Source: Rhodomicrobium lacus (GTDB lineage: Bacteria; Pseudomonadota; Alphaproteobacteria; Rhizobiales; Rhodomicrobiaceae). Taken from it: 64,000 nt of DNA. The position numbers were made by a program, and so were the translations under genes. Where the stretch lies: NCBI RefSeq assembly GCF_003992725.1, contig NZ_RZNF01000012.1, forward strand, positions 1,054,001 through 1,118,000, read 5' to 3'. The notes below the pieces were generated by a model. The model was not told where the DNA came from, made no database searches, and worked only from the letters and a program-made list of their open reading frames with translations. Positions 1 to 64,000 of this stretch are shown here, piece by piece (position 1 is the stretch's first letter; each line of letters starts with the position of its first letter).

Positions 1-399
1 CCCGCGCAGGCTGGCGCACAGTCTTGGCGGCGCTCACAGCCGGCAGTGACCCGTTTCAAGGGGGTCAGCGCTGAAAGGAAGTCCGACGAGATGCCGGTCA
101 CCCCGGTGCTGTCGTCAAGTGACGCCAGGAAGGCGTTCGCCGATGCGCCGTCCGCTCACCTGCGCCCGGGACTTTACACCGAATTCGTGACGAACGATCA
201 TCGCCGTCTGGCGCTGGTGATCGTCAGCCGTGAGCCAATCACGGATCAGGTCATACCGGATAACGCCAGGCTCATGTCCATAACAGAGGCCGGAACCGGC
301 AATGTCGTGAGCTTCGCGTGGGGCCGCTGGATCTATCGCGTCGCAATCGAGGACAAAGGCATGGAGCCCGACGCTCCCGTTGTCCAAAAGCGGATCTAG
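1..399 (+). CDS. C-terminal part of an unrecognised protein (5' end outside window)
   Basis: The frame is open from base 1 to the TAG at 397-399, so the gene probably begins upstream of the window. Internal start candidates are a GTG at 46 and an ATG at 91, neither with a convincing ribosome binding site. The visible 132 residues begin Gln/Ala/Arg-rich. They then form a compact mixed segment with hydrophobic strands (RLALVIVSREP, GNVVSFAWGRWIYRVAIED). No family is recognised, and there is no signal peptide or membrane segment in this part. A terminator hairpin lies about 450 bases downstream. I am fairly sure it is coding, and unsure of its start and role. Confidence 0.5.
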   Translation, partial: PAQAGAQSWRRSQPAVTRFKGVSAERKSDEMPVTPVLSSSDARKAFADAPSAHLRPGLYTEFVTNDHRRLALVIVSREPITDQVIPDNARLMSITEAGTGNVVSFAWGRWIYRVAIEDKGMEPDAPVVQKRI

Positions 400-848
400 C
401 GGGCTGGTTTTCGGGTTCTGCCGGGCACAGTCCGGGAGCGATGAAATCGGCTCAGCATATTCGCCAAGTTCAGCTTGACCACGAACCTCGTTACGCCGGT
501 TCACATTGGCGAGCTGTGACCTTTTCTGCAGCCTGCCGGTGCTCCTTTTGATCCAGACATTTGCTCGCAAGCTTGCTGCACACGGATGCGAATGTCGAAA
601 TCGGACCACCAGATCACCCTGCGCCAAAGCGGCGTCGATGCGACGCGAACAAGCCTGATCCTCTCTGCCATCAGGAGCGTGAGCTACTTCCGGTTTACGG
701 CTCGACGCCATGCGTGCCCAGGCCGTCAACTCGCTTCTGTTCGACAATAATCTTATCTCACGCAGGTTCCTGGCGGCGGGGCTGTGCGACGCGCCACGCG
801 CTGTGGAAGTCCGGGTCACGAAGCGGACACCGCACCCGCGAAAGAAAA
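400..848. other. intergenic region with one dispersed repeat copy
   Basis: About 450 bases without a supportable gene. The reading frames here are antisense or out-of-frame and resemble no family. The only structure seen is an imperfect inverted repeat at 550-602, described separately. Confidence 0.5.
550..602. repeat. dispersed inverted-repeat element, degenerate copy
   Basis: Left arm 550-564 (GATCCAGACATTTGC) and right arm 588-602 (GCGAATGTCGAAATC) are separated by 23 bases. The unit is followed by CGGACCAC. A second copy with perfect 15-base arms, the same 23-base loop and the same CGGACCAC flank lies at 29799-29851. The shared architecture shows a repeat family; its function is unknown. 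Confidence 0.6.
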
Positions 849-882
849 AGCGCCCACGGCTGGACCGCGGGCGCTTTTTTTC
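849..882 (-). terminator. Rho-independent terminator, probably bidirectional
   Basis: An 11-bp stem with one mismatch (849-859 with 865-875, 5-base loop) is flanked by T7 on the plus side and A5 on the other. It lies about 35 bases past the stop codon of the leftward transpeptidase gene and could also stop rightward transcripts. Confidence 0.8.
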
Positions 883-910
883 TTCTGACATCGGGCAAGA
901 AACGCCGCGA

Positions 911-1969
911 TCAACGTTCCATCTTTTCCGCGGCGCTGGCCTTGATCGTCAGCTTGGCGTACCTGACGTGCGCGCTGGCGCGCTGCCTGCAATGCGGGAA
1001 CTTCAGCGGGCAAATCTTGCTGCTGATCGCCGCCTTCAGGTCATGCCCGCTCCGCGAGCCGCCTTCATTGAAGACCTTGTGAAGCGTCGGCATGGTCGCC
1101 GGAGCTTCGGGTTGCGGCTGAGGCTTCTGATCGATTGCAACAGGCTTGATGTTGTCGGAGGCGTTGCTGGCCTCGTCCTGACGCGGAGCCTGACGCTGCT
1201 TTTCGAGCGGCTTGCAGCCCGGAAGCTGGACAGCGTGGCGAGCCTTGTCGCCGCGGCGGTCGGCGAAATAATAGCGGTTGTCGCAGATATAGGCCATGGG
1301 CGGCAGGCGGTCGCGGTCGAACAGAAGATCTGCGCGGCGCAAATCGGACCAGAATTCGTTCAGCTTGCGTGTATCTTCCAGCTCAGGGGCATACTTGGCA
1401 AAGCGGAAGGGCAGCGCGAGCACCGGCACATGCGACTGGCCGCCGCGCAGAGCCGCGCGAACCGCGTCGTAGACTTCCTCCACATTCGCATCCTGAATGG
1501 CGAAGCAGCCGATCGAGGAGCATTTGCCGTGAATGAGGATGCTCGATCCGCTGCGGCCGTTCATTTTGTCGAACGCATTCGGATAGTTGATGTTCATGGC
1601 GCGATGCCAGCGGGGGTTGGGGCCGATGAGGTCATCCCATTCCACGCGATACAGGCCTTCCGGGGACTGGCGATCCCCCTCGTACATCTTCGGGCCGAGG
1701 CCGCCCGCAAACTTGCAGATGCCGTAGGTCTTGAAGAGTTCGAAACGCGGACCTTTTTCGACCCAGAGTTCCAGTGTCGAGGTTTGCTTGTAGATCCGGA
1801 TGAAGACGGGAGAACCGAGCTTCATGCCTTTGCCTTCGAACTCTGCAGCGAGCGCATTTTCCTTCTCAACCGCGCCGCGCGCATCGCGGCTTGTGGCGGA
1901 GGCTCCCTGAAAGGATGCCAGGCACAGGACGAACGCGCTTACCAGCACGCAGGCTAATCGATACTGCAT
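911..1969 (-). CDS. YafK-type L,D-transpeptidase (YkuD domain), exported
   Basis: A predicted periplasmic L,D-transpeptidase that would cross-link peptidoglycan or attach proteins to it. The N-terminus is a Sec signal (MQYRLACVLVSAFVLCLASF, cut near GASA). The catalytic domain carries the YkuD signature ILIHGKCSSIGCFAI with His and Cys in the usual HxK...GC arrangement, preceded by PEGLYRVEW as in YafK proteins. After the domain comes a Gln/Pro-rich linker and then a basic tail with two cysteines, longer than in typical YafK. I chose the ATG at 1969 because AAGGAG lies 5 bases upstream; a GTG at 1975 overlaps that site. It is a single-gene unit ending at the terminator near 850-880. Confidence 0.85.
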   Translation of the reverse strand: MQYRLACVLVSAFVLCLASFQGASATSRDARGAVEKENALAAEFEGKGMKLGSPVFIRIYKQTSTLELWVEKGPRFELFKTYGICKFAGGLGPKMYEGDRQSPEGLYRVEWDDLIGPNPRWHRAMNINYPNAFDKMNGRSGSSILIHGKCSSIGCFAIQDANVEEVYDAVRAALRGGQSHVPVLALPFRFAKYAPELEDTRKLNEFWSDLRRADLLFDRDRLPPMAYICDNRYYFADRRGDKARHAVQLPGCKPLEKQRQAPRQDEASNASDNIKPVAIDQKPQPQPEAPATMPTLHKVFNEGGSRSGHDLKAAISSKICPLKFPHCRQRASAHVRYAKLTIKASAAEKMER

Positions 1970-2710
1970 CTTCACTCCTTGTAAACTACGCCAGACCAGC
2001 GCTCGCGCTGAATGGCGGTTTGAAGCTGTCCCAAGTCATGGGAAGAACAGGCTCAAGCTTCATTTCCAGAATCGGAATGTGATCTAAGTATGACCACGCT
2101 AATACAGATTGATACAGCGTTTTAGTACAATTTTATTTAAAGATTTTATCTGCGTTAATTTCAGGAAGCCTAACTTCATAACATTGAATTTGCAAGGCAA
2201 TATGTTCGCGAAGATAATTCGATAACCTTTCAGACCTGATTTTTCTTCCGAATACTGTAGAAATTAATACGCCATCGCAGACAAGCGAAACCCGACGGAG
2301 AGCCGCGCAAGGCTTTGAAAACAAATCGAAAAAACATATCCCTCTGCGCAAGACCGCATCGCCGACAAGACCTCACGCCGAGTTAAAGCGCCCTGATGTC
2401 GAGAGCGATCTGCGAGCAACTTGGACAGTTGTCAGCCGCCGGGCTTAATGATCGGCGTTAATCTGCTGCGCGACGGCGCTACGCGGCGCCTTGAGCGTAT
2501 AATTGCCCCGTTGTTCAGCGCCCTGCGCGCTTTTTGCGCACTTCCACCCGCATCGTAATCGCCCGACGCGCAGCCTCGGAGCGCTTCGATAACCGATCCT
2601 CAAGCAGGCGACGGCCAATTTGACAAATTCCGGGCTACCGTCAGCCGGTTTCGCCAGAACGCGCGCTTCTGTCGCAGATACAGGCCGTCATAATATTGCA
2701 CACCAGAACT
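1970..2710. other. long intergenic region with an AT-rich patch
   Basis: No gene is supportable. Bases about 2085-2350 are clearly richer in A+T than the rest of the window. The only notable frame there, a 72-codon minus-strand ORF at 2133-2351, has no ribosome binding site and no family resemblance. The region leads up to the sigma-54 promoter at 2713. Confidence 0.5.
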
Positions 2711-2711
2711 C

Positions 2712-2728
2712 TTGGCACGGCAATTGCT
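2712..2728 (+). promoter_or_regulatory. sigma-54 (RpoN) -24/-12 promoter
   Basis: TTGGCACGGCAATTGCT matches the RpoN consensus TGGCAC-N5-TTGCW with the required GG-N10-GC spacing (-24 element 2713-2719, -12 element 2724-2727). Transcription would start near 2739. The match is seen directly; activity is inferred. No clear enhancer-binding-protein site was identified upstream. Confidence 0.75.
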
Positions 2729-2738
2729 TTAAATCTGC

Positions 2739-2854
2739 TTGCGCTGCGCAAGCCGTGATGGTCGGATTGGCGTGACGTGACCCAGTTGGAACGGGAAACT
2801 CAGTCGCCGGTTGTTCGGGGTACTCCCTTGCCCCCGATAACCGGCGCTTTTTTT
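2739..2854 (+). ncRNA. candidate sigma-54-dependent small RNA, about 115 nt
   Basis: The predicted transcript starts about 12 bases after the -12 element and ends at a strong intrinsic terminator. It opens with a perfect little hairpin (TTGCG-CTG-CGCAA, 2739-2751), has a single-stranded middle around 2752-2800, and closes with the terminator stem. No ORF of useful length lies inside. It is not a sRNA family I recognise. The downstream phyR-like start is at 2982, beyond the terminator. The alternative is a leader or attenuator for that gene. Confidence 0.55.
2805..2854 (+). terminator. Rho-independent terminator
   Basis: A long hairpin (about 16-bp arms with a few mismatches, CGCCGGTT... with ...AACCGGCG, 2805-2846) is followed directly by a run of seven T. 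It is oriented for rightward transcripts and lies between the sigma-54 promoter and the phyR-like gene. Confidence 0.85.
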
Positions 2855-2981
2855 GGAAGAACAGGGCGCAGCACCAACCTCAGACTAACTTTCAGCTTTT
2901 CCCGCACTTTCATCTCCAGTATGGTCGGATATCCTTGCCGAGCCAATGCTTCGGGCTTTTTACTGAGGGTTCCGTTCGATA

Positions 2982-3713
2982 ATGAGCGATGCTGCCTCCA
3001 GCGAACTTATAAAGAATATATTTCGATATGCTTCGTGCATTCTCGGAAACCGGCAATTGAGCCGTATTGCCATTATCGAGGCTTTTAAGGCGCGGGCCCT
3101 GAAGGGCGGATCGTCGAGACTTGAGCTTTACCGCCTCGTGAACGAGTATTCCGCGTCGAATGCGCCTCTTGCCGACGTTCGCTTCAGCGGAGGGCGCGGT
3201 ATCGCCGCTGAACTTCTGCGGCTTTCCGGCGAGCACCGCCAGATCGTGGCCCTGCGCGCTGTCATGGGCCTGCCGTTTGTCGACGTGGCGGAAGTGATGG
3301 GGATGACCGAGCCCGCGGTTCGACGGGCATATATTTCATCGATCCGGGAATTGCGCGCCAAACCCGCAGTGCTGATAATCGAAGACGAAGCGATGATCGC
3401 GCTCGATCTCCAGAAAATTATCAAGACGCTCGGCCTTTCCGTCGCCGGCATCGCAAAAAATCGAGCCGAAGCCTTGCGCATAGCGGGCCAGTCTCGACCG
3501 AAGCTGATTGTCGCCGATTATCGGCTCAGGGACGAAACCGGTATCGATGTGGTGAATGCGATCCGCGAACAGATCCACGCGGACGTCATTTACCTCACCG
3601 CGCATCCGGAAGCTGTCACCGAGCAGCTTGGCGCGGCAAGCGAAGTGGTGCTGGCAAAGCCGTTCAACCCGCGCGCACTGGTCGCCGCTGTCCAGTCGAA
3701 GCTCGCGGCGTAA
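2982..3713 (+). CDS. PhyR-like response regulator (sigma-factor-like domain plus receiver)
   Basis: PhyR proteins control the general stress response of alphaproteobacteria. When phosphorylated, their ECF-sigma-like half sequesters the anti-sigma factor NepR and frees sigma EcfG. Residues 1-125 look like sigma region 2 and region 4 (LSGEHRQIVALRAVMGLPFVDVAEVMGM). Residues 128-243 are a CheY-like receiver with the acidic pair E134-D135, phospho-acceptor D179 (VADYRL), T206 and K226. At 243 residues it is slightly short for PhyR. The usual neighbours nepR and ecfG are absent, so it may be a paralogue rather than the master regulator. The ATG at 2982 has a weak GAGGG 12 bases upstream. Confidence 0.82.
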   Translation: MSDAASSELIKNIFRYASCILGNRQLSRIAIIEAFKARALKGGSSRLELYRLVNEYSASNAPLADVRFSGGRGIAAELLRLSGEHRQIVALRAVMGLPFVDVAEVMGMTEPAVRRAYISSIRELRAKPAVLIIEDEAMIALDLQKIIKTLGLSVAGIAKNRAEALRIAGQSRPKLIVADYRLRDETGIDVVNAIREQIHADVIYLTAHPEAVTEQLGAASEVVLAKPFNPRALVAAVQSKLAA

Positions 3714-3811
3714 GGCGGGGTCCCGAGCGGCTGCCAGAGAAGGCCAGAGCCGGGTCCGATCCATGATCCAACCCGATCGGTGAATCCGCCTTCATTTCCG
3801 GAAGAGCCCGT

Positions 3812-3828
3812 TGCCGATCTGATTGCGA
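3812..3828. repeat. 17-bp fragment shared with palindrome at 42571
   Basis: TGCCGATCTGATTGCGA here is identical to 42571-42587, where it forms one arm and loop of a perfect palindrome. It looks like a half-copy of a dispersed element. Confidence 0.5.
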
Positions 3829-3850
3829 AGCCAGCCCTGCTATGGAACGA

Positions 3851-4261
3851 TCACGGCTGCTTTTCGAAGTCGCCATCGACATAGTACCAGCGGCCATCTT
3901 CGCGGACGAAGTGGCTCGTTTCGCGGATTTCCCACACGCGGCCATTCGCCTTGTAACGCGCGACGAATTCGACATCGGCGGTGTCGGGTCCGGTGACATC
4001 ATGACGCAGAACTTTCAGTCCCAGCCAACGGCGTGCCGATTTCTCGACATCGAGATCGGTCGGACGCGTGCTCTCGTGCCAGGTTGCGAGCAGATAGTCC
4101 TGAAGCTTCAGCCCGAACCCCGTATAGCGGGATCTCATCAGCGCCTCGGCGTCCGCCGCAGGCTCGCCATCATGCAATCTTTGGCAGCACCGCTCATAGG
4201 TAAGGTGGCTGCCGCAGGGGCAAGGCCCACGATACGTCTTTTCCTCTGTCATGTCGGCCAT
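3851..4261 (-). CDS. ychJ: YchJ-family (UPF0225) protein with SEC-C zinc motif
   Basis: A small soluble protein of uncertain function. It begins with a SEC-C-type cysteine cluster (CPCGS...YERCC) expected to bind zinc. The following domain has the YchJ pattern ALMRSRYTGFGLKLQDYLLATWHESTRP and ends in the NTF2-like stretch VEFVARYK...SHFVREDGRWYYVDGD. The ATG at 4261 has GGAAG just upstream and gives 136 residues; a start at 4303 would add an unlikely leader. It is divergent from arfB, and the two starts are about 170 bases apart. Confidence 0.85.
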   Translation of the reverse strand: MADMTEEKTYRGPCPCGSHLTYERCCQRLHDGEPAADAEALMRSRYTGFGLKLQDYLLATWHESTRPTDLDVEKSARRWLGLKVLRHDVTGPDTADVEFVARYKANGRVWEIRETSHFVREDGRWYYVDGDFEKQP

Positions 4262-4428
4262 GTCACTTCCGTTTGCGCACGCTCTCTCAATGGCGGCCAG
4301 CAAATCCCGCCATCGAACCGCGTGCTAACCCGCGTTCCTTAATCCGTATCGAAGACGTCGGCGATAAGCTACAAGCGAGGGTGCCTTTTTGGGCGACAAA
4401 GCAACACAACCAGGCGGGCAGGATCGGG

Positions 4429-4851
4429 ATGATTGCGGTTACGGACAGGATCGACCTCGACGAGGGCGAGATCGCCGTCACGTTCATCCGCGCGAGCGGC
4501 CCCGGCGGTCAGAACGTCAACAAGGTTTCGACCGCAGCGCAACTGCGCTTCGACGCACGCCGCTCGCCAAGCCTGCCTGATGCGGTGCGATGGCGACTTG
4601 AGCGCATCGCCGGTTCGCGGTTGACGAAGGAGGGCGAGATCGTGCTCACGGGCGGCAGTTACCGCACTCAGGAGGCCAATCGAAAGGACGTCATCGACAG
4701 GCTCGTTCGCATGATCCGGCAGGCCGCCATCGAGCGGCCTGTCCGCAGGCCCACGCGTCCGACGCTTGGCTCGAAACAGCGGCGGCTCGCCGGAAAGTCG
4801 AAGCGGAGCGAAGTCAAGCGCCAGCGGCAAGCACCCGCCGCCAGCGATTAG
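4429..4851 (+). CDS. arfB: alternative ribosome-rescue factor ArfB (peptidyl-tRNA hydrolase, YaeJ/ICT1 family)
   Basis: ArfB releases peptides from ribosomes stalled at mRNA ends, hydrolysing peptidyl-tRNA with a release-factor-like GGQ loop. The motif SGPGGQNVNKVST is at residues 23-35 (GGQ 26-28). The C-terminus is the expected basic tail that enters the empty mRNA channel (KQRRLAGKSKRSEVKRQRQ). Starting at ATG 4429 gives 140 residues, the usual family length; the frame extends upstream to 4273 without family similarity. The window also encodes tmRNA, so this cell has two rescue routes. Confidence 0.92.
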   Translation: MIAVTDRIDLDEGEIAVTFIRASGPGGQNVNKVSTAAQLRFDARRSPSLPDAVRWRLERIAGSRLTKEGEIVLTGGSYRTQEANRKDVIDRLVRMIRQAAIERPVRRPTRPTLGSKQRRLAGKSKRSEVKRQRQAPAASD

Positions 4852-4899
4852 CGTGGTTTCGCCCCGCGTCATCGATTGATGCCGCAGGGCTGCCTCCGG

Positions 4900-6264
4900 T
4901 TAAGCGGCCACGGCGGGCAGCTCGGAAAGGGCTGTCGCAAGCGCGCCTTCATCGTAGTCCTGATCGATCATCCGGCCTTCGAAATAGCTGATGTACGCGC
5001 CCATATCGAAATGGCCATGGCCCGAGAGGTTGAACAGGATGGTTTCGGCCTTGCCTTCCGCCTTGCAGCGCAGCGCTTCGTCGATCGCGCACCGCACCGC
5101 GTGGGTCGACTCGGGCGCCGGCACGATGCCTTCGGCCCGCGCGAACTGAACGCCCGCATCGAAACACGCCCTCTGGTGATAGGCGCGCGCCTCGATCAGG
5201 CCCAGTTCATGGACATGCGAAACCATCGGCGCCATGCCGTGGTAGCGAAGGCCGCCGGAATGCGTCGCGGGCGGCATGAACGTCGAGCCGAGCGTGTGCA
5301 TCTTGACGAGCGGAGTCAGGTGCGCGGTGTCGCCGAAGTCGTAAGCGTACTTGCCGCGCGTCAGGGTCGGACAGGAGGCGGGCTCCACGGCGATGATGCG
5401 ACGCTTCCGGCCGCCGCGCAGGTGCAACCCGATGAACGGGAACGCAACGCCGGCAAAGTTCGAGCCGCCTCCCGTGCAGCCGATGACGATATCCGGATCG
5501 TCCCCCGCCAGCTCGAATTGCTGGATGGCCTCCAGGCCGATGACGGTCTGGTGGAGCATCACGTGGTTCAGCACCGAACCGAGCGCATATTTCACCGCAG
5601 GGTCTTTGACGGCGATCTCCACCGCTTCGGAAATGGCCATGCCGAGCGAGCCCGGGCTGTTCGGGTTTTGCGCAAGGATGGCGCGACCGGACTCCGTCTG
5701 ATCCGACGGCGAGGCGATGCAGCGCGCACCATAGGTTTCCATCAGCGCGCGGCGATAGGGCTTCTGATCGTAGGACACGCGGACCTGGAACACGGTCACG
5801 TCGATGCCGAACAGCGCGCCCGCGAAAGCGAGCGATGCGCCCCATTGTCCGGCGCCCGTTTCGGTGGACAGGCGCCGAATTCCCGCCTCCTTGTTGTACC
5901 AGGCCTGAGGCACGGCGGTATTCGGCTTGTGCGATCCGGCGGGCGAGACGCCTTCGTTCTTGTAGTAGATCCTGGCGGGAGTGCCGAGCGCCTGTTCGAG
6001 GCGGCGCGCGCGGTAGAGCGGCGACGGCCGCCACATGCGATAAACGTCGCGGATCGGCTCGGGGATTTCGATCTCGCGCTCGCTCGTCACTTCCTGCTCG
6101 ATGAGCGCCATCGGGAACAGCGGTTCAAGATCGGCGGGACCGGCGGGCTGTTGCGTGCCCGGGTGCAGCACCGTTGGCAGCGGCACCGGCAGATCCGCCG
6201 TGAGATTGTACCAGAATTTCGGGATTTGCGTTTCGTCGAGAACGTATTTGAGTTGGTTGCTCAT
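4900..6264 (-). CDS. tryptophan synthase beta-like protein, TrpB2 type
   Basis: A PLP-dependent enzyme of the TrpB2 group, which makes tryptophan from indole and serine. The PLP lysine is K113 in NEGVSPAGSHKPNTA, followed by the RLSTETGAGQWG substrate loop and the phosphate-binding GCTGGGSNFAG. TrpB2 proteins have about 450 residues and an N-terminal extension compared with TrpB1; starting at ATG 6264 gives 454. GGAAGG sits 5 bases upstream of that ATG. The frame continues upstream to 6417 but that part resembles nothing. There is no trpA or other trp gene nearby, so it probably salvages indole or supplements a canonical TrpAB encoded elsewhere. Confidence 0.9.
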   Translation of the reverse strand: MSNQLKYVLDETQIPKFWYNLTADLPVPLPTVLHPGTQQPAGPADLEPLFPMALIEQEVTSEREIEIPEPIRDVYRMWRPSPLYRARRLEQALGTPARIYYKNEGVSPAGSHKPNTAVPQAWYNKEAGIRRLSTETGAGQWGASLAFAGALFGIDVTVFQVRVSYDQKPYRRALMETYGARCIASPSDQTESGRAILAQNPNSPGSLGMAISEAVEIAVKDPAVKYALGSVLNHVMLHQTVIGLEAIQQFELAGDDPDIVIGCTGGGSNFAGVAFPFIGLHLRGGRKRRIIAVEPASCPTLTRGKYAYDFGDTAHLTPLVKMHTLGSTFMPPATHSGGLRYHGMAPMVSHVHELGLIEARAYHQRACFDAGVQFARAEGIVPAPESTHAVRCAIDEALRCKAEGKAETILFNLSGHGHFDMGAYISYFEGRMIDQDYDEGALATALSELPAVAA

Positions 6265-6563
6265 GCGACCTTCCACTGCTGCATTTTTAGGCAACCATAC
6301 ACCAGCTTTGAGGGACGTAACCGTGGCACTTTGCGGCGGCCGTTTTTGATGATGAAATTTGCGGCACATGGCATAGCCCGCGCAATGTAAATTCGTCAGG
6401 CGCATCCAGACCGGCATGCGGACAAAAAGAGACCGAAGATTTGGTCTCCCCCGGAAGGCCGATAAACTGTAAAGGCTCCTGCGGCGCTATCCCCTTTCTT
6501 TTTCAACCGGCTTTCGGCTAGGATACCTGCTGCAACTTCGCTTTGGCGGCTGGATCCGAAACG
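6265..6563. other. intergenic region between divergent genes
   Basis: About 300 bases between the divergent trpB2 and djlA-like starts. It presumably carries both promoters, but no clear promoter hexamer, repeat or hairpin could be assigned. Confidence 0.4.
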
Positions 6564-7280
6564 ATGTCAATTTGGGGAAAACTTGCCGGAGCGGCGGCGG
6601 GCCTCGCTTTCGGCGGGCCACTCGGGGCGCTTTTCGGCGGCGTGGCGGGCCACGCGGTGGATCGCACCCTGTCGGATTCGGCCCACGACAAGCAGGTCGC
6701 CTTCACCATGGGTGTGATCGCGCTCGGGGCGAAGATGGCAAAGGCCGATGGCGTCGTCACGATAAGCGAGATCAAGGCGTTCAAGGAAGTGTTCAAGATC
6801 CCGCCGGGGGAGGAGCACAACGTCGCGCGCGTCTTCAATCTCGCGAAGCAGGACGTCGCTGGCTTCGAGATGTATGCGCGACAGCTTGGCCGCCTTCTGC
6901 GCAACGACCGCCAACTGCTTGAAGACGTGCTTGACGGCCTGTTCCATATCGCCATTTCCGATGGCCAGCTTCTTCCGGCCGAGGATCAGTTCCTTGCCGA
7001 TGTGGCGAAGGAATTCGGCTTTACCCACATGGACTATATGGGCATTCGCGGGCGGCACTATCGCTGCGAGTTGTACGACCCCTACACCGTGCTTTCCGTT
7101 TCGCCGAACGTTTCGGACGCGGACCTCAAGGCGAAGTATCGCAAGCTCGTCGCGGAAAACCATCCGGACAAGCTCATCGCGCGCGGCGTGCCCGCCGAGT
7201 TCGTCGAGATCGCCACGAAGAAACTCGCCGCCATCAACGCGGCCTATGACGAGATCCGGCAATCCCGTCTCGCCGTTTAG
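6564..7280 (+). CDS. DjlA-like J-domain co-chaperone with TerB domain
   Basis: DjlA proteins are membrane-anchored DnaK co-chaperones. The N-terminus is a short glycine/alanine-rich segment (residues about 5-30) that may insert in the membrane. A TerB-like helical domain follows (GVIALGAKMAKADGVVTISEI ... HIAISDGQLLPAEDQFL, about 45-155). The C-terminal J domain starts at DPYTVLSVSP and carries the essential HPD at 200-202, with KYRKLVAENHPDKL as usual. ATG 6564 gives MSIWGKLAG; the frame opens slightly earlier with a TTG. It precedes the ampD-like gene by 57 bases and is probably co-transcribed. Confidence 0.85.
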   Translation: MSIWGKLAGAAAGLAFGGPLGALFGGVAGHAVDRTLSDSAHDKQVAFTMGVIALGAKMAKADGVVTISEIKAFKEVFKIPPGEEHNVARVFNLAKQDVAGFEMYARQLGRLLRNDRQLLEDVLDGLFHIAISDGQLLPAEDQFLADVAKEFGFTHMDYMGIRGRHYRCELYDPYTVLSVSPNVSDADLKAKYRKLVAENHPDKLIARGVPAEFVEIATKKLAAINAAYDEIRQSRLAV

Positions 7281-7337
7281 CAACGGAAGCCGGACAGGCG
7301 AGCGGCTCAGCCTCAGAAAGCGTAGCGTACAGCCAGC

Positions 7338-8129
7338 ATGACATCCGAAATTGCGACCCCATTTGAGCCCGACTCCGGGCTTGTTTCGCGCATCGTCGCC
7401 GCCGAAAACCGCGAGGAAAGGCGCGGGTGCACGAGCCCGAACATCCTCATCCTGCACTACACGGGCATGGAAAGCGCCGAAGCGGCCATCCGCTGGCTCG
7501 CGCTTCGGGAGTCGGGGGTTTCCTGCCATTATGTCGTGGACGAGGCGGGCGCGATCACGCAACTCGTGCCCGAAAGCTTGCGCGCCTGGCATGCGGGGCT
7601 TTCGATGTGGGAAGGCCGCGACGATGTGAATTCCCGCTCCATCGGCATCGAGATTCACAATCCCGGCCACGGCCTCGGCTATCCCGACTTTCCGCTCGCG
7701 CAGATGTTCGCCGTCGAAAAGCTCTGCCACGACATCGTTGCGCGCAACCGCATCGCGCCGCGCCATGTTCTCGCCCATTCGGACATCGCGCCCGCCCGCA
7801 AGGAAGACCCCGGCGAGAAATTCAACTGGGCATGGCTGGCGCTCGGCGGCATCGGCCATTGGGTCGAACCCGCGCCGATCGTGGAAGGAGACGCGCTCGA
7901 CACGGGATCGTGCGGCGGCGCCGTGCGCGAGGTGCAAAAGAAGCTGGCGGCCTACGGCTACGGCATCGACGTCACCGGCGAATACGATGACGCCACGAGG
8001 ATTGTGGTAAGGGCCTTCCAGCGCCATTTCCGGCCCGCGCTGGTGGACGGGCGCGCGGATCTGTCGACGTTGAAAACGCTCGACGCCCTGCTGGACGCGC
8101 TGCCAGCCGCCGACGCTCGGTTGTTTTAG
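7338..8129 (+). CDS. N-acetylmuramoyl-L-alanine amidase, AmpD type, with peptidoglycan-binding domain
   Basis: A zinc amidase that cuts the bond between N-acetylmuramic acid and the stem peptide, in anhydromuropeptide recycling or wall turnover. Zinc ligands are visible as H40 (ILILHYTG) and the His/Asp of HVLAHSDIAPARKEDPG, the AmpD signature. Residues about 188-255 form a PG_binding_1 domain (VREVQKKLAAYGYGIDVTG...RAFQRHFRP). There is no signal peptide, which suits a cytoplasmic AmpD, although the binding domain is more typical of AmiD-like forms. Its TAG overlaps the stop codon of the convergent mutY gene. Confidence 0.88.
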   Translation: MTSEIATPFEPDSGLVSRIVAAENREERRGCTSPNILILHYTGMESAEAAIRWLALRESGVSCHYVVDEAGAITQLVPESLRAWHAGLSMWEGRDDVNSRSIGIEIHNPGHGLGYPDFPLAQMFAVEKLCHDIVARNRIAPRHVLAHSDIAPARKEDPGEKFNWAWLALGGIGHWVEPAPIVEGDALDTGSCGGAVREVQKKLAAYGYGIDVTGEYDDATRIVVRAFQRHFRPALVDGRADLSTLKTLDALLDALPAADARLF

Positions 8130-9310
8130 CGCGTCGGCTGCATGGGGAGGCCCAGCGCTTCGAGACCGGACGCGACGGCCTTCTTCATGACGGAGGGAAG
8201 GGCGAAGGCGGCGAGATCATCGAGCGCGGCCCATTCGCCGGAAAACACCGCCGCAGCCGAAGGGTCTGCGTTCGCGTCTGCCGCGAAAACGCGAAGTTCG
8301 AGATGAAAATGCGTGAAGGTGTGCTGAACGGTGCGCGCCTGCCGCCACGCCACCGAGCCAGCGTGAGCGCTATCCGCAACGGCTGAATCGGGTAACGGCG
8401 AGACGGACCTGGCTGCTGCATCGCCCTTCGTTCGTCCGCGCTTCGGGCGCGCCGCCACTTCGACCGCCGCCGTCTCATCGACCACCCATTCCGACATCGG
8501 CACTTCCATCATGCCGCCGAGCAGGCCCTTGTCCGCGCGCCGACGAAGCAGGATGCAGCCGCCGCGAACGATGACGAAGGCTTCGCCTCGTCGGGTCGGT
8601 CTCGCTGCCTTGGCCGCCCGCAATGGAAAACGCTCCGCATCCCCCGTCCCGGCGGCGGCGCAGAACGCGCGAACCGGACACATGAGACATGAAGGGGTGC
8701 GCGGACTGCAAAGGCCCGCGCCGAGGTCCATCATCGCTTGCGCGTAATCGCCGGGGCGCGCTTCGGGCGTCAACTCGGCTGCCCGCTTTCGCAGCTCCGC
8801 CTTGGCGGCGGGAAGCGGCGTCTCGACCGCGAATACGCGCGCGAGCACACGCTCCACGTTCCCGTCGACAACGGCGGCGGGCAGATCGAAGGCGATGGCC
8901 GCAATGGCCGCCGAGGTGTACGCGCCGACGCCCGGCAGCGCCCGCAGACCCTCCTCGTCGGCAGGGAAGCCGCGCTCGGCGAGCGCTTGCGCGCACGCGT
9001 GCAGGTTCCGCGCCCGCGAGTAGTAGCCGAGCCCCGCCCACGCGGCGAGCACGTCGTCGCGCGAGGCGGCGGCCAGCGCTTCGACGGTCGGCCAACGCCG
9101 CGTGAACGCCTCGAAATAGGGAATGACCGCCTTCACGGTCGTCTGCTGAAGCATGATCTCCGACAGCCACACGCGGTAAGGGTCGACACGCTCGCCGGGC
9201 TTCGCCCGCCACGGGAGATCACGCCGCGCGGCGTCATACCAGCGAAGCAGTGCGTGCTGGAAGCTCCCGGCGGCGAATGGGGGCCGCGCGCTGTGCTTCT
9301 TCTGCATCAT
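8126..9310 (-). CDS. mutY: A/G-specific adenine DNA glycosylase MutY
   Basis: MutY removes adenine mispaired with 8-oxoguanine. The catalytic Glu is in SEIMLQQTTV, the helix-hairpin-helix is LPGVGAYTSAAIAAIAFD, and the catalytic Asp is in VDGNVERVLAR. The [4Fe-4S] ligands follow the C-x6-C-x2-C-x5-C pattern (CSPRTPSCLMCPVRAFC). The C-terminal half is the NUDIX-like 8-oxoG recognition domain (LLGGMMEVP...VQHTFTHFHLELRV) with an Ala-rich insertion. The start is uncertain between ATG 9310 and GTG 9331, as neither has a good binding site. It is divergent from the DUF721 gene and tail-to-tail with the amidase. Confidence 0.93.
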   Translation of the reverse strand: MMQKKHSARPPFAAGSFQHALLRWYDAARRDLPWRAKPGERVDPYRVWLSEIMLQQTTVKAVIPYFEAFTRRWPTVEALAAASRDDVLAAWAGLGYYSRARNLHACAQALAERGFPADEEGLRALPGVGAYTSAAIAAIAFDLPAAVVDGNVERVLARVFAVETPLPAAKAELRKRAAELTPEARPGDYAQAMMDLGAGLCSPRTPSCLMCPVRAFCAAAGTGDAERFPLRAAKAARPTRRGEAFVIVRGGCILLRRRADKGLLGGMMEVPMSEWVVDETAAVEVAARPKRGRTKGDAAARSVSPLPDSAVADSAHAGSVAWRQARTVQHTFTHFHLELRVFAADANADPSAAAVFSGEWAALDDLAAFALPSVMKKAVASGLEALGLPMQPTR

Positions 9311-9349
9311 GTGCACACCAAACGGGGGCACCCGGCGTTTCGCGCCTTC

Positions 9350-9979
9350 ATGTCATGCCTCGAATCAGCCATCGCCCAAGCTATGGCGGTCTTCAACGAA
9401 CACGGCAAGAGCAGCGGCGCGAGCGCGCCGGCGGTTCCTTACAAAGGTCCGGTTTCCGTCGGGCGATTCATTGCGCCGGTCGCGGGCAAGACGCTCGCGC
9501 GGGGCGGCACGGTCATGGCGGAGCTTCTGGCCGAGTGGCCGGCGATCGCGGGCGAAAGCCTTGCGGCGCATACGAAGCCCGAGCGCCTGACGAAAGGCGC
9601 GCCGGAACCCGGCTTCGAAGGGCGCACACCGCCATCGGTGCTGCTCCTCAAGGTGGACCCGGCGAAGGCGCTCGACGTGCAATATATCGCGCCGCAGCTT
9701 GTGGAACGGATCAATCGCACGCTCGGCTTCCGCGCGGTGAGTGCGCTCCGGATCGTGCAGGGGCCAATCGCGGCGAAGCCCGCAAGACCGGCTCGCCGCG
9801 CACCGATCCGGCCCGCTTCGTCCTTGCAGGGAGAAACCGCATCGCCAGGCGCCACCGCCTCGACAGGCGGCACCCCATCCGCGACGCCAGAGCCGCAAGC
9901 CGCAATTCCGCAGCCGCAAGATCGCCTCGCCGCCGCGCTTGCCCGGATGGCCGAAGGTCGAAAGGCGCGCGGCCTCTGA
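9350..9979 (+). CDS. DUF721 (DciA-like) protein
   Basis: The N-terminal two thirds matches DUF721, the family of DciA helicase-loading proteins. The pattern LAEWPAIAGESLAAHTKPERL (residues about 60-80) is followed by SVLLLKVDPAKALDVQYIAPQLVERINRTLGFRAVSALRIVQG. The C-terminus (from about residue 140) is a Pro/Ala-rich low-complexity tail. The frame is open far upstream, but that part is antisense to mutY. ATG 9350 is the first start in the gap; ATG 9383 is an alternative. The mutY-DUF721-dsbA-smc order agrees with other alphaproteobacteria. Confidence 0.8.
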   Translation: MSCLESAIAQAMAVFNEHGKSSGASAPAVPYKGPVSVGRFIAPVAGKTLARGGTVMAELLAEWPAIAGESLAAHTKPERLTKGAPEPGFEGRTPPSVLLLKVDPAKALDVQYIAPQLVERINRTLGFRAVSALRIVQGPIAAKPARPARRAPIRPASSLQGETASPGATASTGGTPSATPEPQAAIPQPQDRLAAALARMAEGRKARGL

Positions 9980-10075
9980 CCGCGTCTCCCCAGTCTCTTG
10001 CACGGTCATGCTTGAATTTTGTTGTCGCGCGCTCCAAAACATCGCAAACGCGGATTTAATTCTGGGAGAGCGCTC

Positions 10076-10720
10076 GTGTCCTCGAAACTGAAGTTTGCAG
10101 TCTACGCCCCGGTGGCGGCCATGGCTCTTGCTCTGGGCTTGTCCACAATAGCCGACGGTCACTTCGTTTCCCCGGCCGCGGCGCAGGAAGCGGCACAACC
10201 CGCCCTACCCGATCAGGCGCTTGGAAAGGCCGATGCGCCCGTGACGATCATCGAGTATTCCTCGCTTTCATGTCCGCATTGCGCGACCTTCCATCGTACC
10301 GTTCTGCCTGAACTCAAGAAGCAGTTCATCGAAACCGGCAAGGTTCGTTATGTGCAGCGCGAGTTTCCGCTGAATGACGCGGCCTTCGCGGGCTCCGTGC
10401 TGGCGCGCTGCCTCGATTCGAGCCGCTTCTTCGCATTCAACGATCTCCTCTTCCAGAAGCAGGAAGACTGGGCCTTCAAGCAGGATGCGCTCACGCCGCT
10501 GAAGCTCTATGCGAAGCAGGCGGGGCTGAACGATGCCGAGTTCAACAAGTGCCTCGCGAACGAAGACCTTCAGAAGAAGGTGCTGGCAGTCCGCGAACTC
10601 GGGGAGAAGCAGGGCGTGCGCGGAACGCCGACTTTCTTCATCAATGGCAAGAAGTTCGACGGCGCACCCACGATCGAGGCTTTCGCTGAAGCGGTGAAGC
10701 CGTATCTCGGCACGCAATAG
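10076..10720 (+). CDS. DsbA-family thiol:disulfide oxidoreductase, exported
   Basis: A periplasmic thioredoxin-fold protein likely to form or isomerise disulfides. The start is GTG 10076, because GGGAGAG lies exactly 5 bases upstream; an in-frame start at 10019 lacks a site. The N-terminus is a Sec signal (LKFAVYAPVAAMALALG ... AAAQ). The active site CPHC lies in YSSLSCPHCATFH, and the cis-Pro loop is GVRGTPTFFING. Length is 214 residues. It is closed by a terminator and followed by a related lipoprotein gene, suggesting an ancient tandem duplication. Confidence 0.9.
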   Translation: MSSKLKFAVYAPVAAMALALGLSTIADGHFVSPAAAQEAAQPALPDQALGKADAPVTIIEYSSLSCPHCATFHRTVLPELKKQFIETGKVRYVQREFPLNDAAFAGSVLARCLDSSRFFAFNDLLFQKQEDWAFKQDALTPLKLYAKQAGLNDAEFNKCLANEDLQKKVLAVRELGEKQGVRGTPTFFINGKKFDGAPTIEAFAEAVKPYLGTQ

Positions 10721-10731
10721 GCAACATGAGG

Positions 10732-10752
10732 CGCCGCGAAAGCGGCGTTTTT
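10732..10752 (+). terminator. Rho-independent terminator
   Basis: A perfect 6-bp stem CGCCGC-GAAA-GCGGCG (10732-10747) with a stable GNRA loop is followed by T5. It sits 11 bases after the dsbA-like stop codon. Confidence 0.85.
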
Positions 10753-10839
10753 CATTCATAGTGCCCAGTATGTGAAGGTCGAGGCGAGCCTGAGGGAGGC
10801 GTCATCTCGACTTCGACGGGCAAGGAACGGGTGGGACCG

Positions 10840-11625
10840 ATGACCTTTTCAAACGTAGCGCGTCTTGTCGGCGCGGCGTCTTTCGCGGCACTTCTGGCCG
10901 GCTGCACCGGTGGCGTTTCATTGCCCGCCATGCCATCCATGCCCTCGCTTCCGTCGCTGTCGCTTGGTTCGGACGAAAGTGCCCAGGCTGACGCGGACAA
11001 GCCGAAGTCCGAGAAGCTGATCTCGGCGGCGGATCTCGCGGAGCCGGGCCCGCTCGGCGATCAGGTCATCGGCAAGGCGACCGCCCCGGTGACCATCGTC
11101 GAATATCTGTCTTTCACCTGCGCGAACAGCGCGAAGTTTCACGCCGAGACGCTGCCGAAGCTGAAAAAGGCCTATATCGACAAGGGCAAGGTGAAGCTCG
11201 TCCTGCGCGACTATCCGATCGGCAAGGCCGCCGCCGCCACCGCCGTTCTGAGCCGCTGCCTCCCGCAGAAGGACTATTCCAAGGTCGTGGAGAAGCTTCT
11301 GTCGACGCAACAGACGTGGGTTGCGCAGGAGGTTAAGCCCGATGACATTTACAATGCTGTGAAGTTCACAGGAATAAAGCGGGACAAGTTTGACGAGTGC
11401 CTCACGAATCAAAGCATTAATGATGCGTTGGTCCTGGTGAAGCAGCGAGGCCGGGGCTTCGGCGTTTCGGGCACGCCGACATTCTTCGTGAACGGCAAGA
11501 AAATGGCCGGTGCCGTGTCGTTCGAAGAGTTGCAGCCGGTTATCGAGGCTGCGCTGGCGAATCCCGCCGCGCCAACGGCGCAGCAGCCGCAGCCCCAGCA
11601 GCACGGTTCCGGCAATCCGGCCTGA
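10840..11625 (+). CDS. DsbA-fold lipoprotein with single-cysteine active site
   Basis: The N-terminus is a lipoprotein signal with lipobox LLAGC, so the protein should be anchored in the periplasm. A Ser/Pro-rich linker (PAMPSMPSLPSLSLG) leads to a DsbA-like domain whose frame closely follows the upstream paralogue (APVTIVEYLSFTCANSAKFH, VSGTPTFFVNG). The active site is CANS instead of CPHC, so the second cysteine is lost and only a mixed disulfide could form. The C-terminal tail is Gln/Pro-rich. Start choice is ATG 10840; GTG 10831 is possible but sits against AAGGAA. It lies 65 bases before smc and may be co-transcribed with it. Confidence 0.85.
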   Translation: MTFSNVARLVGAASFAALLAGCTGGVSLPAMPSMPSLPSLSLGSDESAQADADKPKSEKLISAADLAEPGPLGDQVIGKATAPVTIVEYLSFTCANSAKFHAETLPKLKKAYIDKGKVKLVLRDYPIGKAAAATAVLSRCLPQKDYSKVVEKLLSTQQTWVAQEVKPDDIYNAVKFTGIKRDKFDECLTNQSINDALVLVKQRGRGFGVSGTPTFFVNGKKMAGAVSFEELQPVIEAALANPAAPTAQQPQPQQHGSGNPA

Positions 11626-11690
11626 CGCGATCCGCTCGCGTCCACGGCTTGGCGGGCGTGACCGGGCGGTGAAACGGAAGGGCAAGACTT

Positions 11691-14600
11691 GTGCAGATCA
11701 CACGGCTTAGGCTTCTTGGCTTTAAATCCTTCGTGGAGCCGACCGAGCTTCTGATCGGTCTCGGCCTGACGGGCGTCGTCGGGCCGAACGGTTGCGGCAA
11801 GTCGAACCTGCTCGAAGCGCTGCGCTGGGTGATGGGCGAAACGTCCTACAAGACCATGCGCGCGTCCGCGATGGACGACGTCATCTTCTCCGGCACCGAC
11901 AAGCGCCCGGCCCGAAACATGGCCGAGGTGATGGTTGCCATCGACAACACGAAGCGCACCGCGCCCGCCGCCTTCAACGATGCCGATGTGCTCGAAATCT
12001 CGCGCCGCATCCAGCGCGAGGCCGGGTCCGTTTACAAGGTCAACGGCAAGGAGGTCCGCGCGAAGGACGTGCAGATCCTGTTTGCCGACGCGGCGACCGG
12101 CGCGCGCAGCCAGGCGATGGTCCAGCAGGGCACCATCGGCCAGCTCATCAACGCGAAGCCGCAGGATCGCCGCCGCATCCTCGAAGACGCGGCGGGCATC
12201 GCGGGCCTCTATACGCGCCGCCATGAAGCCGAACTTCGGCTGAAGGCCGCCGAGGCAAACCTCGAACGCCTGAAGGATGTGCTCGGCCAGCTCGGCAACC
12301 AGCTTGCAAGCCTCAGGCGGCAGGCCCGGCAAGCGCAGAAATATCGCGAATTGACGACCGAGCTTCGCAAGCTCGAAGCAATGCAGCAGCATTTGCATTA
12401 TTCGGCGGCGAACGCAGCCGTGCAGAGCGAGGAAGCGCAGCTTCTCGAAGCCTTGCGCGCTGTCGGGCAGTTCACCCAGGCCGAAGCGGCTGCCCTGCGG
12501 CTTCAGGCCGAGGCGGCGGACGCGCTCCAGCCGTTGCGCGACGAGGAAGCGACGCGCGCCGCCGTGCTCCATCGCATCGAGGTTGAGCGCAACACGCTCG
12601 ACCGTGAGGAAGCCCGCGCGAAGGAGCGCGAGGCCGAGCTTCGCGCGCGCCTCGTTCAGGTGCAGGCGGACGCCGAGCGCGAGGACGCAGCCATCGCGGA
12701 GGCGCGGGAGCTGCTCGAAAAGTTCGACCGCGACGAAGAAGCCCTGCGCGCGCTTGGCGATGGCACCGAGGCGCGGGCGGAAGCCGAGGCGCGCGCCGAA
12801 AACGCGATGGAGGGACTTGGCGAGGCGGAGGAAATGCTCAACGCGCTCACGGCGAAGGTGGCCGAGCTTCGCGCCGAGCGCCGCCAGCTTGAGGCGCAGA
12901 TCGGCGAACACGGCAGCCGCGCGGGCCGCTTCGCGCAGCAGGAAGCCGAGCTTTCGCGGCAATTGGCAGACCTTCGCGCCCGGGCCGAGGCCGCTTCGCC
13001 CGTGGACGATTTGCGCGAAGACGTCGCCATGCTCGAAGCGCAGATCGAGACCATCGAAGGCGACATCATCGCGGCGGAGGAAGCCGTCGCGGCGGCTCGC
13101 CAGCGCGAAAAGGACACGCGCGATGCAGCCGGGGCCGCGCGGCTCCGCGCGAAGAGCCTCGAAACCGAGGTGGCCACGCTCATCAAGCTGCTGAAGCCGT
13201 CCGACGCGGGCCGGTTCAAGCCCATCGTCGACCAGATCTCCGTTTCGCCCGGCTATGAGGCCGCACTCGGCGCAGCGCTCGGCGACGATCTCGACGTAAC
13301 GGCCGATCAGAACGCCCCGACACGCTGGACGCTCGTCAGCGATGCGGGCGGCGATCCCGCGCTGCCTTATGGCGCTGAACGGCTGTCGAATTTCGTGCGC
13401 GGTCCGCTTGAGCTTTCGCGCCGTCTCGCGCAGATCGGCGTCGTGGCGAGCCGCGACGAAGGCGAGCGGCTGAAGGCGAGTTTGGCCGTCGGCCAGCGGC
13501 TCGTGACGCGCGAGGGCGACCTCTGGCGCTGGGACGGGTTCGTGTCCGCCGCAAACGCACCGTCCGCCGCCGCGCGCCGCCTCGCAGAGCGCAACCGCCT
13601 CGCCGGGCTGGAGGAGCAGCTCGACGAGGTGCGCGAAGCCGCAGACCGCGCCGAAGCCGAGCGCCTTGCGGCGCAGAATGCCGCGACCGAGGCGCAGGCG
13701 TCCGAGAAGCGGCTTCGCGAAGCCGTTCGCGCGGCGCAGGCTCAACTGGCGCAAAAGCGCGCAACCTTCTCGCAGGCCGAGCGCGCCGCGATGGAGGAGG
13801 CGAACAAGCTTCGCAATATCGAGGAAGCGCGCGAACGCGCCGCCTATGCGCGCGAGGAGGCCGAAGCCGCCCGCGAAGATGCGCAGGCCGCGCTCGAAGA
13901 GGCTCGCCCGGTCGATCAGGCCGAAGCGGAGCTGGCGCGGCTCAAGGAGCGCGCCGCCGCCGCGCGCGACGTCTACACGCAGGCCAAGGCCGCGCTCGAC
14001 GGCATCGACCGCGACATCCGCGCCCGCGCCTTTCGACTGAAGCAGATCGGCGAGGAGCGGCTTCGCTGGCTCCAGCGCACCAAGAGCGCGAATGCGCAGA
14101 TCAACAGCCTCGCCGAGCGGCTCGACGGCATCCGGGCGGAACTGGCCGAGGCGGAGGAGCTTCCGGCGAAGATCGCGGACCGGCGGAACAAGATCCTAAC
14201 CGAGATCGGGCAGGCCGAAACCGCACGCAAGGCCGCCGCCGACCAACTTGCCGCCGCCACGAACAGCCTGCGCGATGCAGACCGCGCGCTCCGCGATGCG
14301 CAGTCCGGGCTTTCAACCGCGCGCGAAACCCGGGCCCGCATTGAAGCGCGGCTCGAAGCCGCGCGCGAGCGCCGCGCGGAATACGCGAACGCGATCCGCG
14401 ACACCTTCGAGTGTCAGCCGCCGGAGATCCTGAAAGCGGTCGGCCTGGAGGAAGACGCGGCGCTTCCCCCGCCGCAGGAGATCGAACAGCAGATCGTAAA
14501 GCTCAAGGCGGAGCGCGAGCGTCTCGGCGGCGTCAATCTGCGCGCCGAGGAAGAAGCGGCGGCGCTCGGCGGCGAGTTCGACGGCATGGAGAAGGAGCGC

Positions 14601-15149
14601 GCCGACCTTCAGGAGGCCATCGGCAAGCTGCGCACCGGCATTGCGAGCCTCAACAAGGAAGGCCGCAAGCGCCTGCTAGAAGCGTTCGACACGGTGCAAG
14701 CCCATTTCGTGCGACTCTTCCAGATCCTGTTCGGCGGTGGCGAGGCCGAACTGCAACTCATCGAAAGCGACGACCCGCTGGAAAGCGGCCTCGAAATCTT
14801 CTGCCGCCCGCCCGGCAAGAAGCCGCAGACGCTCACGCTGCTTTCGGGCGGTGAAAAGGCGCTGACCGCGCTCGCACTCATCTTCGCGGTGTTCCTCACG
14901 AACCCGTCGCCGATCTGCGTGCTCGACGAGGTGGACGCGCCGCTCGACGACGCCAACGTGGACCGCTTCTGCACCATGATGGAAGAGATGTCGCGCTCCA
15001 CCGAGACGCGCTTCCTCGTCATTACCCATCACCCGATGACCATGGCGCGCATGAACCGGCTGTTCGGCGTCACCATGCAGGAGAAGGGCGTGAGCCAGCT
15101 CGTCAGCGTGGATCTGCAGGCGGCGGAGCGGTTCCGGGACGCGAGCTGA
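11691..15149 (+). CDS. smc: chromosome segregation protein SMC
   Basis: A 1152-residue SMC ATPase that organises and segregates the chromosome with ScpA and ScpB. The Walker A motif GPNGCGKS is at residues 31-38. Long Ala/Glu/Arg-rich coiled coils run from about 165 to 495 and from 640 to 980. They flank a hinge (FKPIVDQISVSPGYEAALGAAL ... GDLWRWDGFV). The C-terminal head has the signature LSGGEKALTALAL and Walker B ICVLDEVDAPLDDANVDRF. The start is GTG 11691 with GGAAGGG upstream; the start codon and length suit the family. Confidence 0.96.
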   Translation: MQITRLRLLGFKSFVEPTELLIGLGLTGVVGPNGCGKSNLLEALRWVMGETSYKTMRASAMDDVIFSGTDKRPARNMAEVMVAIDNTKRTAPAAFNDADVLEISRRIQREAGSVYKVNGKEVRAKDVQILFADAATGARSQAMVQQGTIGQLINAKPQDRRRILEDAAGIAGLYTRRHEAELRLKAAEANLERLKDVLGQLGNQLASLRRQARQAQKYRELTTELRKLEAMQQHLHYSAANAAVQSEEAQLLEALRAVGQFTQAEAAALRLQAEAADALQPLRDEEATRAAVLHRIEVERNTLDREEARAKEREAELRARLVQVQADAEREDAAIAEARELLEKFDRDEEALRALGDGTEARAEAEARAENAMEGLGEAEEMLNALTAKVAELRAERRQLEAQIGEHGSRAGRFAQQEAELSRQLADLRARAEAASPVDDLREDVAMLEAQIETIEGDIIAAEEAVAAARQREKDTRDAAGAARLRAKSLETEVATLIKLLKPSDAGRFKPIVDQISVSPGYEAALGAALGDDLDVTADQNAPTRWTLVSDAGGDPALPYGAERLSNFVRGPLELSRRLAQIGVVASRDEGERLKASLAVGQRLVTREGDLWRWDGFVSAANAPSAAARRLAERNRLAGLEEQLDEVREAADRAEAERLAAQNAATEAQASEKRLREAVRAAQAQLAQKRATFSQAERAAMEEANKLRNIEEARERAAYAREEAEAAREDAQAALEEARPVDQAEAELARLKERAAAARDVYTQAKAALDGIDRDIRARAFRLKQIGEERLRWLQRTKSANAQINSLAERLDGIRAELAEAEELPAKIADRRNKILTEIGQAETARKAAADQLAAATNSLRDADRALRDAQSGLSTARETRARIEARLEAARERRAEYANAIRDTFECQPPEILKAVGLEEDAALPPPQEIEQQIVKLKAERERLGGVNLRAEEEAAALGGEFDGMEKERADLQEAIGKLRTGIASLNKEGRKRLLEAFDTVQAHFVRLFQILFGGGEAELQLIESDDPLESGLEIFCRPPGKKPQTLTLLSGGEKALTALALIFAVFLTNPSPICVLDEVDAPLDDANVDRFCTMMEEMSRSTETRFLVITHHPMTMARMNRLFGVTMQEKGVSQLVSVDLQAAERFRDAS

Positions 15150-15243
15150 CGCGCGAGCCGCGGTTTATATCTGATTACCCATCTCGACCGAAGCGGCGCT
15201 TCCGGTTATCACTTGCATAGCTCGGGCTAGTCGGGGACGGGGC

Positions 15244-17403
15244 ATGCAGGATGGATTCGTACGAGAAGTGCGCGCCCCGCAGCAGGCGCGGCGGGCTTTC
15301 GGTCGCGCGCTTGCCGATTTCCGCATCAATGGCGCGACGACGCCACGCGGCTTGTACCCGGCTGAAGAGCAACTTCTCGATTGCGCTGCGCGTGGCGAGA
15401 TTTGCGTAATTGGCGCCGATCTTCCTGACGAAGCCACGGATGATAAGCGGATCCGCACGGGCTTCCTTCGATTTCTGCTGCTCGGCGGCGATGACGAAGC
15501 GCCGGTGCACGAGAAGGGCGTCAGAATCGTGGGCGCGTACGTCGACGGACAACTCGACCTAGAAAGTGCGCACGATGTCCGCTCTCTTTATCTCGCGAAT
15601 TGCAATATTGCCGCCGGCATTAACGGTCGCAGTTCATCTCTCGATGAAATCATTCTCCGCGGCTCCATGACTGGTGGTGTCAATCTTCAGACAGCTTCGA
15701 TCGCCGGCAATGCATTTTTGAGAGACACTCGGGTTTCCGGCGAGGTGAGTTTGTCTGGAGCAGTGATCGGCGGCAATCTAGACTTCAGCGGCGCGACGCT
15801 CGCCCATGTGGGTGGCTGCGCGCTTAATTGCGATAGCGCGAAGGTGACCGGCACCGTCTTTCTGAATTGGTTTGGCGAGCGGCGTTTCGAGGCGCAAGGA
15901 GACGTTCGCTTGGTGGGTGCGGAAATTGGTGGCGATCTGAACTGTAGCGGCGCGACATTCGCCAATCCCGGCGACAAGGCGCTTTCTTGCGACCGCGCAA
16001 GAGTTGCAGGCAGCGTCTTTTTGAACTGCGACGGTGATCGGCGTTTCGAAGCGCAAGGAGAAGTGCGCTTCTTGGGCGCGGAGATTGGCGGCGTTTTGGT
16101 CTGCAGCGGTGCGACGTTCTCAAATCCGGGCGACAAGGCTCTTTCTGGCGACGGCGCGAAGGTCGCAGGCGACGTCATTTTGAGCTGCGACGGTGATCGG
16201 CGTTTCGAGGCGCAGGGAGAGGTGCGCCTCCCGGGCGTAGAGATAGGAGGCAATCTGGACTGCACCGGGGCCATACTCACCAATCTGCGCGGCCCCGCGC
16301 TTGCTGCAGACGGCGCGAAGGTTAGCGGCAGCGTCTTTTTCAGGCGTGACGGCGTGCGACGTTTCGCGGGTCGGGGAATAGTGCGCTTCACGGGCGCTTC
16401 TATCGACGGCGATTTTGCGTGCAATGGAGGTACTTTCACAGCTGGCGGAGCAGTTGCACTCAGTCTCGAGTCGGCACGCATCCGCGGTACCCTTTGGCTT
16501 GGGCCAGCAGCGCAACCCGTAAATCATCTTTGTGTCATAGAAGGGGCTCTCGTCCTCCAAGGGGCCCATGCTCACCAAGTTCAAGACGACCCCTCGCTCT
16601 GGGACGCGCAAAATAGCACTCTTGATTCGATCTATCTCGACGGTTTCACGTATAATCGCTTTGGTAGCCTCGCAAAAACAGACTGGAAGACACGTGCCGC
16701 TTGGCTGGCTCGGCAGCACCCTTCTGACCTTGGTGAGGATTTTCGTCCACAGCCCTTCGAACAACTTATCAAGGTGCTGCGCGACATGGGACATGACGCG
16801 AGCGCGCGCCGCATCGGACTTTTGAAGCAGCATTATCTGCAAAAGCGCAAGCGGCCGTGGACGATGCCCTTCCACACATGGCTCAAGGATCCGTTTCGCC
16901 AATGGCCGATTAAAAACCCCTTCCCGTGGCTGCTCAGTGTCGCGTTTGGCTGGTCCTGCGGTTACGGCTATCGCCCACACCGGCTCGTGGTCGCGCTTGT
17001 CGCGCTGTGGTTGGCGTGCGCCGCGCTTTATGAACGCGGCGCGGCAGGCGGCGGCTTTGCGCCCAAGGATGCGCAGGTCTGGACCAGCAACGACTACAAG
17101 GATTGCGCGACGAACTGGACCAACTGCAAAATGAGCGGCGACGCGCCAGGCAAGGTGACCCAGATCCTAGCGTTCAACGCCCTGACCTACTCCGCCGACG
17201 TGCTGCTGCCCGCCATAGACCTCGGCCAGCGCTCGGCTTGGACGCCGATGATGCGCAAGATCGAGGTGGATTTTCCAATCGTCGGCAAGGCGACGCTTCC
17301 ACCTGCGACGCTGCGCGCTGTCTCTTGGGCGGAGAATATCCTCGGCGTGATGGGCGTGATCATGCTCGGCGCGATCCTCTCTGGCGTCATCAAGCGCGAT
17401 TGA
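15244..17403 (+). CDS. membrane protein with five 53-residue beta-helix-like repeats, unknown function
   Basis: No named family is recognised with confidence. Residues 1-110 are a soluble N-terminal domain. Residues about 161-425 consist of five repeats of 53 residues built on GxVxLxGAEIGGxLxCSGATFxNPGxxALxxDxAxVxGxVFL, which reads as a bactofilin- or pentapeptide-like right-handed beta-helix. After a helical segment there are hydrophobic stretches near 558-598 (PWLLSVAFGWSCGYGYRPHRLVVALVALWLACAALY). A last membrane helix ends the protein (LGVMGVIMLGAILSGVI), with a segment of about 90 residues between. Such proteins are often mis-annotated as oxidoreductases; no cofactor motif is visible. 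It sits between smc and cckA. A local role in membrane scaffolding or sensing is possible but unproven. Confidence 0.75.
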   Translation: MQDGFVREVRAPQQARRAFGRALADFRINGATTPRGLYPAEEQLLDCAARGEICVIGADLPDEATDDKRIRTGFLRFLLLGGDDEAPVHEKGVRIVGAYVDGQLDLESAHDVRSLYLANCNIAAGINGRSSSLDEIILRGSMTGGVNLQTASIAGNAFLRDTRVSGEVSLSGAVIGGNLDFSGATLAHVGGCALNCDSAKVTGTVFLNWFGERRFEAQGDVRLVGAEIGGDLNCSGATFANPGDKALSCDRARVAGSVFLNCDGDRRFEAQGEVRFLGAEIGGVLVCSGATFSNPGDKALSGDGAKVAGDVILSCDGDRRFEAQGEVRLPGVEIGGNLDCTGAILTNLRGPALAADGAKVSGSVFFRRDGVRRFAGRGIVRFTGASIDGDFACNGGTFTAGGAVALSLESARIRGTLWLGPAAQPVNHLCVIEGALVLQGAHAHQVQDDPSLWDAQNSTLDSIYLDGFTYNRFGSLAKTDWKTRAAWLARQHPSDLGEDFRPQPFEQLIKVLRDMGHDASARRIGLLKQHYLQKRKRPWTMPFHTWLKDPFRQWPIKNPFPWLLSVAFGWSCGYGYRPHRLVVALVALWLACAALYERGAAGGGFAPKDAQVWTSNDYKDCATNWTNCKMSGDAPGKVTQILAFNALTYSADVLLPAIDLGQRSAWTPMMRKIEVDFPIVGKATLPPATLRAVSWAENILGVMGVIMLGAILSGVIKRD
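15724..16518 (+). repeat. five in-frame tandem repeats of 159 bp
   Basis: The anchor CGTTTCG recurs at 15883, 16042, 16201 and 16360, exactly 159 bases apart. A more diverged unit starts one period earlier, at 15724. Copies two to four are similar at the DNA level as well as in protein, pointing to recent duplication or gene conversion within the gene. Confidence 0.85.
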
Positions 17404-17535
17404 AGCCGCTGCGATGCGCCGTGCGCAGACCATGGTAAGCTTTTCTTAACGCATCGCGCGCGACGGTGACGTTCCATGTGTGAGCCTTGAGGCAAGCCGA
17501 ATCACTCCATGGTGGGGCCGTTGATGAGGTGACGA

Positions 17536-19953
17536 ATGGGAACTCGGTCGATGGCGTTGGCGCAGAAAACGCCCCATTGGGGCAGCATAGCTGTCGGTGC
17601 GGGCGCCGCTGCCGCGGTGACGTTGTCTCTCGTCGGCCAGGGTGAGGCGGCGCTCGCGCTTTTCGCGTTCGCAGGCGCCGCAGGCGGCGTGCTTTTCGCG
17701 ACCGGCCAGATCCAGTTCAAGCCCTCCGAGGCAACGACCGGCGACACCGCCCACGACATCGTCCGGGCGCATCCCGGCGCAATCGCCGTGACCAACAGGA
17801 AAGGGATCATTCAGGGTTGCAGCGATAGCTTCATGACAATCGTGGGCGGCCTCGGCGTCGATCAGAGCCTCTCGCGGCTCGGCGATCGCGACCGCGAAAC
17901 GGCGGCTGCCGTTTTCCGCCTTCTTTCCGCCGGACGCGAAGGCAGGAAGCACACGGAAACCATCGTTCTCCCGAATTTGGCGGGAGGCGAAACGGCGGTT
18001 CTCGGGATAACCCCCATCGGCGATCAGGGGAACCGGGCACAGTTTTTCTTATGGCATGTCGAGCAATTCAGGAAGGATGCATCGGGCGAGCGCCGCACCC
18101 CCGATCTGCTCGAAATGCTCCCCGTGGCGGCCCTGACGGTCAACAAGGATCTCAGCGTTCAGAGCGCGAACAAGGCCTTCGAGAAGCTAGCCGGAGGTTC
18201 CCCGGTCGGCAGGGAGGCTTGGTCGCTCTTCAGAACGCGGCGCGGCAATCCGCTCACGCGCGCGAGACTTCGCGATGTCATCGCCAAGGCGGGGGGCAAC
18301 ATTCAGGTTCAGGTGGTGAGCGCCACCGGCTTTACCCGGCAGGCCGGGTTGCATCTGGCGGACACCCTCAACGGCGGCGGAGTGTGGCTTGTCACGCCCG
18401 CGGATGCCGCAACCGGGCGACTGGACGAGGCATTCGAGACGATCGTCGCCTGCGCACCCGAAGCGATGGCCATTCTGAACACGAAAGGCGTCATCCTCGG
18501 CGCCAACGATGTTTTCCGCCGGATCTTCGACACCGAAGGCACAGACGGTTCGCAGGCGCCCGACATTCATGGAAAGGCGTTGGCCTCGCTTCTTGCCGAA
18601 GCCTCCGCCCAGACGGTGAAGGAAAAGATTGCGGCTTTACTCTCCGCGCCGGATGCGAATCCCGCCCCGGTCGAGCTTCACGCCGCTCCTAAGGACGCGA
18701 TCAACCGCCGCGTTCGCCTTGTGATCTTTCCGGCGGCCGACGGGAACCATCTCGTGATAACGGCGGCTGAACCCGTGGCAAGCGCGCTCACCGACGAGAA
18801 GGCGGCGCAAGGACAGAAACTTCAGGCCGTGGGCGAACTCGCCGGCGGCATCGCGCACGACTTCAACAACCTGCTTACAGCCATCATCGGCTTTTCAGAC
18901 TTGCTCCTGCGCCGCTTCCGCGCGTCCGATCCCGCGTTCAAGGACTTGATGAACATCAAGAACAACGCGACCCGCGCGGCGGAACTCGTCAAGCAGATCC
19001 TGGCCTATTCGCGTCGCCAGACCTTGCGCCCCGCCATTCTCAGGCTGACGGACGTCATCGAGGAATTCCAGGCGACGATGGGCCGAACGCTCGGCGAAAA
19101 GGTCAAGGCCAGGGTGCAGCACGGCCGCGATCTCTGGTTCGTGAAGGCCGACGAGGGTCAGCTTTTCCAGGTCATCATGAACCTCGCGGTGAACGCGCGG
19201 GATGCGATGCCCGACGGCGGCGAAATCATCATCTCCACCGCCAATGTTAGCGAGCGCGAGTCCCTTCTCCTCAAGGATCGCGGCGTCGAGCGAGGCGAGT
19301 ATGTCACAGTCGAAGTGCGGGACACCGGCACCGGCATCAAGCCCGAGATTCTGGAAAAGATCTTCGATCCGTTTTTCTCGACGAAAGAGGTCGGCAAGGG
19401 GACGGGCCTCGGGCTCTCCACCGTTTACGGCATCGTGAAGCAGACAGGCGGCACGATTCTCGTCGACAGCGAGATCGGAAAAGGATCGTCGTTCCGCATC
19501 TTCCTGCCGCGCTATGTCGAAACCGAACTCGACCTGAAAGCCCTCGAAACCCGCAGCGAAGCGCCCGAGCAGACCGTCGATCTCACCGGCAAGGCGACCG
19601 TCCTGCTGGTTGAAGACGAAGACGCCGTGCGTTCCTTCGCGTCTCGCGCACTCGCTACCCGCGGCTACACCGTTCTCGAAGCGGCGAGCGGCGTCGAGGC
19701 GCTCGAAATCATGGATCGTCACGAAGGTCAGGTCGACCTCGTGGTGAGCGACGTCGTGATGCCCGAGATGGATGGCCCAACCCTTTTGCGCCATTTGCGT
19801 CAGCGAAATCCCGACATTCGCATCGTATTCATGTCGGGCTATGCGGAGGAAGCTTTCCGCAAGAACCTCGCGGCGGACGAAAACTTCATCTTTCTGCCGA
19901 AGCCCTTCACGCTCAAGAAACTGGCCGAAACCGTGAAGGCGGCGGCCGCGTAG
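17536..19953 (+). CDS. cckA: hybrid histidine kinase CckA
   Basis: CckA is the membrane kinase that phosphorylates ChpT, and through it CtrA and CpdR, to control the alphaproteobacterial cell cycle. Two hydrophobic segments lie in residues 15-60. PAS-like domains follow at about 75-175, 190-290 and 300-410. The HisKA box [19 protein letters not shown] carries the phospho-acceptor H441. The ATPase domain has N and G boxes ([39 protein letters not shown]). The C-terminal receiver ([13 protein letters not shown]) has phospho-acceptor D739 in [12 protein letters not shown]. The start is ATG 17536 with GAGGT 5 bases upstream. The cckA-recA-alaS order is common in the Hyphomicrobiales. Confidence 0.94.
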
Positions 19954-20173
19954 AGCGGAATTACGATCAGATCGCAGCGTGCGATCGGTAAAATGTTCTT
20001 CTTGGGTTCAGAGACAGATTCACCGATCGGGTCGACCCGGTGGCGTGCGCGCCCGGATCGGGCGCCGGAATTCGACGCATGCGGGGCAATCGATCTCGTT
20101 TTGCAGCGGGAGTGCCCCAATTGCAACAATCAGAACGAATGATCCAAGGTTGAGCAAAACCACTTGCGCACAA

Positions 20174-20188
20174 GAACAAACGGGGTAC
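20174..20188. promoter_or_regulatory. possible LexA (SOS) box upstream of recA
   Basis: GAACAAACGGGGTAC fits the alphaproteobacterial LexA direct repeat read on the opposite strand (GAAC-N7-GAAC) with one mismatch in the second half. It lies 58 bases before the recA start, a suitable operator position. The match is imperfect, so this is tentative. Confidence 0.4.
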
Positions 20189-20245
20189 ATTCAGTGTCGT
20201 TTGCAAGTCCATGACCGCTATGGAATAAACGAAGGATAACGATTC

Positions 20246-21382
20246 ATGAGCGAAACGCCGTTCCGCGTGATCGAAGGGAATTGGGACAGCATGGACAAAC
20301 AGAAAGCCCTCGAAGCCGCCCTGAGTCAGATCGAGCGGAATTTCGGCAAGGGATCCGTCATGCGGCTGGGCAAGAACGACAAGCCCGTCGAGGTGGAAGC
20401 GATTTCCACCGGCTCCCTGGGCCTCGACATCGCGCTCGGAATAGGCGGATTACCGCGTGGCCGCATCATCGAAATTTTCGGGCCGGAATCGTCCGGCAAG
20501 ACGACGCTCGCGCTTCACGTTATCGCAGAGGCGCAGAAGAAGGGCGGCTCCTGCGGGTTCGTGGACGCCGAGCACGCGCTCGATCCCGTCTATGCGAGAA
20601 AGCTGGGCGTCAACCTGGAAGACCTGATCATCTCGCAGCCCGACACGGGCGAACAGGCTCTCGAAATCACCGATACGCTGGTGCGCTCCGGCGCAATCGA
20701 CGTCATCGTGGTGGATTCGGTCGCAGCCTTGACCCCGAAGGCCGAGATCGAGGGGGAGATGGGCGATGTGCTGCCGGGTATGCAGGCCCGCCTCATGAGT
20801 CAGGCGCTCCGCAAACTCACGGGATCGATCTCGAAATCGAATTGCCTTGTCATCTTCATCAACCAGATTCGCATGAAGATCGGCGTGATGTTCGGCAATC
20901 CCGAAACCACCACGGGCGGCAACGCCTTGAAATTTTACTCCTCGGTGCGCCTCGACATCCGTCGCATCGGACAGATCAAGGAACGCGACGAGGTCGTCGG
21001 CAACCAGACCCGGGTGAAGGTCGTCAAGAACAAGGTGGCCCCGCCATTCAAACAGGTCGAATTCGACATCATGTACGGCGAAGGTATCTCGAAGACCGGA
21101 GAACTCGTCGACCTGGGGGTGAAGGCCAACATCGTCGAAAAATCCGGTTCCTGGTATTCGCACGACAGCCAGCGGATTGGACAGGGGCGGGAAAACGCAA
21201 AGGCCTTCTTGCGCGGCAATCCGGCGGTGGCCGAAGCGATTGAACGAGACATCCGCGCCAATGCCGGACTGATCGCGACAAAAATCCTCGACGGTGCGGA
21301 TAGCGACGATGACAACGGCGACGGAGAGCTGCCGGGCGAGGTTGAGGCGCCAAGCCCGGGCCGGAAGGGCGCCAGCCGCTAG
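20246..21382 (+). CDS. recA: recombinase RecA
   Basis: The strand-exchange ATPase of homologous recombination and co-protease for LexA. The Walker A motif GPESSGKT is at residues 79-86, and the Walker B/L1 region reads [23 protein letters not shown]. The L2 loop has [22 protein letters not shown]. The C-terminus is the usual acidic tail ([16 protein letters not shown]) with a short basic end. ATG 20246 is preceded by GAAGGA; an internal ATG at 20291 ([11 protein letters not shown]) would also give a full core. About 290 bases separate it from cckA, consistent with its own promoter. Confidence 0.97.
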
Positions 21383-21549
21383 GCCGACGTCGATGTGTCA
21401 AATCGGACCGCATGTGGCAGGATTGCTGTGGGCGTCTTGCTCGATAACGGGAAATTGCGGTATCGCTGTCGAGTGCCGATATGCTTTATCTCTTGGGCCG
21501 GTTTGGCCGCCGGTAAAGCCGCGCTTGTCCACTGGAAACGAATTTGGTT

Positions 21550-24234
21550 ATGAGCACCCTTAACGAGATCCGCGGAACCTTCATCGATTTCTTCCGCAAG
21601 AACGGTCACGAGCACGTGCCATCGAGCCCGCTCGTGCCTCGGAACGATCCGACGCTGATGTTCACGAACGCGGGCATGGTGCAGTTCAAGAACGTCTTCA
21701 CCGGCATGGAGACGCTTCCATTCAAGCGCGCCGTCACCTCCCAGAAGTGCGTGCGCGCGGGCGGCAAGCACAACGACCTCGACAATGTCGGCTACACCGC
21801 GCGACATCACACCTTCTTCGAGATGCTCGGCAATTTCTCCTTTGGCGACTACTTCAAGGAGCGCGCCATAGAGTTGGCCTGGACGCTCGTCACCAAGGAA
21901 TTCGGGCTCGACAAGAAGCGGCTTCTCGTCACCGTCTTCTCCGAAGACGACGACGCGCATGCCCTCTGGAAGAAGATCGCAGGTCTGTCCGACGACCGCA
22001 TCATCCGCATTCCCACATCGGATAATTTCTGGTCGATGGGGGAAACGGGTCCGTGCGGGCCCTGCTCCGAAATCTTTTTCGACCACGGTCCGAAAGTCCC
22101 CGGCGGCCCTCCCGGCAGCGAGGACGCCGACGGGGACCGCTTCATCGAGATCTGGAACCTCGTTTTCATGCAATACGAGCAGGTTTCGAAAACGGAGCGG
22201 CTCGATCTGCCGAGGCCTTCGATCGACACGGGCATGGGCCTGGAACGCGTCGCCGCAGTGCTGCAAGGCGTTCACAATAATTACGACACCGACCTCTTTC
22301 AGGCTCTGATCCGCGCTTCGGTCGATGCGACCGGCGTGCCGGCCGAGGGCGCAGCGCTTCCGAGCCATCGCGTCATCGCCGACCATCTTCGCGCCTCTGC
22401 CTTCCTTATCGCGGACGGCGTGCTGCCCTCGAACGAAGGGCGTGGCTATGTTCTTCGCCGCATCATGCGACGCGCGATGCGCCATTCGCATCTGCTGGGC
22501 GCCGAAGAACCGCTGCTGTACCGCCTCCTTCCCGTTCTGGTGCGGGAGATGGGCCAGGCTTATCCGGAACTCGTGCGCGGTCAGGCGCTCATCGGCGAAA
22601 CGCTCAAGATCGAGGAGGTGCGCTTCCGCAGGACGCTCGCCCGCGGCCTGAGCCTTCTCGACGAGGCGTCCGGTTCGCTCGGCGCGGGCGACACGTTTTC
22701 CGGCGACGTGGCCTTCAGGCTGTATGACACCTACGGCTTCCCGCTCGACCTGACGCAGGATGCGCTGAAGGCCCGCAGCATTCGCGTCGATGTCGAACAA
22801 TTCAACGCCGCCATGGCGCAGCAAAAGGCCGAAGCGCGCAAGGCGTGGGCTGGCTCCGGCGAGGCTGCGACGGACAAGGTCTGGTTCGACGTGCTGGATC
22901 AGGCGGGCGCGACGGAATTTCTCGGCTATGAAACTGAGGTAGCCGAAGGCCAGATTGTCGCGATCCTGAAGGATGGCAAGCCGGTCAAGCAATTGAAGAC
23001 CGGCGAAGAGGGCGTCCTTATTCTCAACCAGACGCCGTTTTATGGCGAATCGGGCGGCCAGGTCGGTGACCGAGGTGTCATCATCGGGCCGAAAAATGCC
23101 CACTTCGACGTGACCGAGACGCAGAAGAAGCTCGGCAAACTGTTCGCGCATGTCGGCGTAGCGAAAGAGGGCCCGCTCAAGGTTGGCGACGCCGTCGAAA
23201 TGCAGGTCGATCACGCGCGCCGCACCGCGATTCGCGCGAACCATTCGGCGACCCATCTGCTGCACGAGGCGCTGCGCGAGACGCTCGGCACGCATGTCAC
23301 GCAAAAGGGCTCGCTCGTCGATCCGGACAAGTTGCGTTTCGATTTCTCCCATCCGAAGCCGCTTTCCAGGGAGGAACTCGCAGCCGTCGAGGATCTGGCC
23401 AATGCAGTCGTGTTGCGCGACAGCCCCGTGGTAACCCGTCTGATGGCGGTGGACGACGCCATTGCTGCCGGCGCCATGGCGCTTTTCGGCGAAAAATACG
23501 GCGAGGAGGTCCGCGTCGTTTCGATGGGCGAGGCCAGCCACGACGACCGCGGAAGCCGCGCTTTCTCGGTGGAACTGTGCGGTGGCACGCACGTGCGGGC
23601 GACGGGCGAAATCGGCCTCGTCAAGGTCGTGCAGGAGAGCGCCGTCGCCGCCGGTGTCAGACGCATCGAAGCCCTGACGGCCAATGCGGCCCGCCAGCAT
23701 CTCGCACATCAGGAGGCGGCCCTTCGGCAGGCCGCCGAGCTTCTCCGCGTGGCGCCATCGGAAGTCCCGACGCGCCTGCAAAGCCTGATAGAAGAGCGCA
23801 AGAAGCTTGAACGCGAACTGGCCGAGGCGAAGAAGAAGATTGCGCTCGGCACGGGCGGGGGACAGGACGGCGCTGAAAATCCGGTTCGCCGGGTCGGCGA
23901 CGTGACGATGTTCGCGCGCACCGTCCAGGGCATTCAGCCCAAGGATCTTCGCAGCCTCGTGGATGACGGCAAACGGCAGATCGGCTCCGGGATCGTGGCC
24001 ATCGTAGGCGTCACGGACGATGGCAAGGCGGGAATCGTTGTCGGCGTGACGGACGATCTCACCAAGCATTACAGCGCGGTCGATCTCGTAAAGGCCGGAG
24101 CGGCTGCGGTCGGAGGACAAGGCGGGGGCGGCAGGCCGGATCTGGCGCAGGCCGGCGGTCCGAACGGAGCGAACGCCGAGGCTGCGCTGAACGCCATCGC
24201 GGAACGTCTCGCAGGCGCGGCTGCCGCAGCATAA
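21550..24234 (+). CDS. alaS: alanyl-tRNA synthetase
   Basis: Charges tRNA-Ala; in the same cell this also charges tmRNA. The class II catalytic core shows [25 protein letters not shown] and [13 protein letters not shown]. The editing domain carries the zinc/editing motifs [17 protein letters not shown] and [15 protein letters not shown]-Ala domain with a Gly-rich segment ends the protein ([17 protein letters not shown]). I use ATG 21550 ([11 protein letters not shown], 894 residues); a TTG six bases upstream is less likely. No good ribosome binding site is visible. It follows recA by about 170 bases. Confidence 0.96.
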
Positions 24235-24636
24235 GCGTCTTGCGGGCGGCAGGCGGGGTCAGGCGTGGCGCGGCGTAGTCGGTGGAGGCGGTTCGTTGCC
24301 TTCAGCTCAAGTTGCGGTTTGGCAACCCGGGTTGTCCACTCGCTTGCGTCGATGCGGCTATCGCGCGGAGCAGTCCACCGCAAGCGAATATGACACGTGA
24401 GCCGCGCAGCCTTTGGTGGCGCGGTAAGCACGGCGGATGCAACGGAGGAACGCGCGATTTGGCAGATTTCCCCGCCCATGCGCCGCAGGCAGGGCAAAGA
24501 CTGAAGCCGCACCCCGCAACCATTAGACACCTGCGACCATACGACACCTGGGGCGAAGCCTCGAAACCTCAGGCGAAGCCTCGAACGTTCGCCGCCACCC
24601 TTTCAGCCTTTTGACTTTTCCATTATGTAAGGCGCC
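24235..24636. other. intergenic region alaS-lepA
   Basis: About 400 bases without a supportable gene. The longest same-strand frame (24282-24614) has no family resemblance. A small direct duplication, GGCGAAGCCTCGAA at 24552-24565 and 24572-24585, is the only structure noted. Confidence 0.45.
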
Positions 24637-26553
24637 ATGACCGAGCCGAAATCGCCCGAGCCAATGAACACCGTGCCTGCAAACGCCGTTGCCGCCACAG
24701 CCGCGCCAATAGCGGAGGTCGCCAAGGGAGCGCCCAAACCCGTGACGCCGCTATCGCGCATCCGCAATTTTTCGATCGTCGCGCATATCGATCACGGCAA
24801 ATCGACGCTCGCCGACCGCCTGATCCAATATTGCGGAGGTATGAGCGACCGCGAAATGGCGGGGCAGGCCCAAGTTCTCGACAACATGGACATCGAGAAG
24901 GAGCGCGGCATCACCATCAAGGCGCAGACCGTGCGCCTCGACTACAAGGCAAAGGACGGCGAGCTTTATCAGCTCAACCTGATGGACACGCCGGGGCATG
25001 TCGACTTCGCTTACGAAGTCAGCCGCAGCCTCGCCGCTTGCGAAGGCTCGCTGCTTGTCGTCGACGCGAGCCAGGGCGTGGAAGCGCAGACGCTCGCAAA
25101 CGTCTATCAGGCGCTCGACAACAACCATGAAATCGTCCCCGTTCTGAACAAGATCGACCTTCCCGCCGCCGAACCGGACCGCGTGAAGCAGCAGATCGAG
25201 GACGTGATCGGTCTCGACGCCTCCAACGCGGTGGAGATTTCGGCGAAGACGGGCCTCAACATCGACGCCGTGCTTGAAGCCATCGTGCACCGCCTGCCGC
25301 CTCCCAGAGAGGGCGACGTGAAGGCGCCGCTGAAGGCGATGCTCATCGACAGCTGGTACGATCCCTATCTCGGTGTTGTGGTGCTCGTGCGCATGGTGGA
25401 CGGCGTGCTCAAGAAGGGCATGCGCATCAAGCTGATGGCCACCGACGGCGTCTACCCCGTGGACCGCGTCGGCATCTTCCGCCCGAAGCAGGAAATGGTC
25501 GATGCGCTGCGCCCCGGCGAAGTCGGCTTTTTCACCGCCGCGATCAAGGAAGTGGCCGACACGCGCGTCGGCGACACGGTTACGGAAGAAAAGCGGCCCA
25601 CTCCCAAGGCGCTGCCGGGTTTCAAGCCGGTGCAGCCCGTGGTCTTCTGCGGCCTTTTCCCGGTCGACGCGTCGCAATTCGAGGATCTGCGCGACGCAAT
25701 GGGAAAGCTGCGCCTCAATGACGCGAGCTTCCAGTATGAGATGGAGACGAGCGCTGCGCTCGGCTTCGGCTTCCGCTGCGGCTTCCTCGGCCTCCTTCAT
25801 CTCGAAATCATCCGCGAGCGTCTCGAACGCGAGTTCAATATCGATCTCATCACCACCGCCCCTTCGGTGATCTATCACCTCTATATGACCGACGGGCAGA
25901 TGGAGGAGATGCACAATCCGGCCGACATGCCGGACATCGTGAAGATCGATCACATGGAAGAGCCCTGGATCAAGGCCACGATCCTGGTGCCGGACGATTA
26001 TCTCGGCGCGGTGCTCAAGCTGTGCGAGGATCGGCGCGGGCGCCAGATCGACCTGTCCTATGCCGGCAACCGCGCCATGGTGGTCTACGAACTGCCGCTC
26101 AACGAGGTAGTTTTCGACTTCTACGACCGGTTGAAATCCGTATCGCGCGGCTATGCGAGCTTCGATTATCAGCTCATCGAATACCGCGAGGGCGACCTCG
26201 TGAAGATGTCGATCCTCGTCAACGCCGAACCGGTGGACGCGCTTTCGATCATCGTGCATCGCGGTCGCGCGGAGATGCGCGGGCGCATGATGTGCGAGAA
26301 GCTGAAAGAGCTGATCCCCCGCCATCTGTTCCAGATCCCGATCCAGGCTGCCATCGGCGCGAAGATCATCGCGCGCGAAACGCTCTCGGCACTCCGCAAG
26401 GACGTGACCGCGAAGTGCTATGGCGGCGACGTCAGCCGCAAGCGCAAGCTGCTCGACAAGCAGAAAGAGGGCAAGAAGAAGATGCGGCAATTCGGCCGCG
26501 TCGAGATCCCCCAAGAGGCCTTCATCGCCGCGCTGAAGATGGACGCGAACTAG
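24637..26553 (+). CDS. lepA: elongation factor 4 (LepA)
   Basis: A ribosome-associated GTPase that can back-translocate tRNAs or assist initiation and assembly. The G1 motif AHIDHGKST is at residues 49-57, G2 lies in [12 protein letters not shown]3 is DTPGHVDF and G4 is NKID. The LepA-specific C-terminal domain is intact ([28 protein letters not shown]). Compared with the usual ~600 residues, this protein has about 38 extra N-terminal residues rich in Ala, Pro and Val. ATG 24637 is the first start in the frame; no internal start lies between residue 10 and the core. The extension is therefore either real or reflects a non-standard start. Confidence 0.95.
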
Positions 26554-26810
26554 CCCTGTTGCGTGCACAAGCAAGGGGTATTCGTATAATTTCCGTGCTC
26601 AAATAAAGAATTACGGCATCTCCCGCGCGCAGAATGGAAGGTGGGCCTGAAACCCATCCGGGGGACCGGGGACTTGTCCTGCCGAGAAGACGAACAAAAA
26701 CAATAGACTCCAAGGTCCTTTCTCTTCTATTCGAAGCGACAGGGTACTTAGGGCGGATGCTGGTTGCAGTGGGGCACCGCGGCCGGCATCGATAAAGCAA
26801 GAGTCTGGGC

Positions 26811-27977
26811 ATGACGGTCGAGTTGACTTTGGGCGGCGTCGCGCTTGCGGCGTGGGTGTTTCTGTTGGCTGCTCGCGGGGGGTTCTGGCGAGCCAACGTT
26901 CGGGAAGAAAGCGAGCGCGCAATCGCGCCGGCGACATGGCCCTCGGTGACGGCAGTCATCCCGGCACGGAACGAGGCCGACGTCATCGACCGGTGCATCT
27001 CGTCGCTCCTGGCGCAGGATTACCCCGCGCGGCTCGACGTGGTTCTCGTGGACGATCAGAGCGATGACGGCACGTCCAAAGTCGCGCGCAAGGCCGCCGA
27101 AGCGCTCGGCGCCAGCGACCGCCTCACGATCATCTCAGGCCAACCCTTGCCGCGCGGCTGGACAGGCAAGCTCTGGGCCGTCAACCAGGGCATCGCCGAA
27201 GCCTCGTCGCGTCCGGTTCCCTCGCGCTACCTGCTCCTCACCGACGCCGACATCGCCTACGATCAGGGCGTGGTGCGCCGCCTTGTGGCCCGGTCGGAGG
27301 GGCGCGGCCTCGTGCTCAACTCGCTGATGGTCAAACTCCGTTGCGAGAGCTTCGCCGAGCGGATGCTGATCCCCGCCTTCGTCTTCTTCTTCCAGATGCT
27401 CTACCCATTCTCGTGGGTGAATCGCCGCGACCATCCGATGGCGGCGGCGGCGGGGGGCTGCATGCTCGCTCGCCGCGACGCGCTTGAAGCGGCGGGCGGC
27501 ATCCGGGCCATCCGCTCCTCGCTGATCGACGATTGCGCGCTGGGCCGCGCCATGAAACGCAAGGGACCGGTCTGGCTCGGCCTCACCGACAGTGTCCACA
27601 GCCTGCGCCCCTACCCTCATTTCGAGGATATCCGCAAGATGGTGGCGCGCTCTGCCTACGATCAGCTCAATTATTCGCCCCTGTTGCTCGCCGGCACCGT
27701 CATCGGAATGATGCTGACCTATCTTATTCCGCTCTGGCTCGCTGTTTTCGGCACAGGTTTAGCGCAAGCAGCTGGCGCGATAAGCTTTGTCTTGATGACG
27801 GCGGCTTTCTGGCCGATTGTCCGCTTCTACAGGCTTTCGCCGTTGTGGTCGGCTGCGCTGCCTGCCATCGCGGTTCTCTACATTACGTTCACGGTCGACT
27901 CCGCGCTCCAGCAGTGGCGCGGCAAGGGCGGCCTTTGGAAGGGGCGCGTTCAAGCGCAGCGCGCGGAGGCATCATGA
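26811..27977 (+). CDS. hpnB: hopene-associated glycosyltransferase HpnB
   Basis: A GT2-type membrane glycosyltransferase found in hopanoid clusters; its exact substrate is not settled. After a short N-terminal membrane helix (LGGVALAAWVFLLAA), the GT-A domain begins with SVTAVIPARNEADVIDRCI. It has VVLVDDQSDDGT and the DxD-like LLTDADIAYD. Acceptor-region motifs are AAAGGCMLARRDAL and SLIDDCALGRAMKRKG. Three hydrophobic segments end the protein. Its stop overlaps the hpnC start in an ATGA, so the two are translationally coupled. It is the first gene of the hpn operon, with 257 bases upstream for a promoter. Confidence 0.9.
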   Translation: MTVELTLGGVALAAWVFLLAARGGFWRANVREESERAIAPATWPSVTAVIPARNEADVIDRCISSLLAQDYPARLDVVLVDDQSDDGTSKVARKAAEALGASDRLTIISGQPLPRGWTGKLWAVNQGIAEASSRPVPSRYLLLTDADIAYDQGVVRRLVARSEGRGLVLNSLMVKLRCESFAERMLIPAFVFFFQMLYPFSWVNRRDHPMAAAAGGCMLARRDALEAAGGIRAIRSSLIDDCALGRAMKRKGPVWLGLTDSVHSLRPYPHFEDIRKMVARSAYDQLNYSPLLLAGTVIGMMLTYLIPLWLAVFGTGLAQAAGAISFVLMTAAFWPIVRFYRLSPLWSAALPAIAVLYITFTVDSALQQWRGKGGLWKGRVQAQRAEAS

Positions 27978-28855
27978 CGGCGGGTCCGGTCTGGGAAGCA
28001 GGCGAGAAGACGCATCGGGACGAAAACTTCCCGGTCGCGTCGCATCTCGTGTCGAAGCGGCATCGCGCGCCGATCATGGCGTTCTACCGTTTCGCGCGCG
28101 CCGCCGACGACGTCGCCGACGATCCGAACCTTTCCGAAGACGAGAAAGTGTTCACGCTCGACGCGTTCGAGGCGACGCTGCTCGGACAGACCGACGCCAT
28201 CGCGCACGCCTTGCCCCTGCGGGCCGCACTCGCCGAGCGTGGGCTGTCGCCGCAGCATGCCCAGGATCTCCTGATCGCGTTCCGCCGGGACGCGCGCAAG
28301 ACCCGCTACACCGACTGGAACGACCTCATCGACTATTGCCGCTATTCCGCCATGCCGGTCGGGCGCTTCGTGCTCGACGTCCACGGCGAAAGCCGCGACA
28401 CCTGGCCCGCGAACGACGCACTGTGCGCCGCGCTTCAGATCAACAACCACCTTCAGGATTGCGGCGCGGACTACCGGCGCCTCGACCGCGTTTACATCCC
28501 GCTCGACCTGCTCGAAGCGCGCGGCATCCCCGTAGAGGCCCTCGCCGCGCCCAAAGCCTCGCCCGCGCTGCTCGACGTCATTCATGACCTGGCAGCGAAA
28601 ACGGAAGCGCTTCTCGGCTCGTCGCAGCTTTCGCGCGGCATCCGCGATACGCGGCTCAGCCTCGAAGTCGCCGGTATCGAGCGGCTCGCTCGGAAGATCG
28701 TGCATCTCCTCAAGGAACGCGACCCGTTGAGCGAGCGCGTCCATCTGTCGAAGGCCGCATCTGCGTCGAATCTGATTGCGGCGGCGGGCCTTGAGCTTGC
28801 GCGGCGGCTTTTCACACCCGGCGCGGCTCAGCCTGCGTTGCGAGGTGGCAAATGA
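27974..28855 (+). CDS. hpnC: squalene/hydroxysqualene synthase HpnC
   Basis: HpnC converts presqualene diphosphate into hydroxysqualene, the second step of the bacterial HpnCDE squalene route. The protein is a trans-isoprenyl diphosphate synthase of the squalene/phytoene type. The first Asp-rich motif is FARAADDVADDPN, and the second region reads INNHLQDCGADYRRLDRVYIPLDLL. Start ATG 27974 overlaps the hpnB stop. The longer open frame to 27533 is antisense-like noise over hpnB. It overlaps hpnD by four bases at its end, so order and coupling match other hopanoid producers. Confidence 0.93.
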   Translation: MTAGPVWEAGEKTHRDENFPVASHLVSKRHRAPIMAFYRFARAADDVADDPNLSEDEKVFTLDAFEATLLGQTDAIAHALPLRAALAERGLSPQHAQDLLIAFRRDARKTRYTDWNDLIDYCRYSAMPVGRFVLDVHGESRDTWPANDALCAALQINNHLQDCGADYRRLDRVYIPLDLLEARGIPVEALAAPKASPALLDVIHDLAAKTEALLGSSQLSRGIRDTRLSLEVAGIERLARKIVHLLKERDPLSERVHLSKAASASNLIAAAGLELARRLFTPGAAQPALRGGK

Positions 28856-29706
28856 CCGCCGAAGTTCTTGACGACCTCCAGCACCCCGAGGACGAAGCGT
28901 CGAAGCGCGCGCTCGGCAGCTCGTTCTACGCCGCGATGCGCATCATGCCGCCCGGCCAGCGCGAGGCGATGTTTGAAATCTACTCCTTCTGCCGCGCGGT
29001 GGACGACATCGCCGACGACATCGAGGGAGATGCCGAAGCCCGCCTGCGCAAGCTCGATCTCTGGCGGCGCGACATCGATGCCGTATACCGGGGCGAGCGC
29101 GTGCGCGGGCTTTCCGGCCTCGCCGTCGCCGTGCGCGATTTCGGGCTTGAGCGAGAGGACTTCCGCGCCGTGATCGACGGCATGGAAACCGACGTGCGCG
29201 GGCCGGTGCGGGCACCGAGTTTCGACGAACTCGACCTGTACTGCGACCGCGTGGCGAGCGCCGTGGGCCGTCTGTCGGTAAAGGTATTCCGCATGCCGGA
29301 TCACGAAGGCCGGGAGCTTTCCGAACATCTCGGCCGCGCGCTCCAGCTGACCAACATCCTGCGCGACCTCGACGACGACGCCGCCATCAACCGGCTCTAT
29401 CTGCCGCACGAGTTTCTCGTCGACGAAGGCATCGAAAGCATCGACCCCGACACGGTGCTCGCGCATCCGGCTCTGGAGCATGTCTGCAACCGCATCGTGA
29501 AGCTCGCGCGCTGGCACTTCGCGGAAGCCGACCGCATCATGAAGGCGCACCCGCGCCGCATGGTGCGCACGCCGCGCGTGATGTCGGAGGCCTACAAGGC
29601 CATCCTCTCCGGCCTCGTCAAGCGCGGCTTCAAGCCGCCCCGCACGCGCGTCAAGCTTTCCAAGCCGCGCATAGTGTACATCGTCCTGCGCCACTGCGTC
29701 GTCTGA
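28852..29706 (+). CDS. hpnD: presqualene diphosphate synthase HpnD
   Basis: Condenses two farnesyl diphosphates to presqualene diphosphate, the entry step to squalene. The Asp-rich motifs are FCRAVDDIADDIEGD and LTNILRDLDDDAAINRLYLP, with the conserved YCDRVASAVGRLS between them. The N-terminal motif SSFYAAMRIMPPGQREAMFEIYSF is typical of HpnD. Start ATG 28852 overlaps the hpnC stop (ATGA). It is followed by 157 bases holding a palindromic repeat before hpnE, the only sizeable gap between hpnB and shc. Confidence 0.94.
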   Translation: MTAEVLDDLQHPEDEASKRALGSSFYAAMRIMPPGQREAMFEIYSFCRAVDDIADDIEGDAEARLRKLDLWRRDIDAVYRGERVRGLSGLAVAVRDFGLEREDFRAVIDGMETDVRGPVRAPSFDELDLYCDRVASAVGRLSVKVFRMPDHEGRELSEHLGRALQLTNILRDLDDDAAINRLYLPHEFLVDEGIESIDPDTVLAHPALEHVCNRIVKLARWHFAEADRIMKAHPRRMVRTPRVMSEAYKAILSGLVKRGFKPPRTRVKLSKPRIVYIVLRHCVV

Positions 29707-29798
29707 TGGAGCGATTTTGACATTTTAGGGCCGTTTGCACCCAGCTCCCGCCCCAATGTCAGCCCCACTGGAAGAATTGGCATCAGGTGCGTCCTTGC

Positions 29799-29851
29799 GA
29801 TTCCGACATTTGCTCGCGAGGACGCCTCAATCGGCTGCAAATGTCGGAATC
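29799..29851. repeat. dispersed inverted repeat, perfect 15-bp arms
   Basis: GATTCCGACATTTGC (29799-29813) and its exact reverse complement GCAAATGTCGGAATC (29837-29851) surround a 23-base loop, followed by CGGACCAC. It sits in the hpnD-hpnE gap and would form a strong hairpin in the operon mRNA. A degenerate copy is at 550-602. Confidence 0.8.
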
Positions 29852-29863
29852 GGACCACGAGCG

Positions 29864-31189
29864 ATGGATCAGGCCGACTCGACACAGACCCGCCCTGAAA
29901 GCGGGGCCGCGCAAGGTTTGCCCGAAGCGCCAGCCGCCAGAAGCAGCGGCGCGCCGCTGACGCATGTCGTCGGCGCGGGGCTGGCGGGCCTGTCCGCAGC
30001 CGTTCGCCTCGCGGAGCGGGGTCATCCCGTGGCGGTTTATGAAGCGGGCATTCACGCTGGCGGCCGCTGCCGCTCCTATTACGATGCGACGCTCGATCAG
30101 GTGATCGACAACGGCAACCACCTGCTGCTGTCCGGCAACGACTCCGCCTTCCGCTATCTCTCGCTGATCGGCGGCGCGGACAAGATGCACGCTCCGGCGA
30201 AGGCGGAATTTCCGTTTGCCGATCTCGTCACGGGCGAACGCTGGACGCTCAGCATCAATGACGGCCGGCTGCCGCTCTGGCTGTTCGACAGGGCGCGGCG
30301 CGTGCCGGGCACCAGCCCGCTCGACTATCTCGGCGCGGCGCGGCTGATGTGGGCCGGAGCAGACAAAACTGTAACTGATGTCATCGCGCCCAAAGGCACG
30401 CTTTATGAGCGGCTCTGGCTGCCGCTGATGATCGCCGCGCTGAACACCGATCCGGCCGAGGCGTCGGCAAGGCTCGCGGGCACGATCATGCGCGAGACGC
30501 TGGCGAAGGGCGGCGAAGCCTGCCGTCCGATGGTGGCGGAGGGGTTGTCCGCGGCGTTCATCGATCCGGCGCTCGACTATCTGCGCGCGCGCGGTCACAA
30601 CGTGACATTCGGTCGGCGGCTGAAACGCCTCGCCTTCGCGGAGGGCCGCGCGACCTCTCTCGACTTCGGAGACGGCGAAATTCCGGTGGCGGACGGCGAA
30701 ACGGTCATCCTCGCCGTGCCGCAGTGGATCGCGCCGACGCTCGTCCCCGGCCTCAAAGCGCCGACCGAGGTTCGCTCAATTCTGAATGCGCATTTTCGCG
30801 TCGCGCCGCCGCCCGGCTTCCCGCCGCTGCTGGGCGTGGTGCGGGGCACGATCGAATGGATCTTTGCATTCGAGAACAGAGTCTCTATTACCATCAGTGG
30901 CGCGGATCGGCTCGTTGACCGCCCGCGCGAAGACCTCGCCGCCGATCTGTGGCGGGAGGTCGTTACAATTACGGGGCTTCCGGCTGAACTGCCCCCGTGG
31001 CAGATCGTCAAGGAAAAGCGTGCTACGTTCGCCGCCACTCCCGCCCAGGATGCCATGCGACCGGATGCGACAACGCAGTGGCGCAATCTTTTCCTCGCGG
31101 GCGATTGGACGCAGACCGGCCTTCCCGCGACCATTGAGGGGGCGATCCGCTCCGGCGAGCGCGCCGCCCTGCTGACGATGAGGGTTTAG
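29864..31189 (+). CDS. hpnE: hydroxysqualene dehydroxylase HpnE
   Basis: A FAD-dependent amine-oxidase-like enzyme that reduces hydroxysqualene to squalene. After about 30 low-complexity residues, the dinucleotide-binding motif VVGAGLAGLSAAVRLAERG is followed by VYEAG and AGGRCRSY. The C-terminal FAD motif is LFLAGDWTQTGLPATIEGAI. I choose ATG 29864, giving 441 residues. The frame continues upstream to 29735, but that would translate the palindromic repeat at 29799-29851, which is unlikely to be coding. shc begins 4 bases after its stop. Confidence 0.92.
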   Translation: MDQADSTQTRPESGAAQGLPEAPAARSSGAPLTHVVGAGLAGLSAAVRLAERGHPVAVYEAGIHAGGRCRSYYDATLDQVIDNGNHLLLSGNDSAFRYLSLIGGADKMHAPAKAEFPFADLVTGERWTLSINDGRLPLWLFDRARRVPGTSPLDYLGAARLMWAGADKTVTDVIAPKGTLYERLWLPLMIAALNTDPAEASARLAGTIMRETLAKGGEACRPMVAEGLSAAFIDPALDYLRARGHNVTFGRRLKRLAFAEGRATSLDFGDGEIPVADGETVILAVPQWIAPTLVPGLKAPTEVRSILNAHFRVAPPPGFPPLLGVVRGTIEWIFAFENRVSITISGADRLVDRPREDLAADLWREVVTITGLPAELPPWQIVKEKRATFAATPAQDAMRPDATTQWRNLFLAGDWTQTGLPATIEGAIRSGERAALLTMRV

Positions 31190-31192
31190 AGT

Positions 31193-33232
31193 ATGATGGA
31201 TATGACCGGCCGCAACGGCCTCGATTTCGCCGAAGGCAGCGCCGAGCGCTTCGACTTCGACCGCACCCGCTTCGATCGTACCCACGCCAGCATTGCCGAC
31301 CGCGCCTTCCTCGAAGAACGCATCAATGCCGCGTCGACGGCGCTCCTGTCCTATCAGCGCGAAGATGGCCACTGGTGCTTCGAGTTCGAGGCGGACGCCA
31401 CGATCCCGGCTGAATATGTGCTGCTGGTGCATTATCTCGGCGAAGAGCCGAACCTTGAGCGCGAAGCGAAGATCGCCAACTACCTTCGCCGCATCCAGGG
31501 CGAGCACGGCGGCTGGCCGCTCTTCCACAAGGGCGCGTTCGACATGAGCGCCAGCGTGAAGGCCTACTTCGCGCTGAAGATGATCGGCGACGATATCAAC
31601 GCGCCGCACATGGTGCGCGCCCGCGAGGCGATCCTGTCGCGCGGCGGCGCCGAAATGGCGAACGTGTTCACGCGCATCCTGCTCGCGTTGTTCGGCGTCG
31701 TCACGTGGCGCGCGGTGCCGGTGATGCCCGTCGAGATCATGCATCTGCCGCGCTGGTTCCCCTTCCACATGTCGAAGGTGTCCTATTGGGCGCGCACGGT
31801 GATGGTGCCGCTGTTCGTGCTCGGCGCGAAGAAGCCGGTCGCAAAGAATCCGCGCGGCATTTCGGTAGACGAGCTTTTTCATGCAAACCCGAAGAAGGTC
31901 GGGCCCCGCCCGCGCGCCGAAGGCCAGAGCCGCTCGTGGTACACGTTCTTCGCGGCTGTTGACGCCTGCCTGCGCGTGGTCGATCCGATGCTGCCGAAGC
32001 GCTCGCGCAAGAGCGCCATCGACAAGGCCGTCGCCTTCGTGAAGGAGCGGCTCAACGGCGAGGACGGGCTCGGCGCGATCTTCCCGGCCATGGCGAACAG
32101 CGTGATGATGTACGAGGCGCTTGGCGTGCCGGAAAGCGACCCGGACCGCGCCATCGCCCGCTATTCCATCGAGAAGTTGCTCTTCGAGACGGAGAACGAA
32201 ATCTATTGCCAGCCCTGCGTCTCGCCGGTCTGGGACACCGGGCTTGCCTCGCATGCCCTGTTGGAGACGGGCGGCGAGGCAGAGCGCGAGGCCGCTGAAC
32301 GTGGACTTGCGTGGCTGAAGCCGCTTCAGGTGCTCGACGTGAAAGGCGACTGGGCCGACCAGAAGCCGGACGTGCGGCCCGGTGGCTGGGCCTTTCAGTA
32401 CGCCAATCCGCATTATCCCGATGTCGACGACACGGCGGTGGTGGCGATGGCGCTCGACCGCGCGGCGAACCTGCCCGACAGCCGCAACGATAACGGTGAA
32501 TCCATCGCGCGCGCCAAGGAGTGGGTTTCCGGCCTTCAGAGCAGAAACGGCGGCTGGGGTGCGTTCGACGCGGACAACACGTATTACTACCTGAACAATA
32601 TCCCGTTTTCGGATCACGGCGCATTGCTCGACCCGCCGACGGTGGATGTCAGCGCGCGCTGCGTTTCGATGCTGGCGCAGCTCGGCGAGAAGCCCGAAAC
32701 CAATCCGGTCATGAAGCGCGGCATCGATTACATCATTTCCGAGCAGGAGAAGGACGGCTCGTGGTTCGGCCGCTGGGGCAGCAACTATATCTACGGCACG
32801 TGGTCGGCGCTGTGCGCGTTGAACGCGTCAGGCGTTGCGCACGATTCCGCTGCGATGCGCCGGGCGGTGGCCTGGCTCGTGTCGATCCAGAACGAGGATG
32901 GCGGCTGGGGCGAGGACGGCTCCAGCTACAAGCTCGACTACAAGGGCTATGAGAAGTCTCCCAGCACGCCGTCGCAAACGTCGTGGGCGCTCCTCGGTCT
33001 GATGGCGGCGGGCGAGGTCGACAATCCGGCTGTGAAGCGCGGCATTGCGTGGCTCGTCGCGAACCAGGACGAGGCGGGCACCTGGAAGGAAGATCGGCAC
33101 AATGCACCCGGCTTCCCGCGCGTGTTCTATCTGATCTACCACGGCTACTCGAAATACTTCCCGCTATGGGCGCTGGCGCGCTATCGCAACCTCACGAGCG
33201 GCAACCGCGCGCCCGTGATGCACGGGATGTAG
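31193..33232 (+). CDS. shc: squalene-hopene cyclase
   Basis: Cyclises squalene to hopene and hopanol at the membrane face. The catalytic DxDD motif is DVDD at residues 410-413, within PHYPDVDDTAVVAMALDRA. Several QW repeats are visible, for example QREDGHWCFEF, QGEHGGWPLF, QSRNGGWGAFD, QEKDGSWFGRW, QNEDGGWGED and QDEAGTWKED. Length is 679 residues, normal for the family. The start ATG 31193 follows hpnE directly with GAGGG upstream. A GC-rich hairpin at 33248-33265, without a T tract, lies just past the stop and may mark a transcript end. Confidence 0.97.
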   Translation: MMDMTGRNGLDFAEGSAERFDFDRTRFDRTHASIADRAFLEERINAASTALLSYQREDGHWCFEFEADATIPAEYVLLVHYLGEEPNLEREAKIANYLRRIQGEHGGWPLFHKGAFDMSASVKAYFALKMIGDDINAPHMVRAREAILSRGGAEMANVFTRILLALFGVVTWRAVPVMPVEIMHLPRWFPFHMSKVSYWARTVMVPLFVLGAKKPVAKNPRGISVDELFHANPKKVGPRPRAEGQSRSWYTFFAAVDACLRVVDPMLPKRSRKSAIDKAVAFVKERLNGEDGLGAIFPAMANSVMMYEALGVPESDPDRAIARYSIEKLLFETENEIYCQPCVSPVWDTGLASHALLETGGEAEREAAERGLAWLKPLQVLDVKGDWADQKPDVRPGGWAFQYANPHYPDVDDTAVVAMALDRAANLPDSRNDNGESIARAKEWVSGLQSRNGGWGAFDADNTYYYLNNIPFSDHGALLDPPTVDVSARCVSMLAQLGEKPETNPVMKRGIDYIISEQEKDGSWFGRWGSNYIYGTWSALCALNASGVAHDSAAMRRAVAWLVSIQNEDGGWGEDGSSYKLDYKGYEKSPSTPSQTSWALLGLMAAGEVDNPAVKRGIAWLVANQDEAGTWKEDRHNAPGFPRVFYLIYHGYSKYFPLWALARYRNLTSGNRAPVMHGM

Positions 33233-33652
33233 AGAACGGCGGCGCTGCCCAGCCGCGCGGCTGGGGCGCGTGCTGGGGCGCGCCGCGTTGTGCATCCTTT
33301 GGCGTGAGCGCAAGAGCGCGTGTCAAAAGAGCGGGAAAGGTCGGCGCGACTTGCCGGGGCGTGCGTTCGAGCCGCCGCAATCGCCGCCAATCGATAAACG
33401 CAAGCGCAAAAATTTCCCGCGAGCCTTAACCTCGTCTTCAAGGTTTCTTGCCCTCGCGCGCCCGCTCGGCTAACTTTGCCCAATCGACGTTTGTCGCGGT
33501 GGGACGATCGGCTTGCCGCCGCGTGGTAGGCGTTAACGGCGCCCATCCTGCGAAGCTCGCGCGGTGGCGCAACGCTTCGATGAGAAGGTTGCCGCAGTTC
33601 GCAATGCAAGAATGATCCGGCGCGGCAACTGCGCCCTTCTTGGGAACACTCC
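33233..33652. other. intergenic region shc-hpnG
   Basis: About 420 bases without a supportable gene. A perfect 7-bp hairpin CCCAGCC-GCGC-GGCTGGG at 33248-33265 lies near its left end. The rest shows no clear promoter or repeat. The gap suggests hpnG may be transcribed separately from hpnB-shc. Confidence 0.45.
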
Positions 33653-34360
33653 ATGAAAATGCTGGCCGACAGGCCCGTCATTGTGGCGACCGGAATGGAC
33701 TTCGAAGCGCGCCTCGCCGAAAAACACGGCGGCGCGCGCGCCGTTTACGGACAGAACCGCCCCAGACTTTTCCGCGAATTGCACACGCATGCTCGGGCCG
33801 GAGCGCGTGGCATTCTGAGCTTCGGCACGGCTGGCGGGCTTCTGCCTGCTCTGAAACCGGGCGACATCGTCGTCGCGACGACCGTGCTGACGGCGGAAGG
33901 CGTTTTCGACACGGACGCACGCTGGACGCAGTCGCTCCTGAGAGCGCTCCCGCATGCCTACGCCATGCCGGTTTACGGATCGGAAGCCCCTGTCGTGTCG
34001 GCGCTCGAAAAGGAGACGCTCGCATCGAGCACGGGCGCGGCAGCCGTGGACATGGAATCGCAGGTAGCCGCCGCGGTCGCCGCGGATCACGCTCTGCCTT
34101 TCGCCGTTCTTCGGGTGGTGATCGATCCCGCCGAGCGCGCGGTTCCGGTGAGCGCGATCGCGGGCGTCCGGGAAGACGGAACGACGGATGTCGGCGCGGT
34201 TCTGCGCTCGCTTCTGCGTCATCCGGGCGACATTCCCGGCATCATTCGCCTCGCGGGCGACAGCCAGAAGGCCAGGCAAGCGCTGGCCGACTGCCGGAAG
34301 ACGCTGGGCCCGCTGTTTGGCCTGCTCGACCCGGTGGAAGTGCCGCAACCCATCGAGTAA
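33653..34360 (+). CDS. hpnG: adenosylhopane nucleosidase HpnG
   Basis: A nucleoside-phosphorylase-like enzyme that removes adenine from adenosylhopane to give ribosylhopane, on the path to bacteriohopanetetrol and aminohopanoids. The sequence shows the family core: VIVATGMDFEARL, GILSFGTAGGLLPALKPGDIVVATTV and the substrate-binding AAAVDMESQVAAAVAADHALPFAVLRVVIDP. Length is 235 residues. It is convergent with hpnH across a 240-base gap, so the two genes acting in sequence on the side chain are on opposite strands. Confidence 0.9.
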   Translation: MKMLADRPVIVATGMDFEARLAEKHGGARAVYGQNRPRLFRELHTHARAGARGILSFGTAGGLLPALKPGDIVVATTVLTAEGVFDTDARWTQSLLRALPHAYAMPVYGSEAPVVSALEKETLASSTGAAAVDMESQVAAAVAADHALPFAVLRVVIDPAERAVPVSAIAGVREDGTTDVGAVLRSLLRHPGDIPGIIRLAGDSQKARQALADCRKTLGPLFGLLDPVEVPQPIE

Positions 34361-34600
34361 GCCGTCGCCATTGCGACTGCCCTGCGCTATCCGGCGCGCT
34401 TCGCCGTCGCTCCGCAGGCAGCCGACTGCCGCATGTGAGAAGGGCGACCGCGCGCATCATGCGGGGAGCCGACGCGCGACCGCCGGAGAGCGGTCATCCG
34501 GTCATCGCACCTCGCCTGTGGGCTCGGGTAGGTCGGAAAGTGACACTGGCCTTCGCGCAAGCTGTCTTCGCCCCGCGGCATGGCCGCGAGGCAATCGACG

Positions 34601-35743
34601 TTATTCGGCCGCCGAAAGACGCTGCGGCTTCTCGTCTTCATCCGCGATGCGCTTCAGTTCCTGCTCCACGTGGAGTGAGTGCACGTAGGCAGCGGGGCGC
34701 TGGTCTGCCAGCGAGATTTCCGGCGCGAACGGCCCTTCCGTGCGGATGCCCGTCCACATGAGCTTCAGCATGCGTAACGGGTTCGCGATGCTGGCATGCG
34801 CCGCCGTCGGCTCGTATCCGCAATGCGCCATGCAGTTCGCGCACTTCTCGTAGCGGCCCGTGCCGTAGGAGTCCCAGTTCGTGGTCTCCATCAACTCGGT
34901 GTAGGTCCGGGCGTAACCCTCGCCGATGAGATAGCACGGCTTCTGCCAGCCGAAGATGTTGCGCGTCGGCATGCCCCACGGCGAGCAATGAAATTCCTGA
35001 TTGCCCGCGAGGAAGTCGAGGAACAGCGGCGAATGCGTGAACGTCCAGCGCTTGCCCTTCCCGAGCGCGAAGACCTTGCGGAACAATTCCTTGGTCTTGC
35101 GACGGTTCAGGAAGTGCTCCTGATCGGGCGCGCGTTCGTAGGCATAGCCGGGCGAGATCGAGACGCCGACGCCGAGATCCTTGCAGAAGTCGAGGAAGCG
35201 CGCGAGTTCCTTCGGGTCGTAGCCGTCGAACACCGTGGAATTGATGTTGACCTCGAAGCCCTTCGCCTTCGCCAGGCGGATTGCATTGAACGCGCGATCG
35301 AACACGCCCTTCTGGCAAACGGACGCGTCGTGATGCTCGCGCAGGCCATCGAGGTGGACCGAGAAGAAGAAATAGGGCGACGGCTCGAACAGGTGCAGCT
35401 TCTTCTCAAGCAGCATCGCGTTCGTGCAGAGCGAGACGAAGCGCTTCTGCGCGATGAGCCCTTTCACGATCTGATCGATCTCGCGGTGGATCAGCGGTTC
35501 GCCGCCCGGGATCGCCACCATGGGGGCGCCGCATTCTTCGGCGGCGTCGAGACATTCCTGCACCGACAGCCGACGGTTCAGGATCTGATCGGGATAGTCT
35601 ATCTTTCCGCAGCCCGCGCAGGCAAGGTTGCAGCGAAAAAGGGGCTCCAGCATCAGCACGAGCGGGTAATGTTTCCGGCCCTTGAGTGTCTGCTTGAGAA
35701 GATAAGCCCCAATCCGTCTTTCCTTGAAAAACGGCAATACCAT
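34601..35743 (-). CDS. hpnH: adenosyl-hopene transferase HpnH (radical SAM)
   Basis: A radical SAM enzyme that adds the 5'-deoxyadenosyl radical to hopene, the first step of side-chain extension. The cluster ligands are C38, C42 and C45 (FRCNLACAGCGKIDYP). The SAM-binding GGEPL motif lies in MVAIPGGEPLIHREI, and a C-terminal cysteine set reads CANCMAHCGYEPT. ATG 35743 (MVLPFFKERRIGAYL) has GGGAG 9 bases upstream and gives 380 residues, as in homologues; the frame extends further to 35788. It lies 91 bases after ispH on the same strand and is probably co-transcribed. Confidence 0.95.
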   Translation of the reverse strand: MVLPFFKERRIGAYLLKQTLKGRKHYPLVLMLEPLFRCNLACAGCGKIDYPDQILNRRLSVQECLDAAEECGAPMVAIPGGEPLIHREIDQIVKGLIAQKRFVSLCTNAMLLEKKLHLFEPSPYFFFSVHLDGLREHHDASVCQKGVFDRAFNAIRLAKAKGFEVNINSTVFDGYDPKELARFLDFCKDLGVGVSISPGYAYERAPDQEHFLNRRKTKELFRKVFALGKGKRWTFTHSPLFLDFLAGNQEFHCSPWGMPTRNIFGWQKPCYLIGEGYARTYTELMETTNWDSYGTGRYEKCANCMAHCGYEPTAAHASIANPLRMLKLMWTGIRTEGPFAPEISLADQRPAAYVHSLHVEQELKRIADEDEKPQRLSAAE

Positions 35744-35834
35744 CGTACGCTGCTCCCACTCATCGTCGCGCGACCGCGCGTTTGGCATATTGTTATTGAT
35801 CGAGAGACCGGCTTAGCCTCGATCACCTGGAATC

Positions 35835-36791
35835 TCAAACGGCGTGTAACTGAACGGGGAGGCGGAACTCCACGTTTTCTTCAACGCCTGGTAAATTTGT
35901 CACGTCGACCGGGCCAAGCTTGCGCAGGGCTTCGATCACATCCTGCACCATCGCTTCGGGTGCAGAGGCTCCCGCAGTGAGGCCGACGATTTGTGCACCG
36001 CGCACCCAATCGGGCTTCAGCTCGCTGCCATCCGCGAGAAGATAGCTCGGCACACCAGCTTCCTCGCCGATCTCGCGCAGACGATTAGAATTCGAACTGT
36101 TCTTCGCGCCGACAACGAGGATGACATCCGCGATCTTCGACAACTCCCGCACCGCCGTCTGGCGATTTTGAGTGGCATAGCAGATGTCGTTCGTTCCCGG
36201 GCCGACGACATCCGCGAAACGCCGCTTGATGGCGTTTATGATGCCCCGCGTGTCGTCGATGCTCAGCGTCGTCTGGGTGATGTAGGCAACCGGAGTATCG
36301 GGCGAGATGGGCAATGCTGCGACATCGTCTTCCGTCTGCACAAGATGGACTGGGCCGGGAATCTGGCCCATTGTACCCTCGACCTCCGGATGTCCGGCGT
36401 GGCCGACGAGAATGAGAGTGCGCCCCTGCCCGAGATATCGTTTTCCTTGCAGGTGAACCTTGGTAACAAGCGGGCAAGTTGCGTCGATAACGGGAAGGCC
36501 GCGTTCCTCGGCGGAGATTTCGACGTCCTTGGCGACGCCGTGCGCACTGAAAATGGTCACCGCACCTTCCGGGATCTCGTCGATCTCATCCACGAAACGG
36601 GCGCCTTTGGCCTTCAGGTCGTCGACCACGTGCTTGTTATGAACGATCTCATGCCGGACGAATACCGGGGCATCGTATTTCTCAAGAGCACGTTCGACGA
36701 TCGATATCGCCCGGACGACGCCGGCACAAAACCCCCGCGGTTGAACCAGAACGACTTGTATGCTGCCAGCGTCGCGAGCGAGTTTCTGCAT
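35835..36791 (-). CDS. ispH: 4-hydroxy-3-methylbut-2-enyl diphosphate reductase IspH
   Basis: The last enzyme of the MEP pathway, a [4Fe-4S] protein yielding IPP and DMAPP. Cluster cysteines are C22 ([14 protein letters not shown]), the Cys in [11 protein letters not shown] and the Cys in [13 protein letters not shown]. Substrate-binding HExVHN and HPE-type motifs are present ([21 protein letters not shown]). ATG 36791 gives 318 residues, the family length; the frame stays open to 37151 but the added part is unrelated. Its position next to hpnH links precursor supply to hopanoid synthesis. A possible -10 element TATAGT lies at 36843-36838. Confidence 0.95.
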
Positions 36792-37228
36792 CCCGGTCAC
36801 CCCGTATCGATGACGTGGCCCATTTTCCACGCAAACCACTATAATTGCCTCTCGCCAAACAAGCCGCTTGCACTCATCGTTCCGAAGCCGGCCCAATAAA
36901 CGGCAGTTCGATTGACACTTTTTGACAGTGCCTGTCCAGCTATCAAGATCAAACGCCTCTTTTCTCGGGACGCATCTCGAAACTGTGTTTCCCCAGTGAC
37001 ACGCCGTCTCTTGGCTAGCACTTGCCGGGCCAAGAGATGTTGCCTGAATGACACACCGATGATGGGTGCGAGCTTTGATTATGCCCGAGCTGCCCTGATG
37101 AAAGTCTAAACCCCCTGCCCATGTCAGACGAAGCCCCAGCGTGATGTTCACTCACTGAACAACGGCGAAAATTTGCCCGGCCAACAAGGCGAATACGGGG
37201 CATGCGGTCTTCGCAGAGCCCGCGAAAT
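36792..37228. other. intergenic region upstream of ispH
   Basis: About 440 bases with no supportable gene. On the minus strand TATAGT at 36843-36838 could be a -10 element for ispH about 45 bases before its ATG, but no good -35 hexamer is at the right spacing. The rest shows nothing distinctive. Confidence 0.4.
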
Positions 37229-37255
37229 AAAAAAGGCCGGGGCAAACCGGCCTTT
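37229..37255 (-). terminator. Rho-independent terminator
   Basis: A 9-bp stem with AAAGGCCGG (37232-37240) and CCGGCCTTT (37247-37255), 6-base loop, is continued on the minus strand by a T-rich tract. It lies 27 bases past the stop of the leftward transpeptidase gene. Confidence 0.85.
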
Positions 37256-37281
37256 CATACCAGCATCGTGTCTCGCTTGAA

Positions 37282-37863
37282 CTACATCGTCCGCATGCGA
37301 TCCCAGGTCACAACCACCTTAGCGCCAACTTTCGCGCGACGGTAGAGATCGGCGGCGTCCTCATTATACATGCGGATGCAGCCATGAGACACCTGCTGAC
37401 CGATCAGCCAAGGTGCGTCCGTGCCGTGGATACGGTACAGGGAGTCGCCGAGATAGAGCGCGCGGGTGCCGAGCGGATTGCGCGGATCGCCACCGGGGAC
37501 GTAAGCCGGAAGCTTGGGATTCTCCTTGCGCATGTCGGCGGTAGGCGTCCAAGTCGGGTTTTCGCGCTTCTGGCTGACATAGCTCACGCCAGACCATTTG
37601 GCTTCGGCCTTCGGAATCGCAATCGGATAGCTGTAAGCGACAGTCTTCGACTCGATGTAGTAGAGGCGGCGATCGCCAAAGCTGACGATGATATCGCCAA
37701 CATTGTAGTTGCCCTGAACCCTGACGACCTGACGGCCCTGCGGGCTCATCGGACCGAAAAGATCACTGAAAAAGCTGTCGAGAAACCCGGCTGCGTTAAC
37801 GTTCGACGTGGCGACTGTCAGTGCAAGGCTGGCAATCGCAAATTGCTTCATGAGGCGTGACAT
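37282..37863 (-). CDS. L,D-transpeptidase, ErfK/YbiS/YcfS type
   Basis: An exported enzyme that forms 3-3 cross-links or attaches lipoproteins to peptidoglycan. The signal peptide is MKQFAIASLALTVATSNVNA, with a Met-Ser-Arg-Leu leader if the first ATG is used. The YkuD domain ends with the catalytic signature YRIHGTDAPW...SHGCIRMYNEDAADLY, containing the nucleophilic Cys. Length is 193 residues, as for the short alphaproteobacterial forms. It is monocistronic with a clear terminator and is preceded by about 280 bases that hold no recognised feature. Confidence 0.92.
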   Translation of the reverse strand: MSRLMKQFAIASLALTVATSNVNAAGFLDSFFSDLFGPMSPQGRQVVRVQGNYNVGDIIVSFGDRRLYYIESKTVAYSYPIAIPKAEAKWSGVSYVSQKRENPTWTPTADMRKENPKLPAYVPGGDPRNPLGTRALYLGDSLYRIHGTDAPWLIGQQVSHGCIRMYNEDAADLYRRAKVGAKVVVTWDRMRTM

Positions 37864-38142
37864 TCAAATCCCTCCGGCGTCTCACCAATCTCAAGTTCAA
37901 CGAAGAAGCCTCAGCTTGCTCTCTGAACGGAGAAGCAGAGCCGCGGGTTCCCCATCGCTAACGGCTTTTCGAAGGCCACAACTTTCGTTTGTGAGAACAT
38001 ACTCAACGCGGGACTTTGCGTCAGCCCCTAAACCGCCGCCTTCTTGCCGCTTTGCGCGATCGATGTTGCGAAGATGACACGTATCGATGACTGGCAAATT
38101 AATGTGAGCGGACAGTCAATCGGATGTTTCAACTGTAGCCGA

Positions 38143-38697
38143 TCACTTTTTGCGGAACTTGTCCAGACTTACAACTTCCGCCGTCTTCCGGTGGGTTTCT
38201 GCGGTGTCGTCGTCACCCTCATTCGCCTCTCGGACTATCTCCGGTTGCGAATTGTCGTGATGCGGGACGGCCTGAACCTCCGGTTCTCCGAGCGGCGCAG
38301 GAACCAGGGAAAGACCTTCCTCAGCCTTGGCCAGCTCACCCTCGGACGCACGCAGACCGAGCGCGAAATGAACGCTCGGGTCCTGGAAGATCCTCACCGC
38401 ACTGAACGGAATAACCAGCCGCTCGGGGATATTGTTGAAGGAAAGACGCACCTCGAAGCGATCCTCGGTCACAGCGAGATCCCAGAACTGGTGCTGGAGG
38501 ACGATCGTCATCTCGCTCGGATACTGATCCTTGAGACGCTTGGAAAGACCGACGCCGGGAGAGCGCGTGTCGAACGTGATGTAGAAGTGGTGATCGCCGG
38601 GAATGCCGCGCTTCAGAACACGCAGAAGAACGGACCGGACGACCCCGCGCAGGGCTTCTAGCACGAGATCGTCGTACGGAATGGTATCTTCGGGCAT
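38143..38697 (-). CDS. sspB: alpha-type SspB, ClpXP adaptor for ssrA-tagged proteins
   Basis: SspB binds the ssrA degradation tag and tethers substrates to ClpX. The N-terminal 130 residues match the alphaproteobacterial SspB domain (IPYDDLVLEALRGVVRSVLLRV, GDHHFYITFDTRSPGV, LKDQYPSEMTIVLQHQFWDLAV). The region after 135 is a flexible acidic linker, ending in the ClpX-binding-like VVSLDKFRKK. The ATG is at 38697. The tmRNA gene lies directly upstream on the same strand, about 65 bases away, so tag and adaptor may be co-expressed. Confidence 0.93.
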   Translation of the reverse strand: MPEDTIPYDDLVLEALRGVVRSVLLRVLKRGIPGDHHFYITFDTRSPGVGLSKRLKDQYPSEMTIVLQHQFWDLAVTEDRFEVRLSFNNIPERLVIPFSAVRIFQDPSVHFALGLRASEGELAKAEEGLSLVPAPLGEPEVQAVPHHDNSQPEIVREANEGDDDTAETHRKTAEVVSLDKFRKK

Positions 38698-38761
38698 GTT
38701 CTGCTTCTACACGATGGGCCAACGGCCATGAAGGAAGTGGCGGGCTTCTGTTGCCCGGCGC

Positions 38762-39083
38762 CGCCAGCCGCGCCTGACAGCAGCTACGCCGTCAGGACTT
38801 TAGGTCGGTGCAGTTACGCCGCAATCGCGACGGGACGAGCACCAGCATAGTTGTCATTCGCAACTATCATTTTGGCCCAATACGGCGGTACCATGCCGAG
38901 CGAAAGACTACCTTTTACACCCTCGTCGATCCTATTTCGCCCCCATCAAAAACCGTCGCCCTTACAGCTTGGGCTTCGCCTTTCGACGGCTTTTGGTGGA
39001 GGCGCCGGGTACCGCCCCCGGGTCCGATAGGCTTATTACGATATCCGTTTATCGCCATAGCTGGCGAACCAGCAAAAGGTAAT
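38762..39083 (-). ncRNA. ssrA: transfer-messenger RNA, permuted two-piece alphaproteobacterial form
   Basis: tmRNA rescues stalled ribosomes and tags the nascent chain. Reading leftward, the acceptor piece (about 39083-38994) comes first and ends GGCGCCTCCACCA at 38994, with a T-arm stem CCGGG/CCCGG before it. The coding piece starts at 38944 with GGGGGCG, which pairs fully with CGCCTCC of the acceptor end (one G-U). It continues GAAATAGGATCGACGAGGG, like the 5' end of standard tmRNAs, and carries the tag frame. The 49 bases between the pieces are presumably removed. Outer boundaries are approximate. The gene lies between mrp and sspB on the same strand. Confidence 0.93.
38814..38861 (-). other. 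tmRNA tag reading frame
   Basis: From the resume codon GCG at 38861 the frame encodes ANDNYAGARPVAIAA and stops at TAA 38816-38814. The ANDNYA start is typical of alphaproteobacteria. The ending VAIAA differs slightly from the common LAA end that ClpX recognises. Confidence 0.9.
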
Positions 39084-39184
39084 ATAGAGAGTCTCCAGCC
39101 CGTTGGAAAGACGGCGGTGCGAGAATGTCTCCATGCGCAGCATGTATGTCACGCCGGCGCCGCAGATTGCCGCCCGATGGCCGT

Positions 39185-40276
39185 CTACTCGATCACGATT
39201 TTCGGGCCCTGAACCGTGGCGGCGCCGGAAAGGGCGCTCCAGACCGAAGAGGCGATCTCGCGGTAGAGCTTCGCATGCAGCGACGCGGGGTCCGAAACGA
39301 CGATGGGCTGGCCCGAGTCGGATGTCTCGCGCACGGCCATATGGAGCGGAACCCCGCCCAGGAAGGGCACGCCCAGCCTCAGTGCCTCGTCTTTAGCGCC
39401 GCCATGGCCGAAAATGTCCGACCGCTCCCCGCATTTCGGGCAAACGAAATAGCTCATGTTCTCGACGATGCCGAGCACGGGCACGTTCACGCGCTTGAAC
39501 ATCTCAAGGCCCTTGCGCGCATCGATCAGCGCCAGATCCTGCGGCGTCGAAACGACGACCGCGCCCGAGAGCGAAGCCTTCTGCGCCATGGTGAGTTGCG
39601 CGTCGCCGGTGCCCGGCGGCATGTCGACCACGAGCACGTCGAGTTCGCCCCATGCAACATCGTTCAGCATCTGCGTCAGCGCCGAAATCACCATCGGGCC
39701 GCGCCAGATCATCGGCGTTTCTTCCTCGACGAGGAAGCCGATCGACATCGTTTCAAGACCGTATTTCTCGATCGGAGCGAGGATATTGTCGCCGATCAGA
39801 TCCGGCTTTTCCCGAATCGCGAGAAGCCTCGGCACCGACGGACCGTAAACATCCGCGTCCAGAAGCCCAACCTTCAGGCCGTTCGCGACAAAGCCGAGCG
39901 CGATGTTGACCGCCGTCGTCGATTTGCCGACCCCACCCTTGCCCGAAGCCACCGCGATGATGTGACGGACGCCGCCGATCCCGCGCCCGATGGCCGCGTC
40001 GGCCTGCTTCGCGGCCTCGCCTTCTTTCGCATCGGCCGTGAGAACCACCGTCGCGCCCGCCACGCCCGGCAATCCGCGGACCGTGTCTTCCGCCTCGCGC
40101 CGCACGGTTTCGTAGGCGCGCGCGTCTCTCGGCGGCACGCTCAGCGCAAAATACACCTTCCCCTTCACGATGGCGATCTCGGAGAGGATGCCTGCCGAGA
40201 CGAGATCCACGCCCCCTGGCGTTCGCACGCTCCTGAGGGCAGAGAGGATATTTTCTTTTGTCGGGATATCGGGCAT
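39185..40276 (-). CDS. Mrp/ApbC-type iron-sulfur carrier ATPase
   Basis: A P-loop NTPase thought to bind and transfer Fe-S clusters. Residues 1-90 are the MIP18-like N-terminal domain (ILSALRSVRTPGGVDLVSAG). The deviant Walker A reads IAVASGKGGVGKST, followed by LLDADVYGPSVP and VVDMPPGTGDAQL. The cluster-binding CxxC is in YFVCPKCGERSDIFG. Length is 363 residues. ATG 40276 starts MPDIPTKENIL without a strong ribosome binding site. It is divergent from the unrecognised membrane protein gene and lies upstream of ssrA on the same strand. Confidence 0.93.
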   Translation of the reverse strand: MPDIPTKENILSALRSVRTPGGVDLVSAGILSEIAIVKGKVYFALSVPPRDARAYETVRREAEDTVRGLPGVAGATVVLTADAKEGEAAKQADAAIGRGIGGVRHIIAVASGKGGVGKSTTAVNIALGFVANGLKVGLLDADVYGPSVPRLLAIREKPDLIGDNILAPIEKYGLETMSIGFLVEEETPMIWRGPMVISALTQMLNDVAWGELDVLVVDMPPGTGDAQLTMAQKASLSGAVVVSTPQDLALIDARKGLEMFKRVNVPVLGIVENMSYFVCPKCGERSDIFGHGGAKDEALRLGVPFLGGVPLHMAVRETSDSGQPIVVSDPASLHAKLYREIASSVWSALSGAATVQGPKIVIE

Positions 40277-40530
40277 CGGGAGGAACCGTAGGGCTTAGGT
40301 GTGAGAATGGATTTTGTCTTAATCTAGGATGCGCAGGGTCGACGGGAAAGCGCCTTTACTCAAAACTCCCGGCAGAAGAGCACGAGGCAGCTCCGCCGAG
40401 TTTGTTCGCGGCGCGAAAAGCGCGGCCTTCACCAAACGTTCACTCACACAAAGTCGGCGTTCGACTTAAATTGTTTGACGTACTCCTCATATAAGATGGG
40501 CGCATCGTGTCGAGTTCTGGCGGGGAAATC

Positions 40531-42390
40531 ATGGCGCTTCCGGCTCAGCGTGACAGCTCCTATTCACCCCTGATGATCCTGCTCCTCGCGGGGCTTTCCA
40601 TCCTTGCCTGGATTTCGACCTATTCAGGCATGCTCTACCTGATCGAAGCGGGTTCCGGCGAGATCGGGCTCGGGGCGAAGGTCGCCATCGCCTTCGCCGT
40701 CCTCATGCTTCAGGGCATGATTATCTATATCCTCGACGCACTTTTCTCAGGCCAGCTTCGCCTTTCCCTCTACCCGCTCTACATCCTCGGCTATGTCGTC
40801 CTGTTCCTGATATCGGTGGCCTTCGCCTTCGGCTTTTACTGGCGTTTTCTCGAAGCGGGTGCGCAGACGTCGCAGGCAGCCGGCGCGTCGGTCTATCAGG
40901 TGCAGCGGTCGCTTCAGAACGGCCAGAGCCGCCTCGAACTGTTGCAGACGGCGCTGTCGACGCTCGCCACCGTTTCTTCCCAGAAGGCGCAGATCGAGCG
41001 GACGGCGGGCGGGACATGCCCCGCGAGCCGCGCGGGCGACGGACCGCGCCGCCGCTTGCGCGAAAGCGACGCGCAGCGCTTCCAATTTGCCAATGATCTG
41101 ATCGCGTCGCGAACCAGCGCCGTAAAGTCCGACATCGCGGATCTCAACACGGACCTTCAGCGCATTCTGAAGAAAGATCCGGCGACCATCGATCCGCAAA
41201 CCGGCACGCGCACCGCTTTCATCGAGGGTCTCGACCGCAAGCTTGGCCTCGTGACGGAGCGCTTCAACGCTCTCAGAACCGATCCGCAGCTTCGTCAGCT
41301 CCGCGATGAGCTGCAAGCTCGCGGCAGGCAGACATCGTTTACGGACGAGCGCGGCTTGGCTTTTTCTTGTCCGGACGGCCAGCTCCAGACAGCGCTGAAC
41401 GGTGTCGTGCGTTCTATCGACGAGCTTCCGCAGTTGCAAAAGCCGGAGCTTCGCTCGGTGGAGGGCTCCGAGGCCGTGACCGAAGCGTTCCGCCGGCTGT
41501 CGAACACAGCGACGGGGCTCGTCCTGCATGGCAAGGCCCCACCGTCGCCGGAGCGCATCCGTACCGAGCAGGCCGCGAACCCGACGGCTACCGTCAGTCA
41601 GGACGAGGCGGGGCTCAGCGACCGCGACTACATCCCGCTTCTGATCGCGATCTTCGTGGACGTCTGCATTCTGCTCGTTTCGATCAACCGTCCGTTCGGC
41701 CCGTTTTTCAATCTCGGTCAGGATCTGGCGCGGGCGCAGGCGCGCGGGCCGATGCGCGGCGTCCTCAACACGTTCTATCGCGTGTTCCAGGATCAGTTCG
41801 AGGCGCAGACGCCGCCGACGCCCGCCGAGCTTGTCGCACCGCTTCAGGACGTCGTCTTCGATCATGGCGGACAATATTACGCGGCGGTGCCCCTCGATTT
41901 CCGCGAGGAAAACTACGACCTGTGGGCGCGCGCGCGTGTCAACGCTCCAAGCTTCGAATCATCGCGCGCGCTGGAGCGCTCTCGCTATCTCGCGGCCGTC
42001 TTCGCGATCCTCGAAGGCGAAAAGCTGGTGCGCCTGCTGGGCGTCGAGCGGCGCAGCCGTTTTCGCCGCGATGAGGTGGACGGTCTCGATGAGGAGGCGG
42101 TGCGCCGGAAGCTCGACCGGCAGGGCAGCATGTATGCACAGGCCGACGCCTTCCGAATCTACCGCTTCCGCCCCGGCAAATGGGCGGAACTGCTGATCCA
42201 GGCGGTTGGCAGCATCTCGGGGCGAGGAGCGGCGCAAGGCGGTCTTCCGCTTTCGCTCAGGCGGCTGCCCGCCGATGCCGCATCCGGCGCCGAGCAGAAG
42301 GCGCTTCCCGAGACGAACGAACCCGCCGCCCTTCCCGGCAGCGATGTGGAGCCGCCCCGCCGTCTCCCCGATCGTTCGCGAGTCGAGTAG
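40531..42390 (+). CDS. unrecognised multi-pass membrane protein, 619 residues
   Basis: I do not recognise the family. Three hydrophobic helices lie at about 13-35, 46-70 and 78-104. A long helical, Gln/Leu/Arg-rich region follows (about 110-360) with little hydrophobicity and two cysteines. A fourth helix at about 366-384 (YIPLLIAIFVDVCILLVSI) leads to a soluble C-terminal domain of about 235 residues with a basic, Pro-rich tail. The topology suggests a large segment on one side anchored by both ends. ATG 40531 has GGGGAAA upstream; GTG 40507 is an alternative. It stands alone between mrp and frd. Confidence 0.75.
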   Translation: MALPAQRDSSYSPLMILLLAGLSILAWISTYSGMLYLIEAGSGEIGLGAKVAIAFAVLMLQGMIIYILDALFSGQLRLSLYPLYILGYVVLFLISVAFAFGFYWRFLEAGAQTSQAAGASVYQVQRSLQNGQSRLELLQTALSTLATVSSQKAQIERTAGGTCPASRAGDGPRRRLRESDAQRFQFANDLIASRTSAVKSDIADLNTDLQRILKKDPATIDPQTGTRTAFIEGLDRKLGLVTERFNALRTDPQLRQLRDELQARGRQTSFTDERGLAFSCPDGQLQTALNGVVRSIDELPQLQKPELRSVEGSEAVTEAFRRLSNTATGLVLHGKAPPSPERIRTEQAANPTATVSQDEAGLSDRDYIPLLIAIFVDVCILLVSINRPFGPFFNLGQDLARAQARGPMRGVLNTFYRVFQDQFEAQTPPTPAELVAPLQDVVFDHGGQYYAAVPLDFREENYDLWARARVNAPSFESSRALERSRYLAAVFAILEGEKLVRLLGVERRSRFRRDEVDGLDEEAVRRKLDRQGSMYAQADAFRIYRFRPGKWAELLIQAVGSISGRGAAQGGLPLSLRRLPADAASGAEQKALPETNEPAALPGSDVEPPRRLPDRSRVE

Positions 42391-42572
42391 CGGCGGAGCG
42401 CGATGCGCCCGTTTGGGTGCGATCGGGCGCAACGCAGCTCTGATCGAATTTTAGGCAATTGGCCAGCGGACCAGTCGCCGCATGCAAACGCAAGCGACGG
42501 GACCGGCATGCGACGCACGCGGATCGCCTGCGGATCACATCCGCCGCCGACCTTCAATAAAGGACCGTTCTG

Positions 42573-42600
42573 CCGATCTGATTGCGATCAATCAGATCGG
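42573..42600. repeat. perfect 12-bp palindromic element
   Basis: CCGATCTGATTG (42573-42584) and CAATCAGATCGG (42589-42600) are exact reverse complements around a 4-base loop. It lies in the 290-base gap between the membrane protein gene and the frdD end, which are convergent. There is no T tract, so it is not an obvious terminator. A 17-base half-copy is at 3812-3828. Confidence 0.75.
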
Positions 42601-42680
42601 AACGCGTTCAAGAGCGGCTCATGACTATGAAATCGGCAACGCGCTCACCACAACAGTGAGGCCGATTGCAAATCCCCGCT

Positions 42681-43052
42681 CTAAAACCCGATGGCGAGGA
42701 GAAGCCCCGCCGTCACGGCCGTTACCAAAGCTGCAACGCCGTAGGTCAGAAGCCGCCGCCCCGTGTCGCTGAACACATGCATATCCTTCAGCGTGAGGTA
42801 AAGCCGCTCGGCCGCGTGCCAGAAGAACAGCGAGATCACCGCCCAGATCACGGCCTTGCCGAGCCAGTTTTGCGTGAACGCAAGCGCGTTTTCGTAACTC
42901 AGCGCCTCGGGCGCAACGCCGATGCCTTGCGGCGCGAGGAAGCCTGTCACGAGGATCAGGCCGACGCCAAACAGCGCCGACAGCGTGCCGCCTGCGCCGA
43001 ACAGAAGCCAGAAGATCGGCGCGTTGCTGCGCTTTTCGGGGGCGTGCGGCAT
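42681..43052 (-). CDS. frdD: fumarate reductase membrane subunit D
   Basis: One of two small membrane anchors of quinol:fumarate reductase, forming the quinol site with FrdC. The 123-residue sequence begins MPHAPEKRSNAPIFWLLFGAGG, close to E. coli FrdD in pattern, and has three hydrophobic helices (about 14-38, 62-84, 98-122). ATG 43052 overlaps the frdC stop by one base; the longer open frame upstream lies over frdC. It is the last gene of the operon. Confidence 0.9.
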   Translation of the reverse strand: MPHAPEKRSNAPIFWLLFGAGGTLSALFGVGLILVTGFLAPQGIGVAPEALSYENALAFTQNWLGKAVIWAVISLFFWHAAERLYLTLKDMHVFSDTGRRLLTYGVAALVTAVTAGLLLAIGF

Positions 43053-43450
43053 CAGAACGGCCTCCACAGAACGAATGCGACGAGCGCCGTCGAGCAGACG
43101 ATGGCGACGGATGTCCCGATCAGCGTGATGAGCCTTTGCGGCACGGGCGAGCCTCCGACGACAAGCTTCGGCATCGTCTTCGGCAGAATCTGGAACCACG
43201 TTCGCAAGTGCCAGATCATGGCAACGAGCAACACGGCATGCAGCACGAGCGATGCGGGCGAAGCGAGCCAGCCGCGCCAGATCTCCCAGGCCGCGGGGCC
43301 CTGCAACAGCGCGACGAGACCGGAGAGCAGCACGGCGGCATAGATCGCGATGGTCACGCCCGAAAGCTCGCGGATGGTGTAATGCCGGAATGGCCGGCGC
43401 GCCCACCAGTCGCGAGGCATGGGGCGCACATAAGGGCGGCGGTCGCTCAT
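43052..43450 (-). CDS. frdC: fumarate reductase membrane subunit C
   Basis: The second anchor of quinol:fumarate reductase, 132 residues. The start MSDRRPYVRPMPRDWWARRPF matches the N-terminal RKPYVRPM-x4-WW pattern of E. coli FrdC. Three membrane helices follow. E. coli FrdC/FrdD carry no haem; a histidine in the second helix (LVLHAVLLVAMIWHLRTWF) matches the HTKTWF position of that family. ATG 43450 overlaps the frdB stop in an ATGA; the frame also runs upstream inside frdB, but this is not coding. Confidence 0.9.
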   Translation of the reverse strand: MSDRRPYVRPMPRDWWARRPFRHYTIRELSGVTIAIYAAVLLSGLVALLQGPAAWEIWRGWLASPASLVLHAVLLVAMIWHLRTWFQILPKTMPKLVVGGSPVPQRLITLIGTSVAIVCSTALVAFVLWRPF

Positions 43451-44202
43451 TTCGCGTCCCTTTTCTTCAAGAAGCGCAGGAAGTAATCGAGCGCCGTGTT
43501 CATCTTGTTCTGGTTGACGGCGTGCATCGGGTCCACGGCCTTCGGGCAGACATCGCTGCATGCGCCGACCGCCGTGCAACCCCAGACGCCGTCTTCCCCG
43601 TGCACCGCATCGATGCGCAGCGCGCTCCCGTCGTCGCGCGAATCGCCGTTGTAGCGCTGGAGGATCGCCATCGCGGCCGGACCGACGAATTTCGGGTTCT
43701 CGCCATATTGCGGGCAAGCCGCGTAGCAGAGCATGCAGTTGATGCAGGCGCTGAAGTTTTCATACGCTTCAAGCTGAGCGGGCGTCTGATTATAGGGCCC
43801 CTCCGAAACCGGCTTCGGGTGCTTGGGAATGAGCCAGGGCGTGACGCTCTCGATCTTCTTCACGAAGTCGTCGACCGTCACAACGAGGTCGCGTTCGATG
43901 GGGAAATGAGCAAGCGGCTCGACCGTGACAGGCCCCGGCGCGAGGTCGCGCAGCAGCGTATGACAGGCCAGTTTCGGCTCGCCGTTTATCATCATGCCGC
44001 AGCTTCCGCAGATCGCCATGCGGCATGACCAGCGGAATGTCAGGCTGCCGTCGACGGTGTCCTTGATCCACTGAAGCCCCTGCAACACCGACATGTCGCG
44101 CGTGTACGGCACGGTGAAGCTCTGATGATGAGGCTTCTCGTCCGTCTCCGGATTGTAGCGCAGCACGCTCAGCTCGATGGTTTTATCCGCGCGCTCAGTC
44201 AT
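43447..44202 (-). CDS. frdB: fumarate reductase iron-sulfur subunit B
   Basis: Carries electrons from quinol to the FAD in FrdA through three clusters. The [2Fe-2S] ligands are in CRMAICGSCGMMINGEPKLAC. The [4Fe-4S] ligands are in CINCMLCYAACP, and the [3Fe-4S] ligands are in CTAVGACSDVCPKAVDP. These strings follow E. coli FrdB rather than the succinate dehydrogenase SdhB of alphaproteobacteria. Length is 251 residues. It overlaps frdA by 8 bases and frdC by 4, indicating tight translational coupling. Confidence 0.95.
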   Translation of the reverse strand: MTERADKTIELSVLRYNPETDEKPHHQSFTVPYTRDMSVLQGLQWIKDTVDGSLTFRWSCRMAICGSCGMMINGEPKLACHTLLRDLAPGPVTVEPLAHFPIERDLVVTVDDFVKKIESVTPWLIPKHPKPVSEGPYNQTPAQLEAYENFSACINCMLCYAACPQYGENPKFVGPAAMAILQRYNGDSRDDGSALRIDAVHGEDGVWGCTAVGACSDVCPKAVDPMHAVNQNKMNTALDYFLRFLKKRDAK

Positions 44203-45982
44203 GCTTGTGCGCCTTCGCTTCTTCGAGTTTGACGCCCGCTTCGCCGTAAGCGCGCTGGCCCGGCGGCGACTTGGTGATGGTCACTGGCGCATAGGTGGTT
44301 TCCGGCGCGGCACCATCGCGATAATGCGCGAGGCTGTGCGCGAGGTAATGCTCGTCGTCGCGGTTTTCGTAGCCGTCGAGCCGCTGATGCGCGCCGCGCG
44401 ACTCCTTGCGCTCCAGCGCCGAGTACGCGATGGCCTCCGCCACGTCGAGCTGAAAGCCGAGTTCGATGGCGGTGGTCCAGTCGGTGTTCCAGACGCGCGT
44501 GTGGTCGTCGAGCACGACATCCGCATAGCGCTTTTTCAGGTCGGCGAGCGTATCGCAGGTTTGGCGCGTCTCGTCGCCGAGCCGATAGATGCCGCAGCCT
44601 CGCTCCATCGCGGACGCCATCTCGTCGCGCAGCGCGGCGTGTCGCTCACCTTTGCCCTTCCGGTTCAGAAGCGCGAGCGCCCGGTCTTCCGCCGCGCGCG
44701 CCTGATCGAGAAGACGGCCACGGTCGCCGTTCGATGAGCCTTGCGCAAACGTCGCCGCCTGCTCGCCCGCGAGTCGTCCGAACACCGAAAGTTCCGCGAG
44801 CGAGTTGGAGCCGAGCCGGTTCGCGCCGTGAATACCGACGCTGGAGCACTCTCCGGCCGCGTAAAGGCCGGGGAGCGGCGCAGCGGTTCGGCCATCCACG
44901 AGAATGCCGCCCATCGTGTAATGTATGGCGGGTCGAACCGGGATCGGCTGCTCCGCCGCGTCGACGCCCATGTAATCCTTCGCAAGGTCGTAGATTTGCG
45001 GCAGTCGTTCGAGGATCTTGTCGCGGCCGAGATGCGTCAGGTCGAGCAGCACGGCGTCGCCATGCGGCGTCTCGATGGTGCGCCCCTTGCGCTCCTCATG
45101 CCAGAACGCCTGGCTGACACGGTCGCGCGGGCCAAGCTCCATGAACTTGTTGCGCGGCTCGGGCAAAGCCGGGCCGAGGCCGTAATCCTGCAAGTAGCGA
45201 TAGCCGTCCTTGTTGCGCAGGAAGCCCCCTTCGCCGCGCGCCCCCTCCGTGAAGAGCACGCCGCTACCCGGCATACAGGTCGGGTGGTACTGCATGAACT
45301 CCATGTCGCGCAGGGGCACGCCGTGCCGGAATGCCAGCGCCATGCCGTCGCCGGTGACGATGCCGCCATTGGTGTTCTGCGGGTAGACGCGGCCCGCGCC
45401 TCCCGTCGCGATGATGACGGCGCGCGCGGTGACGGCGGTGAATTCGCCGGTGGAGAGGTTGAGCAGCACCGCGCCCTGTGCGCGGCCATCGTCCACCAGA
45501 AGGTCCGTACAGAAAAACTCGTCCAGCCGTTTGATGGACGGGTACTTCATGGATGTCTGATACAGCGTATGAAGGATGTGGAAGCCGGTGCGATCGGCGG
45601 CGAACCAGGTGCGCGCGATCTTCATCCCGCCGAACCGCCGCACCGCGATATCGCCATCCGGCTTGCGGCTCCAGGGGCAGCCCCAATGTTCGAGCTGGAT
45701 CATCTCCGGCGTGCAGTGCTCGACGAAATACTCAACCACGTCCTGTTCGCAGAGCCAGTCGCCGCCTGAAACGGTGTCGTCGAAATGAGCCTGAAGACTG
45801 TCGGTATCCTGCAGCACGCCAGCCGAGCCGCCTTCCGCGGCGACGGTGTGGCTTCGCATCGGATAGACCTTCGACACCAGCGCAATCGACAAACCCGGCG
45901 CGGCTTCGGCGGCTGCGATTGCCGCACGCAGGCCGGCTCCCCCCGCGCCCAGTATCAGTATATCGGCTTCGATGTGCTCCAC
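44195..45982 (-). CDS. frdA: fumarate reductase flavoprotein subunit A
   Basis: The catalytic subunit reducing fumarate to succinate in anaerobic respiration. FAD binding is shown by ILGAGGAGLRAAIAAAEA. H45 in YPMRSHTVAAEGG is the residue that carries the covalent FAD, and active-site motifs include HPTCMPGSG and SSVGIHGANRLGSNSLAE. CEQDVVEYFVEHC and GGDWLCEQD follow the E. coli FrdA pattern. Length is 595 residues. The start is GTG 45982 with GGAGGGAGA about 10 bases upstream. It heads frdABCD, placed next to the end of the ribosomal operon, which has its own terminator. Confidence 0.96.
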   Translation of the reverse strand: MEHIEADILILGAGGAGLRAAIAAAEAAPGLSIALVSKVYPMRSHTVAAEGGSAGVLQDTDSLQAHFDDTVSGGDWLCEQDVVEYFVEHCTPEMIQLEHWGCPWSRKPDGDIAVRRFGGMKIARTWFAADRTGFHILHTLYQTSMKYPSIKRLDEFFCTDLLVDDGRAQGAVLLNLSTGEFTAVTARAVIIATGGAGRVYPQNTNGGIVTGDGMALAFRHGVPLRDMEFMQYHPTCMPGSGVLFTEGARGEGGFLRNKDGYRYLQDYGLGPALPEPRNKFMELGPRDRVSQAFWHEERKGRTIETPHGDAVLLDLTHLGRDKILERLPQIYDLAKDYMGVDAAEQPIPVRPAIHYTMGGILVDGRTAAPLPGLYAAGECSSVGIHGANRLGSNSLAELSVFGRLAGEQAATFAQGSSNGDRGRLLDQARAAEDRALALLNRKGKGERHAALRDEMASAMERGCGIYRLGDETRQTCDTLADLKKRYADVVLDDHTRVWNTDWTTAIELGFQLDVAEAIAYSALERKESRGAHQRLDGYENRDDEHYLAHSLAHYRDGAAPETTYAPVTITKSPPGQRAYGEAGVKLEEAKAHKHD

Positions 45983-46300
45983 TCGGAGTTCTCCCTCCCG
46001 CGCGAGACTGTTTCCTGCCCCAGCTTCTCTTCACAAGATAATGATTGGCGGGCGAATTCGCTCGCCGCGCCGATGGCCGCGCCGAAGATAACCGATCCGT
46101 GATGAAAGATCGTGGGCTCTGTGTCGCCAAAATGTATCTGATTTTGCGAAAGTGGCACGAAGTCCGCACACGGATCGCCGGAGCGCCTCGACGGTTACGC
46201 ACCCCCGCCTCGCTCGGTCGGGACGCGCGTCCGGCACGCTCGGAACGTGCCATGGCTGCACCCATTTCCCGGGCGCCCGCCTGCCTGCTGTGTAAAGGCG
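45983..46300. other. intergenic region frdA-rplQ
   Basis: About 320 bases expected to hold the frd promoter. No convincing FNR site (TTGAT-N4-ATCAA) or promoter pair was found by eye on the minus strand. A sigma-54-like string at about 46152 points away from frd and lacks the TT of the -12 element. Confidence 0.4.
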
Positions 46301-46305
46301 CGAAA

Positions 46306-46332
46306 CAAAAAAGCCGCGCTTCACAGCGCGGC
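46306..46332 (-). terminator. Rho-independent terminator of the ribosomal operon
   Basis: A perfect 8-bp stem GCCGCGCT-TCAC-AGCGCGGC (46313-46332) is followed on the minus strand by a run of six or more T. It lies 75 bases after the rplQ stop and ends the long S10-spc-alpha transcription unit. Confidence 0.9.
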
Positions 46333-46407
46333 CCGGAATTCCTTTTGATCGAGGTGCGTTCGCGCCAGCCCGATTGCGTCGAGCTTCCGCGACAAGCCGC
46401 GCGAAGC

Positions 46408-46830
46408 TTACGCCGCTTCGGCTTCGTCCTCGGCGTCCTGAACGGGACCGGAGTCCAGTCCCTTGGCGTTGACGTCGCGATCCACAAGCTCAATGACCGC
46501 GAGCGGGGCATTGTCGCCATAGCGGAAGCCCGCCTTGAGAACGCGTGTATAGCCGCCCGGACGGTCCGCGTAGCGCGGAGCGAGCGTCGCGAACAGCTTC
46601 GCTACCTGCGTCTCGTCGCGAAGCCGCGAGGCAGCCACGCGGCGGGCATGAAGGTCGCCGCGCTTCGCAAGCGTGATAAGCGCTTCCACGACGCCGCGCA
46701 GATCCTTCGCCTTCGGCAGGGTAGTCACGATCTGCTCATGCTTGATGAGAGCAGCCGCCATATTGGCGAACATGGCCTGACGGTGGCTCGCCGTACGATT
46801 GAATTTACGACCGGATCTACGGTGACGCAT
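46408..46830 (-). CDS. rplQ: 50S ribosomal protein L17
   Basis: A large-subunit protein near the exit tunnel. The N-terminus [21 protein letters not shown] and the following [23 protein letters not shown] are diagnostic. An acidic, Ala-rich C-terminal tail ([10 protein letters not shown]) gives 140 residues, usual for alphaproteobacteria. It is the last gene of the alpha operon, 57 bases after rpoA and before the terminator. Confidence 0.97.
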
Positions 46831-46887
46831 TGTCTCGTCCTCAAAACTTCGCCGCGCCGGACTGCGCCCCGCGGTCTGATTGGTCTG

Positions 46888-47904
46888 TTAGTAATGGTCC
46901 TCGAAGCGCTTCGCCAGTTCTTCGATGTTCTCCGGCGGCCAGTTCGGGACTTCCATGCCGAGATGCAGCCCCATGCCGGCAAGCACCTCTTTGATTTCGT
47001 TCAGAGACTTACGCCCGAAATTCGGCGTGCGCAACATCTCCGCTTCGGTCTTCTGGATGAGATCGCCGATGTAGACGATATTGTCGTTCTTCAGGCAGTT
47101 CGCCGAACGCACCGAAAGCTCGAGTTCGTCGACCTTCTTGAGCAACGCCGCGTTGAATTCGAGTTGCGGGATACGCTCCTCGGCGACTTCCTTGCGCGGC
47201 TCTTCGAAATTCACGAAGATCGACAGCTGATCCTGGATGATGCGTGCCGCTAGCGCCACCGCGTCTTCCGGAGAAACGGCGCCGTTTGTTTCGACGTCGA
47301 GCGTCAGCTTGTCATAGTCGAGGATCTGGCCTTCGCGCGTGTTGGCGATGCGGTACGAGACCTTCTTGACCGGACTGTAAAGGCTGTCGACCGGGATAAG
47401 GCCGATCGGCGCGTCGTCGGGGCGATTGCGCTCGGCGGGCACGTAGCCCTTGCCGATGGCCGCAGTCAGCTCCATCCGGACCGTTGCGCCCTCGTCGAGC
47501 GTGCAGAGAACGAGATCGGGATTAAGGATTTCAACGTCCGGACCGGCATCGATGTCGCGCGCGCGAGCCACGCCGGGCCCCTCCTTGCGCAGCACCATCC
47601 GCTTGACGCCCTCGGAGTGGATGCGAAGGGCAATCTCCTTGACGTTCAGCACGATGTCCGTGACATCCTCGCGAACGCCCGGGATGGACGAAAATTCGTG
47701 CAGCACGCCGTCGATGTGAATGGTCGTGACCGCGCCGCCCTGAAGCGACGACAGCAGAACGCGGCGCAGCGCGTTACCGAGCGTCAGGCCGAAACCGCGC
47801 TCAAGCGGCTCCGCGACGATGGAAGCCACGTATTTCGGATTCGCCCCGGGGATCACGTTGATCTTGCCCGGCTTGATGAGATCCTGCCAATTCTTGTTAA
47901 GCAC
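46888..47904 (-). CDS. rpoA: RNA polymerase alpha subunit
   Basis: Assembles core RNA polymerase and contacts upstream promoter DNA and activators. The N-terminal assembly domain is shown by [28 protein letters not shown]. The C-terminal domain reads [22 protein letters not shown] ... [13 protein letters not shown], the DNA- and activator-binding helices. Length is 338 residues. It lies between rpsK (157 bases upstream) and rplQ in the standard alpha operon order. Confidence 0.98.
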
Positions 47905-48061
47905 GTTTCATTCCTTATACGGCGGCATCAGGCGCGAGGTTCCCCGCGCCCGCTCAACTCAGGCGAGACCTGCCCTAGCCTCGCGTCGCGCGCGCCAAAG
48001 CGGCGGCGCGACGGAAATCGAAAATACGGTCGCCCTGCCCGGATGACCGGAACGGCGATCT

Positions 48062-48451
48062 TTATACGCGGCGACGCTTGCGCGGGCGGCACCCGTTGTG
48101 CGGGATCGGCGTCACGTCGCGGATCGACGTCACCTGGAACCCGCAAGCCTGGAGCGCACGAAGGGCCGACTCACGTCCCGAACCGGGGCCGCTGACCTCG
48201 ATCTCGATGGTACGCATGCCGTGTTCCTGAGCCTTGCGGCCCGCGTCTTCGGCGGCCACCTGCGCTGCGTAGGGCGTCGACTTGCGCGAACCCTTGAATC
48301 CCATCGCGCCCGACGACGACCACGAAATCGCATTGCCTTGCGCGTCCGTGATCGTGATCATCGTGTTGTTGAAGCTCGCATTCACATGCGCAACGCCCGA
48401 TGCAATATTTTTCTTCTCGCGGCGTTTGACGCGCGCTTTTTCCTTCGCCAT
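48062..48451 (-). CDS. rpsK: 30S ribosomal protein S11
   Basis: A platform protein of the small subunit. [29 protein letters not shown] and [18 protein letters not shown] are diagnostic; the latter includes the conserved NG of the C-terminal loop. Length is 129 residues. It follows rpsM by 90 bases. The 157-base gap to rpoA contains a small GC hairpin near 47930 but no terminator. Confidence 0.98.
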
Positions 48452-48541
48452 CGTCCCAGTCCCAAAAAATCGAAGCTACAGCGCGATCCACAGATCCGGC
48501 GAAACGCCGAGCGCGGACCGCGCCACCTTCAAAGCCAGCCC

Positions 48542-48910
48542 TTACTTCTTTTTACCGGCGATGGGCTTGGCCGGACCTTTCCGCGTGCGCGCGTTCGTAT
48601 GCGTCCGCTGACCGCGCACCGGCAGGCCGCGACGATGCCGAAGGCCGCGATAGCAGCCCAAATCCATCAGCCGCTTGATGTTCATCGCAACTTCGCGACG
48701 CAGATCGCCCTCGACGACGTAATCGCGGTCGATGACCTCACGGATTTGCAGGATCTCCGCGTCGCTCAGCTCGTTGACCCGGCGTTCCACCGGGATGCTG
48801 ACCTTGTCACAGATTTCCTTCGCGAATTTCGGGCCGATGCCATGAATGTAGCGAAGGCCGATTTCAACGCGCTTATTGGAAGGGATGTTCACACCCGCGA
48901 TACGTGCCAC
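48542..48910 (-). CDS. rpsM: 30S ribosomal protein S13
   Basis: A head protein contacting tRNA and forming the inter-subunit bridge. [22 protein letters not shown] and the C-terminal [22 protein letters not shown] are diagnostic. Length is 122 residues. It opens the alpha-operon part, 206 bases after adk. The rpmJ (L36) gene that often precedes it in other bacteria is not seen here. Confidence 0.98.
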
Positions 48911-49116
48911 GTGGTCCTCGTCGTGTTGCTAAGTTCGAGCGGGTGTCCGCTCATACCGAAAATAAGACAACGGCGCCTGTGAGGCAAAAACCTCCAGACC
49001 ACCGCAGATCATGAGCCAAGGGCGCCAATATAGTCACCCTTTGCTAATAAGTCCAGACGCGAATGCGCAAGAAAGTCTGCGAACGATCTTGCGCCCCGAA
49101 TTGATGCGCGAAGGCA

Positions 49117-49773
49117 TCAGCCCGCCGCCCCCAGGATGTCATTCATCTGACGCGTCACCGTTTCGATGGGCGCGTCGCCATTCACCGTCTTGAGCTTTCC
49201 CTGCGCCTTGTAGAAGTCGACCAGCGGCTTCGTCTGGGTGTGGTAGACCTCAAGACGCTCCTTCACCGTTTCCGGCTTGTCGTCAGAGCGCCGCTTGAAC
49301 GCCGTGCCGCCGCAACGGTCGCAGGTGTTCTCGATTTTCGGCAAACGAAAGAAGTCGTTGTAGACCTCGCCGCAGCTCCCGCAGGTGAAGCGCCCCGCGA
49401 TGCGCTTGACAAGCAGGTCGTCCGGCACATCCACGAGGATCACGGCGCCGATAGTCTTGCCGTGCTTCGTGAGAAACGCGTCGAGTTCCTCGGCCTGCTG
49501 ATTCGTCCGCGGGAAACCGTCGAGAATGAAGCCCGGCTTGTCGGCGGGAAAGTTCTCAAGTGTCTCGAAGACGACGCCCATCACGACCTCGTCCGGTACA
49601 AGCTGGCCGCTCTCCATATAGGATTTCGCCAGCTTGCCGACTTCGGTGCCGTTCGCCACGGCCGCCCGAAGCATGTCTCCCGACGACAGCTGCTTGAGGC
49701 CGAAATTATCCTCCAGATACTTCGACTGCGTGCCTTTGCCAGAACCGGGAGGGCCAAGCAAAATGATGTTCAT
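49117..49773 (-). CDS. adk: adenylate kinase
   Basis: Interconverts ATP+AMP and 2 ADP. The P-loop is GPPGSGKGT, the AMP-binding motif is SSGDMLRAAV and DGFPRTNQQAE is present. The LID carries four cysteines (CGSC and CDRC), the zinc-binding form rather than the E. coli form without metal. Length is 218 residues. Its start overlaps the secY stop by four bases (ATGA), so translation is coupled to the translocon gene. Confidence 0.97.
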   Translation of the reverse strand: MNIILLGPPGSGKGTQSKYLEDNFGLKQLSSGDMLRAAVANGTEVGKLAKSYMESGQLVPDEVVMGVVFETLENFPADKPGFILDGFPRTNQQAEELDAFLTKHGKTIGAVILVDVPDDLLVKRIAGRFTCGSCGEVYNDFFRLPKIENTCDRCGGTAFKRRSDDKPETVKERLEVYHTQTKPLVDFYKAQGKLKTVNGDAPIETVTRQMNDILGAAG

Positions 49774-51092
49774 CGACGTTTCGCTCCCCTAAGCTTCGCC
49801 TTCTTGATGAGGCCCTCGTATTGATGTGCCAGCAGATGGCTCTGCACCTGCGCAACCGTATCCATCGTAACACTGACCACAATGAGAAGCGAAGTGCCGC
49901 CAAAGTAGAACGGCGCCTGCATCTGATAGGACAGGATTTCAGGCAGGATGCACACCGCCGAGACATAGGCCGCGCCGACGAGCGTGATGCGAGTCATCAC
50001 ATAGTCGATGTATTCCGCCGTTCGCTGGCCGGGACGGATGCCGGGGATGAACCCGCCATACTTCTTGAGGTTCTCGGCCGTATCCTTCGGATTGATGACG
50101 ATCGGCGTGTAGAAGAAGCAGAAGAAGACGATCAAAGCCACATAGAACAGGATGTGCAACGGCTGCCCCGGCCCGAACAAGGTAAGCACCTGGTTCAGCG
50201 TCTCGGAGGACTTCCCGACGATCTGCTCGATCGTCGCGGGCAGATAAAGCAGCGTGGACGCGAAGATGGGCGGGATCACGCCGGAGGCATTCAGCTTCAG
50301 CGGCAGATGCGAGCTGTCGCCCTGGAACATGCGGTTGCCGACTTGCCGCTTCGGATACTGGATCGTCAGCCGACGCTGCGCCCGTTCGAAGAAGACGACC
50401 ACCGTAATGACCGCGACCATCATCACGAACAGCCCCAGGATGACCGCCGGAGAAAGCACGCCGCTGCGGCCCTGTTCGAGGATGCGATAGAGCGCCGTGG
50501 GCATTTCGGCCACGATACCGGCAAAGATGATCAGCGACGCACCATTGCCGATGCCACGCGCCGTAATCTGTTCGCCGAGCCACACGAGGAACATCGTGCC
50601 GCCGACGAGCGAGACGACGGTCGTCAGCTGGAAGAACCAGCCGGGTTCGAGCGCCGAGCTGTTGAGCCCCTGCGCGGTGAGCGTCGCCTGTACCGTCGCA
50701 ATCACGACCGTAAGGTATCGCGTATACTGGTTGATCTGCTTGCGGCCGGACTCGCCTTCCTTCTTCAGCGCTTCAAGCGTCGGAATAACCGACGTCAGCA
50801 GCTGAATGATAATCGATGCCGTGATGTACGGCATGATGTTCAGGAGGAAGATCGCGGAACGGGAAAGAGCGCCGCCCGAAAACACATTCAGCATCCCGAA
50901 AACAGTGTTCGGGGCGCTTTCGAACAGTTTCGCGAGAAGCGCTGTATCGATACCGGGCAGCGGAATGAACGTGCCGAGCCGATAGATCAGCAGGGCGCCG
51001 AGCGTGAACAAAAGCCGCTGCTTGAGTTCACCGGCCTTTGCAAACGTCGAAAATTTGAGGTTAGCGGCGAGTTGTTCCGCTGCGGAAACCAT
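49770..51092 (-). CDS. secY: protein translocase subunit SecY
   Basis: The channel-forming subunit of the Sec translocon. Ten hydrophobic helices are recognisable, starting with LLFTLGALLIYRLGTFIPLPGID. The conserved cytoplasmic loop motif MTRITLVGAAYVS and QVQSHLLAHQYEGLIKKAKL at the C-terminus agree with the family. Length is 440 residues. It is placed between rplO (138 bases upstream) and adk as in most bacteria. Confidence 0.98.
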   Translation of the reverse strand: MVSAAEQLAANLKFSTFAKAGELKQRLLFTLGALLIYRLGTFIPLPGIDTALLAKLFESAPNTVFGMLNVFSGGALSRSAIFLLNIMPYITASIIIQLLTSVIPTLEALKKEGESGRKQINQYTRYLTVVIATVQATLTAQGLNSSALEPGWFFQLTTVVSLVGGTMFLVWLGEQITARGIGNGASLIIFAGIVAEMPTALYRILEQGRSGVLSPAVILGLFVMMVAVITVVVFFERAQRRLTIQYPKRQVGNRMFQGDSSHLPLKLNASGVIPPIFASTLLYLPATIEQIVGKSSETLNQVLTLFGPGQPLHILFYVALIVFFCFFYTPIVINPKDTAENLKKYGGFIPGIRPGQRTAEYIDYVMTRITLVGAAYVSAVCILPEILSYQMQAPFYFGGTSLLIVVSVTMDTVAQVQSHLLAHQYEGLIKKAKLRGAKRR

Positions 51093-51230
51093 GACTGCGA
51101 CTCCGGTTGCGGCGCTTGGGGCGCGGGGGCGCCCGGAGCGTCTGCGCGAGTTTAGCTCGTTAATTCGTCACTGTTTAAGCTCACAGAGCCGTGCGAACGA
51201 TCCGGTGTCGTGGAACGTAGCGCGGCCAAA

Positions 51231-51782
51231 TCAGTCTGCCTTGGGAGCGCGGGCTTCGCGCTTGGCCAGCGCCTCGCGGCGACGCACGGCACGCTTGCCG
51301 TCACCGGCGAGACGATCTTCGCGCGGCAGGGTGATTTCCACCGATCCGCCCGCAGCTTCGACCGCCTTCACCGCCGCTTCGGAAGCCTTGGCGACCTTGA
51401 AGGTCAGCTTCGACTTCACTTCGCCGCGCGCAAGAAGCCGAACGCCATCGCGCTCGCGACGAAGCGCGCCGCTCTGGACGAGTGCCTCGGCGTCGATCAC
51501 CTTCGAGGCGTCGAGCTTCCCGGCGTCGATGGCTTCCTGAACGCGGTCGAGGTTGATGTGCGCGAATTCGAGGCGGAACGGGTTGTTGAAGCCCCGCTTC
51601 GGCAGACGCATGTGGATGGGCATCTGGCCGCCTTCAAAGCCCTTGATGGCCACGCCCGAGCGCGCCTTCTGACCCTTGACGCCGCGGCCGCCCGTCTTGC
51701 CCTTGCCGGAGCCGATGCCGCGACCGACGCGGATGCGGTCCTTCGTGGCGCCAGGATTATCTCTCAACTCGTTCAGCTTCAT
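51231..51782 (-). CDS. rplO: 50S ribosomal protein L15
   Basis: A late-assembly large-subunit protein. [38 protein letters not shown] is the typical Gly/Arg-rich start (shown here only as a reading of residues 1-38). The total of 183 residues exceeds the ~145-160 common elsewhere because of a basic, Ala-rich C-terminal tail ([21 protein letters not shown]). It lies in the usual rpmD-rplO-secY order. Confidence 0.96.
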
Positions 51783-51815
51783 AATTCCGTCTCCGGTCGG
51801 CGCGTTGCGCTTCCC

Positions 51816-52037
51816 TTATCGCTTTTTTGCGTCCACCGGCACACCGTTTTCTTCAACGATGCGCACGAGATGCGAAACCTTGTTGATCATGCCGCGGATG
51901 GCCGGATTATCGGCCACGACCTTGCGGCGGTGCATCTTGTTCAGGCCGAGGCCCACCAGCGTCTCGCGCTGGTCGAACGGCCTGCGGATCGGGCTGCCGA
52001 TCTGCTCGATGGTGAGCGTCTTCTTCGCTTCCGCCAT
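51816..52037 (-). CDS. rpmD: 50S ribosomal protein L30
   Basis: A small large-subunit protein. [28 protein letters not shown] is diagnostic. At 73 residues it is longer than the E. coli protein (59), owing to short extensions at both ends; this is common in alphaproteobacteria. It lies between rpsE and rplO. Confidence 0.96.
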
Positions 52038-52048
52038 GATCGCCTCCC

Positions 52049-52630
52049 TTACGCCTCAGCCTGAGCGGAGGCCTGGCCTTCCGCGCCGTCGCGACGACGG
52101 GTGACGATCTCGCTCACCTTCTTGCCGCGACGCGCCGCGACACCGCGCGGGCTGTCTTCATGCTTCAGCGCATCGAACGTCGCGCGAACCATGTTGTACG
52201 GGTTCGACGTGCCGATCGACTTCGCCACGACGTCCTGCACGCCGAGCGTCTCGAAGACGGCGCGCATCGGGCCGCCCGCGATGATGCCGGTGCCGGGAGG
52301 CGCCGCACGGAGGAACACCTTGCCCGCGCCGTGATGACCGTGCACGTCGTGATGCAACGTGCGGCCTTCGCGCAGCGGAACGCGGATGAGGTTGCGCTTC
52401 GCGGAGTCGGTCGCCTTCTTGATGGCATCCGGCACTTCGCGCGCCTTGCCATGCCCGAAGCCGACCCGGCCCTTCTGGTCGCCAACGACGACGAGTGCTG
52501 CAAAACCGAAGCGACGACCGCCCTTCACCACCTTGGCGACGCGGTTGATATGAACGAGCTTGTCCACGAATTCGCTGTCGCGATCATCGCGGTCCCGTTC
52601 CTTGCCTCTTTCACGTGGATCACGAGCCAC
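52049..52630 (-). CDS. rpsE: 30S ribosomal protein S5
   Basis: A body protein involved in accuracy and mRNA unwinding. After a charged N-terminal extension ([16 protein letters not shown]), the core shows [26 protein letters not shown] and [21 protein letters not shown]. Length is 193 residues, with an Ala/Gln-rich C-terminal tail. It lies 47 bases after rplR. Confidence 0.97.
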
Positions 52631-52677
52631 GAGCGTACCCTTTCATTTGTCTCAGACCGGAAGGCCCGAGGCGTATA

Positions 52678-53040
52678 TTAGAAGTTCAACCCAGCTTCGC
52701 GAGCGGCGTCTGCGAGCGCCTTTACGCGGCCGTGATACATGTAGCCGCCACGATCGAAGACGACATCCTTGATGCCGGCCTTGATCGCGCGTTCGGCGAC
52801 GAGCTTGCCAACGGCCGCAGCCGCAGCGACATCGGTGCCTTTCGACAGGCTGCTCTTGAACTCGGCGTCGAGGCTCGAAGCCGAAGCAAGTGTGTGCCCC
52901 TTGGTGTCGTCGATGATCTGAGCGTAGATATTCTTCGACGAACGGAACACGGACAGGCGAGGACGGTCGCCCTGCGCCCGGCGCAGGCTGCGACGAACGC
53001 GAGCCTTGCGGCGATCGTAACTGGAGAGCGGAGAGGCCAT
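52678..53040 (-). CDS. rplR: 50S ribosomal protein L18
   Basis: Binds 5S rRNA in the central protuberance. [26 protein letters not shown] and [27 protein letters not shown] are diagnostic. Length is 120 residues. It follows rplF by 9 bases. Confidence 0.97.
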
Positions 53041-53049
53041 CGTTCGTCC

Positions 53050-53583
53050 CTACTTCTTCTTGCCTTCTTTGCGCTGAATGTACTCGCCCTGATAGCGAAC
53101 GCCCTTGCCCTTGTAAGGCTCGGGACCGCGGAAACCGCGAATTTCAGCCGCTACCTGGCCGACCTTGTCTTTCTCGATGCCGGTGATGGTAATCTCGGTC
53201 GGCTTCGGGACGGCGATGCTGATGCCCTCCGGCACGGGATACAGCACATCGTGGCTGTAGCCGAGCTGAAGCTTCAGCGCCTTGCCGTCAAGCGCGGCAC
53301 GATAACCGACGCCCGTGATTTCGAGCGTACGGGTGAAACCATTCGTCGTGCCGACCACGAGGTTTTCCACGAGCGAGCGCGACATGCCCCACATAGAGCG
53401 GGCACGCTTGGAGTCGGTTCTGGGCTTGACGGAAATAGCACCGTCTTCCAGCTTCACCTCGACGTCATCGACGAGCGTGAGCGAAAGCTGACCTTTCGGC
53501 CCCTTCACCGTCACTGTCTGTCCTTCAACCGTCGCCGTCACGTTCTTCGGGACGGGGACCGGCTTCTTGCCAATTCGGGACAT
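53050..53583 (-). CDS. rplF: 50S ribosomal protein L6
   Basis: A two-domain large-subunit protein near the factor-binding site. The start [21 protein letters not shown] is diagnostic, and the C-terminus has [32 protein letters not shown] 53583 gives 177 residues; the frame runs 13 codons further upstream without family similarity. About 100 bases separate it from rpsH. Confidence 0.97.
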
Positions 53584-53684
53584 CGTCCAAAACCTTCTTC
53601 TTCTTCCTGCTGCTCCGGCCAAGACCGCCTATCAGGGTCTCGCCGGCCGTTCAGAAAACTTCGCTGTCGTGCTCCAGCCTTCGC

Positions 53685-54083
53685 TTAGAACACGCTGCAC
53701 AAAATTTCGCCGCCGACATTCTCGGCCCGGGCTCGCGTATCCGACATCACGCCTTTCGGTGTGGAGAGGATCGCAACGCCGAGACCATTCGCGATGGTCG
53801 GCAAATCCTGCACGCTCGAATAGACGCGGCGGCCAGGGGTCGAAACGCGCTTGATATCACGAATGACGGGAGCGCCATCATAATATTTCAGCTCGATCTC
53901 GAATTCTGTCTTGCCGCCGCCGTATTCGATTTCGGCGTAGCCGCGGATATAGCCTTCTTCCCGAAGAACGTCGAGGACGCGCGCGCGCAGCTTCGACGCA
54001 GGGGTCGAGACTTTGGGCCTGCTACGCATCTGCGCATTGCGAATCCGCGTCAGCATATCGCCCAGTGGATCGGAAACCGTCAT
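53685..54083 (-). CDS. rpsH: 30S ribosomal protein S8
   Basis: Binds the central domain of 16S rRNA and in many bacteria represses the spc operon. [29 protein letters not shown] and the C-terminal [17 protein letters not shown] are diagnostic. Length is 132 residues. It lies 13 bases after rpsN. Confidence 0.97.
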
Positions 54084-54096
54084 TGCTCTGTGATCC

Positions 54097-54402
54097 CTAC
54101 CAGCTCGACTTCACCAAACCGGGGATAAGTCCCTGATTGCCCAGTTCACGCAGCGAAATACGCGACATCTTCAGCTTGCGGTAGAAGCCGCGCGGACGTC
54201 CCGTCACCTCGCAGCGATTGCGGATGCGGGTCGGCGAACCGTTCCGCGGAAGCTGCGCAAGCTTGAGGCGGGCCGCGAAGCGCTCCTCGATCGGCAGATT
54301 CTTGTCGTTCGCAATCGCCTTCAGCTCCAAGCGCTTCTCCGCATCGCGCGCTGCTATGCGCCGACGCTTGTTGTTGCGCTCGATCATGCCTGTCTTAGCC
54401 AT
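54097..54402 (-). CDS. rpsN: 30S ribosomal protein S14, zinc-free form
   Basis: A head protein. The start [28 protein letters not shown] (residues 1-28) and C-terminal [29 protein letters not shown] are diagnostic. The zinc-binding CxxC pairs of the short form are absent, so this is the 101-residue metal-free type. ATG 54402 has GGAGGAG upstream; the frame extends to 54492 without similarity. Confidence 0.97.
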
Positions 54403-54419
54403 AGTGCTCCTCCCTCGCC

Positions 54420-54992
54420 CTACTGCCGGAACGGGAAGTTGAATTGTTTCAGGAGTGCGCGAGCCTCGTCGTCCGTCTCGGCCGTGGTGCACACGATGAT
54501 GTCCATGCCCCAGATCTGCTCGACCTTGTCGTAGTCGATTTCCGGGAAAATGATGTGCTCCTTGACGCCAAGCGCATAGTTGCCGCGCCCGTCGAAGCTC
54601 TTCGCATTCAGGCCGCGAAAGTCCTTGACGCGGGGCAGCGCGATGGTGACGAGCCTGTCGAGGAACTCGTACATGCGCGCCTTGCGAAGCGTGACCTTGA
54701 CGCCGATCGCCATGTTTTCGCGCAGCTTGAAGCCCGCAATGGACTTGCGCGACTTCGTCATCACCGGCTTCTGGCCCGCGATGAGCGTCATGTCGCGCAG
54801 CGCCTGCTCGACCTTCTTGCGGTCTGCCGTCGCCTCGCCGATGCCCATGTTGAGCACGACCTTGGTAATCTCCGGAACCCGCATCGGGTTGGAGTACTTG
54901 AACTGTTCCATCAGGGCCGGACGCGCGACCTCGACGTAGCGTGTCTTGAGCCGGGGCACGTACCCGTTCGTGGCTTCCGCTTGCTTAGTCAT
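54420..54992 (-). CDS. rplE: 50S ribosomal protein L5
   Basis: Binds 5S rRNA and contacts the P-site t[49 protein letters not shown] and [17 protein letters not shown] are diagnostic. Length is 190 residues, slightly longer than in E. coli because of the N-terminus. It overlaps rplX by 8 bases. Confidence 0.97.
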
Positions 54993-55311
54993 CGATCGTC
55001 TCGCCCGAGCGCTTGGCGACCCGCACCTTGCGCCCGTCTTCCAGGATTTTGAAACCGACGCGCGTAGCCGATCCGTCCTTCGGATCTTCCAGCGCGATAT
55101 TCGAGATGTGGATCGGCGCTTCCTTGGCGACGATACCGCCTTCCTGCGCTGCCGACTGCTTCTGGTGACGCTGCACGACGTTCACGCCCTGGACGACGGC
55201 GCGATTTTCGGTCGGAAACACCTTCACGACCTCGCCGCGCTTGCCCTTGTCGCGCCCGGCCAGAACGACGACCTTGTCGCCCTTTTTGATTTTCAGCTTA
55301 GGCTGCGTCAT
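54985..55311 (-). CDS. rplX: 50S ribosomal protein L24
   Basis: An early-assembly protein with a KOW motif: [54 protein letters not shown] is typical of the alphaproteobacterial form. Length is 108 residues. It overlaps rplN by one base and rplE by eight, indicating coupled translation. Confidence 0.97.
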
Positions 55312-55679
55312 TACAGCACCTCAGGCGCAAGCGAGATGATTTTCATATGCTGCTTGGCGCGGAGTTCGCGCGGCACCGGTCCGAAGATGCGCGTACCGAT
55401 CGGCTCGCGCTGATTGTTGATGAGAACGGCGGCGTTCGAGTCGAAACGGATCACGCTGCCGTCGGGACGGCGCACCGGAAACGACGTGCGCACGATCACC
55501 GCCTTCATCACCTGGCCCTTTTTCACGCGGCCCTTCGGGATGGCTTCCTTCACGCTGACGACGATGACGTCGCCGATCGTGGCTGTCCGACGCATCGAGC
55601 CGCCGAGCACCTTGATGCACATGACCCGGCGCGCGCCGCTGTTGTCGGCGACATCCAGATTAGTTTGCATCTGTATCAT
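55311..55679 (-). CDS. rplN: 50S ribosomal protein L14
   Basis: A subunit-interface protein. [28 protein letters not shown] and the C-terminal [25 protein letters not shown] are diagnostic and give the standard 122 residues. It lies 49 bases after rpsQ. Confidence 0.98.
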
Positions 55680-55728
55680 TGCAGTTCACCTTTCAGACGA
55701 GGAAGCTCTTGGCCTGCCCCGCGTTCAA

Positions 55729-55983
55729 TCACTCAGACGATGGCCCGGATGTCGCCGGATCGAGGACGACCCACCGCTTGTTCTTCGAAATCGGAGCACT
55801 TTCCTGAATGCGAACCACGTCGCCCTCATGGAAGGTGTTGTTCTCGTCATGCGCGTGATACTTCTTCGTCAGGCGCACTGTCTTCTTCAGAACCGGGTGC
55901 GTCAGACGGCGCTCGACCTGCACGACAACGGTCTTGTCGTTCTTGTCCGAGACCACCACACCCTGCAAAACGCGCTTCGGCAT
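55729..55983 (-). CDS. rpsQ: 30S ribosomal protein S17
   Basis: A primary 16S rRNA binder with an OB fold. [34 protein letters not shown] and the YHAHDENN segment are diagnostic. Length is 84 residues. It lies 11 bases after rpmC. Confidence 0.97.
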
Positions 55984-55994
55984 TTTCTTCTTCC

Positions 55995-56198
55995 TTAACT
56001 TTGCGCTTCGGCGACGCGCTTCTCGCGCTCGACCGTCTTGATTCGCGCAATGGTGCGCCGAACGTCTCTGACGCGCGCCGTGTTGTTCAACTGCGACGAC
56101 GCCTTCTGAAAGCGAAGGTTGAACTGCTCGCGCTTGAGCTTGATGAGTTCGTCTTCAAGCTGGTCCAGCGTGAATTTGCGAATGTCTTCGAGTTTCAT
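55995..56198 (-). CDS. rpmC: 50S ribosomal protein L29
   Basis: A small helical protein near the tunnel exit, part of the trigger factor and SRP docking site. [31 protein letters not shown] and [16 protein letters not shown] are diagnostic. Length is 67 residues. It lies 7 bases after rplP. Confidence 0.97.
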
Positions 56199-56205
56199 GG
56201 CCGCC

Positions 56206-56637
56206 TTATTCCTTCACAGCCGCGATTTCGCCGAGACGCACAACCACGCGGGTGCGGATCGGCAGCTTCGCCGCGCCGAGACGCAGAGCCTCGCGAGCGG
56301 TTTCCTCGCCGACACCATCGATCTCGAACATGATCTTGCCCGGCTTGACGCGCGCCGCCCAGAATTCCGGCGAGCCCTTGCCCTTACCCATACGAACTTC
56401 GGTCGGCTTCTTAGAAACCGGCAGGTCCGGGAACACGCGGATCCAGACACGCCCCGCGCGCTTCATCTGGCGGGTGATCGCGCGGCGAGCCGCCTCGATC
56501 TGCCGTGCCGTCACGCGTTCCGGTTCCAGAGCCTTCAGGCCGTAGCTGCCAAAGTTAAGCGAGGTGCCGCCTTTGGCATTGCCATTCATCCGGCCTTTGA
56601 AAGCCTTCCTGAACTTTGTTTTCTTCGGTTGCAGCAT
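56206..56637 (-). CDS. rplP: 50S ribosomal protein L16
   Basis: Organises the A-site region of 23S r[33 protein letters not shown] and [29 protein letters not shown] are diagnostic. The conserved Arg (position 81 in E. coli) is expected in [12 protein letters not shown]. Length is 143 residues. It lies 59 bases after rpsC. Confidence 0.97.
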
Positions 56638-56696
56638 CGCTCACACCATGATCCAAAGCCGCGCCAACAAGGCTGCGGGTCTTATGTCTTTTCCGT

Positions 56697-57461
56697 TTAG
56701 CGGTCGCGATCGCGTCCGCCGCGTTCCCGATCACCGCGGTCACGACGCGGTCCGCGCCCTTCCGGACGACCACCGCCCGGACCGCCGCTCTCCTGGCTTT
56801 CCATGGACCGACGCTCCTGAGCCATCGGATCGTGTTCAAGGATCTCGCCCTTGAAGATCCAGACCTTCACGCCGATCACGCCATAAGCGGTCTCCGCCAC
56901 GGCCGTACCGTAGTCGATGTCGGCGCGCAGCGTATGCAGCGGAACGCGGCCGTCGAGATACCATTCCATGCGCGCGATTTCAGCGCCGCCGAGGCGACCC
57001 GAAACGTAGATGCGCACGCCTTGAGCGCCGAGCCGAAGCGCCGACTGCGTCGCGCGCTTCATGGCGCGGCGGAACGCAACGCGGCGTTCGAGCTGCTGGG
57101 CGATGCCCTCCGCAGCGAGCGTCGCGTCAAGCTCGGGCTTCCGAACTTCGACGATGTTCAGATACACCTCGGACGTGGTGAACTTCGCAAGCTGGCCGCG
57201 AAGCTTCTCGATATCCGCGCCCTTCTTGCCGATCAGGATGCCCGGGCGAGCCGTATGCACCGTCACGCGGCACTTCTTGTGCGGGCGCTCGATGACGACC
57301 TTCGAAATGCCCGCCTGACGGCGCTGCTTCATGATGAACTCGCGGATGCGGAAGTCTTCGTGCAGAAGCTTGCCGTATTCGCCCTTGTCCGCATACCACC
57401 GGCTGTCCCAGGTGCGGTTAATGCCGAGCCGCAGCCCGATCGGGTTGACTTTCTGCCCCAT
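56697..57461 (-). CDS. rpsC: 30S ribosomal protein S3 with RG-rich tail
   Basis: A head protein at the mRNA entry site. [29 protein letters not shown] is diagnostic, and the KH domain has the [11 protein letters not shown] loop. The C-terminal domain reads [34 protein letters not shown]. The last 35 residues are a Gly/Arg/Asp-rich tail that brings the length to 254, longer than E. coli S3 (233). The start overlaps the rplV stop by one base. Confidence 0.97.
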
Positions 57462-57841
57462 TAGGCCTGCTCCTGAACTTCTCTCACAACCACGGTGAGT
57501 TGCGAAAACGGCTTCTCGATGCGCCCCATACGGCCGCGGGCGCGGGCATGAAAGCGCTTCAGCACGAGGTTCTTGCCCACATAGGCTTCGGCGACGATGA
57601 GCTGATCGACGTCGAGATTGTGGTTGTTCTCAGCATTCGCGATGGCCGACTGAAGCGTCTTCTTCACGTCCTGCGCGATGCGCTTGCGCGAGAAGGTGAG
57701 GTCTGCGAGAGCCTTGTCCACCTTCTTGCCGCGAATGAGTTGGGCGACGAGGTTCAGCTTCTGCGGGCTCACGCGAAGCGAACGCGCGACCGCCTGAGCT
57801 TCGTTATCCTTGATCCGCCGCTCTGTTTTCGGTTTCGACAT
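57461..57841 (-). CDS. rplV: 50S ribosomal protein L22
   Basis: Lines the exit tunnel with its beta-hairpin. [27 protein letters not shown] and [25 protein letters not shown] are diagnostic; the latter is the tunnel loop associated with macrolide resistance mutations. Length is 126 residues. It lies two bases after rpsS. Confidence 0.97.
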
Positions 57842-57843
57842 GG

Positions 57844-58122
57844 CTACCTCTTCTTCGCCTTCTTGTCGGCGGAGTGGCCGTAATAGGTGCGCGTGGGCGC
57901 GAACTCGCCGAACTTGTGGCCGACCATGTCCTCGGAGACGAGCACCGGGATATGCTTCTGGCCATTGTGAACGGCGAAGGTCAGGCCGACAAACTGCGGC
58001 AGGATCGTCGAACGCCGGCTCCAGATCTTGATCGGCGCGTTGGATTTCTTATCGCGGGCGGCATCCGCCTTGGCGATCACATAGCCGTCGACAAACGGCC
58101 CTTTCCAGACTGAGCGTGTCAT
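57844..58122 (-). CDS. rpsS: 30S ribosomal protein S19
   Basis: A head protein paired with S13. [26 protein letters not shown] and [29 protein letters not shown] are diagnostic; [20 protein letters not shown] ends the protein. Length is 92 residues. It lies 8 bases after rplB. Confidence 0.98.
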
Positions 58123-58130
58123 CGCGGCCT

Positions 58131-58964
58131 CTACTTCTTCTTCACGTGGCGGGCGCGGACGATAAACTTATCCGTGCGAATGTTCTTACGGGTACGATTG
58201 CCCTTGGTGCCCTTGCCCCACGGGGTGACGGGATGACGGCCACCGGAGGTGCGGCCTTCACCACCGCCGTGCGGATGGTCAATCGGGTTCATGGCGACGC
58301 CGCGAACGCTCGGGCGCTTGCCGAGCCAGCGGTTGCGGCCCGCCTTGCCCAAATTCTGGTTCGAATTGTCGGGATTCGAGACGGCACCGACGGTCGCCAT
58401 GCAATCCGCCTGAACCATGCGCATCTCGCCGGAGTTGAGGCGAAGGATCGCCATGCCCTGGTCGCGGCCGACGAGCTGAGCGTAGCACCCGGCGGAGCGC
58501 GCGATCTGGCCACCCTTGCCGAGCTTCAGCTCGACATTGTGGATGATCGTGCCGATCGGCATGTTGGCCAGCGGCATCGCGTTGCCGGGCTTCACGTCGA
58601 CCTTCTTGCCGGAAACGACCTTGTCGCCGACATTCAGGCGCTGCGGCGCCAGGATGTAGGCCAGCTCGCCGTCTTCGTACTTGATCAGCGCGATGAACGC
58701 CGTGCGGTTCGGATCGTATTCGAGCCGCTCGACCGTCGCAACGACGTCGAACTTGCGCCGCTTGAAGTCCACGATGCGATAGTTACGCTTGTGGCCGCCG
58801 CCGCGACGCCGCGAAGTGATGCGACCGTGCACGTTCCGACCGGCGCTCTCGGCGCGCCCCTCGGTCAGCGCCTTCACCGGCTTGCCCTTCCACAGCTGGG
58901 AACGGTCGACCAGGACGAGCTGGCGAAGACCCGGCGTTATGGGGTTGAATGTCTTTAATGCCAT
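58131..58964 (-). CDS. rplB: 50S ribosomal protein L2
   Basis: An essential protein for subunit joining and peptidyl transfer. [29 protein letters not shown] and the conserved [20 protein letters not shown], with the histidine near the peptidyl-transferase centre, are diagnostic. Length is 277 residues. It lies 28 bases after rplW. Confidence 0.98.
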
Positions 58965-58992
58965 GGCGAATGCGCCCTTACCGAAGTCTGCC

Positions 58993-59286
58993 TTACAGCG
59001 TTGTCGTAATGTCGATCGATTGGCCCTCTTTCAGGGTCACGATCGCTTTCTTGAAATCGCTCTGCTGGCCCTTGACGCCCTTGAACCGCTTCACCTTGCC
59101 CTTGCGGATCAGGGTGTTGACGGCAACGACGTTGACATTGAAGAGGCGCTCGATGGCCTCCTTGATGTCCGGCTTCGTCGCGTCGATCGCCACCTTGAAC
59201 ACCACCTGATTGTTCTCGGAAACCAGCGTGGACTTCTCGGTGATGATCGGCGAGCGGATCACGTCGTAGAGTTCTTCTTCCCTCAT
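58993..59286 (-). CDS. rplW: 50S ribosomal protein L23
   Basis: The exit-site protein that docks trigger factor and [43 protein letters not shown] is diagnostic across residues 7-46; the acidic residue of the VSENNQ-type loop region is retained. Length is 97 residues. It overlaps rplD by four bases (ATGA). Confidence 0.97.
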
Positions 59287-59903
59287 TTGAACCGCTCCTC
59301 CAGCGCTTCGAGCGCCGCGCGGGTCAGCACGAGCTTATCCCGACGCAAGATGTCGTACACGTTGATGCCCTGAACCGGCAGCACATCCACGTTCGGGATG
59401 TTGCGCGCGGCGAGCGCGAAATTGTCCTGCAGCGCGGCGCCATCGATGATGAGCGCGTTCGACAGGCCGAGACCGGCGAACTTGCCGCGAAGCTGCGCGG
59501 TCTTCGGCTCGGCGACTTCCGCCTTGTCGAGAACGACGAGCGCATCCGCCTTCGCCTTGGTCGAAAGCGCGTGCTTCAGAGCGAGCGCGCGGACCTTCTT
59601 CGGCAGATCGTGCGCGTGGCTGCGCGGAACCGGACCTGCGGAGCGACCGCCACCGCGGAACTGCGGCGGCTTGTCGTTGCCGTGACGGGCCTGACCTGTG
59701 CCCTTCTGCTTGTAGATCTTCTTGTTCGGACCGTTCACTTCGCTGCGCGCCTTGGCCTTGTGCGTACCGGCCTGGCGCTTCGACAGCTGATAACGGACCA
59801 TGCGTTGCAGGATGTCCGCGCGAGGCTCCAGCGCAAACACTGCGTCGTCCAATTCCACGCTTCCCGCATTGGAAGCGTCAAGGGTGATGACTTCCGCCTT
59901 CAT
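59283..59903 (-). CDS. rplD: 50S ribosomal protein L4
   Basis: A tunnel-wall protein that autoregulates the S10 operon in E. coli. [33 protein letters not shown] contains the extended tunnel loop, followed by [24 protein letters not shown]. Length is 206 residues. Its start is immediately adjacent to the rplC stop. Confidence 0.97.
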
Positions 59904-60614
59904 TTATGCCCCCGCTCCCGCAGCCGCGGTGTCGTTGTTGGCTTTGCGGAACGCACCCGGCTTGGGGGCGTCCTTCGGAAGAGGCTTCTTCACGGCGTCC
60001 TTCACGAGCACCCAGCCGCCCTTTGCGCCGGGAACGGCGCCGCGGATGAGCAGAAGGCCGCGCTCGACGTCCGTCTTCACCACCTGCAGATTCTGCGTGG
60101 TGACGCGGTCGACGCCCATGTGGCCTGCCATCTTCTTGCCCGCGAAGGTCTTGCCCGGATCCTGACGGTTACCGGTCGAACCATGAGAGCGGTGCGAGAT
60201 CGAAACACCGTGAGTCGCGCGCAAGCCGCCAAAGTTCCAGCGCTTCATCGCGCCTGCGAAGCCCTTGCCGATGCTCGTGCCGATCACGTCCACGAACTGA
60301 CCTTCCAGAAAATGATCTGCCGTCAGCTCCGCGCCGATCTCGATGACATTTTCCGGCGTCACGCGGAACTCGACCACCTTCGCCTTCGGCTCAACCTGAG
60401 CCTTTGCGAAATGGCCGCGCTCAGCGCGCGTCACGTTCTTGACCTTCCGCGACCCCGCGCCGACCTGAATCGCCGTGTAACCGTTCGCTTCCTGCGTCCG
60501 GTGCGCGATCACCTGGCATTGATCGAGCTTCAACACCGTTACGGGCACATGCTCGCCCGCTTCGGTGAAGATTCGCGTCATGCCAACCTTCTGTGCCAAC
60601 AATCCCGATCGCAT
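59904..60614 (-). CDS. rplC: 50S ribosomal protein L3
   Basis: An early-assembly protein reaching the peptidyl-transferase centre. [30 protein letters not shown] and the Gln-containing loop [36 protein letters not shown] are diagnostic. Length is 236 residues, with a short Ala-rich tail. The 160-base gap to rpsJ holds hairpins but no terminator. Confidence 0.97.
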
Positions 60615-60774
60615 CGGTCTGCCTCAGTTTCCTTCGCCGCTATCGAAGCGGCTGAATCCTTTGTTCAACTCCCGCCATCCGCTCCTGCGGCCGGCGCATC
60701 CAACGTGCCGCGCGGGCCCGGCCCGAATTCCCCGCAAACGGGGCGCAGCGTCATAAAACCTTCAGCGACACGCG
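60615..60774 (-). other. untranslated gap rpsJ-rplC with hairpin
   Basis: This is one of the longest gaps inside the ribosomal run. A perfect stem CCCCG-CAAA-CGGGG lies at 60730-60743, near the rpsJ end, next to GC-rich self-complementary sequence. There is no T tract. It may be a regulatory spacer, but nothing shows which protein would bind. Confidence 0.35.
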
Positions 60775-61083
60775 CTAAAGCTTGATCTCAACATCCACGC
60801 CCGCCGCGAGGTCGAGCTTCATGAGCGCATCAACCGTCTGCGGAGTCGGATCGACGATGTCGATCAGGCGCTTGTGGGTGCGCATCTCGAACTGCTCGCG
60901 GCTCTTCTTGTCGATGTGCGGCGAGCGGTTCACCGTGTACCGCTCGATGCGTGTCGGGAGCGGGATCGGCCCGTGCACATCCGCGCCCGTCCGCTTCGCG
61001 GTATTGACAATCTCCTTCGTGGAGGCGTCGAGCACGCGGTGGTCGAACGCCTTCAGCCGGATGCGAATGGTTTGGCCTGCCAT
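60775..61083 (-). CDS. rpsJ: 30S ribosomal protein S10 (NusE)
   Basis: A head protein and, as NusE, part of antitermination complexes. [39 protein letters not shown] and [24 protein letters not shown] are diagnostic. Length is 102 residues. It is the first gene of the S10 part, 64 bases after tuf. Confidence 0.98.
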
Positions 61084-61103
61084 ATCAAACTCCCAATAGA
61101 AGA

Positions 61104-61125
61104 GGCGCTCCGTTTTTGGAGCGCC
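61104..61125 (-). promoter_or_regulatory. stem-loop between tuf and rpsJ
   Basis: A perfect 8-bp stem GGCGCTCC-GTTTTT-GGAGCGCC fills the 64-base gap between tuf and rpsJ. On the minus strand it is followed by CTCTTC rather than a T run, so it is at best a weak terminator. It could moderate read-through from tuf into the S10 genes or act as an RNA processing site. Confidence 0.5.
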
Positions 61126-61147
61126 CGCTCCGTCGTCCCCGTATTAT

Positions 61148-62338
<1,191 letters not shown>

Positions 62339-62413
62339 GTGGCTCTCCGTTCTTCCTCTTTCATCCCGACCTAGAGACTAGCCCGGTATAAAGCTCCTAC
62401 TTTGTTTGCCTTC

Positions 62414-64000
62414 TCAGGCGAATTTCGCCTGAACCTCTTCTGCCACGTTCTGCGGAACCTGCGCATAGTGGTCAAACTGCATGGTAAACTGCGCACGCCC
62501 CTGGCTCATCGAGCGAAGAGTGTTCACATAACCGAACATGTTCGCGAGCGGAACCATGGCGTTGATCACCGTGGCGTTGCCGCGCATTTCCTGGCCGAGG
62601 ATCTGGCCACGGCGGCCGGTCAGGTCGCCGATGACGCCGCCGACGTAATCTTCCGGCGAAACGACCTCGACCTTCATGATCGGCTCGAGCAGCTTCGGAC
62701 CGGCCTTCTGGGCACCTTCGCGGAAGGCGGCGCGCGACGCGATTTCGAACGCGAGAACGCTCGAGTCCACTTCGTGATACGCGCCGTCGATCAGCGACAC
62801 CTTGATGTCGAGCATCGGGAAGCCCGCGAGAATGCCGTTGTCCAGCACGCTCTTGACGCCCTTTTCGACGCCCGGAATGTATTCCTTCGGAACCGAACCG
62901 CCGACGATCTTCGATTCGAAAGCGAAGCCCGCACCCTGTTCCTGCGGCTCGATCACGAGCTTGACGCGAGCGAACTGGCCAGTACCGCCGGTCTGCTTCT
63001 TGTGGGTATAGTCGATTTCCTGCTTCCGCGTGATCGTCTCGCGGTAGGCCACCTGCGGCGCGCCGACGGTCGCCTCCACCTTGAATTCGCGACGCATACG
63101 GTCGACGATGATTTCGAGGTGAAGCTCGCCCATGCCCTTGATGATCGTCTGGCCGCTTTCGACATCGCTCGAAACACGGAAAGACGGATCTTCCTGAGCG
63201 AGGCGGTTCAGCGCCATGCCCATCTTTTCCTGATCGGCCTTCGTCTTCGGCTCCACCGCAACCTCGATCACAGGTTCCGGGAACTCCATGCGCTCCAGGA
63301 TCACCGGCTTCAGCGGATCGCACAGCGTGTCGCCCGTGATCACATCCTTCAGCGACGCGATGGCGACGATGTCACCCGCATACGCTTCCTTGATGTCTTC
63401 GCGGCTGTTCGCGTGCATGAGAAGCATGCGACCGATACGCTCTTTCTTGTCCTTGACCGTGTTGATGAGCTGCATGCCCGTCTCGACACGGCCCGAATAG
63501 ATGCGGCAGAACGTGAGCGAGCCGACGAACGGGTCGTTCATGATCTTGAACGCGAGCATGGAGAGCGGCTCTTCGTCGGACGACTTGCGAACGGTTTCCT
63601 CGCCCGTCTTGACGTCGATCGCCTTGATCGGCGGAATGTCCACCGGCGACGGGAGGTAGTCGAGCACGCCGTCCAGAAGGGGCTGCACACCCTTGTTCTT
63701 GAACGCGGAACCGCAGAACACCGGATAGAAGGCGCTCGAAATGGTGCCGCGACGAATCAATTCCTTCAGCTTCGCCTCGTCCGGCTCATTGCCTTCGAGA
63801 TAAGCTTCCATGGCTTCGTCATCGAGTTCGACAGCCAACTCCACGAGCTTGTGGCGATAATCCGCAGCCTTCTCCACGAGATCTGCCGGGATATCGGCGT
63901 CGCGGAAGCTCGCGCCGAGGACGTCTTCGTCCCAGATCACGGCCTTCTGGCGGATGAGGTCGACAATACCCTTGAAGTCGCTTTCCGAACCGATCGGGAG
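62414..64000 (-). CDS. fusA: elongation factor G, C-terminal 528 residues (5' end outside window)
   Basis: The translocation GTPase. The frame is open to the window edge, and the first visible residues ([16 protein letters not shown]) belong to the end of the G domain. The G1-G4 motifs therefore lie beyond base 64000. Domains II to V are complete: [32 protein letters not shown], the domain IV loop [30 protein letters not shown] and the C-terminal [36 protein letters not shown]. It is normally preceded by rpsL and rpsG, which would lie to the right. Confidence 0.98.

Follow-up and report, generated by a model that had tools for sequence, protein, structure and literature searches.

A candidate sigma-54-dependent small RNA with an NtrC-like upstream dyad, conserved in Rhodomicrobium

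RpoN-driven small RNAs (sRNAs) have been established mainly in gamma-proteobacteria, with Qrr, CrcZ and GlmY as examples. In Pseudomonas aeruginosa nitrogen limitation is reported to induce the sRNA NrsZ through NtrB/C and RpoN (PMC9308961), and NrsZ is described as at least 226 nt long, processed, adjoining ntrC and carrying the motif ACAGGCAG. In Sinorhizobium meliloti, MmgR (alpha-r8) is described as an NtrC-induced trans-acting sRNA of 77 nt with three stem-loops, the first of which has an anti-SD motif in its loop, and is listed with both RpoD and RpoN motifs (PMC7143759); the same source lists an RpoN promoter motif for SmelC165 and other rhizobial sRNAs. NfeR1 (alpha-r14) is reported to have a sigma-70 promoter that NtrC binds at TGC-N11-GCA and represses, and an RNA with three CCUCCUCCC loops (PMC10746234). 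EcpR1, with the conserved loop UCCGCCGCAUCU, is placed next to divK-pleD, and the RpoN motif before it is described as non-functional under the conditions tested (PMC4414408). As far as these accounts go, rhizobial promoter maps give RpoN motifs, some of them before sRNAs, as predictions (PMC7143759, PMC3616915, PMC4842269).

Here we describe a candidate sRNA of this control type in Rhodomicrobium (Hyphomicrobiales), a genus of budding purple nonsulfur phototrophs in the description available (PMC8104044). The window, which is the whole stretch of 64,000 nucleotides that was analysed, lies on contig C12 of a 3.88 Mb Rhodomicrobium lacus genome in 24 contigs (G000). Elsewhere in the window an alphaproteobacterial permuted tmRNA gene is found at 38736-39113 on the minus strand.

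A first-pass annotation of this DNA had pointed to a sigma-54 element with GG-N10-GC spacing, and the element is present with exactly that spacing. The -24/-12 promoter TGGCACGGCAATTGCT occupies 2713-2728 on the plus strand and reads TGGCACG-N4-TTGCT, with GG at 2714-2715, ten intervening bases and GC at 2726-2727. It fits the consensus TGGCACG-N4-TTGCW at 12 of 12 positions in G000 and in its relative G004, and at 11 of 12 in the relatives G001 and G002; across these four genomes 13 of its 16 columns are invariant. In the 64-kb window this is the sole match to the consensus without a mismatch. Allowing up to two mismatches gave 8 matches against 11.06 expected, so that the weight is carried by the perfect match alone. 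Genome-wide, TGGCRCGNNNNTTGCW matched 11 times compared with 5 for the reversed control; nearly half of these matches could therefore be due to chance, which makes conservation decisive. Five of the 11 precede nifH, a second nifH-type gene (probably anfH, judging by an AnfA-like activator 1.3 kb away), nifB, the hydrogenase small subunit gene and an IscA-type gene; one is the sRNA site, and the five others carry no assignment. The pattern is thus meaningful in this organism, yet it is no proof for any single site.

The genome encodes an rpoN domain. In G002 we found no match to the sigma-54 DNA-binding domain despite a completeness rating of 99% and conserved sigma-54 promoters, and this gap may reflect a contig break or missing assembly. 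As a separate observation, six of the seven upstream regions of glnK-type genes (the second P-II gene) in the family (L185, L209-L213) carry TTTGGCAC-N5-TTGA, with GA replacing GC at the -12 position; L214 is without it.

From a start placed 12 nt past the -12 element, a predicted sRNA of about 116 nt would span 2739-2854 on the plus strand. It would end in the intrinsic terminator at 2805-2854, a hairpin (2805-2846) followed by seven T residues (2848-2854), in which the conserved CTCCCTTGCCC at 2823-2833 forms the loop and the start of the 3' arm. The fold of 2738-2852 has an energy of -50.4 kcal/mol (z -2.79), equalled by 1 of 200 shuffled sequences, and the strong terminator that the first reading had proposed is indeed there. 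A simple terminator scan of positions 1-6000 returned 7 sites against 6.6 expected and did not list this one. The nearest recognised gene upstream, encoding a YkuD-domain protein (911-1975, minus strand), is divergently oriented, leaving the terminator with no evident plus-strand gene except the predicted RNA.

In four of the five genomes of the genus, promoter, RNA and terminator have been conserved together, always upstream of the same PhyR-like gene. Identity to the G000 sRNA ranges from 85 to 91% in G001, G002 and G004, and is 85-87% for the match that runs from the -24 element to the terminator. In the four-way alignment 95 of the 115 RNA columns (2739-2853) are invariant (83%), compared with 74% for the PhyR-like coding sequence and 51% for its third codon positions. 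Outside these features, 36% of columns are invariant in 2547-2711, 56% in 2854-2981 and 20% across the 10 nt that separate the promoter from the start.

This pattern bears on whether the sigma-54 element is in use at all. A real sRNA might instead be produced from a sigma-70 type promoter or by processing, with the sigma-54 element silent, as the account of EcpR1 would allow by precedent (PMC4414408). Here, however, the -24/-12 columns are conserved, unlike the next 10 nt and the preceding sequence, and a sigma-70 scan gave no plus-strand site near 2739; we regard a silent element as clearly unlikely. There is also a stretch at 2788-2812, GGAAC-N16-GGTT, which we take to be EcfG-like. It was discarded as a promoter, its second part being GGTC in G004 and the start it implies falling inside the terminator.

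Coding potential was assessed in the same four genomes. A mechanically called GTG reading frame at 2777-3088 has 103 aa in G000; read from that position in the three relatives, it measures 53, 37 and 33 aa. No conserved ORF was seen within the predicted RNA among the four, in keeping with the earlier description of an ORF-free stretch. A five-codon ATG frame (MVGLA) occurs in three of the four sequences, as a small protein gene or a dual-function RNA might have it, but the frame is lost in G004 and longer frames vary in length and frame among species. We consider either of these readings extremely improbable.

Outside these genomes the sRNA was not recovered. Among 397 genomes of the order, a covariance model matched G000, G001, G002 and G004 at E below 1e-28 and gave no convincing match in the other 393, where the best E value was 0.0029. 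The order-wide search, run with stricter filters under which some weak matches are lost, gave 13 weak matches in 12 further genomes (E 0.0029-0.097). Twelve of the 13 (L150 left out) were taken as chance, their best sigma-54 site agreeing at 8 of 12 positions. A DNA search of all eight available genomes of the family returned a match covering most of the RNA in only four, and the short partial matches L006 (46 nt) and L007 (32 nt) were dismissed as they do not have the layout. An exact scan of the genome contigs with the 17-base promoter returned at least 118 stretches, and by BLAST none of those listed holds the sRNA; among the matches listed, four are confined to 23-32 nt at the promoter, and another three cover 19-24 nt of the RNA without the promoter (E 0.98). 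Rfam gave no match at the gathering score, the best reaching 13.6 bits against 50. The remaining congener, G003 (88% complete), gave no sRNA match, and identity is 52% and 34% for its PhyR-like homologues. The sRNA is therefore a genus-level one, which in one member is absent, lost or missing from the assembly.

Within the RNA, a conserved core at 2742-2803 (plus strand) has 55 of 62 invariant columns. It includes the longest invariant run of the aligned non-coding region, 18 nt at 2784-2801 on the same strand, which is mostly unpaired in the consensus fold and is a candidate target- or protein-binding site. RNAalifold predicts a 5' domain in which columns 2-11 pair with columns 32-41 and enclose a CCG/CGG stem. 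Next comes a short hairpin, CCC/GGG, around the invariant run, and the terminator completes the fold. In this consensus 97.6% of cells are paired. Two-sided changes are found in only two pairs, both of them in the terminator, where 2 of 16 pairs are changed on both sides and 2 depart through an unpaired cell; in a shuffling control on the four sequences, 45 of 500 shuffles matched the observed two pairs. The consensus structure is thus plausible rather than proven. A perfect hairpin at the predicted 5' end (2738-2752) had also been noted, and this claim did not hold beyond G000: the hairpin is perfect there alone, and of the four genomes only G000 has it in the minimum-energy form. Of the five pairs counted, one is broken in three of the four sequences and another is gapped in three of four; an alternative 5' helix retains 97.1% of its cells. 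The proposed comparison with close relatives counts against neither the promoter nor the terminator, both kept in four of five congeners, whereas the 5' hairpin is not conserved.

No conserved target was found by complement search or by duplex energies. The complement of the 18-nt run, at up to three mismatches, occurred at five sites besides the four sRNAs, against 21 in the reversed control. The two in G000 looked like chance, as did two other partial matches of the DNA search and three in other genera. Duplex energies were computed against the starts of 12 G000 genes, either nitrogen-related or adjacent, a set without glnB and glnA; the lowest z was -2.0, for nifH.

Upstream of the promoter we were able to identify a dyad, TGCGC-N7-GCGCA (TGC-N11-GCA), at 2524-2540, which is a candidate NtrC enhancer 189 nt ahead of the -24 element. 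It is present in all four genomes that have the sRNA, at -189, -202, -201 and -199, and is surrounded by an island of conservation (2511-2546, 28 of 36 columns invariant). In the same four genomes glnB carries TGCG(C/T)AATTTTCGAGCA, placed in each case exactly 90 nt upstream of the sigma-54 site of the gene. A matrix built solely from these four glnB sites gives the dyad a score of 18.27 in every genome and ranks it first in each of the four upstream regions of 300 nt. Because the glnB sites hardly differ from one another, the matrix contains little independent information. Mononucleotide shuffles reached this score in 0, 0, 1 and 2 of 2000 cases. The dyad is the best matrix site of the 64-kb window, in which the second best, at 42441-42457, scores 16.64. 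Other loci of the same genome, totalling 86,590 bases, contain one site equal to it. They are a cleaner control than a background of 442 windows, whose value of 1.1% is inflated by loci that had been fetched by the dyad pattern itself. Genome-wide the class TGCRC-N7-GYGCA is hardly enriched (35 matches against 28 in the control).

NtrC of S. meliloti is reported to bind TGC-N11-GCA (PMC10746234), and the sRNA dyad matches this form with an A/T-rich centre; the glnB sites also fit TGC-N11-GCA. The NtrC encoded in G000 scores 706.5 against a cutoff of 558.6 and has the GAFTGA motif, which matters because the NtrC of Caulobacter is described as being without it (PMC10274813). GAFTGA was not found in the NtrX of G000. 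From the sequence we infer that NtrC is the activator of the sRNA promoter.

A sigma-54 sRNA could also be controlled by another enhancer-binding protein, such as a member of the AcoR/DhaR-like pair, the HupR-like protein or NifA, with the dyad unrelated to it. Seven full sigma-54 activators are encoded in the genome (NifA, NtrC, NtrX, AnfA-like, HupR-like and two AcoR/DhaR-like), their type names being partly our own and the HupR-like response regulator so called because the hydrogenase site is 13 kb away; the dyad also stands about 100 nt farther from its promoter than does the glnB site. Set against this, the dyad fits glnB and not the nif or hydrogenase promoters, the glnB matrix scoring at most 4.6 on those of nifH, nifB, iscA, the anfH-like gene and the hydrogenase. 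Upstream of nifH, nifB and iscA there are one or two NifA sites (TGT-N10-ACA) each, at -70 to -111, but none lies within 500 nt upstream of the sRNA in three of the four genomes. Control by NifA was rejected, since the only such site before the sRNA, at -302 in G004, is not conserved. An activator other than NtrC is in our view possible but rather unlikely.

The computation yields the promoter, the RNA, the terminator, the dyad and their joint conservation. We propose, with confidence slightly better than even, that they make up an NtrC/sigma-54-activated, trans-acting and genus-specific sRNA of the nitrogen-limitation response, in which transcription, the role of NtrC and action in trans are read from these features. 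Under nitrogen shortage, phosphorylated NtrC would bind the dyad at 2524-2540 and loop across about 190 nt to the sigma-54 RNA polymerase at 2713-2728. The 116-nt RNA would then begin at about 2739, end at the terminator (2805-2854) and base-pair with other transcripts, most likely through the single-stranded stretch at 2784-2801 or the C-rich loop at 2823-2833.

The gene downstream was earlier called PhyR-like. The likeness stands, in that its product is a response regulator with sigma-70 region 4 domains and a receiver domain, but its 132.3 bits fall under the PhyR-family cutoff of 240. The gene (2982-3713, plus strand) is a syntenic neighbour, its membership of the system being putative; the order from sRNA to PhyR-like gene is kept in all four genomes with the sRNA. 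Among the eight family genomes tested, this divergent PhyR-like gene is restricted to the genus at E <= 1e-20.

This arrangement invites the reading that the RNA is a 5' leader in which an attenuator governs read-through to the PhyR-like gene. The terminator is on the same strand and ends 127 nt ahead of the start codon in G000, with synteny in four of four genomes. The best upstream pairing with a terminator arm, however, reaches -10.6 to -12.9 kcal/mol compared with -26.2 to -28.6 kcal/mol for the terminator hairpin itself. The PhyR-like gene, moreover, is preceded by a conserved block of its own (2890-2930, plus strand, 31 of 41 columns invariant), between the terminator and the start codon, which is probably its promoter or leader. 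The interval is also not constant: the promoter lies 267-269 nt from the start codon in three genomes and 406 nt in G004, where the stretch from terminator to start codon is 137 nt longer. An attenuator is less likely than an sRNA, and we judge it quite improbable, though a ligand- or protein-dependent form may be compatible with these pairing energies. The first-pass annotation had left the choice between an RpoN-controlled sRNA and such a leader; the former is now well supported by the conservation of promoter and terminator in four of five genomes, the rpoN domain and the conserved NtrC-like enhancer, and the latter has become the weaker of the two.

In G000 a loop motif of the sRNA, the 10-mer ATGGTCGGAT (2758-2767), reappears in the same orientation within the conserved leader block ahead of the PhyR-like gene (2921-2930); the leaders of the relatives retain no more than 7-8 unbroken bases of it. 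Together with the genus-restricted gene next door, this recurrence suggests that RNA and gene may form a unit. A recently arisen NtrC/sigma-54 sRNA could in that case tie nitrogen status to general-stress signalling in a budding phototrophic diazotroph. We give this whole reading, the unit included, a low probability.

We found no earlier report of this sRNA in the open-licence literature, a coverage that leaves out most subscription papers; the EcpR1 paper is the only one there to mention 'Rhodomicrobium' as well as 'sRNA'. It probably represents a new sRNA family under a type of control that is already known. Since the RNA is conserved jointly with its promoter, its terminator and the candidate enhancer, the locus offers a clean test of whether a dedicated riboregulator is under the command of the Ntr system in a phototrophic nitrogen fixer.

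Set beside the described systems, the Rhodomicrobium sRNA differs from MmgR, NfeR1, EcpR1 and NrsZ in the defining features compared. Compared by description, and not by alignment, with the published account of MmgR, it has 116 nt and a different predicted layout. It shares with NfeR1, as reported, the TGC-N11-GCA form of the NtrC site, but has a sigma-54 promoter, and CCUCCUCCC is absent from 2739-2854. The EcpR1 loop UCCGCCGCAUCU is likewise absent from 2739-2854, and the neighbours are the genes for the YkuD-domain protein and the PhyR-like regulator; for SmelC165 and the other rhizobial sRNAs with RpoN motifs, the comparison is one of table entries. The closest in logic is NrsZ, whose control, in the accounts available, is the same as that which we infer here. 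In the Rhodomicrobium sRNA, however, ACAGGCAG is absent from 2739-2854, and ntrC lies on contig C2 while the sRNA is on C12. The two are set apart by motif and location, and not by alignment, and appear to be analogous but non-homologous.
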